A stretch of DNA of 48,702 nt, taken from NCBI GenBank assembly GCA_029100545.1, contig JAQXPH010000005.1, forward strand, positions 1 to 48,702. Direction: 5' to 3'. This document shows, one piece after another, positions 1-48,702 of this stretch (its first letter is position 1; every line of letters begins with the position of its first letter). The position numbers were made by a program, and so were the translations under genes. Source of the DNA: a bacterium (GTDB lineage Bacteria; Bacillota_I; Bacilli_A; RF39; UBA660). The notes under the pieces are model-generated. The model saw only the letters and a program-made list of their open reading frames with translations. It was not told where the DNA came from and ran no database searches.

Positions 1-1
1 T

Positions 2-793
2 AATCCAGCAATTATAGTTGATAATGCTGACTGGATTTGTGATAAAACTTATGTTGATTTTATGAGAGATATTGGAGTTCATTTCAATGTTAATAATATG
101 CTAAATAGTGATTGCTACAAAAAAAGATTAGAACAAGGTGGGTTAACATTTTTAGAAATGGGTTATATGTTAATGCAAGCATTTGATTTTGTTCATCTAA
201 ATAAAGAACACGGATGTAAGCTTCAAATCGGTGGTTCAGATCAATGGGCAAATATTTTAGCATGTGCTGATTTATCTCGTAAAATTGGATTTAGTGAAGG
301 GAAACAAATAGATCCTTTATTTGGATGGACTTGTCCATTATTAATAAAAGCAGATGGAGAAAAAATGGGAAAAACTGCTACAGGAACACTTTGGGTATTA
401 AGAGAAAAAACAACTGTATTTGATTTCTTCCAAGCTTGGATAAATTCATTTGATGAGGATGTTCCAAGAAGCTTAGCTTTCTTCACTAGATTAGATATGG
501 ATGTTATTGACAAAATGTGTAAGGAAGATATAAGAGAAGCTAAAAAATTATTAGCATTTGAAGTTACTAAATTGGTTCACGGTGAAGAAGAAGCTTTAAA
601 AGCAAAAGAAACTTCAGAAGAATTATTTAGTAATAAAGGTATATCAGATAATATGCCAACAAAAACAATTAAAGAATCAGAATTAGATATTAATATATTA
701 GATTTATTAGTTATTATGGAATTAGCATCTTCAAAATCTGAAGGTAGAAGATTAATAGAACAAAATGGTATATCTATTAATCAAGAAAAATAA
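2..793 (+). CDS. tyrS: Tyrosyl-tRNA synthetase, 3' part (5' end outside window), ended by an in-frame stop
   Basis: Charges tRNA-Tyr with tyrosine in the cytoplasm. The open frame runs in from the window edge (codons from base 2), so the HIGH motif is not visible. Visible class-I TyrRS features are the YMLMQAFDF helix, the tyrosine/AMP-binding IGGSDQWANI segment, and the KMSKS-type loop KADGEKMGKT. An S4 RNA-binding domain begins near SKSEGRRLI. The frame stops at TAA 791-793 inside the S4 domain, although 33 further codons in the same frame read like the rest of that domain (see next entry). The family identification is firm. Whether the shortened product is functional, or the stop is an error or is bypassed, cannot be told from sequence alone. 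Confidence 0.95.
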   Translation, partial: NPAIIVDNADWICDKTYVDFMRDIGVHFNVNNMLNSDCYKKRLEQGGLTFLEMGYMLMQAFDFVHLNKEHGCKLQIGGSDQWANILACADLSRKIGFSEGKQIDPLFGWTCPLLIKADGEKMGKTATGTLWVLREKTTVFDFFQAWINSFDEDVPRSLAFFTRLDMDVIDKMCKEDIREAKKLLAFEVTKLVHGEEEALKAKETSEELFSNKGISDNMPTKTIKESELDINILDLLVIMELASSKSEGRRLIEQNGISINQEK

Positions 794-895
794 AATAATG
801 TTAATAGAATTATTACTAAAGATGATTTTAAAGATGGATTTATAATAGTTCAAAAAGGAAAAAAAGTATTTTTAAAAATACAATTAGAAGCATAA
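794..895 (+). pseudogene. Severed C-terminal tail of tyrS (S4 domain end), in frame after the TAA
   Basis: After TAA 791-793 the same frame stays open to TAA 893-895. It reads NNVNRIITKDDF, then KDGFIIVQKGKK, then VFLKIQLEA. The DG..IVQKGKK..LKI pattern is the usual end of the TyrRS S4 domain. No frameshift is needed: one base change (for example AAA to TAA at 791) would join the pieces. The natural terminator sits exactly at the second stop, which marks 895 as the ancestral gene end. Confidence 0.8.
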
Positions 896-907
896 TTGCT
901 TCTTTTT
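886..907 (+). terminator. Rho-independent terminator of tyrS
   Basis: Stem AGAAGCA (886-892) / TGCTTCT (897-903) with loop TAAT, followed by a T run. It overlaps the ancestral tyrS stop codon at 893-895. Confidence 0.85.
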
Positions 908-980
908 ATGTAATTTGATAAACTTTGATTAATATTAATTATTTTTAGTAGGTGAGGTTGTTCTCCAGTGTTCAAGGAAG

Positions 981-1045
981 TACAGGCTGCAATTAAAGCG
1001 AGTGAAAAATAGAACGCATAAGCGTGAAATAATAAAATAATACGA
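981..1045 (+). repeat. 65-bp direct repeat, copy 1 (left flank of the KilA-N cassette)
   Basis: Matches 2286-2350 at 59 of 65 positions without gaps, by hand alignment. It contains a small hairpin ACGC-ATAA-GCGT (1014-1025). Two of the six differences from copy 2 are the two sides of one base pair in this hairpin (G:C here, A:T there), which suggests the element is an RNA whose structure is kept. A terminator follows at 1048-1094. I do not recognise the element as a known riboswitch or ncRNA. Confidence 0.8.
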
Positions 1046-1047
1046 GT

Positions 1048-1094
1048 GGGCTGTTGAAAAATTAATCATTTAATTTTTGAAATAGCCCTTTTTT
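1048..1094 (+). terminator. Rho-independent terminator following repeat copy 1
   Basis: Long hairpin: GGGCT (1048-1052) with AGCCC (1084-1088), and inner stem AAAAATTAA (1057-1065) with TTAATTTTT (1070-1078), followed by TTTTTT. It lies between the repeat element and the HTH gene promoter, so the element may be a short, terminated transcript. Confidence 0.8.
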
Positions 1095-1107
1095 GTAATT
1101 ATATATG

Positions 1108-1136
1108 TTGCGTTTATAGAACATTACTGATATAAT
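1108..1136 (+). promoter_or_regulatory. Sigma-A promoter of the HTH/KilA-N operon
   Basis: TTGCGT (1108-1113), 17-bp spacer, TATAAT (1131-1136). The -10 box overlaps an upstream in-frame ATG at 1135, so translation should begin at the next ATG, 1156. Confidence 0.7.
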
Positions 1137-1155
1137 GAATTTAGGTGATATTTGT

Positions 1156-1404
1156 ATGAATAAAGTAGATGAGTATATAAATGAAGAAAGATTAAATCAA
1201 GAATTTATATTTGATTTTATACAATTGAGACATAAATTAGGGTTAACTCAGGTACAAATGGCATGTAAATCAAATGTATTAAGGGATAAAATAGCAAAAA
1301 TAGAAGCAGGAATTTATCCTCCTAATATTAAAAGTTTATTTAAAATACTAGGACCACTAGGATATACAATAAAAATAGAAAAAATTCAAGATGATAGGAA
1401 GTGA
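1156..1404 (+). CDS. Small Xre-type helix-turn-helix protein
   Basis: An 82-residue cytoplasmic protein. The central segment, with LRHKLGLTQVQMA followed by LRDKIAKIEAGIYPPNIKSL, has the layout of a Cro/C1 (Xre) HTH DNA-binding domain. I chose ATG 1156 over the upstream ATG 1135 because the latter lies in the -10 box and because AGGTGAT sits about 6 bases before 1156. The gene ends inside the Shine-Dalgarno of the following KilA-N gene, so the two are surely co-transcribed. It may autoregulate the pair or act as antitoxin-like partner, but that is inference from size and arrangement. Confidence 0.75.
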   Translation: MNKVDEYINEERLNQEFIFDFIQLRHKLGLTQVQMACKSNVLRDKIAKIEAGIYPPNIKSLFKILGPLGYTIKIEKIQDDRK

Positions 1405-1409
1405 TTATC

Positions 1410-2231
1410 ATGGAAAAAATAGAAGTAAATGGATTATCAATTAATATTACAGGAATTGAAGATAATGATTATATTTCATTGACAGATTTAGCAAGAATTA
1501 AAAATTCAAGGGAACCTAAAGATGTAGTTAAAAATTGGATGCGTTCTAGATCAACTCTTGAATTTTTAGGATTATGGGAGAAAATGAACAATCCTGAATT
1601 TAAGGGGGTCGATTTCGAACCCCTATTATCAGAAACTGGTAAAAATTCGTTTACTATGTCTCCTACAAGATGGATTAATGAATTTAATGTAATAGGTATA
1701 AAAACAAAACCAGCAAAAAATGGTGGAACATTTGCTCATAGAGACATTGCTCTTGAGTTTGCATCATGGATATCTCCTGAAATTAGATTATATGTTATAA
1801 AAGAATTTCAAAGATTAAAAATTCAAGAGTCAGAGCAATTAGAATGGCATGGTAAACGAATGCTAACAAAACTTAATTATTTAATTCACACCGATGCAAT
1901 TAAAGAACATCTATTACCAATAAAGTTAACAAATGAACAAAAAAATTATATTTATGCATCGGAAGCAGATATTTTAAATGTAGCTTTGTTTGGAAAAAGA
2001 GCTAAAGAATGGCAATATGAAAATCCTAGTAAAAAAGGTAATATAAGAGATTACGCTTCAACAATTGAATTAGCTATATTATCTAACATTGAATTTCAAA
2101 ATGCTAAATTAATTGAAAAAGGTCTTAATAAAAAGGAAAGATTATTACTATTAAACGAAGAAGCAAACAGAGAAAAGAAATTATTCAATAAAAATAAAGA
2201 AAAAGTAATTTATAAATTAGAAAATAAATAA
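1410..2231 (+). CDS. KilA-N domain protein
   Basis: A 273-residue protein. The N-terminal half has the KilA-N layout: YISLTDLARI near the start, then KNWMRSRSTLEFLGLWE, a middle GGTFAHRDIALEFASWIS and IRLYVIKEFQRLK. The C-terminal half is charged and helical with no domain I recognise. KilA-N domains are DNA-binding modules common in phages and mobile islands; the exact role of this subfamily is unknown. ATG 1410 is preferred over GTG 1401 because AGGAAGTGA lies just upstream. It forms an operon with the HTH gene, and the pair sits between two copies of a 65-bp repeat, which suggests a mobile or exchangeable cassette. Confidence 0.8.
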   Translation: MEKIEVNGLSINITGIEDNDYISLTDLARIKNSREPKDVVKNWMRSRSTLEFLGLWEKMNNPEFKGVDFEPLLSETGKNSFTMSPTRWINEFNVIGIKTKPAKNGGTFAHRDIALEFASWISPEIRLYVIKEFQRLKIQESEQLEWHGKRMLTKLNYLIHTDAIKEHLLPIKLTNEQKNYIYASEADILNVALFGKRAKEWQYENPSKKGNIRDYASTIELAILSNIEFQNAKLIEKGLNKKERLLLLNEEANREKKLFNKNKEKVIYKLENK

Positions 2232-2285
2232 AAGGTAAACAAGTCATTATAGTCAAATAAAAAAGACTGACGAAGTAGATAATTG

Positions 2286-2350
2286 TACAAGACGCAATTA
2301 AAGCAAGTGAAAAATAGAACACATAAGTGTGAAATAATAAAATAATACGA
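2286..2350 (+). repeat. 65-bp direct repeat, copy 2 (right flank of the KilA-N cassette)
   Basis: Same orientation and length as 981-1045, 59 of 65 identical. The hairpin is ACAC-ATAA-GTGT (2319-2330), a compensated version of copy 1. It is again followed immediately by a terminator. Confidence 0.8.
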
Positions 2351-2372
2351 AAGAGCTGAAAAACTCTTTTTT
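2350..2372 (+). terminator. Terminator after KilA-N cassette and repeat copy 2
   Basis: Stem AAAGAG (2350-2355) / CTCTTT (2364-2369) with an 8-base loop and T run to 2372. It plausibly ends the HTH/KilA-N transcript. Confidence 0.7.
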
Positions 2373-2414
2373 GTAATAAAAAGAAAAAATTTTGAAATAT
2401 CGGATGATGAATAA

Positions 2415-2651
2415 ACAATTATAAAAGATTTTGCATTTGAGTTATTAGATATTAAAAAAGTAACTCCTGAAATGTTAAATAATGTTTTGAATAATTCTCC
2501 TTTAGGCATTAAAATATTATATGAAAATTTTGATTACTTCTTAACTCTTAAGGAAGAAACAAAGTATTTTGATTGCATTGTTAAATATGCATTTGATAGT
2601 AATAATATAAATTTAATTCATAACGTATTCAATATATTATTTAATAATTAA
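2415..2651 (+). pseudogene. Decayed gene fragment, C-terminal ~78 codons
   Basis: An open frame of 78 codons ending at TAA 2649-2651 but lacking a plausible start. The frame is preceded by an in-frame TAA (2412-2414), upstream of which it still reads protein-like (KRKNFEISDDE). The first ATG is at 2472, inside the coding-like stretch, without a Shine-Dalgarno. The text (TIIKDFAFELLDIKK, then MLNNVLNNSPLGIKILYE) looks like a helical soluble protein; I do not recognise the family. Its 5' part ends close to repeat copy 2, so arrival of the cassette may have truncated it. Confidence 0.5.
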
Positions 2652-2676
2652 ATTATATATTAGTAAAATATAAAAT

Positions 2677-2708
2677 AACTTCATTATATGATGGAGTTTT
2701 CTTTTTAT
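2677..2708 (+). terminator. Rho-independent terminator
   Basis: Stem AACTTCAT (2677-2684) / ATGGAGTT (2691-2698), one T-G pair, then a T-rich tail. It closes the decayed-gene region before the ABC transporter operon. Confidence 0.65.
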
Positions 2709-2784
2709 TTGATATTTATAAAATTATCTTATTTTTTATTAAGTGATGCAAAAATTTTATTACTATTATAAAAAAATTATCATA

Positions 2785-2819
2785 TTGTAACTTGGTTGTA
2801 ACTTTGAATGTAATATAAT
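2785..2819 (+). promoter_or_regulatory. Promoter of the ABC transporter operon with spaced TGTAA direct repeats
   Basis: TTGGTT (2792-2797), 16-bp spacer, TATAAT (2814-2819). TTGTAACT occurs at 2785-2792 and 2796-2803, exactly 11 bp apart, and a third TGTAA lies at 2809-2813. Direct repeats at one-helical-turn spacing over the -35 are typical of OmpR-family regulators, so the regulator encoded at 6214-6873 is the likely ligand (inference). Confidence 0.6.
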
Positions 2820-2848
2820 TAACATGTAAGAAGGAGGAAATGTTAGTT

Positions 2849-3520
2849 ATGGAAATTTTAAAAGTAGATAATCTAACTAAAATTTATGGAAAAGATTCAA
2901 CTAAAGTTATTGCCTTAGACCATGTATCTTTTTCAGTTGAAAAAGGTGAATTTGTAGCAATTGTTGGTGCATCTGGATCAGGTAAATCGACATTATTACA
3001 TTTAATAGGAGGAGTTGATAGACCAACATCTGGCAAAGTATTTATTGATGGTAAAGATATATTTTCATTTAATGATGATAAACTTGCAATATTTAGAAGA
3101 AGACAAGTCGGTTTAATTTATCAATTCTATAATTTAATCCCAATATTGAATGTAGAAGAAAATATTACACTTCCATTATCACTAGATAATAGACAAATAG
3201 ATAAAGAAAGACTTAATGAAATGTTAAATCTATTAGGATTAGAAAAAAGAAGAAGTCATCTTCCAAATGAATTATCCGGAGGACAACAACAAAGGACAAG
3301 TATAGGTAGAGCTTTAATAACAAATCCTACAATAATACTTGCAGATGAACCAACTGGAAATTTGGATTCTAAATCAAGTGATGAAATAGTTTCGTTATTA
3401 AAGAAATCAAATAAAGAATTAAAACAAACAATAATAATGATAACTCATAATATGGAAATTGCAAAAATTGCTGATAGGATTATTAAAATTGAAGATGGAA
3501 AAATTGCTCAAGAGGTATAA
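2849..3520 (+). CDS. ABC transporter ATP-binding protein (MacB/LolD/BceA type)
   Basis: Energises the FtsX-type permease encoded next. A 223-residue ATPase with Walker A GASGSGKST (about residues 40-48), Q-loop YQFYNLIPILNVEENI, signature LSGGQQQR (about 142-149), Walker B IILADEP with the D-loop GNLDSKSS, and switch His in MITHNM. The NLIP.LNVEENI sequence after the Q-loop is typical of the MacB/LolD/BceA branch that works with mechanotransmission permeases rather than classical importers. Start ATG 2849 is chosen because AAGGAGG (2831-2837) leaves only 2 bases before ATG 2840 but 11 before 2849. The stop is 2 bases before the permease start. Confidence 0.92.
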   Translation: MEILKVDNLTKIYGKDSTKVIALDHVSFSVEKGEFVAIVGASGSGKSTLLHLIGGVDRPTSGKVFIDGKDIFSFNDDKLAIFRRRQVGLIYQFYNLIPILNVEENITLPLSLDNRQIDKERLNEMLNLLGLEKRRSHLPNELSGGQQQRTSIGRALITNPTIILADEPTGNLDSKSSDEIVSLLKKSNKELKQTIIMITHNMEIAKIADRIIKIEDGKIAQEV

Positions 3521-3522
3521 AT

Positions 3523-6153
3523 ATGGACTTGCTTAACAAATTAACAATAAAGAATTTAAAATTAAATAAAAAAAGAACTATAGTAACTATTATAGGAATT
3601 ATGCTATCAGTTGCACTTATTACAGCTGTAGCAACAATGTATTCAAGTGCGATCAAATCACTTATAAATTTTGAAACATATCATAAAGGGAATTTTCATA
3701 TTGCTTTTTATGATGTAAATGAAAATGACGTTTATAAAATAGAAAAAAATAAAGGTGTAGAAGAACTATATTTAACGAATAATATTGGTTATGCTAAACT
3801 AAATAATTCCAAAAATGAGTATAAGCCTTATGCCTATATAAAGGCATTTACAAATGATGCTTTAGAAAATTTATCAATTAAATTAATTGATGGAAGACTA
3901 CCTAAAAATGAAAATGAAATAGTAATACCTAATCATTTAAAAACAAATGGTAGAATTGATTTGAAAATAGGAGATGTAGTTACATTAGATGTTGGAAAGA
4001 GAATAAATGAAGAACAAGCAGAACTTAACCAATATAATCCATTTATTAAAGAAATAAAAGAAGAAATTATAGAAACTACTACAAAAACGTATAAAATTGT
4101 TGGTATTATCGAAAGACCTGCAACTAATATAGAAAATTTTGAAGCACCTGGCTACACATTTATTACATATTTGGATAAAAATAAAATAAAAGGTAATGTA
4201 GATGTTTATGCAAAATTTAATAAATATGGTTCTAAAAATTATTTAAATGTTGCAGCTAACATTTTAGAAGTTGATGAAGAAATTTTTGCCAAAGGATATA
4301 CCCATAATTTTACTGAAGACAAAGAATATCAAAAATTTACAGAAGAATTAGCAAAAGCCAAATATCAATATGATATAAATGGTTATCTAATTATGCTTGA
4401 AAATAATCCATTAGATGAAAATACAACTGGTGGATTAGGCTATGCTGCCATAATTGTATGTGTAATAATAGTTTTAACATCAGTATTTTGTATTAAAAAT
4501 AGTTTTGATATTTCTATTACTGAAAAAATAAAACAATATGGTATGTTAAGAAGTATTGGTGCAACAAAAAAACAGATAAAAAGAAATGTGTATTATGAAG
4601 GCTTAATACTAGGAATTATAGGAATACCTCTAGGTATAATATTAGGATTAATTGCTTCGTATATACTAATAATTGTGAGCAATATATTCTTAAAAGAAAT
4701 GTTAAATGTAAATACTGGATTAAAACTTGTTTTAAGTATATCTTGGTTTTCTATTGTAGTAGCTATTATACTTGGAATAATTACAATTTATCTATCTTCA
4801 TTAAGAAGTGCAAGAAAAGCTTCAATTGTAAGTCCAATTAATTCTATTAGAAATAGCGCTGATATAAAAATTAAATCTAAAAAAATTAAAAGTCCAAAAG
4901 TAATTAATAAACTATTTGGAATAGGCGGAGAGATTTCATATAAGAATTTTAAAAGAAATAAAAAGAAATATAGAACAACAGTTATTTCGATAGTTGTTTC
5001 TGTAGCAGTATTTATTGGATTATCATATTTTATTAATGAAGCATTTAATTCAGTAAAAATGGATATAAAGACATATGATTATAATCTTTCATTAAGTGTT
5101 TCAGGAGAATCCTTTAGTGCTGAAAAAGAAAATAAATTTATGGATACAACTAAGTTAAATAATGTAGAAGATTATGCAATATATAAATATAATTATCTTA
5201 AATTAAAAAATCCTAAATATAATGAAGAATATATTTCATTAAATAAATTAGATAAAGATTATTTAAATGAAGATGTTGCAATAGATATTTTTTCAATAGG
5301 AGATCATCAATATAAAAAATATTTGAGTGATTTAAATTTAGATTATGATGAATATCAAGATAAAGCAATACTTGTTTCAAATAAAATAGAACTAGAAAAA
5401 TATGATGAAAAAACAGGGAAGAATAAATCAATTTATGTAACGCGATATGATTATAAAAATGGAGATGTTTTATCTTTATATAATGATTATTCAAAAGAAA
5501 ATATAGATATTCAAATTGGTAGCATAACTGATAAAAAACCATTTGGTGAAGAAGTAACGTCTGTGTATTTAATTGTTTCAGATAAGATGTTTAAAGAAAT
5601 AAAAAATGAAAATAAAGGATTTACTATATATTATTTATCAAATAATCCAGATAAATTACAAGATGATATAGATGAAATGTTGCAAGGAGAAGAATACTAT
5701 TTACAAAACGTAAATGAGCAAGCTAAAATGATGAATAATCTATTTACATTAGTAGCAATATTCTTATATGGATTTATAATTGTGATTTCTTTAATAGGCA
5801 TTACTAATATATTTAATACAATTACAACAAATATGAATCTTCGTAAACAAGAATTTGCGATGCTAAAATCAATAGGTATGACAAGTAAAGAATTTAAAAA
5901 GATGATAAGACTAGAGAGTGTCTTTATAGGCGCAAAATCATTACTTATTGGTATTCCAATTGGAATAGGGATATCTTATTTAATTTATTATTTTATGATA
6001 AAAGATAGTAACTTACCATTTACTTTACCAATTTTAGCAATCATTATATCAATCATTATAGTATATTTATTAATAACACTTTTAATGAAATATTCAATGA
6101 ATAAAATTAATAAAGAAAATACTATCGATACAATAAGAAATGAAAACATTTAA
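3523..6153 (+). CDS. ABC transporter permease with two FtsX domains (antimicrobial-peptide type)
   Basis: An 876-residue membrane protein built as two halves. Each has one N-terminal membrane helix, a large extracytoplasmic domain and three helices containing an FtsX/MacB-like domain. The first half has TM1 near residue 20-40 and a helix cluster at about 305-430 with QYGMLRSIGATKKQI. The second starts near residue 485 and ends with helices from about 745 to 865, with FAMLKSIGMTSKEFKK. The paired RSIGATKKQI / KSIGMTSKEF coupling motifs are the family hallmark. BceB is about 650 residues with one large extracellular loop, whereas this protein has two. The substrate is unknown; the adjacent two-component system suggests a cell-envelope stress or peptide-antibiotic response. 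Confidence 0.88.
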   Translation: MDLLNKLTIKNLKLNKKRTIVTIIGIMLSVALITAVATMYSSAIKSLINFETYHKGNFHIAFYDVNENDVYKIEKNKGVEELYLTNNIGYAKLNNSKNEYKPYAYIKAFTNDALENLSIKLIDGRLPKNENEIVIPNHLKTNGRIDLKIGDVVTLDVGKRINEEQAELNQYNPFIKEIKEEIIETTTKTYKIVGIIERPATNIENFEAPGYTFITYLDKNKIKGNVDVYAKFNKYGSKNYLNVAANILEVDEEIFAKGYTHNFTEDKEYQKFTEELAKAKYQYDINGYLIMLENNPLDENTTGGLGYAAIIVCVIIVLTSVFCIKNSFDISITEKIKQYGMLRSIGATKKQIKRNVYYEGLILGIIGIPLGIILGLIASYILIIVSNIFLKEMLNVNTGLKLVLSISWFSIVVAIILGIITIYLSSLRSARKASIVSPINSIRNSADIKIKSKKIKSPKVINKLFGIGGEISYKNFKRNKKKYRTTVISIVVSVAVFIGLSYFINEAFNSVKMDIKTYDYNLSLSVSGESFSAEKENKFMDTTKLNNVEDYAIYKYNYLKLKNPKYNEEYISLNKLDKDYLNEDVAIDIFSIGDHQYKKYLSDLNLDYDEYQDKAILVSNKIELEKYDEKTGKNKSIYVTRYDYKNGDVLSLYNDYSKENIDIQIGSITDKKPFGEEVTSVYLIVSDKMFKEIKNENKGFTIYYLSNNPDKLQDDIDEMLQGEEYYLQNVNEQAKMMNNLFTLVAIFLYGFIIVISLIGITNIFNTITTNMNLRKQEFAMLKSIGMTSKEFKKMIRLESVFIGAKSLLIGIPIGIGISYLIYYFMIKDSNLPFTLPILAIIISIIIVYLLITLLMKYSMNKINKENTIDTIRNENI

Positions 6154-6157
6154 ATCT

Positions 6158-6175
6158 AAGGGCTAAAGCCCTTTT
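6158..6175 (+). terminator. Hairpin between permease and response-regulator genes
   Basis: Stem AAGGGC (6158-6163) / GCCCTT (6168-6173) then TTTT. A TATAAT (6183-6188) follows at once, so the transporter and regulator pairs are probably separate or partly coupled transcripts. Confidence 0.75.
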
Positions 6176-6213
6176 ATTATGATATAATATATAAAAAGAA
6201 AGAAAGTGAAGCA

Positions 6214-6873
6214 ATGAATATTTTATTAGTAGAAGACAATCAAACTATTATAAAAGGATTAAAGTATTCTTTTGAAAAAAATAATTATAATTTAATTTAT
6301 AAAACTAATATAAAAGATGCAAGAAAATTATTAATGGATAATCAAAAATTAGATTTAATTATATTGGATATAACACTTCCAGATGGTAATGGATTTGGTC
6401 TTTTTGAAAATGAAATAAAGAAATTAAATATTCCAACTATATTTTTGACAGCAAAAGATGATGAAGATGATATTGTTAAAGGCTTAAATATTGGAGCTGA
6501 AGATTATATTACTAAACCTTTTAGTACAAAAGAATTATTAGCAAGAATTAACAAGATATTGTTACGAACTAAAAAACAAAGTGTTATTACTGTTCAAGAT
6601 ATTAAATTTGATACAGATAAAATGATTGTATATAAGAATGATAAAATATTAGATTTAACTTCTTTAGAAATAAAATTATTAAGTTTACTTTTTATAAATA
6701 TTGGAAAAGTTGTTAGTAGAAATACTATTTTAGATACTATATGGGATAGTACTGGAAATGATGTTGATGATCACACAGTAACAGTATATTTTAAAAGAAT
6801 TAGAGAAAAGTTAGGAACAAATATAATTATTACTGTAAAAGGATTAGGGTATAGAATTGATGATGAAAAATAA
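6214..6873 (+). CDS. OmpR/PhoB-family response regulator
   Basis: A DNA-binding regulator phosphorylated by the kinase encoded just downstream. Receiver domain 1-120: acidic pair E7-D8, phospho-acceptor D52 (LIILDITLPDG), T79 and K101 (YITKPF). The C-terminal winged helix (about 125-217) ends in the usual TVYFKRIREKLG...VKGLGYRI. All receiver catalytic residues are present, so it should be fully competent. It probably controls the ABC operon at 2849 through the TGTAA repeats in that promoter. Confidence 0.93.
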   Translation: MNILLVEDNQTIIKGLKYSFEKNNYNLIYKTNIKDARKLLMDNQKLDLIILDITLPDGNGFGLFENEIKKLNIPTIFLTAKDDEDDIVKGLNIGAEDYITKPFSTKELLARINKILLRTKKQSVITVQDIKFDTDKMIVYKNDKILDLTSLEIKLLSLLFINIGKVVSRNTILDTIWDSTGNDVDDHTVTVYFKRIREKLGTNIIITVKGLGYRIDDEK

Positions 6874-8071
6874 AGTAAAATTAAAAAAATTATTATTATG
6901 TATTAGTATTTTATTAGTATTTCTATTATCATTATTCTTAACAATAAATATTTATGAATATCATATATATAATAATAACTTTAATAAAAAGCTATCATCT
7001 ATTGTAAGTAAAATAGAAGAAAAATATCCTAATATAACAGAAGAAGAACTTATTGATGTTATTAGTAGTGAAAATGATAGTGAAACATTCTTTAAAAAAT
7101 TTAGTATAGATATTCAAAAAGATTCATTACTTAAAAACAATCAAAATTCATTTTATGTATTTACAACTATTAATGTATTGTTTTATGTAATAACTATATT
7201 AATAATGATTTTTATATTTTTAAACTTTAATAAGAAAAAAGATAAAGAAATTAATAAAATAACAAAATGTATAGAACAAATAAATAGGAGAAATTATAAG
7301 TTAGAACTTGATGATATGTCAGAAGATGAGTTATCAATCTTAAAAAATGAGATATATAAAACTACTATAATGTTAAAAGAAGCCGCAGAAAATTCAAATA
7401 AAGAAAAGTTAGAATTAAAAGATTCACTATCTGATATTTCTCATCAATTAAAAACGCCACTTACATCTATTTTAATTATATTAGATAATTTAATTGATGA
7501 TCCAGAAATGGATAAAAATACAAGAGAAGATTTCATTAAAGATATTAAAAGAGAAATAAATAGTATAAATTTTTTAGTTCAATCAATATTAAAATTATCA
7601 AAATTTGATACAAATACAATTAATTTTATTGATGAAGAAATTGAATTAAAAAAATTAATAAATCAAGCAATAAAAAATATATCAATGTTAAGTGATTTAA
7701 GAAATGTTAATATTAATTTGAATATTAAAAGTAATCCTGTTATTAAATGTGATTTTAAATGGCAAGTAGAGGCAATTAGTAATATCTTAAAAAATTGCGT
7801 TGAGCATTCTAATGACAATTCAGATGTAATAGTAACTATTGAAGATAATAAGATTTATTCTAAAATTACCATAAAAGATTGTGGTGGTGGAATTGATGAA
7901 GAAGATTTACCACATATTTTTGAAAGATTTTATAAAGGTAAAAATGCGACTCCTGATAGCATAGGTATAGGTTTGTCGCTTGCTAAAACGATTATAGAAA
8001 AAGATAATGGCACAATCAATGTTGAATCTAATGATAAAGGTTCATTATTTGAAATAAAGTATTTTAAATAA
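6860..8071 (+). CDS. Membrane sensor histidine kinase
   Basis: A 403-residue kinase. The first membrane helix lies at about residues 11-32, followed by a short extracytoplasmic domain of about 65 residues, a second helix near 100-122, a HAMP-like linker, and a DHp domain with the phospho-His in SDISHQLKTPL (about 195). The ATPase has N box NILKNCVEHS, G1 DCGGGID with F box PHIFERFYKG, and G2 GIGLSLAK. The ATG at 6860 overlaps the regulator gene by 14 bases (a second ATG follows at 6863), so the two are translationally coupled. The sensing domain is too small to identify a ligand; BceS-type kinases usually have almost no extracellular loop, so this one is not a classical BceS. Confidence 0.92.
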   Translation: MMKNKVKLKKLLLCISILLVFLLSLFLTINIYEYHIYNNNFNKKLSSIVSKIEEKYPNITEEELIDVISSENDSETFFKKFSIDIQKDSLLKNNQNSFYVFTTINVLFYVITILIMIFIFLNFNKKKDKEINKITKCIEQINRRNYKLELDDMSEDELSILKNEIYKTTIMLKEAAENSNKEKLELKDSLSDISHQLKTPLTSILIILDNLIDDPEMDKNTREDFIKDIKREINSINFLVQSILKLSKFDTNTINFIDEEIELKKLINQAIKNISMLSDLRNVNINLNIKSNPVIKCDFKWQVEAISNILKNCVEHSNDNSDVIVTIEDNKIYSKITIKDCGGGIDEEDLPHIFERFYKGKNATPDSIGIGLSLAKTIIEKDNGTINVESNDKGSLFEIKYFK

Positions 8072-8149
8072 GTAACTATTTTTAAAATAATGTTTTCATA
8101 TATCAAAATTTAATGTAGACATCTATTAAATGCTTTTTATAACGGAGCA

Positions 8150-8701
8150 ATGGATATTACTTTGTTTGACATAAATGAATATGCTAAATATTATGTGTAT
8201 TTAAAAATGGCGGCAATATTATCGTTATCATATCAAGAATTTATTTCATTTTTCTTTAAACACGATATAAGTCCTTTTAAAGAAAATAAATATATGTTTT
8301 CTAAAGAAATCTTTAACAAAATAAAAGATAATCTTAGACTTTTTGATTATGAATCTTATTTGTTTTTTGATGAATTAATTTCTTTGTATGATAGAGAAAA
8401 GATAAGAAGTAGGTTATTTGATGATGATGATAGGAAAATTGTTATTAAAGGAATTAATAAATATTTAAAAGATGAGGAATCATACAATAAATTAAAATCT
8501 TTAATAAGAAAAATACACTTTAAATATGTATATGGTAATATTTTTGAAGATGATATTGATGGTAAATTTGATAATATATTCTTATCTAATTTGTGTACTG
8601 TAACAAGTTTAGAAAATTTAAAAGCATTATTACAAAAATTAGACAAAAATAATCTAAATAGTAAATGTAGTGTTCTATTTGGGTATTTATGGAATGCATA
8701 A
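8150..8701 (+). CDS. Hypothetical protein, 183 aa
   Basis: Starts at ATG 8150 behind GGAG (8144-8147 region). It encodes a soluble, helical, charged protein (Phe/Tyr/Lys/Asp rich) with no signal peptide, membrane helix or recognisable motif. It follows the histidine kinase by 78 bases, without an obvious terminator between, and precedes a truncated toxin gene, so it may belong either to the kinase transcript or to the accessory patch. I do not recognise the family. Confidence 0.55.
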   Translation: MDITLFDINEYAKYYVYLKMAAILSLSYQEFISFFFKHDISPFKENKYMFSKEIFNKIKDNLRLFDYESYLFFDELISLYDREKIRSRLFDDDDRKIVIKGINKYLKDEESYNKLKSLIRKIHFKYVYGNIFEDDIDGKFDNIFLSNLCTVTSLENLKALLQKLDKNNLNSKCSVLFGYLWNA

Positions 8702-8771
8702 TTTAATAATATTATGCAATAAATTAATCGCAATTGAATATACTATAATTGTATACTGTGATATATTATAT

Positions 8772-8897
8772 ATGGAGATGATGCACATAGAAATAAAGAC
8801 AGGTTATTTATATCATATTAAAGATGAATATTTCGATGTTGTAGATGATGATAGTTTAATGCAAAATCATGAAAAAGGTAAAAAAAGACCAACTTAG
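8772..8897 (+). pseudogene. Truncated ToxN/TenpN-like type III toxin fragment
   Basis: 41 codons from ATG 8772 (ATGs also at 8778 and 8781). The text IKTGYLYHIKDEYFDVV, then LMQNHEKGKKRPT, matches what I remember of the N-terminus of type III toxin-antitoxin endoRNases of the TenpN/ToxN group, which run to about 150-170 residues. The frame stops after KKRPT, exactly where the 269-bp repeat containing the acidic-protein gene begins (8894). The toxin was therefore cut off at the repeat boundary. A TATAAT lies upstream near 8742-8750. I see no tandem RNA-antitoxin repeats. The family assignment is from memory, not a search. Confidence 0.5.
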
Positions 8898-8923
8898 AGA
8901 AAGAAAGGAATGTTAGTTAAAAA

Positions 8924-9121
8924 ATGAATAATAATTATATTGAAGATGAAGAATTAGAGATGAAAATGAAGGCTTTATCATTAGAAGAGTGGCAAAAAGA
9001 ATTAGTAAGAAAAGGTGAATACGAACCAGAAGATTTTGAAGAAGAAGATATATCCGATGATGATAATTATTATCATGAAGATGAGGATGCTTTTGGTTAT
9101 TTTGAAGATGAAGATGAATGA
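8924..9121 (+). CDS. Small acidic protein, 65 aa (copy 1)
   Basis: A 65-residue protein with 28 Asp/Glu, an N-terminal helical part (ELEMKMKALSLEEWQKEL) and an Asp/Glu-rich tail ending EDEDE. The Shine-Dalgarno is in GAAAGGAATG upstream. The stop codon overlaps the terminator stem. The second copy at 10690-10887 differs at four residues. I do not recognise the family. Very acidic tails occur in RNA-polymerase delta-like proteins and in DNA mimics, but nothing here shows either. Confidence 0.7.
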   Translation: MNNNYIEDEELEMKMKALSLEEWQKELVRKGEYEPEDFEEEDISDDDNYYHEDEDAFGYFEDEDE

Positions 9122-9145
9122 CGTTACTATTAAGTAACGTTTTTT
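9121..9145 (+). terminator. Terminator of acidic-protein gene, copy 1
   Basis: Perfect stem ACGTTACT (9121-9128) / AGTAACGT (9133-9140) with loop ATTA and a T run. Confidence 0.9.
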
Positions 9146-9218
9146 GCAAACTAAAAGTCATAAAAACCTAAACGTAAATAAAAATTTATATAAAACTAAA
9201 GATTTTTCATCAGAAATT

Positions 9219-9227
9219 TGGTACAAT
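9219..9227 (+). promoter_or_regulatory. Extended -10 promoter of the G5 gene
   Basis: TGGTACAAT (9219-9227) fits TGnTATAAT and lies 24 bases before the GTG start at 9252. No clear -35 box is seen. Confidence 0.5.
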
Positions 9228-9251
9228 ATGATTATAGAAAAGGAGTTTATT

Positions 9252-10361
9252 GTGAAAGAAAAAAATGAACAAGCACAAAATGAAGTAAAAAAAAGCAAAA
9301 AAACATTAGTAATTGCCATAATCATCGCTATAATTGTAGTAGGGTCATTAATCGCATTTGTATTTGTTAGTGGAATATTTGAAACAAAAGAGAAACCAAA
9401 AGATACAGAGACAAAAGAAATTAAAAAAGGAGAAAATCAAACACCTCCAGAAAAATTACCTGCAGCAAATACTGAAGAATTGAAACAAACCGTAGCAAAA
9501 GCTGAAGTAAAGGAAGTAACAAAAGATAAAATAATCTTTAATACAGATGCTAAAATAGAAGTTGGAAAAAAAGTAGCAGTATGGATTTACTCAGAACCAC
9601 AATTCTTAGGATATTTTGAAGTAAAAGAAATTAATGGTCAAAAAATAATTGAAGGACTAGAAAAAAAACTATCAGAACTAGAAATAGAATCCGGAGAACA
9701 TAATATTGCTATAACAACAGAAGAAGGCGAGGCAATAGGTTATGTTGGCGTAGTGATTGAAGAAACTGGTAACTTAAAAGAAGAGGTAAAACCTATTGTA
9801 AAAGAAGTGATAGAAACTGAAATTATTAAATTTAAGACCGAAACAAAAACAAATAATAGTTTAGTTAAAGGAACTGAAAAAACTGTACAAAAAGGTGTCA
9901 ATGGAGAAAAAGTAATTACTTACGAAGTAACATATGATGCTGATGGAAAAGAAATATCACGAAAAAAAATAAGTGAAAAAACGGCTAAAGCAGCAGTTAA
10001 TCAAATCGTCGAAAAAGGAGCAGCTGATTATAGTTTATCTACTGATAAAATAACAGAAACTACAACAGGATTCTTTTGTTTAACTACAGAAAAAACCGAA
10101 TATGGTTGCGATGGACCTGACTACCCATTATTTTCAGCAATTGCAATTAATGGTCAATATTATGCAAAATGTCTACCGGATAGTTCATCATGTGTATCTT
10201 TAGGCCTTAAAACACCTACAAAGCTTACTAAAACAAGTGAAGGTTTAACAGCAACAATAAATGGTGAAAATTATTATTTTGACCAAAGAGCAGGATATAG
10301 TGGATCGGATCCACTAACTATAGAAAAATGTAATGAATATAATCTTGTTTGTGCAAATTAA
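9252..10361 (+). CDS. Membrane-anchored G5-domain surface protein
   Basis: 369 residues from GTG 9252, chosen because AGGAG (9241-9245) lies 6 bases upstream; the longer frame from 9144 would start inside a terminator. It has a short Lys-rich cytoplasmic N-terminus, one membrane helix at about residues 18-40, and then an extracellular region. A charged linker is followed by a beta-rich domain, then a G5 domain starting around VIETEIIKFKTETK and containing GTEKTVQKGVNGEKVITYEV. The C-terminal portion has six or so Cys that could form disulfides (FFCLTTEKTEYGCDG; YAKCLPDSSSCVSLG). G5 domains bind cell-wall sugars or act as spacers in adhesins. It is flanked by the 269-bp direct repeats. Confidence 0.75.
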   Translation: MKEKNEQAQNEVKKSKKTLVIAIIIAIIVVGSLIAFVFVSGIFETKEKPKDTETKEIKKGENQTPPEKLPAANTEELKQTVAKAEVKEVTKDKIIFNTDAKIEVGKKVAVWIYSEPQFLGYFEVKEINGQKIIEGLEKKLSELEIESGEHNIAITTEEGEAIGYVGVVIEETGNLKEEVKPIVKEVIETEIIKFKTETKTNNSLVKGTEKTVQKGVNGEKVITYEVTYDADGKEISRKKISEKTAKAAVNQIVEKGAADYSLSTDKITETTTGFFCLTTEKTEYGCDGPDYPLFSAIAINGQYYAKCLPDSSSCVSLGLKTPTKLTKTSEGLTATINGENYYFDQRAGYSGSDPLTIEKCNEYNLVCAN

Positions 10362-10660
10362 AATTAAAATGGACTAATAGTTCCTTTTAATTTGATACAA
10401 ATAAAGAATTAAGCTAAAAATAAAGATTTACAAGTAATACTATAAATACACTTCAATGTGTTTATTATATGAATAACTTTGGTTCAAAACAAACCAGATA
10501 AAAAAAGATTTTGATATTTTAAAAACTTGTGATATTAAATATCTGCAAATAGATACTATCAATAATAAAATTAATAAACTTTCGACTAATAGTTTGATGT
10601 AAAAAAAAATTTATGTTATATTATTTATACAAGGAAAAATAACAATTATAATTGTGCTTT
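10362..10660 (+). other. Intergenic stretch without a gene
   Basis: No supportable reading frame. It has a hairpin at 10361-10393 (AATTAAAA...TTTTAATT) after the G5 gene, small hairpins near 10443-10467 and 10480-10500, and a promoter at 10594-10622 for the second acidic-protein copy. Confidence 0.5.
10594..10622 (+). promoter_or_regulatory. Promoter of acidic-protein gene, copy 2
   Basis: TTGATG (10594-10599), 17-bp spacer, TATATT (10617-10622). This promoter lies outside the repeated unit; copy 1 does not have it. Confidence 0.55.
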
Positions 10661-10689
10661 TTAGAGAAAGAAAGGAATGTTAGTTAAAA

Positions 10690-10887
10690 ATGAATAATAA
10701 TTATATTGAAGATGAAGAATTAGAGATGAAAATGAATGCTTTATCATTAGAAGAGTGGCAAAAAGAATTAGTAAGAAAAGGTGAATACGAACCAGAAGAT
10801 TTTGAAGAAGAAGATATATCCGATGATGATAATTATTATCATGAAGATGAGGATGATTTTGGCTATTTTGATGATGAAGATGAATGA
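10690..10887 (+). CDS. Small acidic protein, 65 aa (copy 2)
   Basis: Same length as the product of 8924-9121, with differences K16N, A56D and two nearby residues (E to D and similar). The near identity at DNA level, including the noncoding flanks, indicates a recent duplication. It has its own promoter at 10594-10622. Function unknown. Confidence 0.7.
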   Translation: MNNNYIEDEELEMKMNALSLEEWQKELVRKGEYEPEDFEEEDISDDDNYYHEDEDDFGYFDDEDE

Positions 10888-10913
10888 CGGTACTATTAAG
10901 TAACGTTTTTTTT
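10887..10913 (+). terminator. Terminator of acidic-protein gene, copy 2
   Basis: Stem ACGGTACT (10887-10894) / AGTAACGT (10899-10906) followed by about eight T. One mismatch relative to the perfect stem in copy 1. Confidence 0.8.
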
Positions 10914-10983
10914 GTAAACTAAATGTCATATTATTTGTTTATAAATAATTTTTTTGTTATACTTTTTTTAGGAGATGATATAA

Positions 10984-11712
10984 ATGTTTGTAGGAGAAAA
11001 TCCAATTCATATAGAATGTAATAAAGATGATATTGCACCAATAGTTTTAATGCCTGGAGATCCATTAAGAGCTAAGTATATTGCTGATAATTTTTTAACA
11101 GAGGCAAAATTAGTAACAAGTGTTAGAAATATGTATGGTTTTACAGGATTTTATAAAGGTGTAAGAGTAACTATTATGGCAAGTGGAATGGGTATGCCTT
11201 CGATGAGTATATATGCTTTTGAATTAATTCATTATTTTAATGTAAAAAAAATAATTAGAATTGGTACTTGTGGTGTAGTAGATCCATCAGTTAAAATACC
11301 TGAACTTATCTTAGCAGATAATTTTTATAGTGAAAGTAATTTTGCATATTCTTTTAATGATTATGAAGGACATACAGTTAAACCATCAAAAGAATTAAAT
11401 AATGTTATTATTGAAACAGCTAAAGAAAAAAATATTAAACTTCATATAGGTACAATTACTACTGCTGATGTATTTGGCCCATATGTTGGAATGGATAGAC
11501 TTTTAGAAAGAATGCCAAAAGATATTCATCCTTTAGGAGAAGAAATGGAAGGATATGCATTATGTCATATAGCAAATAGTATGGGCATTGAAGCAAGTGT
11601 AATAGCAACCGCTGTTGACTCAAAATTTTCTGATGTAGTTCTTACTCCTGAAGAAAGACAATGTTCATTAAATGATATGATTACTTTAGCTTTAGAGGCT
11701 ATAATTAAATAA
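10984..11712 (+). CDS. deoD: Purine-nucleoside phosphorylase, DeoD type
   Basis: Cleaves purine (deoxy)ribonucleosides with phosphate to base and (deoxy)ribose-1-phosphate, for nucleoside salvage. 242 residues, the normal length for trimer-of-dimers DeoD. Motifs: phosphate-binding MPGDPLRA near residue 20-27, ASGMGMPSMSIY, RIGTCGVV, TTADVFGP, and the nucleoside-binding EEMEGYALCHIA with conserved MEG. The general acid Asp is in TAVDSKF. Strong AGGAG upstream of ATG 10984. The alr ATG follows the stop directly, so the two are one operon. Confidence 0.95.
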   Translation: MFVGENPIHIECNKDDIAPIVLMPGDPLRAKYIADNFLTEAKLVTSVRNMYGFTGFYKGVRVTIMASGMGMPSMSIYAFELIHYFNVKKIIRIGTCGVVDPSVKIPELILADNFYSESNFAYSFNDYEGHTVKPSKELNNVIIETAKEKNIKLHIGTITTADVFGPYVGMDRLLERMPKDIHPLGEEMEGYALCHIANSMGIEASVIATAVDSKFSDVVLTPEERQCSLNDMITLALEAIIK

Positions 11713-12816
11713 ATGGATTATTTAGCAAAAAATAGGGCATGGATTGAATTAGACGTGTCCTGTTTAAAAAATAATATTGAACTAATAAGAAAAGTTAATA
11801 ATAATATTATTGCAGTTGTAAAAGCCAATGCATATGGTCATGGTATAATAGAAATAACAAGTTATCTTAATAAAATAGGTATAACTTTTTTTGCTGTGGC
11901 GACTTTAGATGAAGGTATTTTACTTCGTAAAAATAATATAAAAGGTAATATCTTAATATTAGGATATACTTCAAAAGAGAACTTAAAATATGTAAGAAAA
12001 TATAATTTAATTCAAACAATTATTGATTTTGATTATTTTAATATAATAAAAGATATTAATTTTAAAATTAATGCACATATAAAAATTAATACTGGGATGA
12101 ATCGTATTGGTGAAAACTATCAAAATATTAAAAATATAATTGATATGTATAAAAATAATAATATTTGTATAAAAGGAATATATACTCATTTATGTGTTAG
12201 TGATAGTGATAGAAAAAATGATATTACTTTTACTGAAAAACAATTAGATAATTTTAACTATGTATTAAATGTTCTTAAAGAAAATAATATTAATATTGGA
12301 ATTACACATGCTTTAAATAGTTATGGTATCTTTAATTATCAAAAGTATAAATATGATTATATTAGATGTGGTATTTTAATGTATGGTATTAAAAATAATA
12401 ATTCATATTTAAGTAAAAATATTGATTTAGAGCCTATTTTAAAATTAAAATCTCGAATAACTTCAATAAGAAATATTAATAAAAATGATAGTGTTAGTTA
12501 TGGAAATACTTTTGTTGCAAAAAATAAAATGAAAATAGCTTCAGTATCAATTGGTTATGCAGATGGAATACCAAGAATTGTATCAAATAATTATTTTGTT
12601 TATGTAAATAATAAAAAAGCTAGCGTTATAGGAACAATATGCATGGATCAATTAATTATTGATATAACAAATATAGATGCTAATGTAGGTGATGAAGTAT
12701 TAATAATTAAAGATAATGAGCAATTAAATATTCTTGCTAATAATGCTAGTACAATAAGTTATGAAATACTTACAAATTTACATTCTCGTTTACCTAGAAT
12801 AATTATAAGAAAATAA
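11713..12816 (+). CDS. alr: Alanine racemase
   Basis: PLP enzyme that interconverts L- and D-alanine for peptidoglycan. 367 residues, standard fold type III. PLP-Lys K37 is in AVVKANAYGHG, and the opposing catalytic Tyr (about residue 282) is in SIGYADGIPR. Other conserved parts are HIKINTGMNRIG and IGTICMDQLIIDI. The ATG immediately follows the deoD stop, so it is translationally coupled with no separate ribosome site. An amino-acid racemase of related specificity (for example serine) cannot be excluded, but a walled bacterium needs this activity. Confidence 0.93.
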   Translation: MDYLAKNRAWIELDVSCLKNNIELIRKVNNNIIAVVKANAYGHGIIEITSYLNKIGITFFAVATLDEGILLRKNNIKGNILILGYTSKENLKYVRKYNLIQTIIDFDYFNIIKDINFKINAHIKINTGMNRIGENYQNIKNIIDMYKNNNICIKGIYTHLCVSDSDRKNDITFTEKQLDNFNYVLNVLKENNINIGITHALNSYGIFNYQKYKYDYIRCGILMYGIKNNNSYLSKNIDLEPILKLKSRITSIRNINKNDSVSYGNTFVAKNKMKIASVSIGYADGIPRIVSNNYFVYVNNKKASVIGTICMDQLIIDITNIDANVGDEVLIIKDNEQLNILANNASTISYEILTNLHSRLPRIIIRK

Positions 12817-12819
12817 AAA

Positions 12820-12847
12820 AATACTATGAATTTTATTTCATAGTATT
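12820..12847 (-). terminator. Bidirectional terminator between alr and the convergent surface-protein gene
   Basis: Perfect 11-bp stem AATACTATGAA (12820-12830) / TTCATAGTATT (12837-12847). Read on the minus strand it is followed by a T-rich tail (TTTTTTATTTTC), so it works best for the minus-strand operon. It overlaps that gene's stop codon. Confidence 0.8.
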
Positions 12848-14686
12848 AGGATTTTGACCATTATAGATGTCTTCGATGCAGGTTGTAACAAATGTTGCAA
12901 AACCTGTTTTTTGATAACCTTCAAGATAACTATTTTTACTATATTTATATTCTGGATTACCCCAAATAACATTTGTTTTTTCAGAAGTCATTTTATAACA
13001 AGATTTATTATCTAAAGTATAACCATAAGGACAAGTATATCCTAAAAATTTACTTTCTTCTACATAATAGCATAAATTATCTTTTAATGTAGCTTTTTCA
13101 TCTTCACAATAATATGTATCTGCACTTTTAACTAGTTTATAACACTTTGTGTTTTCATTATTTCCTTCTTTAGTATAACCACTAGGACAAGAATAAATCT
13201 TTTCGGTAGTTTCTATTATTGGTGTAGATTTTTTAACACATATATTATTTTCTTCAGTATAATCAGTAGGACAATAACTTGTTGTTTCAACTATTAAATC
13301 TGCTTTTTTATAGCAATTATTACCACTTCTTATATAACCAGTTGGACAATAACTATCAGTTGAAACGATTAAATCTGTTTTAATATAGCATATATCACCA
13401 CTTCTTGTATAACCACTAGGACATCTTGAAGTAGTTGTACCACCAATAGGATTTGTATAAATATAGCATAATCCATTTTTAAGTGTTCCATTTGTACAGC
13501 TATAACTAACAGTTCTTCTATATAAAGCATAATTATATGTAGTAATTCCTTTAATGGTATTTGAACCCATTAATACAAGTTTTTCAGTTTCAGTTGTATA
13601 AGGTGCTTGATATGTAGTAGTAGACCATTCACTAACTGGATTACCCCATGAAGAATATTCTTTTTTAGGACTTTCTGTTTTATAACATGTGTCACCACTT
13701 TTTGTATATCCAGAAGGACAAGTACTTTCTGTTGTTTCAATAATTAAATCTGCATATTTATAACAAGCATTATTATTTTTAACATATCCAGAAGGACAAG
13801 TGCTTTCTGTTGTTTTAATTAAGTCAGTATATTTATAACAAGCATTACCTTCTTTAACATATCCACTTGGACATGTTTCAGTTGTTTTTGTAATCTTTTG
13901 TGAGTATTCATAGCAATAATTTCCAGAAAGAGTTCCTTTTTCACAATATTTTGTTTCTACTCCTCCAGATACGATATAATCAGTATATACTTTATGATAA
14001 GTTCCATCATTTTTTATTGCATCTTTAACTTTCGTTTGTTTTTCAGAATAGTTTTCAGTTGCACTTATAACATCATTTGAATATTTAATACATTCATTAT
14101 TATTTAAAATATATCCATTAGGACAAGAAACATTATATTTAACAAATTCATAAGTATATTCAGTTGTACATGTAGTAGGAATTTCAGTTACTTTACAATC
14201 AATTTTTCCATTATCATCACATTCACAAGATGCACTATTATTTTTGTTTTCTTCATTAGTTACATTATTATCTTCATTAGTAATAATTAATTTTGAATTG
14301 ATTTTTTCAATAATGTTATCACTAACATTTCCACATACTAAATTTGATTTTACTTTATATTCATTATCATTTGATTTAGTTATAGAAATATAACTTAAAT
14401 TTTTATCACAAGTAATTTTACCATATGTAATTTCTTCAGATAAATCATTTTCAATCATTTCATCTAAATACATGATTGTTGTATCACCAATATTTTTTGG
14501 TAATTTATCTTTAAAATATTCTTTAGCTGTTTCTTGCATTTTTTGTAAGTTTTCATTAAAATTATTATTCGTATTAATAACATTATTATTTTTAGATATT
14601 AGCCAAAATATAATGAAAATAATAGCAAGTAAAGCAATGATACCTAATAATACATTTAAAATTTTTCCATTTTTATTATTTTTCAT
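12833..14686 (-). CDS. Membrane-anchored Cys-rich repeat surface protein, 617 aa
   Basis: Short basic N-terminus, one membrane helix at about residues 9-31, then an extracellular region. A globular part (about 40-150) precedes a Cys-rich part made of repeats of the type CPSGYxKxGNxCYK. I count nine clear CPxGY...C units (for example TCPSGYVKEGNACYKY and RCPSGYTRSGDICYIK) and three shorter variants (GTLSGNYCYEY, GTLKNGLCYIY, ATLKDNLCYYV). Each unit pairs two Cys about 9-12 apart, linked by Thr/Ser-rich spacers. Such arrays normally form a disulfide-stabilised rod, as in EGF- or TNFR-like stalks, but I do not recognise the family. GGGAGG precedes ATG 14686. Second gene of a minus-strand operon. 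Confidence 0.75.
   Translation of the reverse strand: MKNNKNGKILNVLLGIIALLAIIFIIFWLISKNNNVINTNNNFNENLQKMQETAKEYFKDKLPKNIGDTTIMYLDEMIENDLSEEITYGKITCDKNLSYISITKSNDNEYKVKSNLVCGNVSDNIIEKINSKLIITNEDNNVTNEENKNNSASCECDDNGKIDCKVTEIPTTCTTEYTYEFVKYNVSCPNGYILNNNECIKYSNDVISATENYSEKQTKVKDAIKNDGTYHKVYTDYIVSGGVETKYCEKGTLSGNYCYEYSQKITKTTETCPSGYVKEGNACYKYTDLIKTTESTCPSGYVKNNNACYKYADLIIETTESTCPSGYTKSGDTCYKTESPKKEYSSWGNPVSEWSTTTYQAPYTTETEKLVLMGSNTIKGITTYNYALYRRTVSYSCTNGTLKNGLCYIYTNPIGGTTTSRCPSGYTRSGDICYIKTDLIVSTDSYCPTGYIRSGNNCYKKADLIVETTSYCPTDYTEENNICVKKSTPIIETTEKIYSCPSGYTKEGNNENTKCYKLVKSADTYYCEDEKATLKDNLCYYVEESKFLGYTCPYGYTLDNKSCYKMTSEKTNVIWGNPEYKYSKNSYLEGYQKTGFATFVTTCIEDIYNGQNPNTMK
13000..14140 (-). repeat. Coding repeats: array of Cys-rich CPSGY units
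   Basis: About 75-100 bp units in the gene at 12833-14686, visible on the plus strand as recurring CCAGAAGGACAAGT-like and TTTATAACAAGCATT-like words (for instance near 13710, 13790, 13860). Slippage or recombination could change unit number. Confidence 0.7.
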
Positions 14687-14700
14687 TAGTAAACCTCCCT

Positions 14701-16149
14701 TTATCTTGAAAGACTTTTATCAATCATAAATTCATCAGCGTAAATAGAATAGAAAGAATAATCTGGATTACCAATTGTTAAATGATTAATAAGTTCTTCG
14801 ATACAAATATAACCATATGTTCCATCAATTGTATCACCTGTATAACCATTAGGAACAGAAGAATTAGCTACAACATTACCATATGTTGGACCCCATCCAT
14901 GATTAGTTGTTAATGCAAGTGATGCATTCATATTTTCATTAAATATTGCTAGCATTAAGTAATATGTACTAAGTGGTGAATCAGGTGTAACTGAAAATGA
15001 TTCAAATTTTCTTGCTGTAATTTCATTAAATAGTTTAGCGTATAAAACCTTATTTTGATTATTTTCATTATTAAGCATTTTTGCACAATATTCATATATT
15101 TTATAACTATTGTATCCTTTATTACTTTTAAATTGATCAAATTCAGTAGCTAAAAGCTCATTATTAGTTATACATTTAAGCATATCTTTAAGTTCTTCAT
15201 CAGTAAAATATATGTCAGTATTTTCGTTTTCAATAACAGTTTTTTCTGTGCCAGCATATTTTACTAATGTACCTAATTTTGATGTGCTTTCAAATAGTTC
15301 TTCTCTTGAAGCAAAAACACTTTGATTTTCAAGTTCATCAAAATTTGCAAGTTTCAAACAATTAATTATTTCTTCAGTAGTTAAAGTATTTTCAGGAAGT
15401 AATTCTTGTAAACTTTGAGCATAATTATATAGCATATCTTCATCATTTATGTCTAAACTAAATTTAGTTTCTTCGATTATTTCATTAATTTCATTATCTT
15501 CAAAAGTCATATTTTCTTCGATTTCAGTTTTAGGTATTTCTTGTAAGTCTTCAATAACAGTATTTTTATAACTTAAATCATCTTTTGCTATATCAAGTTC
15601 TTTTTTTAAACGTTTATTTTCTTTTACAAGAGATGTAATAATTGCAAGAACGATAATTGCACTTCCACATACAGCAATAATATCTTTTAATATTCTTATT
15701 TTCTTTTTGTCAGAAACTTCTTCATAATCAACATCAATTATATCATTATGATCATTAGTAGTTTTTTTATAACTTTTAACAAGTGCTCTTGATTTAAAAT
15801 AATCAAGTTCGTTATTATTATCAACTTCACTTATTTGAGAATATAAAGTTAAGCCTAATTCATTTTCATTTAAATTTTCATTTACACTTAAATCTTTACT
15901 TTCATTATTTTCAATTTTTTTAATAATGTTAAATGTTTTATAATAAAGTCTTGAATAACAATTTGCATAACTATTAAACAAATTTACATTATCTTCTTCT
16001 GCAGCATTTACAATATTATAGTGTTTTTCTATAACACGTAATATCTCTTTTAAATCTTTCTTAGCACCATCTGAAATATTTTTACTTAAAAGTAATTCAA
16101 TTCTTTCTTTACATGCTTCAATAAGTGCTAGTATATCACATTTTCTCAT
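14701..16149 (-). CDS. Coiled-coil membrane protein of unknown function, 482 aa
   Basis: The cytoplasmic N-terminal part (about 170 residues) is helical (CKERIELLLSKNISDGAKKD). One membrane helix (IIAVCGSAIIVLAIITSLV) follows at about 172-192, then an extracellular coiled coil (KENKRLKKELDIAKDDL) and an acidic globular C-terminus ending with a Gly/Tyr-rich stretch (NHGWGPTYGNVVANSS). The start is ATG 16149 rather than TTG 16155, because GGAGGG lies 8 bases upstream of 16149. 14 bases separate it from the Cys-rich protein gene, so the pair is an operon and probably a cell-surface complex. Family not recognised. Confidence 0.7.
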   Translation of the reverse strand: MRKCDILALIEACKERIELLLSKNISDGAKKDLKEILRVIEKHYNIVNAAEEDNVNLFNSYANCYSRLYYKTFNIIKKIENNESKDLSVNENLNENELGLTLYSQISEVDNNNELDYFKSRALVKSYKKTTNDHNDIIDVDYEEVSDKKKIRILKDIIAVCGSAIIVLAIITSLVKENKRLKKELDIAKDDLSYKNTVIEDLQEIPKTEIEENMTFEDNEINEIIEETKFSLDINDEDMLYNYAQSLQELLPENTLTTEEIINCLKLANFDELENQSVFASREELFESTSKLGTLVKYAGTEKTVIENENTDIYFTDEELKDMLKCITNNELLATEFDQFKSNKGYNSYKIYEYCAKMLNNENNQNKVLYAKLFNEITARKFESFSVTPDSPLSTYYLMLAIFNENMNASLALTTNHGWGPTYGNVVANSSVPNGYTGDTIDGTYGYICIEELINHLTIGNPDYSFYSIYADEFMIDKSLSR

Positions 16150-16184
16150 AACCAAAACCCTCCTTTTTTGATTAATTGTTTGCT

Positions 16185-16213
16185 ATTCTAGCACTAAAAT
16201 AATAAAAAGTCAA
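16185..16213 (-). promoter_or_regulatory. Promoter of the minus-strand surface operon
   Basis: Minus strand: TTGACT (16208-16213), 17-bp spacer, TAGAAT (16185-16190) preceded by TGC, an extended -10. The TGCTAGAAT word is also found in the promoter at 34418-34447. Confidence 0.75.
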
Positions 16214-16248
16214 ATTTTTGCTTTAAAATGTTAAAAATATAGTTTTAC

Positions 16249-16277
16249 TTGACAATTATTGCTTTTAAAAATATTAT
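16249..16277 (+). promoter_or_regulatory. Promoter of the amidoligase gene
   Basis: Consensus TTGACA (16249-16254), 17-bp spacer, TATTAT (16272-16277), 24 bases before the ATG at 16301. It is divergent from the surface-operon promoter 35 bp away. Confidence 0.8.
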
Positions 16278-16300
16278 ATATCCTTGAAAGAAGGGGTTGT

Positions 16301-17326
16301 ATGAATAAATTTATACCTTGTTTATCAGATGAAATATTTAAATTCATAGATCCTAATGCTAATGATATGCTATCAAATTACTGTAATTCTGATTTTGAGG
16401 AACTTATTTATTATATAGAAAATACTTATTTAAGATTTAGACAACATTTAGGCTTTGATAAAGATTATACTTTTGGTTTTGAAATAGAATTTGAAAAATA
16501 TTTAAATTTAAGGGAAATAATTAATAAAGTAGATAGATTATGGGAATATAAAACAGATTGTTCTTTAAAAAATGGTGGTGAAATAGTTTCTCCAAAACTA
16601 AATGATGTAAATAGTGATTGGAAAACTTTAAAACAAGTATGTGAAATTATAAGTAGAAATGCTAGAATAGGAAAAAATTGTGGTGGTCATATACATGTTG
16701 GTTCATCAGTACTAGGGGAAAATCCTTATAATTGGCTAAATTTTATTATACTTTGGTCAGCATATGAAAATGTTATTTATCGTTTTTGTTATGGTGAATA
16801 TATAAATGCAAGAAGAAATATTCAAAAATATGCTATGCCAATGACAAGTGATTTTAGATTTTGCTATAGTTTATTAATGCAAAAAGATAATTTGAATTTA
16901 AAAAAAATATTAGTATATTTAAATACTCAAAGAAATCAAGCAGTTAATTTTAAAAATGTAAAATCAAATGATATATATAATAATAAAATTAAAAATACAA
17001 TTGAGTTTAGATGTTTTAATGGTACTTTAGAACCTATAATATGGCAAAATAATTTAAATTTTATATTAAGTTTTTTAGAATATGCTAAAAGTCCTAATTT
17101 TAATCATGAAATAATTAATCAAAGAATAAAAAGTAATTTAAAAGAAAAAATAAATTTTTCAAATTATGATGAAATTTTTTCAGAGGAAGCTTTAGAATTA
17201 TGTGATTTAATATTTAATAATAATTTAGATAAAATTTATTTTTTAAGACAATATTTTAAATCATTTGAAATAAATAGAAAATATAATATTAAAACTGAAA
17301 ACTTTGTAAGAAAAAAACATAGATAA
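16301..17326 (+). CDS. Amidoligase-family enzyme (GCS/glutamine-synthetase fold)
   Basis: 341 residues, cytoplasmic. Motifs of the amidoligase family (ATP-dependent carboxylate-amine ligases of the glutamine-synthetase fold): FGFEIEFE (58-65), NGGEIVSP (91-98), CGGHIHVG (127-134) and NTIEFRCFNGT (about 232-242). These supply the metal- and ATP-binding Glu, His and Arg. Family members are proposed to form amide or isopeptide bonds in peptide tags, cell-wall peptides or small metabolites; the substrate here is unknown. ATG 16301 follows AAGAAGGGG, and the longer frame from 16259 would begin inside the promoter. It is divergent from a two-gene surface operon, so a modifying role on those products is possible but unproven. 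Confidence 0.8.
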   Translation: MNKFIPCLSDEIFKFIDPNANDMLSNYCNSDFEELIYYIENTYLRFRQHLGFDKDYTFGFEIEFEKYLNLREIINKVDRLWEYKTDCSLKNGGEIVSPKLNDVNSDWKTLKQVCEIISRNARIGKNCGGHIHVGSSVLGENPYNWLNFIILWSAYENVIYRFCYGEYINARRNIQKYAMPMTSDFRFCYSLLMQKDNLNLKKILVYLNTQRNQAVNFKNVKSNDIYNNKIKNTIEFRCFNGTLEPIIWQNNLNFILSFLEYAKSPNFNHEIINQRIKSNLKEKINFSNYDEIFSEEALELCDLIFNNNLDKIYFLRQYFKSFEINRKYNIKTENFVRKKHR

Positions 17327-17350
17327 AACTTTGCAAATAAGTTTTATTTT
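17325..17350 (+). terminator. Terminator of the amidoligase gene
   Basis: Stem AAAACTT (17325-17331) / AAGTTTT (17339-17345) followed by ATTTTT; overlaps the stop codon. Confidence 0.7.
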
Positions 17351-17477
17351 TAATATATAAGTTAATATATGTAAATAAATTTTTTTTTGGAAACAATAAA
17401 AATGTAATATATCATAATGATTTTATAAAATATTTTTTTAAAAAATACAAAAATATATTTTATTATATAAAACTTTA

Positions 17478-17486
17478 TGGTATAAT
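17478..17486 (+). promoter_or_regulatory. Extended -10 promoter of the SipW-type surface operon
   Basis: TGGTATAAT (17478-17486) is a perfect extended -10. The predicted transcript would start near 17493, upstream of the chosen ATG 17539. Confidence 0.65.
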
Positions 17487-17538
17487 TACTATTTGAAAGT
17501 AGACAATGAATAATAATTCTAGTCTAGAAAGGAGAAGA

Positions 17539-18120
17539 ATGGAAAAGCAAAGAAAAATTAATACATTTGTAATATGCGGATTAATTGTAATTGTAGTAGC
17601 TATGAGTATAGGTTATGCAGCATTATCACAAAGACTTGATATTGCAGGAACTGCTACTATAAAAAATTCTGCAAGTAGTTGGAATATTTATTTTTCAAAT
17701 GTAGAAAATGCAGTAGGTGGAACAGGTTCATGGGCTACAGCACCAAATATTTCTACTGACACTGGTAATACTGGTTCAAGTAATAAAATATCTTTTTCTT
17801 GTGAGTTATCTGCACCTGGCGATTTCTGTACTGTAACTGCTACCATTAAAAATGGTGGAACTACTACAGCTAAATATTCTGGCTATACATTCAGTGTTGA
17901 TTCATCAGAAATTAAAGAAACAACAAAAACACTTGCAAGTGGTGCTAAAGTAACAATTACTCCAGAAAGTACTTGGACTGTTGGAACTTCAACTTTAGCT
18001 AAAAATGATACTGGAACATTTGTAATTAAGATGGAATTACCATCTGATTTAACAACATTACCAACTGATGACACACAACATTCTGTAACTTTAAACATTA
18101 ATTTTGTACAAAATACGTAA
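17539..18120 (+). CDS. Small secreted surface/filament-like protein with SipW-type signal peptide
   Basis: 193 residues from ATG 17539, chosen for AAAGGAG just upstream (spacing 4); an in-frame ATG at 17506 is the alternative. Short basic N-terminus, hydrophobic segment (FVICGLIVIVVAMSIGYA), then LSQRLDIAG. The cleavage site after GYA resembles TasA/CalY-type proteins processed by SipW. The mature part is a Ser/Thr/Gly-rich beta sandwich with two Cys. The next gene encodes such a signal peptidase, and the protein encoded at 20372 has the same signal type. It is likely a matrix-fibre or surface subunit, though sequence similarity to TasA itself is weak. Confidence 0.7.
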   Translation: MEKQRKINTFVICGLIVIVVAMSIGYAALSQRLDIAGTATIKNSASSWNIYFSNVENAVGGTGSWATAPNISTDTGNTGSSNKISFSCELSAPGDFCTVTATIKNGGTTTAKYSGYTFSVDSSEIKETTKTLASGAKVTITPESTWTVGTSTLAKNDTGTFVIKMELPSDLTTLPTDDTQHSVTLNINFVQNT

Positions 18121-18149
18121 TTAATAAGAAAACTTATCTTTCTTATTAA
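18121..18149 (+). other. Perfect hairpin between the surface subunit gene and the signal peptidase gene
   Basis: 11-bp stem TTAATAAGAAA (18121-18131) / TTTCTTATTAA (18139-18149) with a 7-base loop and no T run. It directly follows the first stop codon. It could protect the upstream mRNA end or attenuate, making the structural subunit more abundant than the peptidase (inference). Confidence 0.6.
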
Positions 18150-18169
18150 AATAAATAAGGAAAATTATT

Positions 18170-19303
18170 ATGAAAAAGATTTTAGCTAATTTAAAAATTA
18201 TTATTGTGATATTATTTTTATACCTTTTAACATATAACTATTTTATTAGTTTAGGTTATAATACTACAATTTACAATATTATATTTTGGATAATTTTCCT
18301 TATTTTTACTTATTTTTTAATAGGATATACTAATAATAGATCTATATTAAAAAAACAGACAATACAATATGTAATTATATATTGCATTATATATTTATTA
18401 GTAATATATTTTTTAGGAATCGTAACAGGTTTTAATTATTCACCATTTTTACATAATTTAAAAAGTATATTAAAAAATATTATACCTTTAATAACAATTA
18501 TTATATGTAGAGAATTAATTAGATATATGATAATTTTTAAAGGAAGATTTAATAAAAAATTTGTTAATTTAGTTACATTATTGTTTATTTTAATAGATAT
18601 TGTGACAGTTATTAATTTATATAAATTTTCAACTGGATTATTAATTTTTTCATTTATTGGAGAAGTTATATTAAAATCATTATATAATAATTATTTAGAA
18701 ACAATTATTGCATATAATACTGGACCAATACCTAATATTGTTTATCGCATCATATTAGAATGCTATATATATTTAGTTCCAATTATTCCTGATTTGGGTA
18801 TCTATTTAACAACAATGGTAAATATTATTTTACCGGTTTTGTTAGTATTAAAATTAAACAATATAAATTTAAATTATAAATTAATTAGTAAGAAGAAAGT
18901 TAATATTTCTAAAAAATATATTACAATACCTATATTTATTCTTTTAGCAATTTTGATAAGTTTAGTATCTGGTTTATTCCGTTATAAAATGATAGCAGTT
19001 GGTTCAAATTCAATGTTGCCAATAATTTCAAAAGGAGATGCTGTTATTTATGAAAAGGTTTCATCTATTGATAAATTGAATGAAGATGATATTTTAGTTT
19101 TTAAAAATGAAGGTGTAATATATATACATCGTATAGTAGAAATATCCAAAAAAAATAAAGATATTACTATTTATACTAAAGGTGATAATAACGCTATGAA
19201 TGATGAATTTACTACTTCAAAAGAAGAAGTTATTGGCGTTGTAAAACAAAAAATTAAATATATTGGTTATCCAACAATCTGGCTTTCCGAATTATTTGAT
19301 TAA
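18170..19303 (+). CDS. sipW: SipW/ER-type signal peptidase I with multi-spanning N-terminus
   Basis: 377 residues. The N-terminal ~260 residues form about eight membrane helices. The C-terminal catalytic domain has the Ser nucleophile in GSNSMLPII, and at the general-base site a His (YIHRIVEI) rather than the Lys of ordinary bacterial signal peptidases. The TKGDNNAMND box follows and the protein ends with a last hydrophobic segment. Ser-His catalysis marks the SipW/archaeal/ER branch, which in Bacillus processes TasA-like proteins. The family's usual length is about 190 residues, so the long membrane part is an extension. It lies between two genes encoding SipW-type precursors, its likely substrates. 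Confidence 0.85.
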   Translation: MKKILANLKIIIVILFLYLLTYNYFISLGYNTTIYNIIFWIIFLIFTYFLIGYTNNRSILKKQTIQYVIIYCIIYLLVIYFLGIVTGFNYSPFLHNLKSILKNIIPLITIIICRELIRYMIIFKGRFNKKFVNLVTLLFILIDIVTVINLYKFSTGLLIFSFIGEVILKSLYNNYLETIIAYNTGPIPNIVYRIILECYIYLVPIIPDLGIYLTTMVNIILPVLLVLKLNNINLNYKLISKKKVNISKKYITIPIFILLAILISLVSGLFRYKMIAVGSNSMLPIISKGDAVIYEKVSSIDKLNEDDILVFKNEGVIYIHRIVEISKKNKDITIYTKGDNNAMNDEFTTSKEEVIGVVKQKIKYIGYPTIWLSELFD

Positions 19304-19316
19304 AGGAGGTAAGTAA

Positions 19317-20375
19317 ATGAATAATAGATTTAAGAATAATAAATGGTATCAAAGAAATATTAAATTAATTATTTTAATATTATATGTTTTAATATTTTCT
19401 TCAATATCAGTTTTAATAGTTATTAAGGGATTTGATATTATTAAAACCAAAGACATTAACTATATAAGTAATTCTAATGTAAATTACAAAGTATATTTAA
19501 AAGAAAATGATTATTTTGATAAACCATACTTAGAACAAGGCGGTAAATATATCGCTTCACTTATTGATAATGTTAATGTAGATTATAAATATATTCTTAA
19601 TTCTGATGAAAATATGTCTGGTATATATTCTTATAAAGTTGTTGGTAAACTTGTCGTGACAGAAAGTGGAAAAGATAATGTATTATGGGATAATAATTAT
19701 GATTTGTCCAATGAAAATAAAGTAAATTTTCAAAATCAAAAAACGATTGAAATTTCTGATAATATTAGTGTTAATTATGATTTTTTTAATGAAATAGTTG
19801 CTTCATTTAAAAGAGATTATGGTGTAGCAATTGATGCAAATTTAATTGTTAAATTAAATGTTGATACAAATATTAAGTATGATAATGATGAATTTAATAT
19901 TGAATCTGAACCATACATTAATATTCCATTAAGTGAACAAACAATTGATATTGATATAGTTACTTCTGAAAATGATGTAAATACTAAAACAGTTACATAT
20001 ACAAAACATCCTACTTTAAATTACTTTTTAATAGCAGCAGGTATTTTATTTTTAATAATATATTTTACAATTGGTATTATTGTATTAATTAGAATTATAA
20101 AATTATATAAATCAAGAAATAAATATGAAATTTATATTAGAAAAATTTTTAGTAATTATGATCAAATTATTATATGTTCAAATAAAAAACCAGATACTAA
20201 TAATGCAAATTGTATTAATGTTTTTACTTTTGAAGAACTAGTTGATGCTCAAAATGAAGTGCATAAACCAATTATATTTTATGAAGAAAAGAAAGGGAAA
20301 GTTTCAGTATTTACTCTTATTGATAATAAACAAGTTTATAAATATACTGTTAAATCAAGTGATTTAGAAAAATGA
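19317..20375 (+). CDS. Two-TM surface-assembly protein, DUF5305-like
   Basis: 352 residues with very strong AAAGGAGGT upstream. One N-terminal membrane helix (about 16-38) is followed by an extracellular beta-rich domain of about 200 residues (VNYKVYLKENDYFDKPYLEQ; YKYILNSDENMSGIYSYKVVG). A second helix lies near 237-263, and a cytoplasmic C-terminal domain of about 85 residues follows. This arrangement and the company of a SipW peptidase resemble DUF5305 proteins, though that is recalled, not searched. It may help assemble or anchor the surface proteins. The stop overlaps the next start (ATGA at 20372-20375), so translation is coupled. Confidence 0.65.
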   Translation: MNNRFKNNKWYQRNIKLIILILYVLIFSSISVLIVIKGFDIIKTKDINYISNSNVNYKVYLKENDYFDKPYLEQGGKYIASLIDNVNVDYKYILNSDENMSGIYSYKVVGKLVVTESGKDNVLWDNNYDLSNENKVNFQNQKTIEISDNISVNYDFFNEIVASFKRDYGVAIDANLIVKLNVDTNIKYDNDEFNIESEPYINIPLSEQTIDIDIVTSENDVNTKTVTYTKHPTLNYFLIAAGILFLIIYFTIGIIVLIRIIKLYKSRNKYEIYIRKIFSNYDQIIICSNKKPDTNNANCINVFTFEELVDAQNEVHKPIIFYEEKKGKVSVFTLIDNKQVYKYTVKSSDLEK

Positions 20376-22150
20376 TTTATACTTTTGATAAAAAAATTAA
20401 ACAAATAATTTTGGTAGTAACAATTGCTTTGTTATTATCATTTTCAGTTGGTTATGCAATTCTAAATCAAGGATTATCTGTAATTGGTAATGTTAGTGTA
20501 CTAGCATCCCCAGAAGATGTATTTATTAGTACAATATCTTCGGGAACTTTTACAAATAATGGCTCTGAAACTAGCAATAGTTCTAAAAGTGATACAACTG
20601 CTACTCTAGCTTTAAAATTTCCTAGAGTTAATTCTACTGCCAGCTATGATATAACAATTATAAATAATGGTACTACTAGTGTAAGATATACTAATGTTGA
20701 ATCAACAATTACTAATGATGCTTTTACATATAGCATAACAGGTATTGATACATCAACTATCATTACTCCAGGTAGTTCTATAACCTTAACAGTAAAAATA
20801 TTTTATAATGATAATTATAAATATCAATTGCCTAGTGATACGACTTCAAACATTGTATTAGACTTTAAATTTGTATCAACTAAAAGGGATACTTTTCAAA
20901 GTTTAACAGGAAGTATTTCACCAGATACTGGAGATGTTACAGAAACTAATAATGGAGCATTATTTAAAATTTCTATTAATAATCCTAATAATTTTCCAAT
21001 TACTTATTATTTAGAAGGAGAAAATAATTTTTTAGTTTATAACGAAAAAGGTGAAATTGGTACATACTATTTAGATGCAAATTCTTCTGATGAATTTAAT
21101 ATTTATATTAATGATTCAACTTCTTCTATTGCGGAAGGTACATCAGCAAATGTAAATATTATAGCTAATGTTGAAGATTATGATGATTATATTTCATGCA
21201 CAATTGATAGTGTAACTCTTACTCTTGAAGAAAAAAGTAAATATGTCGTTTTGGCTGGTGGTGGAGGAATTAAGGTTACTCCTGATGATATAGATTATTC
21301 ATCATCATCCTCTTCGTCTGGAATTTTTGCTACAACTGATGTAGATGGTGGTTATACTTACTATTATCGTGGCGAAATAGATAATAATTATTTTAGTTTT
21401 GGCCGATATATATGGCGTATTATACGTATTGATAGCAATAGTAATATAAGATTAATTTTAAATGGATTTATTACTGATACAAGTGGTAATGTTGTAACAA
21501 AAAGTTTTAAATCAACTAATACTGCATCCAGCAAAGATAATGCTGATACATTACTTAAAATGGTAAATAATATTAATAATTCAAGCGTTAATTCTCCAGT
21601 ATATGATTATATTGATAGCACTGATAGTACTACATTAAGAGGCTGGTATAATAATAATTTATCAAGTTATGAAAGTTATATTGTTAATTCTAAATTTTGT
21701 TTTGATACAACAGGAGGCCATGCTACAAGTTCAGGAACAAATACATCGGTATTTTATTATGGTTCGTATCAAAGAATTGGAGTAGATGCTGGCTTATATA
21801 GTCCTGATTTTACATGTAATGCTGAAGATGTTTTCGAAGATAAAATAGGATTATTATCATCTGATGAATATGTTTTTGCTGGTGGTGCTTTTAGAACAAG
21901 TAATACAACAATGTTTTTAAATGACTTTTCATCTTCATATGCATGGTGGACATTATCACCAGCTTACTATGATAGTTACTTAACTACAGTTGGATTATTT
22001 ATGGTTAATGCAGATGGATCAATAACAGATTGGCCAGATGGAAATACTATTACAAATGCCTATGCGATAAGACCTGTAATTACAGTAAATGGTAATTTAA
22101 CTATAACTGGTTCTGGCACAAGTACTGACCCTTATAAATTTAGTAGTTAA
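20372..22150 (+). CDS. Large SipW-type surface protein with C-terminal lectin-like/DGR-target-like domain
   Basis: 592 residues. Signal segment FSVGYAILNQGLSVIG resembles that of the 17539 product. Residues about 45-290 are repeated Ig-like beta domains. From about residue 310 the protein has a domain shared with the 34476 product: YYYRGEI...YIWRIIRIDSN, WYNNNLSSYESYIV, a Cys-bearing middle, LLSSDEYVFAGGAF, YAWWTLSP, and a final AIRPVITVNG. In gut bacteria this domain class is used as a variable display domain; here the C-terminal codons are ordinary for the genome, so it does not look recently diversified. Last gene of the surface operon. Confidence 0.75.
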   Translation: MIYTFDKKIKQIILVVTIALLLSFSVGYAILNQGLSVIGNVSVLASPEDVFISTISSGTFTNNGSETSNSSKSDTTATLALKFPRVNSTASYDITIINNGTTSVRYTNVESTITNDAFTYSITGIDTSTIITPGSSITLTVKIFYNDNYKYQLPSDTTSNIVLDFKFVSTKRDTFQSLTGSISPDTGDVTETNNGALFKISINNPNNFPITYYLEGENNFLVYNEKGEIGTYYLDANSSDEFNIYINDSTSSIAEGTSANVNIIANVEDYDDYISCTIDSVTLTLEEKSKYVVLAGGGGIKVTPDDIDYSSSSSSSGIFATTDVDGGYTYYYRGEIDNNYFSFGRYIWRIIRIDSNSNIRLILNGFITDTSGNVVTKSFKSTNTASSKDNADTLLKMVNNINNSSVNSPVYDYIDSTDSTTLRGWYNNNLSSYESYIVNSKFCFDTTGGHATSSGTNTSVFYYGSYQRIGVDAGLYSPDFTCNAEDVFEDKIGLLSSDEYVFAGGAFRTSNTTMFLNDFSSSYAWWTLSPAYYDSYLTTVGLFMVNADGSITDWPDGNTITNAYAIRPVITVNGNLTITGSGTSTDPYKFSS

Positions 22151-22186
22151 AAAAATTTATAATTTATAGATTTTAAAGAAAAGTAA

Positions 22187-22195
22187 TGTTAAAAT
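22187..22195 (+). promoter_or_regulatory. Extended -10 immediately before dnaE
   Basis: TGTTAAAAT (22187-22195). Transcription would begin about 7 bases on, at or next to ATG 22202. With no Shine-Dalgarno visible, this suggests a leaderless mRNA. Confidence 0.45.
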
Positions 22196-22201
22196 AAAAA
22201 T

Positions 22202-25030
22202 ATGGAAAGAAATAAATTAATACCTCTTAAAATAACAACGGAGTATAGTCTTCTTAAAAGTTTAATTAAAGTAGATAATTTAATTTCTTTTTTAATGCAA
22301 AATAATATTAATACATGTGCTATATGTGATGATAATTTAATGGGTTTCATGGAATTTTATTTAAAGTGTAAAGAAAATAATATTAAACCAATTGTTGGTC
22401 TTGATATAGTCTTTTCTTCATTACATATTTATTTATATGCTAAAAATTATTTAGGATATCAACATTTACTAAAAATTAATTATTTAATTAATGAAAATAA
22501 ACTTGATTTAGATAAAATAGAAAATGAAAATATATTAATTATATTACCATATTCAAGTATAGAACTTTATGATAGTATTAAAAATAAAAATAATTTATAT
22601 ATTGGATATAGTAAAATTTTTGAAAAACAAAACGCACTTCTTATTAGTGAAAATATTGTTTATTTAAATAATATTAGATGTCTTTATGAAAAAGATACTC
22701 AATATTTAAAATATTTAAAAATGCTTAATAATTCATTTGTTTATGATGAAAATTCTTATTATAAAGATGCTTCTAGTGAAGATATTAAAAGTACAATTGA
22801 GTTTTGTAACAATATTAATTTAGATATTCCTTTTAATAAAAAATATATTCCTATATATTGTAATAATAGTTTTGAAAAATTAAAACAACTTACATTTTTA
22901 GGACTTGAAAAAAGATTTAATAATAAAGTATCAAATGAGTATATTAAAAGATTAAATTATGAACTTGATGTAATAAATAAAATGGGTTTTGTTGATTACT
23001 TTTTAATTGTATATGATTATGTTTTATTTGCTAAAAAAAATGGTATTATGGTAGGTCCGGGAAGAGGTTCTGCCGCTGGAAGTTTAGTAAGTTTTTCTCT
23101 TGGTATAACTAATATTGATCCCATTAAATATAATTTATTATTTGAAAGATTTTTAAATCCATATCGTAAAAAAATGCCTGATATTGATATTGATTTTGAA
23201 AGTGATAAAAGAATTGATATTATAAAATATGTTAAAAATAAATATGGTTTTGATAAAGTAGCAGTAGGGCTTACTTTTAATACATATAAAAGTAAACTCA
23301 TTTTAAGGGATATTGCAAAAATATTAAATATAGATGAAGATTTATTTAATAAATTTATAAAATGTATAGATAGTCAAAAAAATCTTACTGATAATTTAAA
23401 AAATGAAAAAGTAAAAAAATATTTAGATTTATATAATGATTTAAAAAATATTTATGATATATCAATTCACCTAGAGGGACTTAAAAAAAATACATCTACT
23501 CATGCTGCTGGAGTAGTTATTTCAAGTGAAAAATTAGGAAGTATAATTCCTGTTACTAATGAAAATGGTTTACTTAAAACTGGTATTGAAATGCCTTATT
23601 TAGAAAAATTAGGTTTACTTAAAATGGATTTTTTAGCACTTGAAAAATTATCTATAATAAGTGGTATAGTTAAAAAAATAGGTAATTTAGATATTGATAA
23701 AATACCTTTAGATGATGAAAAAACAATTAATGTATTTAAAAATGCAGATACTGATGATATATTTCAATTTGAATCAACATATGCAAAAAATGTACTTTCT
23801 AAAATAAAAGTAAGTAATTTTAATGAACTTATTATTGCAATTGCTTTAGTAAGGCCAGGAGCAAATAAACAGATAGATGAATATTTAAAAAATAAAAATA
23901 GTAATTATGAAATAGATAACTTTTTAAAAGATATTTTAAAAGAAACTTATGGTACTATTTTATATCAAGAACAAGTTATGAAAATTTTTGAAAAAATTGC
24001 CGGATATTCTCTTTTTAAAGCCGATGAAATAAGAGTTGCTATGTCTAAAAAGAAAGAAGATATTATTAATAATGAATATAATAATTTTGTAAGTGGTGCA
24101 GTAAAAAATGGTTATGAAAAAGTATTTGCTCAAAACTTATTTAATAAAATTAAAGAATTTGGTCAATATGGTTTTAATAAATCTCATAGTGTGGCTTATG
24201 CAGTTCTTTCATATCAAATGGCTTATTTAAAAGCAAATTATTTTAAAGAATTTTCTTTATATTTACTTGAGGAAAGTCCTTCAAAAGAAAAATGTGAAAG
24301 TATTTTATGTAGTCTTAAAAAAAATGGTTATAAATTATTAAAACCAAATATAAATTTATCAAATAATAATTATCAAGTTAAAAATAATTATATATTATTA
24401 CCATTTTCTATTATAAAAGGAGTTAATAATCAAATTATAAATGATATTATTTCTAAAAGAGGAAATGGTTTTAAAGATATATTTGATTTTATGATAAAAT
24501 GTAATGATTTTATGACTAAAGATATTTTTAATATACTTGTAAAATCATCTTGTTTAGATGTATTTAATATTAATAAACATACTTTAATAAATAATTATGA
24601 TTTAATATATAATTATGCTAGTTTAAATGATTTATCTTTAGCAAAACCAATTATTCAAGATGAAAATGAATATGATGAAAACATTTTAAGAGAATTTGAA
24701 TTAAATACTTATGGTTTTTATATAAATAATCATCCATGTAGTATATTTAAAAATGTAATAAAAGTAGATGTTATAAAAGATTATTTATTTAAAAATATTA
24801 ATATGGTTTTAATAGTAAATAAAATAAAAGAAATTAAAGATAAAAATGGTAAAGATATGGCATTTATTGATGCTGAAGATGATACAGGTAAAATAGAACT
24901 TACTATTTTTAATAATTTATTTGATGAAATAATAAATTTAAAAGAAAATGATATTATTTTACTTAACGGAAAAGTGTCAAAGCGGTTTGACAAATATAAA
25001 ATAATAGTAAATAATATTAAAAGAAAGTGA
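22202..25030 (+). CDS. dnaE: DNA polymerase III alpha subunit, DnaE type
   Basis: Replicative polymerase; in PolC-containing Firmicutes DnaE extends primers before hand-over to PolC. 942 residues, shorter than the usual ~1,100. The N-terminal PHP domain is degenerate: the HxH site reads ITTEYSLL and the TDH site CDDNLM, so metal-dependent activity is not expected (as in Bacillus DnaE). Polymerase core: GPGRGSAAGSLVSF, catalytic MPDIDIDFES, THAAGVVIS, and QYGFNKSHSVAYAVLSYQ. The C-terminal OB fold includes FIDAEDDTGKIELTIF. There is no clear ribosome site before ATG 22202. polC follows after 7 bases. Confidence 0.95.
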   Translation: MERNKLIPLKITTEYSLLKSLIKVDNLISFLMQNNINTCAICDDNLMGFMEFYLKCKENNIKPIVGLDIVFSSLHIYLYAKNYLGYQHLLKINYLINENKLDLDKIENENILIILPYSSIELYDSIKNKNNLYIGYSKIFEKQNALLISENIVYLNNIRCLYEKDTQYLKYLKMLNNSFVYDENSYYKDASSEDIKSTIEFCNNINLDIPFNKKYIPIYCNNSFEKLKQLTFLGLEKRFNNKVSNEYIKRLNYELDVINKMGFVDYFLIVYDYVLFAKKNGIMVGPGRGSAAGSLVSFSLGITNIDPIKYNLLFERFLNPYRKKMPDIDIDFESDKRIDIIKYVKNKYGFDKVAVGLTFNTYKSKLILRDIAKILNIDEDLFNKFIKCIDSQKNLTDNLKNEKVKKYLDLYNDLKNIYDISIHLEGLKKNTSTHAAGVVISSEKLGSIIPVTNENGLLKTGIEMPYLEKLGLLKMDFLALEKLSIISGIVKKIGNLDIDKIPLDDEKTINVFKNADTDDIFQFESTYAKNVLSKIKVSNFNELIIAIALVRPGANKQIDEYLKNKNSNYEIDNFLKDILKETYGTILYQEQVMKIFEKIAGYSLFKADEIRVAMSKKKEDIINNEYNNFVSGAVKNGYEKVFAQNLFNKIKEFGQYGFNKSHSVAYAVLSYQMAYLKANYFKEFSLYLLEESPSKEKCESILCSLKKNGYKLLKPNINLSNNNYQVKNNYILLPFSIIKGVNNQIINDIISKRGNGFKDIFDFMIKCNDFMTKDIFNILVKSSCLDVFNINKHTLINNYDLIYNYASLNDLSLAKPIIQDENEYDENILREFELNTYGFYINNHPCSIFKNVIKVDVIKDYLFKNINMVLIVNKIKEIKDKNGKDMAFIDAEDDTGKIELTIFNNLFDEIINLKENDIILLNGKVSKRFDKYKIIVNNIKRK

Positions 25031-25037
25031 AAATATT

Positions 25038-28000
25038 ATGGATAATGAAGTAAAAAGATTTTTTGATAGTATAAAGTTTTCAAGTGATTTATTTAATGGT
25101 GTTACTGTAAAAAAAATAATTTATAATAAAAGTAAATTAAGTTATAATGTTAATTTATTATGCCCAAATTTAATAGAAAAAAGTGAAATAGATAAATTAT
25201 TTTTAGCATGTAATAATAAAATTAAAGGTGAAAAAGAATGTACTGTAACATTAGAATACATAAGTAAAGATCCATTAGAACTTGAAAAATATGTAAATGA
25301 AGTTATTAAAAGTTTTTATGAAAATAAACCTTCAATGCAAGACATTAAAATTAAGTATGATGGAGTAATTACAATATTAGTATCATTTCCAATTGAACTT
25401 AAAATAATTGAAAGTGATTTAAATAAAATTCATAATATTTTAAAACAATATGGTGTTGATGCTGAAATTAAGATTATTTTAGATGATGAAGTTACAAAAA
25501 AGGTTAAAGCTGAAATAGATTTAGAAAATACAAGTGAAATAAAGGTAAAAAAATCTCCAATGGTAATGGGATATCATGTTGATGGTGAAGTTACTAAATT
25601 TATTGATATAAATTCCGAAGTATCAAATAAAATTTTTGAAGTATATATATTTGGTATAGAAACTCTTGAAAGAAAAGGAAAAAAAGGACCATTTTATATT
25701 AATAATATTAAAGTTTCTGATAAGACAGATAGTTATTTAATGAAAATTGTTAAATTTGACTTAGAAGAAAATAATAATATTATGAGTAAATTAAAAGAAG
25801 GAATTTGGATTAGAGTTTTTGGTTCTATTGATATGGATGATTATTTACATATGTTTATTTTAAATCCAAAGTCTATTGAAATAATTGATAGTAAGGATGA
25901 AAGTATAATTGATGATGCTTTAGTTAAAAGAGTGGAACTTCATGCTCATACAATGATGAGTCAAATGGATGGCATAACAAAAATAGATTTATCTAAACAT
26001 ACTTCACAACTTGTTACTAATGCAATTAATATGGGATATAAAGCAGTAGCAATAACTGATCATAATGGTTGTCAGGCTTTTCCAATTGCTTATCAATTAA
26101 TATCTGGTTATAATAAAAAAATAGAGGATAAAACCAAACATTTTAAAGGTTTATACGGAGTAGAGTTAACCCTTGTTGATGATACAGTTGCTATTGTAAA
26201 AGATCCAACTGACGCTGATTTAAAAAATTCTTGTTATGTTGTTTTTGATACTGAAACAACTGGCTTTAATGCTGCTTCGGGAGATGTAATGATTGAAATA
26301 GGAGCAGTTAAACTTGAAGGTGGAGTAATAGTTGACAGATTTGATGAATTTATAAATCCTGGATTTCATATTCCTGATAATATTACAGCACTAACTGAAA
26401 TAACTGATGATATGGTTGCAAGTGCTGATAATGAAGAAACTGTTACTAAAAGATTTTTAAAGTGGGCAGGTAATAATCCAATGGTTGCTCATAATGCTAA
26501 ATTTGATATATCATTTATTGAAATGGCTATGAAAAAATATAATTTAGGTCCATTTAAAAATACCGTAATTGATACTTTAGAGTTATCGCGTTCTTTAGAT
26601 CGGGGTTTTGCAAGACATAGTTTATCAGCTCTTGTAAAAAGATATAATGTGCCTTTTGATGAAGAAAGTCACCACCGTGCTGATTATGATGCAGAAGGTA
26701 CGGCTCTTGTTTTTAATAAAATGATTGATAAATTATTAAATGAAAAAATTACAAAAATAAGTGAACTTCAGTCTTTAGTTTCTAAAGAAGAATTATTTAA
26801 ATTTGGTAGAACTTATCATTTTAATGCAATTGCTCTTAATCGAGAAGGACTTAAAAATTTATTTAAAATAATTTCTCTTGCTAATACCACTTATTTATAT
26901 AAAACTCCAAGGATACCAAGAAGTGAATTAATAAAACTTCGTGAAGGTCTTTTAATAGGTAGTGGTTGTTATGAAAGTGAAGTATTTATTGAAGCAAGAA
27001 GTAAATCAAGTGATGATTTAGTAAGTATTATTGGCTTTTATGATTATGTAGAAGTGCAACCTCCTGAGGTATATAATCATTTAATTCAAACAGGCGATTT
27101 TAAAAATGAGGATGAACTTATAAAACATATTGAAAAAATTATTTATGAAACAAAGAAAAATGGCAAAATAATTGTAGCAACTGGTGATGTTCATCATTTT
27201 ACTAGGGAAGATAAAATTTACCGTGAAATAATTATTAATCAAAAAGTTCCAGGGGGAGGACGCCATCCTCTTGCTAAAGATAAAATTAAAAAAATTCCAT
27301 CAATGCATTTTAGAACAACAAATGAAATGCTTGAAGATTTTAACTTTTTAGATAAAGATTTAGCATATGAAATAGTTGTTGAAAATACAAATAAAATTGC
27401 TGATATGGTTGAAGAAATTGAAGTAATTATTGAAACTCATGGTGTACCATTTTCACCTCGGGTAAGAAGTGATGATGGAAAAAGTTACTTAGATTGTAAA
27501 AAAACTGTAACTGATCTAGTTTATGAAAAAGCATCATCTTGGTATGGTAAAAATCTACCATATAATATTGAAGAAAGAATTGCTAAAGAACTTTATGGCG
27601 ATATTATTTATACATATTGGCAAGAAAAAATTAAAAATGATAACCCAAATATTACTGAAGAAAACTTAACTAAACAAGTTTTTGAAAATTTACATGAAAC
27701 AATTATTACAGGTTATGATAAAGTTATTTCAATTGTTAAAGAATATGTTGAAAATCATTGGACTGATGAAGATGGTGAAAAAACTGAAGAAAGTGTAAAT
27801 AAAAAAATAAAAAAATCTTTAGGAGGCATTATTGGTGGAGGTTTTGATCCAATATATTTAATTGCCCAAAGACTTGTTAAACACTCAAATGATGAAGGAT
27901 ATATTGTTGGTTCAAGAGGTTCGGTTGGTTCAAGTTTTGTTGCTACAATGATGGGAATTACAGAAGTTAATCCACTTCCAGCGCATTATAGATGTACTAA

Positions 28001-29612
28001 TTGCCAATATAGTATATTTGACGATGAAAATAAAAATCCACTTGGAGCAAATTATTCTTCTGGATTTGATTTACCAGATAAAAAATGTCCAAAATGCTTA
28101 ACTCCAATGAAAAAAGATGGTCAAGATATGCCATTTGCAACATTTTTAGGTTTTAATGCTGATAAAGTACCTGATATAGACCTTAATTTTTCAGATCTTA
28201 ATCAAGCAAGTGCTCATGAATATACTAAAGTTTTATTTGGTGTTGATAATGTTTATCGGGCTGGTACAATAGGTACAGTAGCAGAAAAAACAGCGTATGG
28301 TTTTGTTAAAGGCTTTTTTGAAGATAAAGGAATTATGAATAAAAATAGTATTGAAATAGAACGTTTAGCAATAGGGTGTACTGGAGTTAAAAGAACAACA
28401 GGTCAGCATCCTGGTGGAATAGTTGTAGTTCCTGATTATAAAGAAGTATTTGATTTTACGCCTTTTCAATATCCGGCAGATGATCCAACTTCAGCATGGA
28501 GAACAACTCACTTTGATTATCATTCAATTGAAGAAGATTTATTAAAACTTGATATTTTAGGTCATTCTGATCCAACCCAACTTCGTCTTATTCAAGATTT
28601 AAGTAAGACAAATGTTTTAGACGTACCTATGGATGATAAAGATACAATGAGTATATTTTCTTCGACTAAAGTTTTAGGAGTAACAAATGAAGAAATTATG
28701 TGTCCTACAGGTACTTTAGGAATACCTGAATTTGGAACTAATTTCACAATTGGTATGGTAGATGAAACAAAACCCACAACTTTTGCTGAACTTGTTAAGA
28801 TTGCCGGACTTTCTCATGGAACTGATGTTTGGCTTGGTAATGCTCAAGATTTAATTAAAAATAATGTAGTTCCTTTTAAAGAAGTAATTGGTTGTCGTGA
28901 TGATATTATGGTATACTTGATATATCATGGATTAAAACCAATTAAAGCATTTAAAATAATGGAATTTGTTCGAAAAGGAAAAGCCTCAAAAGATCCTGTA
29001 ACATGGCAAGAACATAAACAAACAATGATTGATGCTGGTATTGAAGATTGGTTTATTAATTCATGTGAAAAAATTAAATATATGTTCCCTAAAGCTCATG
29101 CTGCAGCATACGTTATGAGTGCTTTTAGAATAGCATGGTATAAAGTCCATATGCCAGTATATTTTTATGCATCATGGTTTTCTACTAAAGCAACGGCTTT
29201 TGATATTGAGACAATGATTAATGGTTATGATGCTATTAAGGAAAAAATAATTGAAATAAGAAATAAAGGTTTTGAAGCAACAAATAAAGACAGTGGAGTT
29301 CTTGAATCATTAAGTGTAGCTCTTGAAATGAGTGCAAGAAAAATAAATATAGCACCTTTTGACTTATATAAAAGCAAAGCAGCAATATTTGCAGTTGAAA
29401 ATGATAATACTTTAATTCCACCATTTATTACAATAGATGGACTTGGCGAAACAGTTGCTAAAAATATTGAAGTTGAAGCCCAAAAACACCCATTTATAAG
29501 TATTGAAGATTTTCAATCAAGATGTAAAGTATCACAAACTTTAATTGATAAAATGCGTAATTTAGGTATTTTTAAAGGAATGCCTGAAAGTTCACAATTA
29601 AGTTTATTTTAG
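25038..29612 (+). CDS. polC: DNA polymerase III PolC (with 3'-5' exonuclease)
   Basis: Main replicative polymerase of low-GC Gram-positives. 1,524 residues (usual ~1,440). Order: N-terminal domain, OB fold (about 170-290), PHP half with intact metal ligands (ELHAHTMMSQMDG; AITDHNG), inserted DEDDh exonuclease (VVFDTETTGFNAASG, MVAHNAKFDISF, HRADYDAEGTALVF), second PHP half (ATGDVHHFTR), then the polymerase. The polymerase has the zinc site (CTNCQYS...CPKCLTP), GSRGSVGSSFVATM and catalytic VPDIDLNFSD, then KAHAAAYVMSAFRIAWYK. Its head lies 7 bases behind dnaE, an adjacency rarely seen because the two genes are usually far apart. Confidence 0.97.
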   Translation: MDNEVKRFFDSIKFSSDLFNGVTVKKIIYNKSKLSYNVNLLCPNLIEKSEIDKLFLACNNKIKGEKECTVTLEYISKDPLELEKYVNEVIKSFYENKPSMQDIKIKYDGVITILVSFPIELKIIESDLNKIHNILKQYGVDAEIKIILDDEVTKKVKAEIDLENTSEIKVKKSPMVMGYHVDGEVTKFIDINSEVSNKIFEVYIFGIETLERKGKKGPFYINNIKVSDKTDSYLMKIVKFDLEENNNIMSKLKEGIWIRVFGSIDMDDYLHMFILNPKSIEIIDSKDESIIDDALVKRVELHAHTMMSQMDGITKIDLSKHTSQLVTNAINMGYKAVAITDHNGCQAFPIAYQLISGYNKKIEDKTKHFKGLYGVELTLVDDTVAIVKDPTDADLKNSCYVVFDTETTGFNAASGDVMIEIGAVKLEGGVIVDRFDEFINPGFHIPDNITALTEITDDMVASADNEETVTKRFLKWAGNNPMVAHNAKFDISFIEMAMKKYNLGPFKNTVIDTLELSRSLDRGFARHSLSALVKRYNVPFDEESHHRADYDAEGTALVFNKMIDKLLNEKITKISELQSLVSKEELFKFGRTYHFNAIALNREGLKNLFKIISLANTTYLYKTPRIPRSELIKLREGLLIGSGCYESEVFIEARSKSSDDLVSIIGFYDYVEVQPPEVYNHLIQTGDFKNEDELIKHIEKIIYETKKNGKIIVATGDVHHFTREDKIYREIIINQKVPGGGRHPLAKDKIKKIPSMHFRTTNEMLEDFNFLDKDLAYEIVVENTNKIADMVEEIEVIIETHGVPFSPRVRSDDGKSYLDCKKTVTDLVYEKASSWYGKNLPYNIEERIAKELYGDIIYTYWQEKIKNDNPNITEENLTKQVFENLHETIITGYDKVISIVKEYVENHWTDEDGEKTEESVNKKIKKSLGGIIGGGFDPIYLIAQRLVKHSNDEGYIVGSRGSVGSSFVATMMGITEVNPLPAHYRCTNCQYSIFDDENKNPLGANYSSGFDLPDKKCPKCLTPMKKDGQDMPFATFLGFNADKVPDIDLNFSDLNQASAHEYTKVLFGVDNVYRAGTIGTVAEKTAYGFVKGFFEDKGIMNKNSIEIERLAIGCTGVKRTTGQHPGGIVVVPDYKEVFDFTPFQYPADDPTSAWRTTHFDYHSIEEDLLKLDILGHSDPTQLRLIQDLSKTNVLDVPMDDKDTMSIFSSTKVLGVTNEEIMCPTGTLGIPEFGTNFTIGMVDETKPTTFAELVKIAGLSHGTDVWLGNAQDLIKNNVVPFKEVIGCRDDIMVYLIYHGLKPIKAFKIMEFVRKGKASKDPVTWQEHKQTMIDAGIEDWFINSCEKIKYMFPKAHAAAYVMSAFRIAWYKVHMPVYFYASWFSTKATAFDIETMINGYDAIKEKIIEIRNKGFEATNKDSGVLESLSVALEMSARKINIAPFDLYKSKAAIFAVENDNTLIPPFITIDGLGETVAKNIEVEAQKHPFISIEDFQSRCKVSQTLIDKMRNLGIFKGMPESSQLSLF

Positions 29613-29623
29613 AAAGGATTATT

Positions 29624-30142
29624 ATGGATAAATTTATACCAGATATGTATTATAAAAGTATATATGATATTAATTATAAAAAACTTTTAAAAATGAATAT
29701 CAAATGTATTGCATTTGATTTAGATAATACAGTAGCATCTTATAAAGAAGATGTACCAAGTGTAGAGGTTAAAGAATTATTTAATCTTCTTTCTGATGAT
29801 TTTAAAATTATTTTATTTTCTAATGCCTCTAAAAAAAGACTTACTCCCTTTAAAGAAATATTAAATGTTGATTCATCTTATTCAACTAGAAAACCCTTAA
29901 AAAAGAAATATTTAAAAATAATGCGAATATATCGTTTAAAACCTGAAGAAATTGCTTTTGTAGGTGATCAATTAATAACTGATATTTATGGGGCAAATAA
30001 TATTGGAGGAATAAGTATATTAGTAAATCCTATTGGTACATATGAACCTATTACTACTAAATTTAATCGCTTTTTTGAAAGATTTATATACAAAAAATTT
30101 AGTAAAAAAGGAGTATTAAAAAAAGGAGCATATTATGAGTAA
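29624..30142 (+). CDS. yqeG: YqeG-family HAD phosphatase
   Basis: 172-residue HAD-fold phosphatase with motif I FDLDNTVASY (D32, D34), motif II ILFSNAS, motif III Lys in RKPLKKKYL and motif IV FVGDQLITDIYGANN. YqeG is typical of Firmicutes and commonly precedes yqeH. Its physiological substrate is not established, though a phosphatidylglycerol-phosphate role has been reported for related eukaryotic and cyanobacterial proteins. It overlaps yqeH by 8 bases. Confidence 0.93.
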   Translation: MDKFIPDMYYKSIYDINYKKLLKMNIKCIAFDLDNTVASYKEDVPSVEVKELFNLLSDDFKIILFSNASKKRLTPFKEILNVDSSYSTRKPLKKKYLKIMRIYRLKPEEIAFVGDQLITDIYGANNIGGISILVNPIGTYEPITTKFNRFFERFIYKKFSKKGVLKKGAYYE

Positions 30143-31034
30143 ATGCATAGGTTGTGGAGCTATTCTTCAAAATAAAAATGAAAATGAAAAAGGCTATGTA
30201 GTGAGCACTAATAGCCTTTTATGTAAAAGATGCTTTGATTTAAAAAATTATAATAAAAATACTGATTTTGAAAGTAATTTTGATAATGATTTATTACTTA
30301 AAAATATAAATAAGAAAGGCCTTTTTACAATATTTTTATGTGATATTATATCTTTAAATGATAAAGTAATTGATATTTATAATAATATAAAAAATGATAA
30401 AATATTTGTGCTTACAAAAGTTGATATTATTCCTAAAAATATTAAATATGAAAAAATAATTAAAAGTATAAAAAATAATTATAATATTGATGCTTATTTA
30501 TTTTCAATAAAAAATAAAAAATTAATAAATAGTTTATTAAATATAATAAATGAAAAGAAAAATGTAATTATTTCTGGTATAACTTCTTCAGGTAAATCAA
30601 CTTTAATTAATACATTATTTAATCAAAATATTACAGCATCACATTATAAAAATACTACTTTAGATTTTATAATGATAAAACATGATGATTTAATTATTTT
30701 TGATAGTCCTGGTTTTGATACTAAAATAATTACCTCAAAAATAAAAAATACTTTAAAAGAAAAAATAATTAATTTAAAAAAAGGTTATGAAGTAAATATT
30801 AATGGAATTAGATTTTATAGTGAAAATAACATTAATTTTGTTATTTTTATGCCTAATGATATCAAAGTTTCTACCAAAAAAATTACTTTAAATGATGGAA
30901 ATAAAGAGTTAATTAAAGATAATAGTGATTTAGTATTTGATACATTTTTTATTTATTTTAAAAAAGAAGTTAATATATTTATAAATAATAAAAATTATTT
31001 AATAAGAAAGTCAGTAGTAGGAAAATATGAGTAA
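30135..31034 (+). CDS. yqeH: YqeH-like circularly permuted GTPase
   Basis: Ribosome assembly GTPase (30S maturation). 299 residues, shorter than the usual ~366. N-terminal zinc finger C4-x2-C7 / C30-x2-C33. The G motifs come in permuted order: G4 TKVD (94-97), then G5, then G1 GITSSGKST (about 148-156), then G3 DSPG. The C-terminal RNA-binding region is short. The start overlaps yqeG and the end overlaps mutL by 8 bases, so the three genes are translationally coupled. Confidence 0.93.
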   Translation: MSKCIGCGAILQNKNENEKGYVVSTNSLLCKRCFDLKNYNKNTDFESNFDNDLLLKNINKKGLFTIFLCDIISLNDKVIDIYNNIKNDKIFVLTKVDIIPKNIKYEKIIKSIKNNYNIDAYLFSIKNKKLINSLLNIINEKKNVIISGITSSGKSTLINTLFNQNITASHYKNTTLDFIMIKHDDLIIFDSPGFDTKIITSKIKNTLKEKIINLKKGYEVNINGIRFYSENNINFVIFMPNDIKVSTKKITLNDGNKELIKDNSDLVFDTFFIYFKKEVNIFINNKNYLIRKSVVGKYE

Positions 31035-32775
31035 GATTAAAGTAATGGATGAACTTCTTGCAAATAAAATTGCAGCAGGAGAAGTTATTGAAAAACTTGC
31101 TTCAATTGTTAAAGAACTTGTTGAAAATTCAATTGATGCAAAAAGTACTAATATTAAAGTGAATCTAGTTAATAGTGGTATGGATTTAATTGAAGTAATT
31201 GATGATGGCGAAGGTATGGATAAAATTGATGCTAAAGAATGCTTTTTACGTCATGCTACTTCAAAATTATATAAAGAAGATGATTTATATTTTATAGATA
31301 CATTAGGTTTTCGTGGCGAAGCACTTGCCTCAATTGCATCTGTTTCTGAAATAGAATTAAATACTTGTAATGAAGAAGAATCAACTTATGTTCATATTAA
31401 AGGTGGAAATATTTTAGAGGTTAAACCCACTATTGAAAGAAAAGGAACAAGTATTAAAGTATCAAATGTTTTTTATAATACTCCTGCAAGATTAAAATAT
31501 TTAAAAAGTGAAAATAGTGAACTTGCAAGTATAATTAATTTTATTGAAAAATTATCTTTATCTGAAATTAATATTTCATTTTGTTTAACAAATAATAATA
31601 AAGTAATTGTTAAAACAAGTGGTAGTGGTAATTTACTTAAAACAATTCATGAAATATATGGTCTTAATATATCAAGTAACTGTTTAGAATTTAAAAATAG
31701 TAATAATGATTTTGAAATATATGGTTATGCATGTAAGCCTCATATATTAAAAAGTAACAAAAATCATTTAATTACTTTTATAAATAATAGAGTTATTAAA
31801 AATAATGATATTAATAATGCAATTAATGATGCATATTATACTTATAAACCTGATGGTAAATTTCCAATAGTAATACTTAATATTATAGTTGATCCGACAA
31901 TTGTAGATGTAAATATTCATCCAACTAAACAAGATGTAAAAATATCTAAAATAGATGATTTAAAAAATCTTATTACAAATACTATAAAAAATGTATTATA
32001 TAATAATTTACTTTTAATAAATCCTTTAGAAGATGATAAAGAAAAAGAAGATAATTTAAATGTTATTCAAAGTAATAGTAAAGAAATTAATTATGATATA
32101 AATAATATTTATAATAATATATCTGAAGAAAAACCTAAACAATATTTTATGGATTTTGAAGATAAAAAAATTATTAAAAATGAAGAACTTAAAAGTTTAA
32201 AACTTTATCCAGTTGGTCTTGCTTTAGGAACATATATTATCGCAGAAAATGAAGATGGTATATATTTATTAGATCAACATGCGGCATATGAAAGAATAAA
32301 TTATGAAAGATATATGAAGGCATTAAAAAATAAAGATATTCATAAAGTAGGAATGCTTATACCTATTACAATTGAATTTAGTGCCTCTGAATTTGAAATA
32401 ATTAAGCAAAAATTAGAAACTTTAAGTAATATTGGAATTGATGCAGAAATATTTGGAATTAATACTTTAATTATTAAAACTCATCCATCTTATTTAAAAG
32501 AAGGTTATGAAGAAGAAGGCGTAAGAAAAATAATTGATATAGTTATTTCAAAAAATAATTTTGATAATGTTAAGTTTGAAGAAAAAGTTGCAATTACATT
32601 AGCTTGTAAAATGAGTATTAAAGCAAATCATCATATTTCAATGGAAGAAATATCTTATATTTTAGATAATCTTGTTAAATGTGATAATCCATATAATTGT
32701 CCTCATGGTAGACCTACTATTATAAAATTTAGTATTTATGATTTAGAAAAAATGTTTAAAAGAGTTATGGATTAA
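31027..32775 (+). CDS. mutL: DNA mismatch repair protein MutL
   Basis: Links mismatch recognition by MutS to strand incision. 582 residues. The GHKL ATPase domain has LVENSIDA, DDGEGM and TLGFRGEALASIASV, followed by NTPARLKY. The C-terminal domain carries the endonuclease motif DQHAAYERINYE (from about residue 416) and a metal-site CPHGRPT near the end, so it is an active endonuclease-type MutL as in bacteria lacking MutH. mutS is not in the window. It is coupled to yqeH. Confidence 0.96.
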   Translation: MSKIKVMDELLANKIAAGEVIEKLASIVKELVENSIDAKSTNIKVNLVNSGMDLIEVIDDGEGMDKIDAKECFLRHATSKLYKEDDLYFIDTLGFRGEALASIASVSEIELNTCNEEESTYVHIKGGNILEVKPTIERKGTSIKVSNVFYNTPARLKYLKSENSELASIINFIEKLSLSEINISFCLTNNNKVIVKTSGSGNLLKTIHEIYGLNISSNCLEFKNSNNDFEIYGYACKPHILKSNKNHLITFINNRVIKNNDINNAINDAYYTYKPDGKFPIVILNIIVDPTIVDVNIHPTKQDVKISKIDDLKNLITNTIKNVLYNNLLLINPLEDDKEKEDNLNVIQSNSKEINYDINNIYNNISEEKPKQYFMDFEDKKIIKNEELKSLKLYPVGLALGTYIIAENEDGIYLLDQHAAYERINYERYMKALKNKDIHKVGMLIPITIEFSASEFEIIKQKLETLSNIGIDAEIFGINTLIIKTHPSYLKEGYEEEGVRKIIDIVISKNNFDNVKFEEKVAITLACKMSIKANHHISMEEISYILDNLVKCDNPYNCPHGRPTIIKFSIYDLEKMFKRVMD

Positions 32776-32796
32776 TGTAAAAATATGTATATATTA

Positions 32797-32825
32797 TTGA
32801 ATTAATAATTATTTTTAATTAATAT
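32797..32825 (+). promoter_or_regulatory. Possible promoter upstream of the 32844 gene
   Basis: TTGAAT (32797-32802), 17-bp spacer, TAATAT (32820-32825). The region is AT-only, so a chance match is possible. Confidence 0.4.
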
Positions 32826-32843
32826 TATAATAGGTGGTATGTT

Positions 32844-33671
32844 GTGGAAGAAGTTAAAAAAAATTTTTTATATGAAAACGGGTATTTTATTAATATTGAA
32901 ATTACAAGTGATAAATTAAATAAAGAAAGTGTTAATGCTTTAGATAATCTATTTTCAGAAGGACTTTTTACAACAAATATAATTAATATTATTTATATGA
33001 TTAATGTAATTATAAAAGGTAGTCAAAAAAATAAAGTACATGTTGTTTTAGTAAATAATGATATAATTGAGTCTTTAGTAGATATTAAAGATAATAAAAT
33101 AGTTAGTTATTATAGTGAAAAAATGATTAATAATAAAAAAGATTATGAAGTTAAATATTCAAGCAAAAGTGGCTATAATTTTAGAATATTTGATGAAAAA
33201 AATGCTCAAAAAATTGTTAATACTCAAATAGAAATTATAAATAATATAGAAAATCGTTATGTTTTTCCTTTAACAGATTATGATAAAAAAATAATTAATG
33301 TTTTTAATATAGTATTTGGTTATCAACCTGATTTTTCACGTAATGAAGATAGAGAAAAATGTAAATATTTATTATTTATATTAAAATTAATGCATTTATC
33401 TATCGATAATATTGATTTTGATGTTTACAATGATATTATTTATTCAGATGAGTTAGATAGTATTTTTAATAAAATTGCAATATTAGGAAAATGTGATGAA
33501 GAAATTATTTTAAGTGATGAATATATTCAAAAATTAAATTTAATAAAAAATTATTTAAAAACAAATGAACATGAATTATATTTATTAGCAATGTCCTTAA
33601 ATAAAAAGTATTATCTAGGAAATGAAAATAATGAGATAATTAATGATTTAAGTACTTCTTTAGGTAGATAA
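32844..33671 (+). CDS. Hypothetical protein, 275 aa
   Basis: GTG start at 32844, with AGGTGG (32832-32837) 6 bases upstream. A soluble protein without signal or membrane segment. The first 140 residues look alpha/beta (NKVHVVLVNNDIIESLVDIKD; SGYNFRIFDEKNAQKIVN), and the rest looks helical with Tyr/Asp-rich stretches. I do not recognise a family. It lies between mutL and DUF177-rpmF with short gaps, in a housekeeping context, so it is likely a lineage-specific conserved gene rather than a transferred one. Confidence 0.65.
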   Translation: MEEVKKNFLYENGYFINIEITSDKLNKESVNALDNLFSEGLFTTNIINIIYMINVIIKGSQKNKVHVVLVNNDIIESLVDIKDNKIVSYYSEKMINNKKDYEVKYSSKSGYNFRIFDEKNAQKIVNTQIEIINNIENRYVFPLTDYDKKIINVFNIVFGYQPDFSRNEDREKCKYLLFILKLMHLSIDNIDFDVYNDIIYSDELDSIFNKIAILGKCDEEIILSDEYIQKLNLIKNYLKTNEHELYLLAMSLNKKYYLGNENNEIINDLSTSLGR

Positions 33672-33715
33672 TAAATAAAAATTATGATATAATTTTTATG
33701 AAAGAGGAATATAAT

Positions 33716-34132
33716 ATGAAAATTGATTTAAGTCCTTTAAATTATAAAGATAAAGTTGAAATTAATGGTAATATTTCGTATGATGATATTTTTTTAAAGG
33801 ATAGTCCTATAAAAGAACTTAAAAATGTTTCATATGAAGGTTATATTACAAGAAATGATTTTGATGAATATTTTTGTTATTTACATGTATTTGGTAAAAT
33901 GAAGATTTGTGATAGTATTTCTTTAGAAGAAATATTTTATCCATTTGATTTTATAATTGATGATGAAATAACAGATTTTATACAAAATGATCAAAATAAT
34001 CTTGATATTATGGAATTTTTGTGGCAAAATATTGTATTGGAAGTCCCAATTAGATATACTTTGTGTGATGCTGATAATTTAAAAGGTGATAATTGGTGCG
34101 TAGTAAGTAATAATAATGAAGGTGGTGAATAA
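33716..34132 (+). CDS. DUF177 (YceD-family) protein
   Basis: 138 residues from ATG 33716, which has GAAAGAGG just upstream; ATG 33698 lies where transcription from TGATATAAT would begin and has no ribosome site. N-terminal [11 protein letters not shown], a middle beta-sheet part, conserved [12 protein letters not shown] and a WCVV end match DUF177. This family is almost always next to rpmF and is implicated in 23S rRNA accumulation or 50S assembly. Two bases separate it from rpmF. Confidence 0.88.
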
Positions 34133-34134
34133 AT

Positions 34135-34326
34135 ATGGCAGTTCCTTTTAGAAGAACAAGTAAAACAAAAAAAAGAATGAGAAGAACTCATTTAAAAAAA
34201 GAAGTAGGTGCACTTACAAAATGCTCTAAATGTGGTAGTACAATCCGTCCTCATAGAGCTTGTACAAAATGTGGAAATTATAATGGCAAAGAAGTAATTT
34301 CTGTAACTGAAAAAGAAGAAAATTAA
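34135..34326 (+). CDS. rpmF: Ribosomal protein bL32
   Basis: 63-residue 50S protein. Basic N-terminus [19 protein letters not shown] and a zinc ribbon CSKCGS...CTKCGNYNG with all four Cys. Start ATG 34135 after GGTGGTG. Co-transcribed with DUF177. Confidence 0.97.
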
Positions 34327-34333
34327 TTAAATA

Positions 34334-34360
34334 ATCTAGCATAAAATGTTAGATTTTTTT
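34334..34360 (+). terminator. Terminator of rpmF
   Basis: Stem ATCTAGCA (34334-34341) / TGTTAGAT (34347-34354) with one G-T pair, then seven T. The stem sequence resembles the palindromes at 34426-34445 and 48131-48152. Confidence 0.85.
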
Positions 34361-34417
34361 AATAATATAAAAATGTTGTAAATTTATTTTTAATAATTAG
34401 AATTTTACAAAAAACTA

Positions 34418-34447
34418 TTGACTACTCTAGCATGTAAATGCTAGAAT
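34418..34447 (+). promoter_or_regulatory. Promoter with internal operator-like palindrome, upstream of the variable surface gene
   Basis: TTGACT (34418-34423), 18-bp spacer, TAGAAT (34442-34447) with the TGC extension. The inverted repeat TCTAGCA-TGTAAA-TGCTAGA (34426-34445) fills the spacer. The same arrangement occurs at 48125-48153 before another surface gene, which suggests a shared regulator. Confidence 0.6.
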
Positions 34448-34475
34448 TTTTATAGATAGTAGGTGCTTATTTTTT

Positions 34476-35807
34476 ATGAAAAAAAATAAACTTTTATGTT
34501 GTATTATTTTATTAATTATAGTCTGCTTAATAACTATTTTTTTGTTTAAAAAAAATTATTATGTTTCAAAAAATGAAATAATTGAAAAAAATAAAGGTTA
34601 TGCAATATATGTAAAAGAAAGTGGCTCAAATAATTATACAATGCAAAATTCAATACCGAAAGGTAATTATTCACTTAATTTAGAAAAAACAATATGTGAA
34701 AATGGTGGAACAGTATCAAACTATGATAAAACTAATGGAACTGTTTTATTTACAACTTTAGGTAGTGATAAATGTACTTTATATTTTGATTATAGTTTAT
34801 CTTTAAAAGATAGAATACTAGCAGACAATCCAACAGTAAGTACAAGAACCGACTTTTCAGTAACAAATGTGGCAAATACAACAGGAACAATATATACAAC
34901 TACTGCAACAGAAGATGGAAGCACAGTATATTATTATTCAGGAAATACAACAAACAACTGGGTGTTATTTGGAGGATTCTATTGGAGAATAATAAGAACA
35001 AATGAAGATGGAAGTGTAAGACTATTATATTCAGGAACAAGTCCAGATACAACAGAGGGATATATAGGAACATCAAAATATAATGTAAATAATAATGATC
35101 CAATGTATGTAGGATATATGTATGGAACAACTGGAAGTTTAGCAAATAATAGAACAAATACAAATGGAAGTGCAATAAAACAAACAATAGACACATGGTA
35201 TGAAAATAATCTACTAACAGATTATGATAAATACATAAGTAAAACAGCAATATATTGTAATGATAGAAGCATAGGAAGTGGAACATACAGTGCAAGTCCA
35301 AGGGCAGGATTCTATTATGCACCATATACCAGACTATTAACAAATAAAACACCAACATATAAATGTGGAGGGAATGGGACAGGAGGATTATTTGAAAGCA
35401 CGCAAGCAGTAGAAGATAAATTTAGTGCAAGTCCAAGTGGGGGAGGAAATGGACAACTAAAATATGGGGTAGCATTGATGACAGCAGATGAATTAGTTTT
35501 TGCAGGAGGAGTATATGATACAAGCCTGTCTAGTCCATATGCATGGTATTATACAAATAGTACAGGAGGAAGCATTACTGGAAATAATTATTGGCGGACA
35601 ATGTCTCCTAGCTCTATTTCTAGCGTTTGGTACGTCTATGGGTCTGGCGGTCCAGGCAATTTGAGTCTCATCAATGTGTTCCCCGTTCATGCTGTTCGCC
35701 CAGTAATTTCATTAAAATCATGTGTTAATTGGTCTTCAGGTGATGGAACACCATCTAATCCCTATATAGCAAGTATAGTTGATGCATGCATTAGTGCAGA
35801 AAACTAA
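34476..35807 (+). CDS. Surface protein with C-terminal lectin-like domain and DGR-like variable end
   Basis: 443 residues. One N-terminal membrane helix (LLCCIILLIIVCLITIFLF, about 5-24) anchors an extracellular part. It includes a small Cys-containing domain (about 40-110), then a domain with TVYYYSGNTTNNWVLFGGFYWRIIRTNEDGSVRLLYSGTS-type text, WYENNLLTDYDKYIS, paired Cys, LMTADELVFAGGVYD and YAWYYTNS. The last ~60 residues are YWRTMSP...VWYV...VRPVISLKS and then a Cys-bearing GDGTPSNPYI end. The C-terminal codons (35592-35702) differ sharply in base composition and codon use from the rest of the gene, as in a diversity-generating-retroelement variable region. Binding partner unknown. The 20372 product shares the domain. 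Confidence 0.75.
   Translation: MKKNKLLCCIILLIIVCLITIFLFKKNYYVSKNEIIEKNKGYAIYVKESGSNNYTMQNSIPKGNYSLNLEKTICENGGTVSNYDKTNGTVLFTTLGSDKCTLYFDYSLSLKDRILADNPTVSTRTDFSVTNVANTTGTIYTTTATEDGSTVYYYSGNTTNNWVLFGGFYWRIIRTNEDGSVRLLYSGTSPDTTEGYIGTSKYNVNNNDPMYVGYMYGTTGSLANNRTNTNGSAIKQTIDTWYENNLLTDYDKYISKTAIYCNDRSIGSGTYSASPRAGFYYAPYTRLLTNKTPTYKCGGNGTGGLFESTQAVEDKFSASPSGGGNGQLKYGVALMTADELVFAGGVYDTSLSSPYAWYYTNSTGGSITGNNYWRTMSPSSISSVWYVYGSGGPGNLSLINVFPVHAVRPVISLKSCVNWSSGDGTPSNPYIASIVDACISAEN
35592..35702 (+). other. Candidate DGR variable region (VR) at the 3' end of the surface gene
   Basis: By hand count 57 of 111 bases are G or C, while neighbouring coding sequence is roughly 30% or lower. From 35610 to 35699, 25 of 30 codons end in T or C, 11 of them in C, which is rare elsewhere in the window. 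The five exceptions (TGG, GGG, CCA, TTG, GTG) are framework residues W, G, P, L, V. This is what adenine mutagenesis of AAY codons would leave. No template repeat was found in the window. Confidence 0.6.
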
Positions 35808-36020
35808 TTTGTAAAAAATTATAAAAATAAAAAGGAAATTAGAAAGTTTTTTACAATAATAGATAATAAATTTTTAAAGTGCAATTATATAATTGCAAAG
35901 TGCAAAATTTGCACTTTAGAGTAGCAAAATAGAAAAAATGGCAAACGAAACGGAGAATGGATAATTTTATAGAAAGTTTATAAGAAATGTAAAAAAATGT
36001 AAAATTGAAATAAAAAAATT
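35808..36020 (+). other. Intergenic stretch without a gene, with palindromes
   Basis: No supportable frame. It contains palindromes TGCAATTATATAATTGCA (35880-35897) and AAAGTGCAAAATTTGCACTTT centred at 35907 (35897-35917). AAAGTGCAA appears twice directly (35876 and 35897) and once inverted. It could be an operator, transcript-end structure or old element end. Confidence 0.5.
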
Positions 36021-36025
36021 AAAAG

Positions 36026-36052
36026 AGTAAATAAAATATTTACTTTTTTTTT
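36026..36052 (+). terminator. Strong terminator before mraZ
   Basis: Stem AGTAAATA (36026-36033) / TATTTACT (36037-36044), loop AAA, then eight T. Its right arm overlaps the -35 of the mraZ promoter. Confidence 0.85.
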
Positions 36053-36067
36053 ATGTTATTGTATTAT
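36039..36067 (+). promoter_or_regulatory. mraZ promoter
   Basis: TTTACT (36039-36044), 17-bp spacer, TATTAT (36062-36067). Confidence 0.65.
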
Positions 36068-36068
36068 T

Positions 36069-36105
36069 ATGGTAGACAGTGGCACACTGTGGTAGAAAGT
36101 GGGGG
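36069..36105 (+). promoter_or_regulatory. MraZ-binding direct repeats (autoregulatory)
   Basis: GTGG occurs at 36079, 36089 and 36099, exactly 10 bp apart, with a related ATGG at 36069. MraZ is known to bind clustered direct TGGG/AAAGTG-type boxes in front of its own operon at this spacing. The last box, AAAGTGGGGG, also serves as the Shine-Dalgarno of mraZ, so MraZ binding would cover both the early transcript and the translation site. Confidence 0.75.
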
Positions 36106-36112
36106 ATAAAAA

Positions 36113-36550
36113 ATGCTTATTGGTGAATTTCATCATAATTTAGATGAAAAGCAAAGATTAGTTATTCCTACTAAATATAGAATGGAGCTAGGAGATTCTT
36201 TTGTTTTATCAAGAGGTCTTGAAAAATGTTTATGTGCTTATTCTAATAAAGAGTGGGAAAAATTAGTCAATAAAATAAGCGTGCTTCCTTTTAATAAGAA
36301 AGATACCCGAACTTTTTCTAGATCTTTTTTTTCCGGTGCTACTGTTTGTGAATTCGACAAAAGTGGTCGAATTAACATTACCTCCCCATTGGTTAGTTAC
36401 GCCGGTTTAAAAACAAAATGTGTTATTATCGGCGTAAATGACCATCTTGAAATATGGGACGAAGATGCATTTAATAAATTTTTAGATGATAATGCTTCCT
36501 CACTTGAGGATATTGCGGAGAACTTATTTGATGAAACAGTTACATTATAG
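36113..36550 (+). CDS. mraZ: Transcriptional regulator MraZ
   Basis: 145-residue AbrB/MraZ-fold DNA-binding protein, first gene of the division and cell-wall cluster and repressor of its own operon. It starts MLIGEFHHNLDEKQRLVIPTK. The two swapped-hairpin repeats are seen as DEKQRLVIPTKYR and DKSGRINITSPL, with LSRGLEKCL and IIGVNDHLEIWD between and after. Full length. The gene end overlaps rsmH. Confidence 0.96.
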   Translation: MLIGEFHHNLDEKQRLVIPTKYRMELGDSFVLSRGLEKCLCAYSNKEWEKLVNKISVLPFNKKDTRTFSRSFFSGATVCEFDKSGRINITSPLVSYAGLKTKCVIIGVNDHLEIWDEDAFNKFLDDNASSLEDIAENLFDETVTL

Positions 36551-37460
36551 CGTATTATTAAATGAATGCATCGAAGGACTAAATATTAAAGAAAATGGAA
36601 AGTATGTTGATGCCACAGTCGGATATGCTGGACATTCTAAGAATATCTTAGCAAAGATTAAAAAGGGACACTTATTCGCCTTCGATGAGGATGAAGAAGC
36701 TGTAAAATATTCAAAAAAAGAGCTTTCATCCATTGGTGATAACTTTACCATATTTAGGGAAAACTTTGTAAATATGCCAAAAGTTTTAAAAGATAGTGGC
36801 ATAGAAAAGGTCGATGGAATTTTATTTGACTTAGGTTTTTCCTCACCGCAAATCGATGATGCGTCAAGGGGGTTTTCCTTTATGTTAGATGCACCACTTG
36901 ATATGAGAATGGATAATCAAAATTATCTTACAGCTCAAAAGATAGTAAATACATATTCAAAAGAAGAACTTATAAAAATATTTTATGAATATGGCGAAGA
37001 AAAGTTATCAAAAGTAATTGCAGAAAAAATAGTTTTAGAAAGAAAAACTAAAAAAATTAATACAACTTTAGAACTTGTTGATATTATTTTATCTGCCGTT
37101 GGTGCAAATTATTTTTACAAAAATCATCCAGAAAGAAAAATTTTTCAAGCACTTAGAATTGAAGTAAATAATGAATTAAAAGTCCTTGAAGAAGTTTTAC
37201 CACAAGCTATTGATATGCTTAGTAGTGGTGGAAGAATGTGCGTTATAACATTTCATTCTCTTGAGGATAAAATTGTAAAAAAAATATTTAAAAAATATAG
37301 CGAGGTTGATGAAATTTTAAAAGGGGTAAAAGATATTCCTAAAGAGTATCAACCTAAAATTAAAATATTAAATAAAAAACCTATACTTCCTAGTGAAAAA
37401 GAATTATCAGAAAATAGTAGAAGTCATAGTGCTAAACTAAGAATAATAGAAAGGATATAA
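36531..37460 (+). CDS. rsmH: 16S rRNA m4C1402 methyltransferase RsmH
   Basis: Methylates N4 of C1402 in 16S rRNA with SAM. 309 residues from ATG 36531 (MKQLHYSVLLNECIEGL), with GGAG upstream; a longer frame from 36486 lies inside mraZ and lacks a ribosome site. Motifs: VDATVGYAGHSKNIL (SAM loop), FDLGFSSPQIDDASRGFSF and MCVITFHSLEDKIVK, all diagnostic of the family. It overlaps mraZ by 20 bases. Confidence 0.96.
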   Translation: MKQLHYSVLLNECIEGLNIKENGKYVDATVGYAGHSKNILAKIKKGHLFAFDEDEEAVKYSKKELSSIGDNFTIFRENFVNMPKVLKDSGIEKVDGILFDLGFSSPQIDDASRGFSFMLDAPLDMRMDNQNYLTAQKIVNTYSKEELIKIFYEYGEEKLSKVIAEKIVLERKTKKINTTLELVDIILSAVGANYFYKNHPERKIFQALRIEVNNELKVLEEVLPQAIDMLSSGGRMCVITFHSLEDKIVKKIFKKYSEVDEILKGVKDIPKEYQPKIKILNKKPILPSEKELSENSRSHSAKLRIIERI

Positions 37461-37461
37461 A

Positions 37462-37755
37462 ATGAAAAAGAAAAATAGTAAAAGATTAAAACTATTAAAA
37501 GGTGAAAAATTTATGTATTTCATAATTATTCTTTTACTATGTATTATTCCGTTATTTAATGTATATACTTCAAGTTTAGTAACAAAAACAAATTTAGATG
37601 TTGAAAAATTAAAAAATAATATAGAAAAACAAAAAGAAGAAAATGAAAGTCTTGAAATGCAAATTGATGAACTTGCATCACTTGATAATATATTTAATAT
37701 TGCTAAAGAATATGGACTTACATATGATAATTCAAGTATTATTCAAGTTAAATAG
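37462..37755 (+). CDS. ftsL: FtsL-like division protein
   Basis: 97-residue bitopic membrane protein with a basic cytoplasmic N-terminus, one helix (FMYFIIILLLCIIPLFNVY, about 17-36) and an extracellular leucine-zipper-like coiled coil (VEKLKNNIEKQKEENESLE). The position between rsmH and the PBP is the normal ftsL slot. FtsL evolves fast, so identification rests on topology and synteny. It would form the FtsL-DivIC-type complex that activates septal wall synthesis. Confidence 0.85.
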   Translation: MKKKNSKRLKLLKGEKFMYFIIILLLCIIPLFNVYTSSLVTKTNLDVEKLKNNIEKQKEENESLEMQIDELASLDNIFNIAKEYGLTYDNSSIIQVK

Positions 37756-37757
37756 AA

Positions 37758-39851
37758 ATGAAAAAAAGAGTTACAGTTAAACCTTCAAAGATTGTATTAA
37801 TATTAATAAGTATTTTATTATGCCTTGCTATTGCAAGGCTTTTACAAGTTGCAATATTTTCTAAAATTGATGGAATTAATTTAAAAGAATTTGCTTCTAC
37901 AAGAAATACTGTAACAAAAACTTTATATGCAAAAAGAGGAACTATTTATGATAGCAGTGGAGATGCCTTAGCGGTATCAGTAAATTCATATACTTTAATT
38001 GCATATCTTGAAAAGTCACGTACTGTTGATGAAAATAATCCTCAGCATGTTGTAGATAAAGAAGGTACAGCAAAAGCACTTGCTCCAATTCTTAATATGG
38101 AAGAAAGTGAAATATTAAAATATTTAAATAAAGAAGCTTATCAAGTTGAATTTGGATCTAAGGGAAAAAACTTAACTGAAATAACTAAGAAAAAAATTGA
38201 TGATTTAGAACTTCCAGGTATTGATTTCATTGAAAGTACTCAAAGGTATTATAAAATGGGGAGTTTTGCATCATACTTAATAGGATATGCCAAAACTAAT
38301 GATGAAGGGCAAATCAAAGGTGAACTAGGACTCGAAAGTTATTATAATGAAGAATTATCTGGTACAAATGGCTCAATTACTTATCAAAAGGATGCATATG
38401 GTTATATGCTTCCTAATAGACCTTATTATGAAACTGATGCTAAAAGTGGAAGCGATATATATTTAACTATTGATAGTAACATACAATTAATCGTAGAAAA
38501 TGCCATGAATGATTTAAAAGATAATTTTAATTTTGATTTTGGTGTTTTCTCAATTATGGATGCAGATACAGGAGCAATAGTTGCTTCAAGTACATATCCG
38601 TCATTTAATCCAAATGATTTAAATACTTTAACTAATTATTTAAATCCATTAATTTCTTATACTTATGAACCAGGTTCAACAATGAAAATTTTTTCATGGG
38701 CTAGTGCAATAGAAGAAGGAATATATAATGCAGATGAACTTTATGATTCTGGTTCTATTGAAGTTACTGATGTAACAATAAGTGATTTTAATAAAGTTGG
38801 TTGGGGAAAAATTACATTTGATGAAGGATTTGCAAAGTCTTCAAATGTTGCTGCTTCAATGCTAGGATTAAAATTAGGAAAAGAAAAATTACTTTATTAT
38901 TATGATAAATTTGGTTTTGGCAAAAAAACTGGAATAACGTTATCAAATGAAAGTACTGGAACTTGCTTTTTTACATATCCTAGTGAAATAGCAACATCAT
39001 CATTTGGACAAGGTGGAATAACTATTACTCCAATTCAAATGCTTCAGGCATTAACAAGTATTACAAATGATGGAGTTATGCTTAAACCTTATGTAATTGA
39101 TAAAGTAACTGATGCTTCTGGAAAAACTACATATATATCTTCTAAACAAGAAGTCGGTCAAGTTATGAAAAAAGAAACTGCTGAAAAAATGAAAGAACTA
39201 ATGTATAAAGCTAATTATGATGGTTTAACAACTGTTTGGCAACCAAAAACAGTTTCTTTATCAATGAAAACAGGTACTGCTCAAATACCAAATCCAAAAG
39301 GTGGATATCTTACTGGTAAATATGATCAAATTTATTCTATGGCAGGCTTTTTTCCAAGTGAAAATCCTAAATATATTGTTTATGTTGCTGTTAAACAAAT
39401 TGAAGGAACACAAGGTGATGTTGGAAGAATGACTACTAAAGCACTAGATGAAATAGCGGCATATGCAAACTTAACTAATAATAGTGAAACAAAAGAAAGC
39501 AAAATTATAACACTTGAAAATTATATTTCAAGTAATATGGAAAATACTAAAGAAAAGTTATTAAATAGTGGTTTAAATGTAATTACATTAGGAACAGGAA
39601 AATATGTAATAAATCAATATCCTTTAAAAAATATTAATGTTGTAGAGAAAGAAAAAATATTTTTAGTATCAAATAAAGATGATTATATAATGCCAGATTT
39701 AACTAATTGGAGTATATCTGATGTAAAAATATTTGCAAATCTTACAAATATTCATCTTAATATTGAAGGTAATGGTTATGTTAAAACACAAAGTATTGAA
39801 GTAGGTGCTCCACTTACAAAAGATTCTGAATTAAATGTTACATTAGAATAG
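37758..39851 (+). CDS. Class B penicillin-binding protein, septal transpeptidase with PASTA (PBP2B/SpoVD-like)
   Basis: 697 residues. N-terminal membrane helix (VLILISILLCLAIARLLQVA), dimerisation domain (TKTLYAKRGTIYDSSGDALA), and transpeptidase domain with SxxK in YEPGSTMKIF (Ser about 307), SxN in KSSNVAAS and KTGT in SMKTGTAQIP (Lys about 504). One C-terminal PASTA-like domain begins MPDLTNWSISDVKIF. It cross-links septal peptidoglycan. Only 2 bases separate it from ftsL. mraY and murD, which usually follow, are absent; the cluster ends here. Confidence 0.93.
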   Translation: MKKRVTVKPSKIVLILISILLCLAIARLLQVAIFSKIDGINLKEFASTRNTVTKTLYAKRGTIYDSSGDALAVSVNSYTLIAYLEKSRTVDENNPQHVVDKEGTAKALAPILNMEESEILKYLNKEAYQVEFGSKGKNLTEITKKKIDDLELPGIDFIESTQRYYKMGSFASYLIGYAKTNDEGQIKGELGLESYYNEELSGTNGSITYQKDAYGYMLPNRPYYETDAKSGSDIYLTIDSNIQLIVENAMNDLKDNFNFDFGVFSIMDADTGAIVASSTYPSFNPNDLNTLTNYLNPLISYTYEPGSTMKIFSWASAIEEGIYNADELYDSGSIEVTDVTISDFNKVGWGKITFDEGFAKSSNVAASMLGLKLGKEKLLYYYDKFGFGKKTGITLSNESTGTCFFTYPSEIATSSFGQGGITITPIQMLQALTSITNDGVMLKPYVIDKVTDASGKTTYISSKQEVGQVMKKETAEKMKELMYKANYDGLTTVWQPKTVSLSMKTGTAQIPNPKGGYLTGKYDQIYSMAGFFPSENPKYIVYVAVKQIEGTQGDVGRMTTKALDEIAAYANLTNNSETKESKIITLENYISSNMENTKEKLLNSGLNVITLGTGKYVINQYPLKNINVVEKEKIFLVSNKDDYIMPDLTNWSISDVKIFANLTNIHLNIEGNGYVKTQSIEVGAPLTKDSELNVTLE

Positions 39852-39863
39852 TAATATTTATAT

Positions 39864-39892
39864 TTTACATCATAAAAATTGCATGTTATAAT
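39864..39892 (+). promoter_or_regulatory. Promoter of the AMP-ligase/degenerate-kinase operon
   Basis: TTTACA (39864-39869), 17-bp spacer, TATAAT (39887-39892) with an upstream TGT, a near-consensus extended promoter. Confidence 0.75.
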
Positions 39893-39951
39893 ACTATCGA
39901 TTTAAAAAATTATATTATATTATATAAAAAATTTTAAAGGGTTGATATTAT

Positions 39952-41817
39952 ATGAAATTATTAGAAAAAATTGAAGAAATTAAAAAAGAAATAAGTAATA
40001 ATCAAAGTAATAGTTTTAATATTATTAAATCAAATATTCCAAAATATACAATGTATAGTTATATGTGTGAGTGTAATAAAAATAACTTAGATAAATATGC
40101 ACTTAGATTTGGAAGAAGTAGATATACTTATAGAGATTTTATTGAATTAATTGATATCTATGCAAAAGGGTTTAAAGGTATGGGAATAAGCAAAGGTGAT
40201 AGGGTTGCACTTCTTTTACCAAATTTACCAGAATCCACTATTATTATTTATGCTTTAAATAAATTAGGAGCAATTTCTGATAATATTGATCCCACAAGTA
40301 AAGAAGAAAGAATAAAATATTTTTTAGAAAAAGAAAAAGTTAATGCAATTGTATGTTTTGATAAAGTTTATGAAAACACATTTAAACCAATTGAAGATTT
40401 TATATTTAATAATTTAAATATAAACAAGGTGTTAATTACTAAGATAACAGATTCATTACCATTTTTTGAAAAAACAGTATATAAATTAAAAAATAAAGAA
40501 AATGACATTATAAAAAGAGTAAATTCTTTATATGATAAAGTTGAAATATTAAATATTGAAAGATTTATAAATAATTCAAAATATCAAATATGTCAAACTA
40601 ATCCCTATATTAAAAATGAAGTTGCCACTATTTGTCATTCATCAGGTACTGAGGGAATTCCTAAAACAATACCTTCAACAAATGAAAATGTAAATTTTAT
40701 AGCATTTCAACATCAATTATCAAATATTGATTATAGTAGAGTAAAAACTTTTTTACATGTATTACCTGGATTTGCTCAATTTGGTTTTTCAGATTCTATG
40801 CATTTAGGTCATTGCTTAGGATTAGAAATGATAGAAATACCAATTTTTTCTCAAGATACAATTATTGATCTTTTACTTAAAACGAAAGCTAATTGTTTAT
40901 TTGGTGTACCTTCTTTTTGGCTTAGATTAACTGAAAGTAATAAATATAAGGATGTTGATTTATCATTTCTTGAAGAGGCAGTTTATGGTGGCGGAAGTCT
41001 TACTATAACCCAAAAAGCTAATATAAATAAGTTTTTAATATCACATGGATCAAGATGTTTATTAAGAACCGGTTATGGAATGAGCGAATTTAATGGTACG
41101 TGTATACTTGAAGATCCATTTATATCAACCCCTGGTAGTTGTGGTATTGATTTACTTGGCGGTAGCGGTTTAATTATAAATCCAGATACATTTGAGGAAT
41201 TACCTAATAATATGCCGGGGCATTTATATTATTGCAAAGGAAGTAATCCAGTGTGTGAGTTTGATGGTAAAATATTGCATAATCCAATTATTATAAACGG
41301 AAAAGAGTATATTGATACTGGAGATATTATGAAAAAAAATTCTAATGGGGAATACTTTTTTATTGGCCGTGCAAGTGGTATGATATCTAGATATGATGGC
41401 TATAAAATATATCCTAGTGTTTTAGAAAATGCTATTACTAATTCATTTTTAATTGAAGACTGTATGGTTTCGGAATATTATGATAAAGAAGTATATGGTT
41501 CTATGCCTATTGTATATATTGTTCCAAACACATATTTTGATATGAATAATATCAAAGAAAACATATGTAGTATTATAAATAATTGTGTATTAAAAAATAA
41601 AGATATGTCTTATAGAGATATTCCAAAAAAATGGAAAATTGTAGAATCACTTCCATATACTTCATCTTTAAAAAAAGATTATAAACAATTAAAAAATAAA
41701 GAATTAGATAATACAGAAATAACTATTACATGCGATGAAACCAATATGGGTTTAAATAATTTTGAAGTAAATGTTCCATATATATTAAACAAAACTTTAG
41801 TAAAAAAAAGGTGGTAA
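39952..41817 (+). CDS. AMP-forming acyl-CoA synthetase/ligase (ANL superfamily)
   Basis: 621 residues. Adenylates a carboxylic acid and passes it to CoA or another thiol. Motifs: P-loop-like CHSSGTEGIPKT (usual (S/T)SGTTGxPK), GYGMSEFNG, YIDTGDIMKK and the hinge GRASGMISRYDGYKIYP. The family's final catalytic Lys is plausibly in SLKKDYKQL. N-terminal 45 residues are extra. Substrate unknown; fatty acids are possible. No carrier-protein or CoA-transfer partner is adjacent. It is followed after 1 base by a degenerate hybrid kinase with AAAAAGGTGGT as ribosome site, so the two products are made together. Confidence 0.85.
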   Translation: MKLLEKIEEIKKEISNNQSNSFNIIKSNIPKYTMYSYMCECNKNNLDKYALRFGRSRYTYRDFIELIDIYAKGFKGMGISKGDRVALLLPNLPESTIIIYALNKLGAISDNIDPTSKEERIKYFLEKEKVNAIVCFDKVYENTFKPIEDFIFNNLNINKVLITKITDSLPFFEKTVYKLKNKENDIIKRVNSLYDKVEILNIERFINNSKYQICQTNPYIKNEVATICHSSGTEGIPKTIPSTNENVNFIAFQHQLSNIDYSRVKTFLHVLPGFAQFGFSDSMHLGHCLGLEMIEIPIFSQDTIIDLLLKTKANCLFGVPSFWLRLTESNKYKDVDLSFLEEAVYGGGSLTITQKANINKFLISHGSRCLLRTGYGMSEFNGTCILEDPFISTPGSCGIDLLGGSGLIINPDTFEELPNNMPGHLYYCKGSNPVCEFDGKILHNPIIINGKEYIDTGDIMKKNSNGEYFFIGRASGMISRYDGYKIYPSVLENAITNSFLIEDCMVSEYYDKEVYGSMPIVYIVPNTYFDMNNIKENICSIINNCVLKNKDMSYRDIPKKWKIVESLPYTSSLKKDYKQLKNKELDNTEITITCDETNMGLNNFEVNVPYILNKTLVKKRW

Positions 41818-41818
41818 G

Positions 41819-43594
41819 ATGAATTTTAATTTAGGTTTAACAATTTCAGGATTAATTTATTTAATACTAATAATAATTATATATTATAAAAGAAAAAGAA
41901 TAAAAACAAAAGAAAATAAAGTATATAGTTTATTGCTTATTACAACATTAATAGAGCTGATTTTAGGAATTTTTAGTTATATTTTTATTATAAATCTAGA
42001 TTTATTTCCAAATATTACTAGAATAATAAATATATTATATTTAATTACTTTAGATAGTTGGATACTATATTTTTTACTATATATACTTTCTATATCTTCA
42101 GATTTTAAATCTAAAAAACTTTATAAAATATTTTGGATACTATATATAATCATTAATTTACTAATTTCAGTACTTCCGATTAATTATTATTATAAAAATA
42201 ATATTATGTATACAAATGGATTATCTGTTAATTTTACCTATTTCATTGCGGTAGTATCTATTGTAATTATTATAATTAATTCATTAATAAATCTAAAAAA
42301 ATTAAATAATAAAAAATATATTCCGATGTTTATATTTCTTTTATTAGGTACTATAGTGTTATTCTTTCAAATTAAATATCCAGAGTTATTTTTAATTAGT
42401 CCACTTGAAGTGTTTGTTACTGTTTTAATGTATTTTACAATAGAAAATCCAGATAAAAAAATAATTGAAGAAATACATAGAGCAAAAGAAATTAGTGATA
42501 ATGCTAATGAAGAAAAATCTTTATTTTTATATAATATGACAGGAGTAATACGAGATATTAATAATAATATTAATATGGAAGCAAACAGTATATTAAATGA
42601 AACAGATAATAAAAAAATTAATATAGATTTAATAAAAAACTCTGCAAGGCAAATAAAAATAAATACTTCAAAATTTACTACAATGACTAATGAAATATTA
42701 GATATTTCTAGTATAGATAGTGCGAGTATAAAAATATATAATGAAAAATATAATATAAAATTAATACTTAATAAGTTAATTAATATTTATAGTAAAAAAT
42801 GTAATAATAAAAATATTATTTTTAAAAGTAATATTGATAGTGATATTCCTGAAAGTTTATATGGAGATGGAATAAATTTAAATAAAGTATTAAATATATT
42901 ACTAGAAAATAGTTTAAAAAATACAAATGAAGGTTATATAGAATTAAATGTAAATAGTATTGTTAAAAATGATGTAGTAAGATTAATAATTAATATTGAA
43001 GATACTGGAATAGGAATTGAAGCAGAAGAATTAGAAAAATTATTTAATATTAATGATAATTATAAAGAAGAAACTAATAATTTAAATAATACTTTATATA
43101 ATGCAAAAAAATTAATAACTTTAATGAGTGGAACAATAATACCTAGTAGTATATATGGAAAAGGTACTACAATGAAAATAATATTAGATCAAAAATTAGT
43201 GCCAAATAGTAACATTATAAGTAAATATGAAAAAGAAATAACTAAAAATAATATATTATTGATTGGTACTCAAAATAGTAAAATAATAAAAAATTATTTA
43301 AATAAAGAGAATATAAATTTAGATATAGTACAATTAGGTAAAACAGCTTTAGATAAAATAAGAAAAAATGCAAAATATGATTTAATTTTAATAGAGGAAA
43401 ATATAAAACCAATAGATGGAATAACTGTTATGAATAAATTATTAAAGATTAAAGAATTTAAAACTAATGTAATATTATTAAGTGATAATAAAAATTATCT
43501 AGAAACTTATAAAAATTATGGTTTTAGTGATATAATAGTTGAACCAATAAAAAAAGAATTATTTATTAAAACTATTGATAAATACTTAGAATAA
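41819..43594 (+). CDS. 7-TM hybrid histidine kinase with degenerate phospho-acceptor sites
   Basis: 591 residues: about seven membrane helices (1-210), a DHp-like helix pair, a HATPase domain, and a C-terminal receiver (about 478-590). The DHp box FLxNMSHEIR reads FLYNMTGVIRDIN: Gly242 stands in the place of the phospho-His. The ATPase keeps NILLENSLKN and DTGIGIEAEE. In the receiver, the phospho-Asp position of LILMD reads LILIE (Glu526), the acidic pair near the start is Gly-Thr (LLIGTQN), and the conserved Lys is Glu (VEPIKK). It should therefore neither autophosphorylate on His nor receive phosphate in the normal way, and may act as an ATP-responsive scaffold. Operon partner of the AMP ligase. 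Confidence 0.8.
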   Translation: MNFNLGLTISGLIYLILIIIIYYKRKRIKTKENKVYSLLLITTLIELILGIFSYIFIINLDLFPNITRIINILYLITLDSWILYFLLYILSISSDFKSKKLYKIFWILYIIINLLISVLPINYYYKNNIMYTNGLSVNFTYFIAVVSIVIIIINSLINLKKLNNKKYIPMFIFLLLGTIVLFFQIKYPELFLISPLEVFVTVLMYFTIENPDKKIIEEIHRAKEISDNANEEKSLFLYNMTGVIRDINNNINMEANSILNETDNKKINIDLIKNSARQIKINTSKFTTMTNEILDISSIDSASIKIYNEKYNIKLILNKLINIYSKKCNNKNIIFKSNIDSDIPESLYGDGINLNKVLNILLENSLKNTNEGYIELNVNSIVKNDVVRLIINIEDTGIGIEAEELEKLFNINDNYKEETNNLNNTLYNAKKLITLMSGTIIPSSIYGKGTTMKIILDQKLVPNSNIISKYEKEITKNNILLIGTQNSKIIKNYLNKENINLDIVQLGKTALDKIRKNAKYDLILIEENIKPIDGITVMNKLLKIKEFKTNVILLSDNKNYLETYKNYGFSDIIVEPIKKELFIKTIDKYLE

Positions 43595-43660
43595 TAGATA
43601 ATAAATAAAAATTATCTATTTTTTATTTGTTTAAAAACTTAAATATGATATGATAATTTT

Positions 43661-44803
43661 ATGAGAAAATTAATAAAGTTAAATAATAGTTTAAATATTA
43701 AATTTGATAGTAAAATAAATGAATATATTAATCCTGAAAAACTATATATTGAAATTTTACCTAATTTTGATTTGCTTGTTAAACAAAATGATAAAGTTTT
43801 AAAGGGTGATATATTACTTCAAAATAAACTTAATAAAATAAAAAGTCCTATTTCTGGTAATATTATTGGAACTACAATTATAAATAATAAGAATTATTTA
43901 GTAATATTAAATAATTATGAAGAAAAAGATAAATATTATACTAAAAAAAGAATTGATAAATTTAATAAAGAAAATATAATCAATATTTTATATGAATATG
44001 GTTATAGTTATTATGCAAATATATTTGAAACTAAAAAAATAAATAATTTAATTATTAATGGTATGGAAGATGAACCATATATTGAAAATAATCCATTTAT
44101 TATAAATAAATATTCAAAAGAAATATTAGAGTTATGTGATATATTAAGTAATGCCTTTGATTTTAAAAATTCTTATATTTGTGTTAAAAGTGATGATACT
44201 TCAAATATTGAAATATATTTAAATAAAATAGGTACTTATCCTAATATAAAGTTTTCTTTAATTGAAAATAAATATTTACTTGCTAATAGTTTTTTTCTAT
44301 TAGAAAATATGAATTTAACTATGGATGATAGTTTAGTTATAAATGCTGAAGATGCAATTAATTTATATAATGCATTAAAAAATTATGAAATTAAAACAAC
44401 TAAATATATTACTATAAGTAGTCCATTTTTAACTAAAAGTAAAGTAATTCAGGTAAAAATTGGTACAAGTTTAAGTGATATTTTAGAAAATAATATTTCT
44501 ATTAAAGAAAAAGATCTTACTTATATATATAATGGCCTTATGACTGGTTATGAAGTAAATCCTAAAGATATAATTATAGATAATAATACTAAAGGAGTAA
44601 TTATAATTAAAAAAGATCTTCCAAAAGAAGAAGAATGTAATTTATGTGGAATGTGTTATAAAATATGTCCTGTAAAAGTTAATCCTAAAAAAGTTATGGA
44701 TACAAATAAAAAAAGCAAAAATTGTATTGATTGTGGATTATGTTCATATATTTGTCCATGTAAAATAAATTTAAGAAAATATTTAAGAGGTAAAGATGTA
44801 TAA
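43661..44803 (+). CDS. RnfC-like ferredoxin-type protein (reduced)
   Basis: 380 residues (RnfC usually ~435 or longer). The N-terminal barrel-sandwich domain includes VLKGDILLQNK and SPISGNIIGT, and an SLBB-like region (SKVIQVKIGTSLSDIL) follows. Two C-terminal 4Fe-4S sites are CNLCGMCYKICPVKVNP and CIDCGLCSYICPCKINL. The central segment INNLIINGMEDEPYIEN matches the RnfC NGxECEPYL stretch, but the preceding glycine-rich FMN/NADH loop (GGAGFPT in RnfC) reads SYYANIF, so nucleotide binding is doubtful. There is no good ribosome site; a TATGAT just upstream suggests a leaderless mRNA. It overlaps the RnfD-like gene by 8 bases. Confidence 0.75.
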   Translation: MRKLIKLNNSLNIKFDSKINEYINPEKLYIEILPNFDLLVKQNDKVLKGDILLQNKLNKIKSPISGNIIGTTIINNKNYLVILNNYEEKDKYYTKKRIDKFNKENIINILYEYGYSYYANIFETKKINNLIINGMEDEPYIENNPFIINKYSKEILELCDILSNAFDFKNSYICVKSDDTSNIEIYLNKIGTYPNIKFSLIENKYLLANSFFLLENMNLTMDDSLVINAEDAINLYNALKNYEIKTTKYITISSPFLTKSKVIQVKIGTSLSDILENNISIKEKDLTYIYNGLMTGYEVNPKDIIIDNNTKGVIIIKKDLPKEEECNLCGMCYKICPVKVNPKKVMDTNKKSKNCIDCGLCSYICPCKINLRKYLRGKDV

Positions 44804-45656
44804 TGTTTATTTAAAAAGTAAAAATAATAGTAAAAGATTAATTTACATTTATTTAATTTTATTTATACCATTTATTATATATGGATTTTATAAAAATGGT
44901 ATATCTTTATATCAAAAAGATTTAATAAGTATTTTTAATTTATTTAATATACCAATTTTTATATTATTTTCATGTTTAATAACTTATATTTTTAAAAAAA
45001 TAAAAAACGAAGAGTTTATTTCATATCGACTTATTTTAAATATTATGATTGGTATGATTACTTTTCCAAAAACAAATATAATTATATATATTATTTTAGT
45101 TACATTATTAAATATTTTATATACATTTAAAAAATGTAATATTGCTTCTTTATATATGATAATTTATATATTATTAAGTATAATATTAAAAAATTATTCA
45201 TTTTTAAATATATATGAAGAAACTACATTACATAGTTATAGTTTAATTAATATATTATTTGGAAATGGTAGTGGAGGAATTTGTCAAACATTTTTAATAT
45301 ATAGTATTTTATCTTTTATAGTTTTAATATGTATTTATGAGTATAAAAAACAAATACCTATTACAGGTTTTATATTTTATTATATTTTAATTATTTTATA
45401 TTTTATTATATTTAAAGTATTTAATTATGAATTACTTTTAAATAATAATTTAATATTTTCATTTATATTTATAAATACAATATCTATTTTTACTCCATAT
45501 ACAAAAGGTGGTAATTATTTATATGGTTTTACATTAGGATTAGTTTGTTTTATATTATCATTTTTTGATTTAAATTTAGGAGTATATATTATTTCATTTA
45601 TTTTATCTTTAATTTCTCCATATTATGATAAATTAATTTTAAAACTTCAAAGATAG
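44796..45656 (+). CDS. RnfD-like membrane protein (reduced)
   Basis: 286 residues and about ten membrane helices. Recognisable RnfD/NqrB features are NILFGNGSGGICQTFLI (compare the GxxGET region) and TPYTKGGNYLYGFTLGL near the C-terminus. The SGAT-type motif that carries covalent FMN in RnfD/NqrB is not visible. With the RnfC-like partner it could form a membrane electron-transfer pair, yet no RnfA, B, E or G gene follows: the next gene is engB. Assignment rests on motifs plus the partner gene. Confidence 0.65.
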   Translation: MYNVYLKSKNNSKRLIYIYLILFIPFIIYGFYKNGISLYQKDLISIFNLFNIPIFILFSCLITYIFKKIKNEEFISYRLILNIMIGMITFPKTNIIIYIILVTLLNILYTFKKCNIASLYMIIYILLSIILKNYSFLNIYEETTLHSYSLINILFGNGSGGICQTFLIYSILSFIVLICIYEYKKQIPITGFIFYYILIILYFIIFKVFNYELLLNNNLIFSFIFINTISIFTPYTKGGNYLYGFTLGLVCFILSFFDLNLGVYIISFILSLISPYYDKLILKLQR

Positions 45657-45707
45657 TTTGGTTGCAATTTTTTTGATATTAATTTATAATTTAAGTAGGT
45701 GATTTTT

Positions 45708-46286
45708 GTGAATATTATATCGGTTGAAGAACCTATAATAGCTGTAAGGGTATCTCAATATCCTGAAAGTAATAAGAATGAATTTTTGTTAGTAGGTAGA
45801 AGTAATGTAGGAAAAAGTAGTTTTATTAATGCATTAATTGAAAGAAAAAACTTTGCTCATACATCTTCAAAGCCTGGTAAAACTCAAACACTAAATTTTT
45901 ATTTAGTTAATAATGATTTTTATTTAGTAGATGTTCCAGGTTATGGTTATGCAAGTGTATCTAAAGATAAACAAAAAAAATTTGGTTTAATGATTGAAGA
46001 TTATATTAAAAATAGAGAAAATTTAAAAAGAGTTTTTTTACTTATTGATTATCGTCATAAACCTACTGAAGATGATGTACTTATGTATAATTATTTAAAG
46101 TATTATAATTTAAATATTACAATAGTTGCTACAAAATATGATAAAGTTACTAAAAATAATCGTATTAAACAAGATAAATTAATTAAAGATACTTTAAAAT
46201 TATCAAGTGATGATGTTTTTGTTCCTTTTTCTACAGTTACTAAAAAAGGAAGAGAAGATATATTAAAAATAATAGAATCTTATTAA
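45708..46286 (+). CDS. engB: Ribosome biogenesis GTPase EngB/YsxC
   Basis: 50S assembly GTPase, 192 residues from GTG 45708 (AGGTGA 5 bases upstream; the GTG at 45699 lies inside that site). G1 LVGRSNVGKSSF, G2 GKTQTLNFY, G3 DVPGYGYA, G4 ATKYDK and G5 FSTVTKKG are all intact. Confidence 0.95.
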   Translation: MNIISVEEPIIAVRVSQYPESNKNEFLLVGRSNVGKSSFINALIERKNFAHTSSKPGKTQTLNFYLVNNDFYLVDVPGYGYASVSKDKQKKFGLMIEDYIKNRENLKRVFLLIDYRHKPTEDDVLMYNYLKYYNLNITIVATKYDKVTKNNRIKQDKLIKDTLKLSSDDVFVPFSTVTKKGREDILKIIESY

Positions 46287-46300
46287 GAAAGGAAAAAGTT

Positions 46301-46795
46301 ATGAATAAAAAAGGATTTACTTTAGTAGAAATATTAGCAGTACTAGTTATTATAGTAGTTGTATCATTAATTGGAACTGTAAGTATTACAGGTGTTAAAA
46401 AGAAAATGGAAGAAAATTTATTTAAAAATAAATTAGGAGAAATAATATCAGCTGCTTCAAAATGGGGAGAAGATAATAAAAGTGAATTAGATACTAATAA
46501 AACAGTTGGATTTTTAATTACAAATGGATATTTAGAAACAGAAGAAGCAATTAATCCTATTAAATATGAACATACTTGTGGTTCTTTATCAAATGATGTA
46601 AATGGTTATGTAGAAGATGGATTATGTAAAAATGTTATTACCAATAATGTTGATTATAAAGTATTAAATAGTTTAGTAGTTAAAATATATCGTGAAAATA
46701 ATCGAGTATATTCATGTATTGTAGATAGTGAAAGTAATAGAAATCTTTTAGTAGATTGGGATAAATATAGTGATTTAAATTATTATTGTAGATAG
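46301..46795 (+). CDS. Type IV prepilin-like protein
   Basis: 164 residues. Class III signal peptide: MNKKG|FTLVEILAVL with the invariant Glu5 of the mature protein, then a hydrophobic helix (VLVIIVVVSLIG), a linker helix, and a small C-terminal domain with four Cys (HTCGSL, GLCKN, YSCIV, YYCR) that may form two disulfides. It would need a PilD-type peptidase and a pilus or competence-like assembly system, none of which is in the window. A lone gene between engB and der, with AGAAAGGA as ribosome site. Confidence 0.8.
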   Translation: MNKKGFTLVEILAVLVIIVVVSLIGTVSITGVKKKMEENLFKNKLGEIISAASKWGEDNKSELDTNKTVGFLITNGYLETEEAINPIKYEHTCGSLSNDVNGYVEDGLCKNVITNNVDYKVLNSLVVKIYRENNRVYSCIVDSESNRNLLVDWDKYSDLNYYCR

Positions 46796-46803
46796 GGGGA
46801 TTT

Positions 46804-48105
46804 ATGCAAACTGTATGTCTAATAGGAAAACCAAATGTAGGTAAAAGTACTATTTTTAATAGACTAATTAAAGAAAAAAAATCAATTATATTAGATACAC
46901 CTGGGGTAACAAGAGATAGAATTTATGGAACTGTTAATTTAAAAAATAAATCATTTCATTTAATTGATACAGGAGGGCTTACTCTTGAAAATGGAGATTT
47001 TAATAAAGATATATTAATGCAGGCTACTCTTGCAATAGATGAAGCTGATATTATTCTTTTTATTGTCGATGCAATTACTGAAGTTAGTACTGAAGATAAA
47101 ATGGTTGCAAGTATGTTACATAGATCTAATAAAAAAGTTTTGGTGATTGTTAATAAAGCCGATAATAAACAAAGAAATGATAATATATATGCTTTTTATG
47201 AACTAGGTTTTGAAGATATTATAGCAGTATCTGCAGAACATAATATTGGTTTTGATAAGTTAAATGATTATTTTGAAAAAAATATAGTTGAAAGTAAAAT
47301 AGATGTTGATGATACTATTAAGTTTTGTTTTGTGGGTAGACCAAATGTTGGTAAAAGTAGTTTAGTTAATGCCCTTTTAAATGAAGATAGACTTATTGTT
47401 TCTGATGTAGCAGGTACAACAAGAGATGCTGTTGATAGTAAATTTAAGTATAATGGAAAAACTTATACAGTAATTGATACAGCAGGAATGCGTAAAAAAG
47501 GTAAAATATATGAAAATATAGAAAAATATAGTTATATTCGTTCATTAAAAGCAATTGATCGAAGTGATGTATGTGTTTTAGTAATAGATGCTAAAGAAGG
47601 AATAATTGAGCATGATAAACATATTGCTTCATATATTATTGATGCTGGAAAAGCAATTGTTATCGCGGTTAATAAATGGGATGAAATAAATAATCCTGAT
47701 GAAGAAATAAAAAAATGGAAATTACTTATTGAAAATGAATTTCAGTTTTTATCTTATGCTAAAGTAGTATTTATTTCTGCGAAAACTAAAAAAAGATTAG
47801 GAACTTTAATGCCTGAAATAATAAAAGCATATGAAAATCATAATAGGGTGATTTCTACAAGTAGTATAAATGATGTTATTATGGAAAGTGTTCAGATGCA
47901 TAATCCACCATCATTTAAAGGTAAAAGACTTAAAATTTATTTTACTTCTCAAAGTGCTACTAAACCACCAAAATTTACATTTGAAGTAAATAATAAAAAA
48001 CTTGTTCATTTTTCCTATGCAAGATATTTAGAAAACCAATTAAGAAAATCTTTTGATCTTGAAGGTACTCCTATAATATTAGAGTTTAAAAATAAAAATG
48101 ATTAA
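46804..48105 (+). CDS. der: Ribosome assembly GTPase Der (EngA)
   Basis: 433 residues, the usual length. Two tandem GTPase domains: GKPNVGKSTIF (about 7-17), DTPGVTRDR, DTGGL and NKAD in the first, and GRPNVGKSSLV (about 179), VAGTTRDAVD, DTAGMRKKG and NKWDE in the second. The C-terminal KH-like domain ends with the usual YLENQLRKSFDLEGTPI. Needed for 50S maturation. Confidence 0.97.
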   Translation: MQTVCLIGKPNVGKSTIFNRLIKEKKSIILDTPGVTRDRIYGTVNLKNKSFHLIDTGGLTLENGDFNKDILMQATLAIDEADIILFIVDAITEVSTEDKMVASMLHRSNKKVLVIVNKADNKQRNDNIYAFYELGFEDIIAVSAEHNIGFDKLNDYFEKNIVESKIDVDDTIKFCFVGRPNVGKSSLVNALLNEDRLIVSDVAGTTRDAVDSKFKYNGKTYTVIDTAGMRKKGKIYENIEKYSYIRSLKAIDRSDVCVLVIDAKEGIIEHDKHIASYIIDAGKAIVIAVNKWDEINNPDEEIKKWKLLIENEFQFLSYAKVVFISAKTKKRLGTLMPEIIKAYENHNRVISTSSINDVIMESVQMHNPPSFKGKRLKIYFTSQSATKPPKFTFEVNNKKLVHFSYARYLENQLRKSFDLEGTPIILEFKNKND

Positions 48106-48124
48106 AAATTATAAATAAATTTTA

Positions 48125-48153
48125 TTGAAATTCTAGCAAGAAAATGTTAGAAT
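48125..48153 (+). promoter_or_regulatory. Promoter/terminator palindrome before the last surface gene
   Basis: TTGAAA (48125-48130), 17-bp spacer, TAGAAT (48148-48153) preceded by TGT. The palindrome TTCTAGCA (48131-48138) / TGTTAGAA (48145-48152) fills the spacer and, with the following T run (to 48159), also looks like a terminator for der. Same arrangement as 34418-34447. Confidence 0.6.
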
Positions 48154-48177
48154 TTTTTTATAAGGTAGGAAACTATT

Positions 48178-48702
48178 ATGGAAGAAAAAAGTTATAAAAA
48201 TGTTAAAGTAGTAGCAGGAGTAGCAAGTGCTTTTTTGCTATTTATTATTTTCGCGGCAGCATTTGCTTATTTTGGAACATTTAATATTGATTTAAATAAT
48301 AATGTAGCTGTAAATATTTATGCAGAGCAAGGTGGTTCTGCTACATTTACAACAACAGCTGCTCAGCTTAATCTTCAAGTGCCAGCATCTGCGATGAGTC
48401 AGTCAAATTCTGAAAGTGGTAATGCAGTACTTGCCGCAGAAAATACCGCAACATTAAATGTTACATTAAAAGGTGCCGAAGGAATGCTTACAACTTGTAC
48501 ATATAATATTATTTATGAATATGATAATACTTCAGAAACTTATGGAAATAGTGTAGCAGTAACAAGTGGAGCAGATAAAGAAATAACCCTTCAAGTAAGT
48601 GGCTTAAATGGTAAATATAATTATTATGAAACAGAAAGAAACTTTAATTATTATTCTGGAAGTAATGGCGAAGATACTACTGATGTATGGGAAAGTGCCA
48701 CT
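48178..48702 (+). CDS. Surface protein, 5' part only (runs off the window)
   Basis: 175 codons open to the window edge, with TAAGGTAGGA as ribosome site. N-terminus MEEKSYKNVKVVAG, then a membrane/signal helix (ASAFLLFIIFAAAFAYFG, about 16-33), then a Thr/Ser/Ala-rich beta-type extracellular domain (for example TLNVTLKGAEGML). A single Cys is seen so far. The FAYFG turn is reminiscent of the SipW-type precursors in this window but not identical. Family not recognised. Slightly richer in GCA/GCC codons than its neighbours. Confidence 0.7.
   Translation, partial: MEEKSYKNVKVVAGVASAFLLFIIFAAAFAYFGTFNIDLNNNVAVNIYAEQGGSATFTTTAAQLNLQVPASAMSQSNSESGNAVLAAENTATLNVTLKGAEGMLTTCTYNIIYEYDNTSETYGNSVAVTSGADKEITLQVSGLNGKYNYYETERNFNYYSGSNGEDTTDVWESAT

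Follow-up and report, generated by a model that had tools for sequence, protein, structure and literature searches.

A probable orphan variable region of a diversity-generating retroelement in a DUF6273-like gene of an RF39 bacterium

The open reading frame at positions 34476–35807 (+ strand) of the 48,702-nt stretch of DNA analyzed here (the window) encodes a putative protein of 443 amino acids, termed P0001, and carries near its 3′ end a short GC-rich island. A sequence-only reading of this DNA proposed that the island is a variable region (VR) of a diversity-generating retroelement (DGR), working with a reverse transcriptase (RT) and a template repeat (TR) elsewhere, or else a past target. 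The question raised by this locus is whether a DGR wrote the island and, if so, whether the island is still being rewritten.

The island at positions 35592–35702 contains 57 G+C in 111 bp (51% by base count), and the GC background is 31.5% for the P0001 gene and 23.6% for the whole window. Codons at positions 35610–35699 are in frame with the open reading frame and their third base is T in 14 cases, C in 11, G in 4 and A in 1, so that 25 out of 30 end in a pyrimidine. Elsewhere in the gene (413 codons), 209 codons have A as their third base, 155 have T, 26 have G and 23 have C, with a rate of pyrimidine-ending codons of 43%. The G+C and third-base counts of the sequence-only reading, and its observation that A-ending codons dominate the rest of the gene, are thus reproduced on recount. 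Among 13,752 30-codon windows from the 37 long open reading frames of the window, codons 35610–35699 rank highest for GC (45 out of 90 bases), for C at the third position (C3 = 11) and for pyrimidines at the third position (Y3 = 25); no stretch outside the island in these 37 reading frames has C3 ≥11 or Y3 ≥25.

The genome that was searched (G000) is a metagenome-assembled genome (MAG) of 1.125 Mb in 57 contigs, 92.8% complete. A composition signature (GC ≥42, C3 ≥10, Y3 ≥23 and A3 ≤2 per 30-codon window) was applied genome-wide to 355,705 coding 30-codon windows. It is found at five distinct places, the island and four VRs of a DGR located on contig C31; the thresholds were derived from the island, which therefore passes by construction, and the result is informative only as to what the other four places are.

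P0001 is preceded by a small open reading frame, and mraZ (position 36113) and then MraW lie downstream. A structure model shows a hydrophobic helix at aa positions 2–26, which suggests export or membrane anchoring, and P0001 would be displayed at the cell surface. A DUF6273-like, C-type-lectin-like domain is encoded at positions 34917–35774 (+ strand) and gives a 334.8-bit match to a profile built from the P0001 domain itself and its relatives. Pfam DUF6273 is matched by 16 of the 29 members of the P0001 family alignment; P0001 searched alone gives no Pfam match. The full-length structure prediction is poor (pLDDT 47), and a model of the domain is usable (pTM 0.76). In structural comparisons of the domain model, Z is 12.3 for the N-terminal part of an IgA peptidase, 5.7 for the C-terminal domain of Legionella Lcl and 3–4 for several C-type lectin domains; these matches give moderate support for a lectin-like fold. 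The family alignment, the DUF6273 matches and these fold matches agree with the earlier placement of the VR at the 3′ end of a C-type-lectin-fold gene.

P0001 is a paralogue of the targets of the C31 DGR and has many other paralogues in the genome. One of them, a DUF6273-like open reading frame of 592 aa at positions 20372–22150 of the window, has an ordinary AT-rich 3′ end lacking the VR signature. A phage origin of P0001 was considered and rejected, as it has no phage match and the full protein has no match in viral contigs; a plasmid origin was likewise rejected, with no match among plasmids. A search of IMG/VR with the family alignment yielded one distant relative.

The genome has two RT genes, one on contig C31 and one on contig C3. 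On C31 the gene order is a target gene with VR, a GC hairpin, TR, Avd, RT and then a tyrosine-recombinase-like gene. The RT and Avd are matched by PHROGs (Avd weakly, E-value = 0.0025), and the RT has the sequence IGAMSSQ at the DGR-type SQ motif. The TR (L002:655–773) and VR (L002:303–421) show 20 mismatches, 19 of them at template adenines. Thus a DGR-type RT, with Avd and an adenine-mismatched TR, is present in this genome. The RT (L002:1267–2754) has a C-terminal extension whose residues 361–405 match Pfam MutS_I (PF01624, E-value = 1e-4), which gives the appearance of a fused accessory domain. The second RT gene (L001:1051–2355 on C3) is close to a MazG-like gene and possibly belongs to a defence system; it was rejected as a DGR partner, the nearest models being of the Drt2/group II/Abi type, below cut-offs, with no DGR features seen.

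Relatives in the genus have a similar DGR cassette. In G005 all 17 of the TR/VR mismatches are at adenines, and G009 and G006 also have TR/VR pairs, with non-adenine mismatches mostly at the ends. A similar RT is found in 178 of 386 genomes of the family at an E-value ≤1e-20; the lowest-scoring matches among them may represent RTs of another kind. At two RT loci of the family (L222 and L224), the RT gene is adjoined by TR-like sequences that are repeated several times in tandem and are nearly identical to one another. A literature search for DGRs in RF39 found no paper.

The island can be compared with these TRs codon by codon. Asn columns were defined as the columns of a protein alignment that have AAC or AAT in most of eight family TRs. 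At all 13 such columns P0001 has an NNY codon; for example, AGT CTC ATC AAT is aligned with NNNN of the TRs, and TTC CCC. CAT with NN.N. At the 43% rate of the gene, 13 pyrimidine-ending codons would occur by chance with a probability of about 2e-5. In this respect the TR-Asn columns stand out only weakly from the rest of the VR (p = 0.05), because the framework codons of the VR are also rich in pyrimidine endings. The VR extends from SP to VRP at positions 35604–35702 (+ strand), as shown by its NNY composition, the signature, the register with the family TRs and a framework common to paralogues in another genus (see below). Its AVRP codons (35691–35702) are aligned with the 3′ end of homology in the TR/VR pairs of G005, G009 and G006. 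A conserved tail (VISLKS...SGDGT..NPY) follows at positions 35703–35807 in the family alignment.

Four paralogues of P0001 are encoded by CAMENK, a MAG of another genus in the family, and these are the only other places where VRs with the P0001 framework were found. Two sequences, L107 and L098, have in common with P0001 the block GTT TGG NNC GTC NAT GNN TCT NNC NGT NCN GGY NAY TTG. Most codons of this block have the same third base in these sequences, whereas positions 1 and 2 of the NNY codons differ, and the CAMENK paralogues vary at these NNY codons. Composition, position and homologous register, together with a signature otherwise found only at the C31 DGR VRs, thus support the identification of the segment as a DGR variable region, and it was almost certainly written by a DGR.

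The TR that wrote it was then sought. A 110-position adenine-aware pattern matches only the island itself in the genome. A log-odds TR scan of nearly all of the assembly gave a best score of 27 bits, which is noise level; the C31 control was recovered at 174 bits. The C31 TR was rejected as template, as it gives no alignment to the P0001 VR above noise, and a DNA search of the assembly for a donor of the VR found only the VR itself. Pattern searches yielded no template in the genus, in the 386 family genomes, in IMG/VR or among relatives of the CAMENK MAG; CAMENK's own VRs were all that they found. No TR matching the P0001 VR was found near 30 family RT genes, and neither RT nor TR was found in CAMENK (about 700 kb, 79% complete). 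Of the proposal that an RT and a template lie elsewhere in the genome, the RT was borne out by C31; a template of about 100 bp differing only at adenines, which would be the decisive proof of a VR, was not found, and the C31 RT is bound to a different TR. The P0001 VR is therefore probably one for which the genome holds no usable template, with the qualification that 92.8% completeness leaves the absence of the TR uncertain.

A second comparison is with targets that the C31 DGR appears to have reached at a distance. The C31 TR matches three more genes, at C31:10054, C33:~55,290 and C39:~15,940–16,050 (minus strand). The mismatches are biased towards adenines, and there is also drift and slight variation in length. 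These sequences indicate that the C31 DGR is active in trans or was so in the past. A 24-bp hairpin, CCTCGCGAAAACCCTTTCGCGAGG, is found about 100 nt after the VR of the cis target and of the loci at C31:10054, C33, C39 and C37, one of them with a single change, and these five are the only copies found in the genome. At C37 (L057:4111–4610) a VR and the GC hairpin are followed by a 76-aa scrap of an RT C-terminus; the TR, the Avd gene and the greater part of the RT are missing, and the core of a DGR cassette appears to have been deleted. The genome has one DGR whose five hairpin-tagged targets have drifted or decayed to different degrees. All five have the CCTCGCGA...TCGCGAGG hairpin downstream, whereas P0001 does not: a stem search found only AT-rich inverted repeats (TGCAATTATATAATTGCA; AAAGTGCAAAATTTGCACTTT) at positions 35880–35917, distinct from the C31-type hairpin. 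In BPP-1 efficient homing requires such a hairpin (PMC3240598). Its absence at P0001 is weak evidence, because in the same stem test the cis targets of G009 and G006 also have no GC-rich perfect stem. A remote target in G005 (L114, contig C10, ~6990–7222) has the GC hairpin of the G005 DGR, and its VR framework shows many synonymous differences from the G005 TR.

There is a good likelihood that the P0001 segment is the VR of an orphan DGR target, probably a retired one. This is the most likely reading because the VR would derive from a TR lineage other than that of the intact C31 DGR, its own template was not found and the GC hairpin is lacking; of the two forms of the original proposal, a past target is thus favored over an active one. 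In the proposed process, a cDNA copy of a TR, with random bases at template adenines (mostly in AAY codons), would have been installed at the 3′ end of the DUF6273-like lectin-fold gene. The framework codons for V, W, G, L, R and P would have remained unchanged, and the final VRP codons would mark the end of the family TR/VR homology. The DGR involved would have had a TR lineage other than that of C31, and may since have been lost or be present elsewhere. The VR would no longer be rewritten and would encode one frozen variant. Its GC content (51%) is slightly lower than that of the active cis VRs (58%–59%), so that the orphan, if it is one, is not very old.

Three other explanations were weighed. 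The VR may be an active target in trans, with the template of a second DGR lying in the ~7% of the genome missing from the assembly or in an element present in some cells only; alternatively, the C31 RT may use a second, unseen TR. The incompleteness and the 57 contigs of the MAG, the indicated trans action of the C31 DGR and the still fresh composition of the VR (GC 51%, A3 6%) are in favor of this. Against it are the assembly, which has no TR by pattern or log-odds, the missing GC hairpin, and the CAMENK paralogues, which have the same framework and also have no TR or RT, although that MAG is itself incomplete. An active target is thus rather unlikely.

The VR may instead have been copied into P0001 from a different DGR target gene through gene conversion or duplication, P0001 never having been a target of retrohoming. 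The many paralogues in the genome and the lack of a hairpin at P0001 fit this explanation, but the DNA search found no donor with the P0001 VR in the assembly, and such an origin is regarded as doubtful. Recombination of a foreign or GC-richer segment into P0001, with no DGR involved, draws on the lack of a template and on the indirect nature of composition as evidence, but is highly improbable, since the other places with the signature are only VRs of a proven DGR and the island, located at the corresponding place in a homologous domain, conforms to the Asn columns of the TRs.

An orphan target, the preferred reading, can be placed beside known systems. DUF6273 is a reported DGR target domain resembling C-type lectins (PMC11792537, PMC10743442), and in Faecalibacterium prophages the VRs are at the C-terminus of the DUF6273 domain (PMC11792537). 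In these prophage targets, and in phage tentaclins and related targets (PMC10743442), a DUF6273-type, C-type-lectin-like domain carries the VR as in P0001; those genes belong to phages and have their cognate TR and RT, whereas P0001 is on a bacterial contig, adjoins mraZ and has no TR found. P0001 is similar to the C31 DGR targets in target family, VR position and NNY composition, but differs from them in VR framework and has neither a matching TR nor their downstream hairpin. In Nanoarchaeota, VR fragments away from an RT, with signs of adenine mutagenesis, were interpreted by Paul et al. (2015, PMC4372165) as possible fossils or remote targets. The P0001 VR is therefore not the first of its kind, although target proteins and host are different and for P0001 the template is missing too.

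A large RT-based survey of metagenomes itself states that remote targets would go undetected (PMC8144416). Codon composition may reveal VRs of lost or absent templates in AT-rich genomes; here the signature picked only VRs and the island. From orphan VRs one would learn what number of surface receptors had undergone diversification in the past and later became fixed.

Contig C29 (L052) has four paralogues of P0001 in 8 kb, with VRs ending near positions 6078, 7316, 11038 and 13095. These VRs have diverged strongly although their flanks are similar; neither a TR nor a GC hairpin was found for the four genes, which look like a second orphan VR family. It is tentatively suggested that the lineage keeps dispersed DUF6273 lectin-type genes while cassettes turn over, the VRs staying as frozen, separately inherited binding variants. 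P0001, the C29 paralogues and those of CAMENK might then, as a similarly speculative proposal, be examples of a receptor repertoire that was sampled and then fixed.

A different arrangement of the domain is found in a yak rumen MAG (RGIG10332), where long open reading frames (L101, L102, L103 and L104) have several tandem DUF6273-like domain copies; L101 has six domain matches in one frame of 3434 aa.
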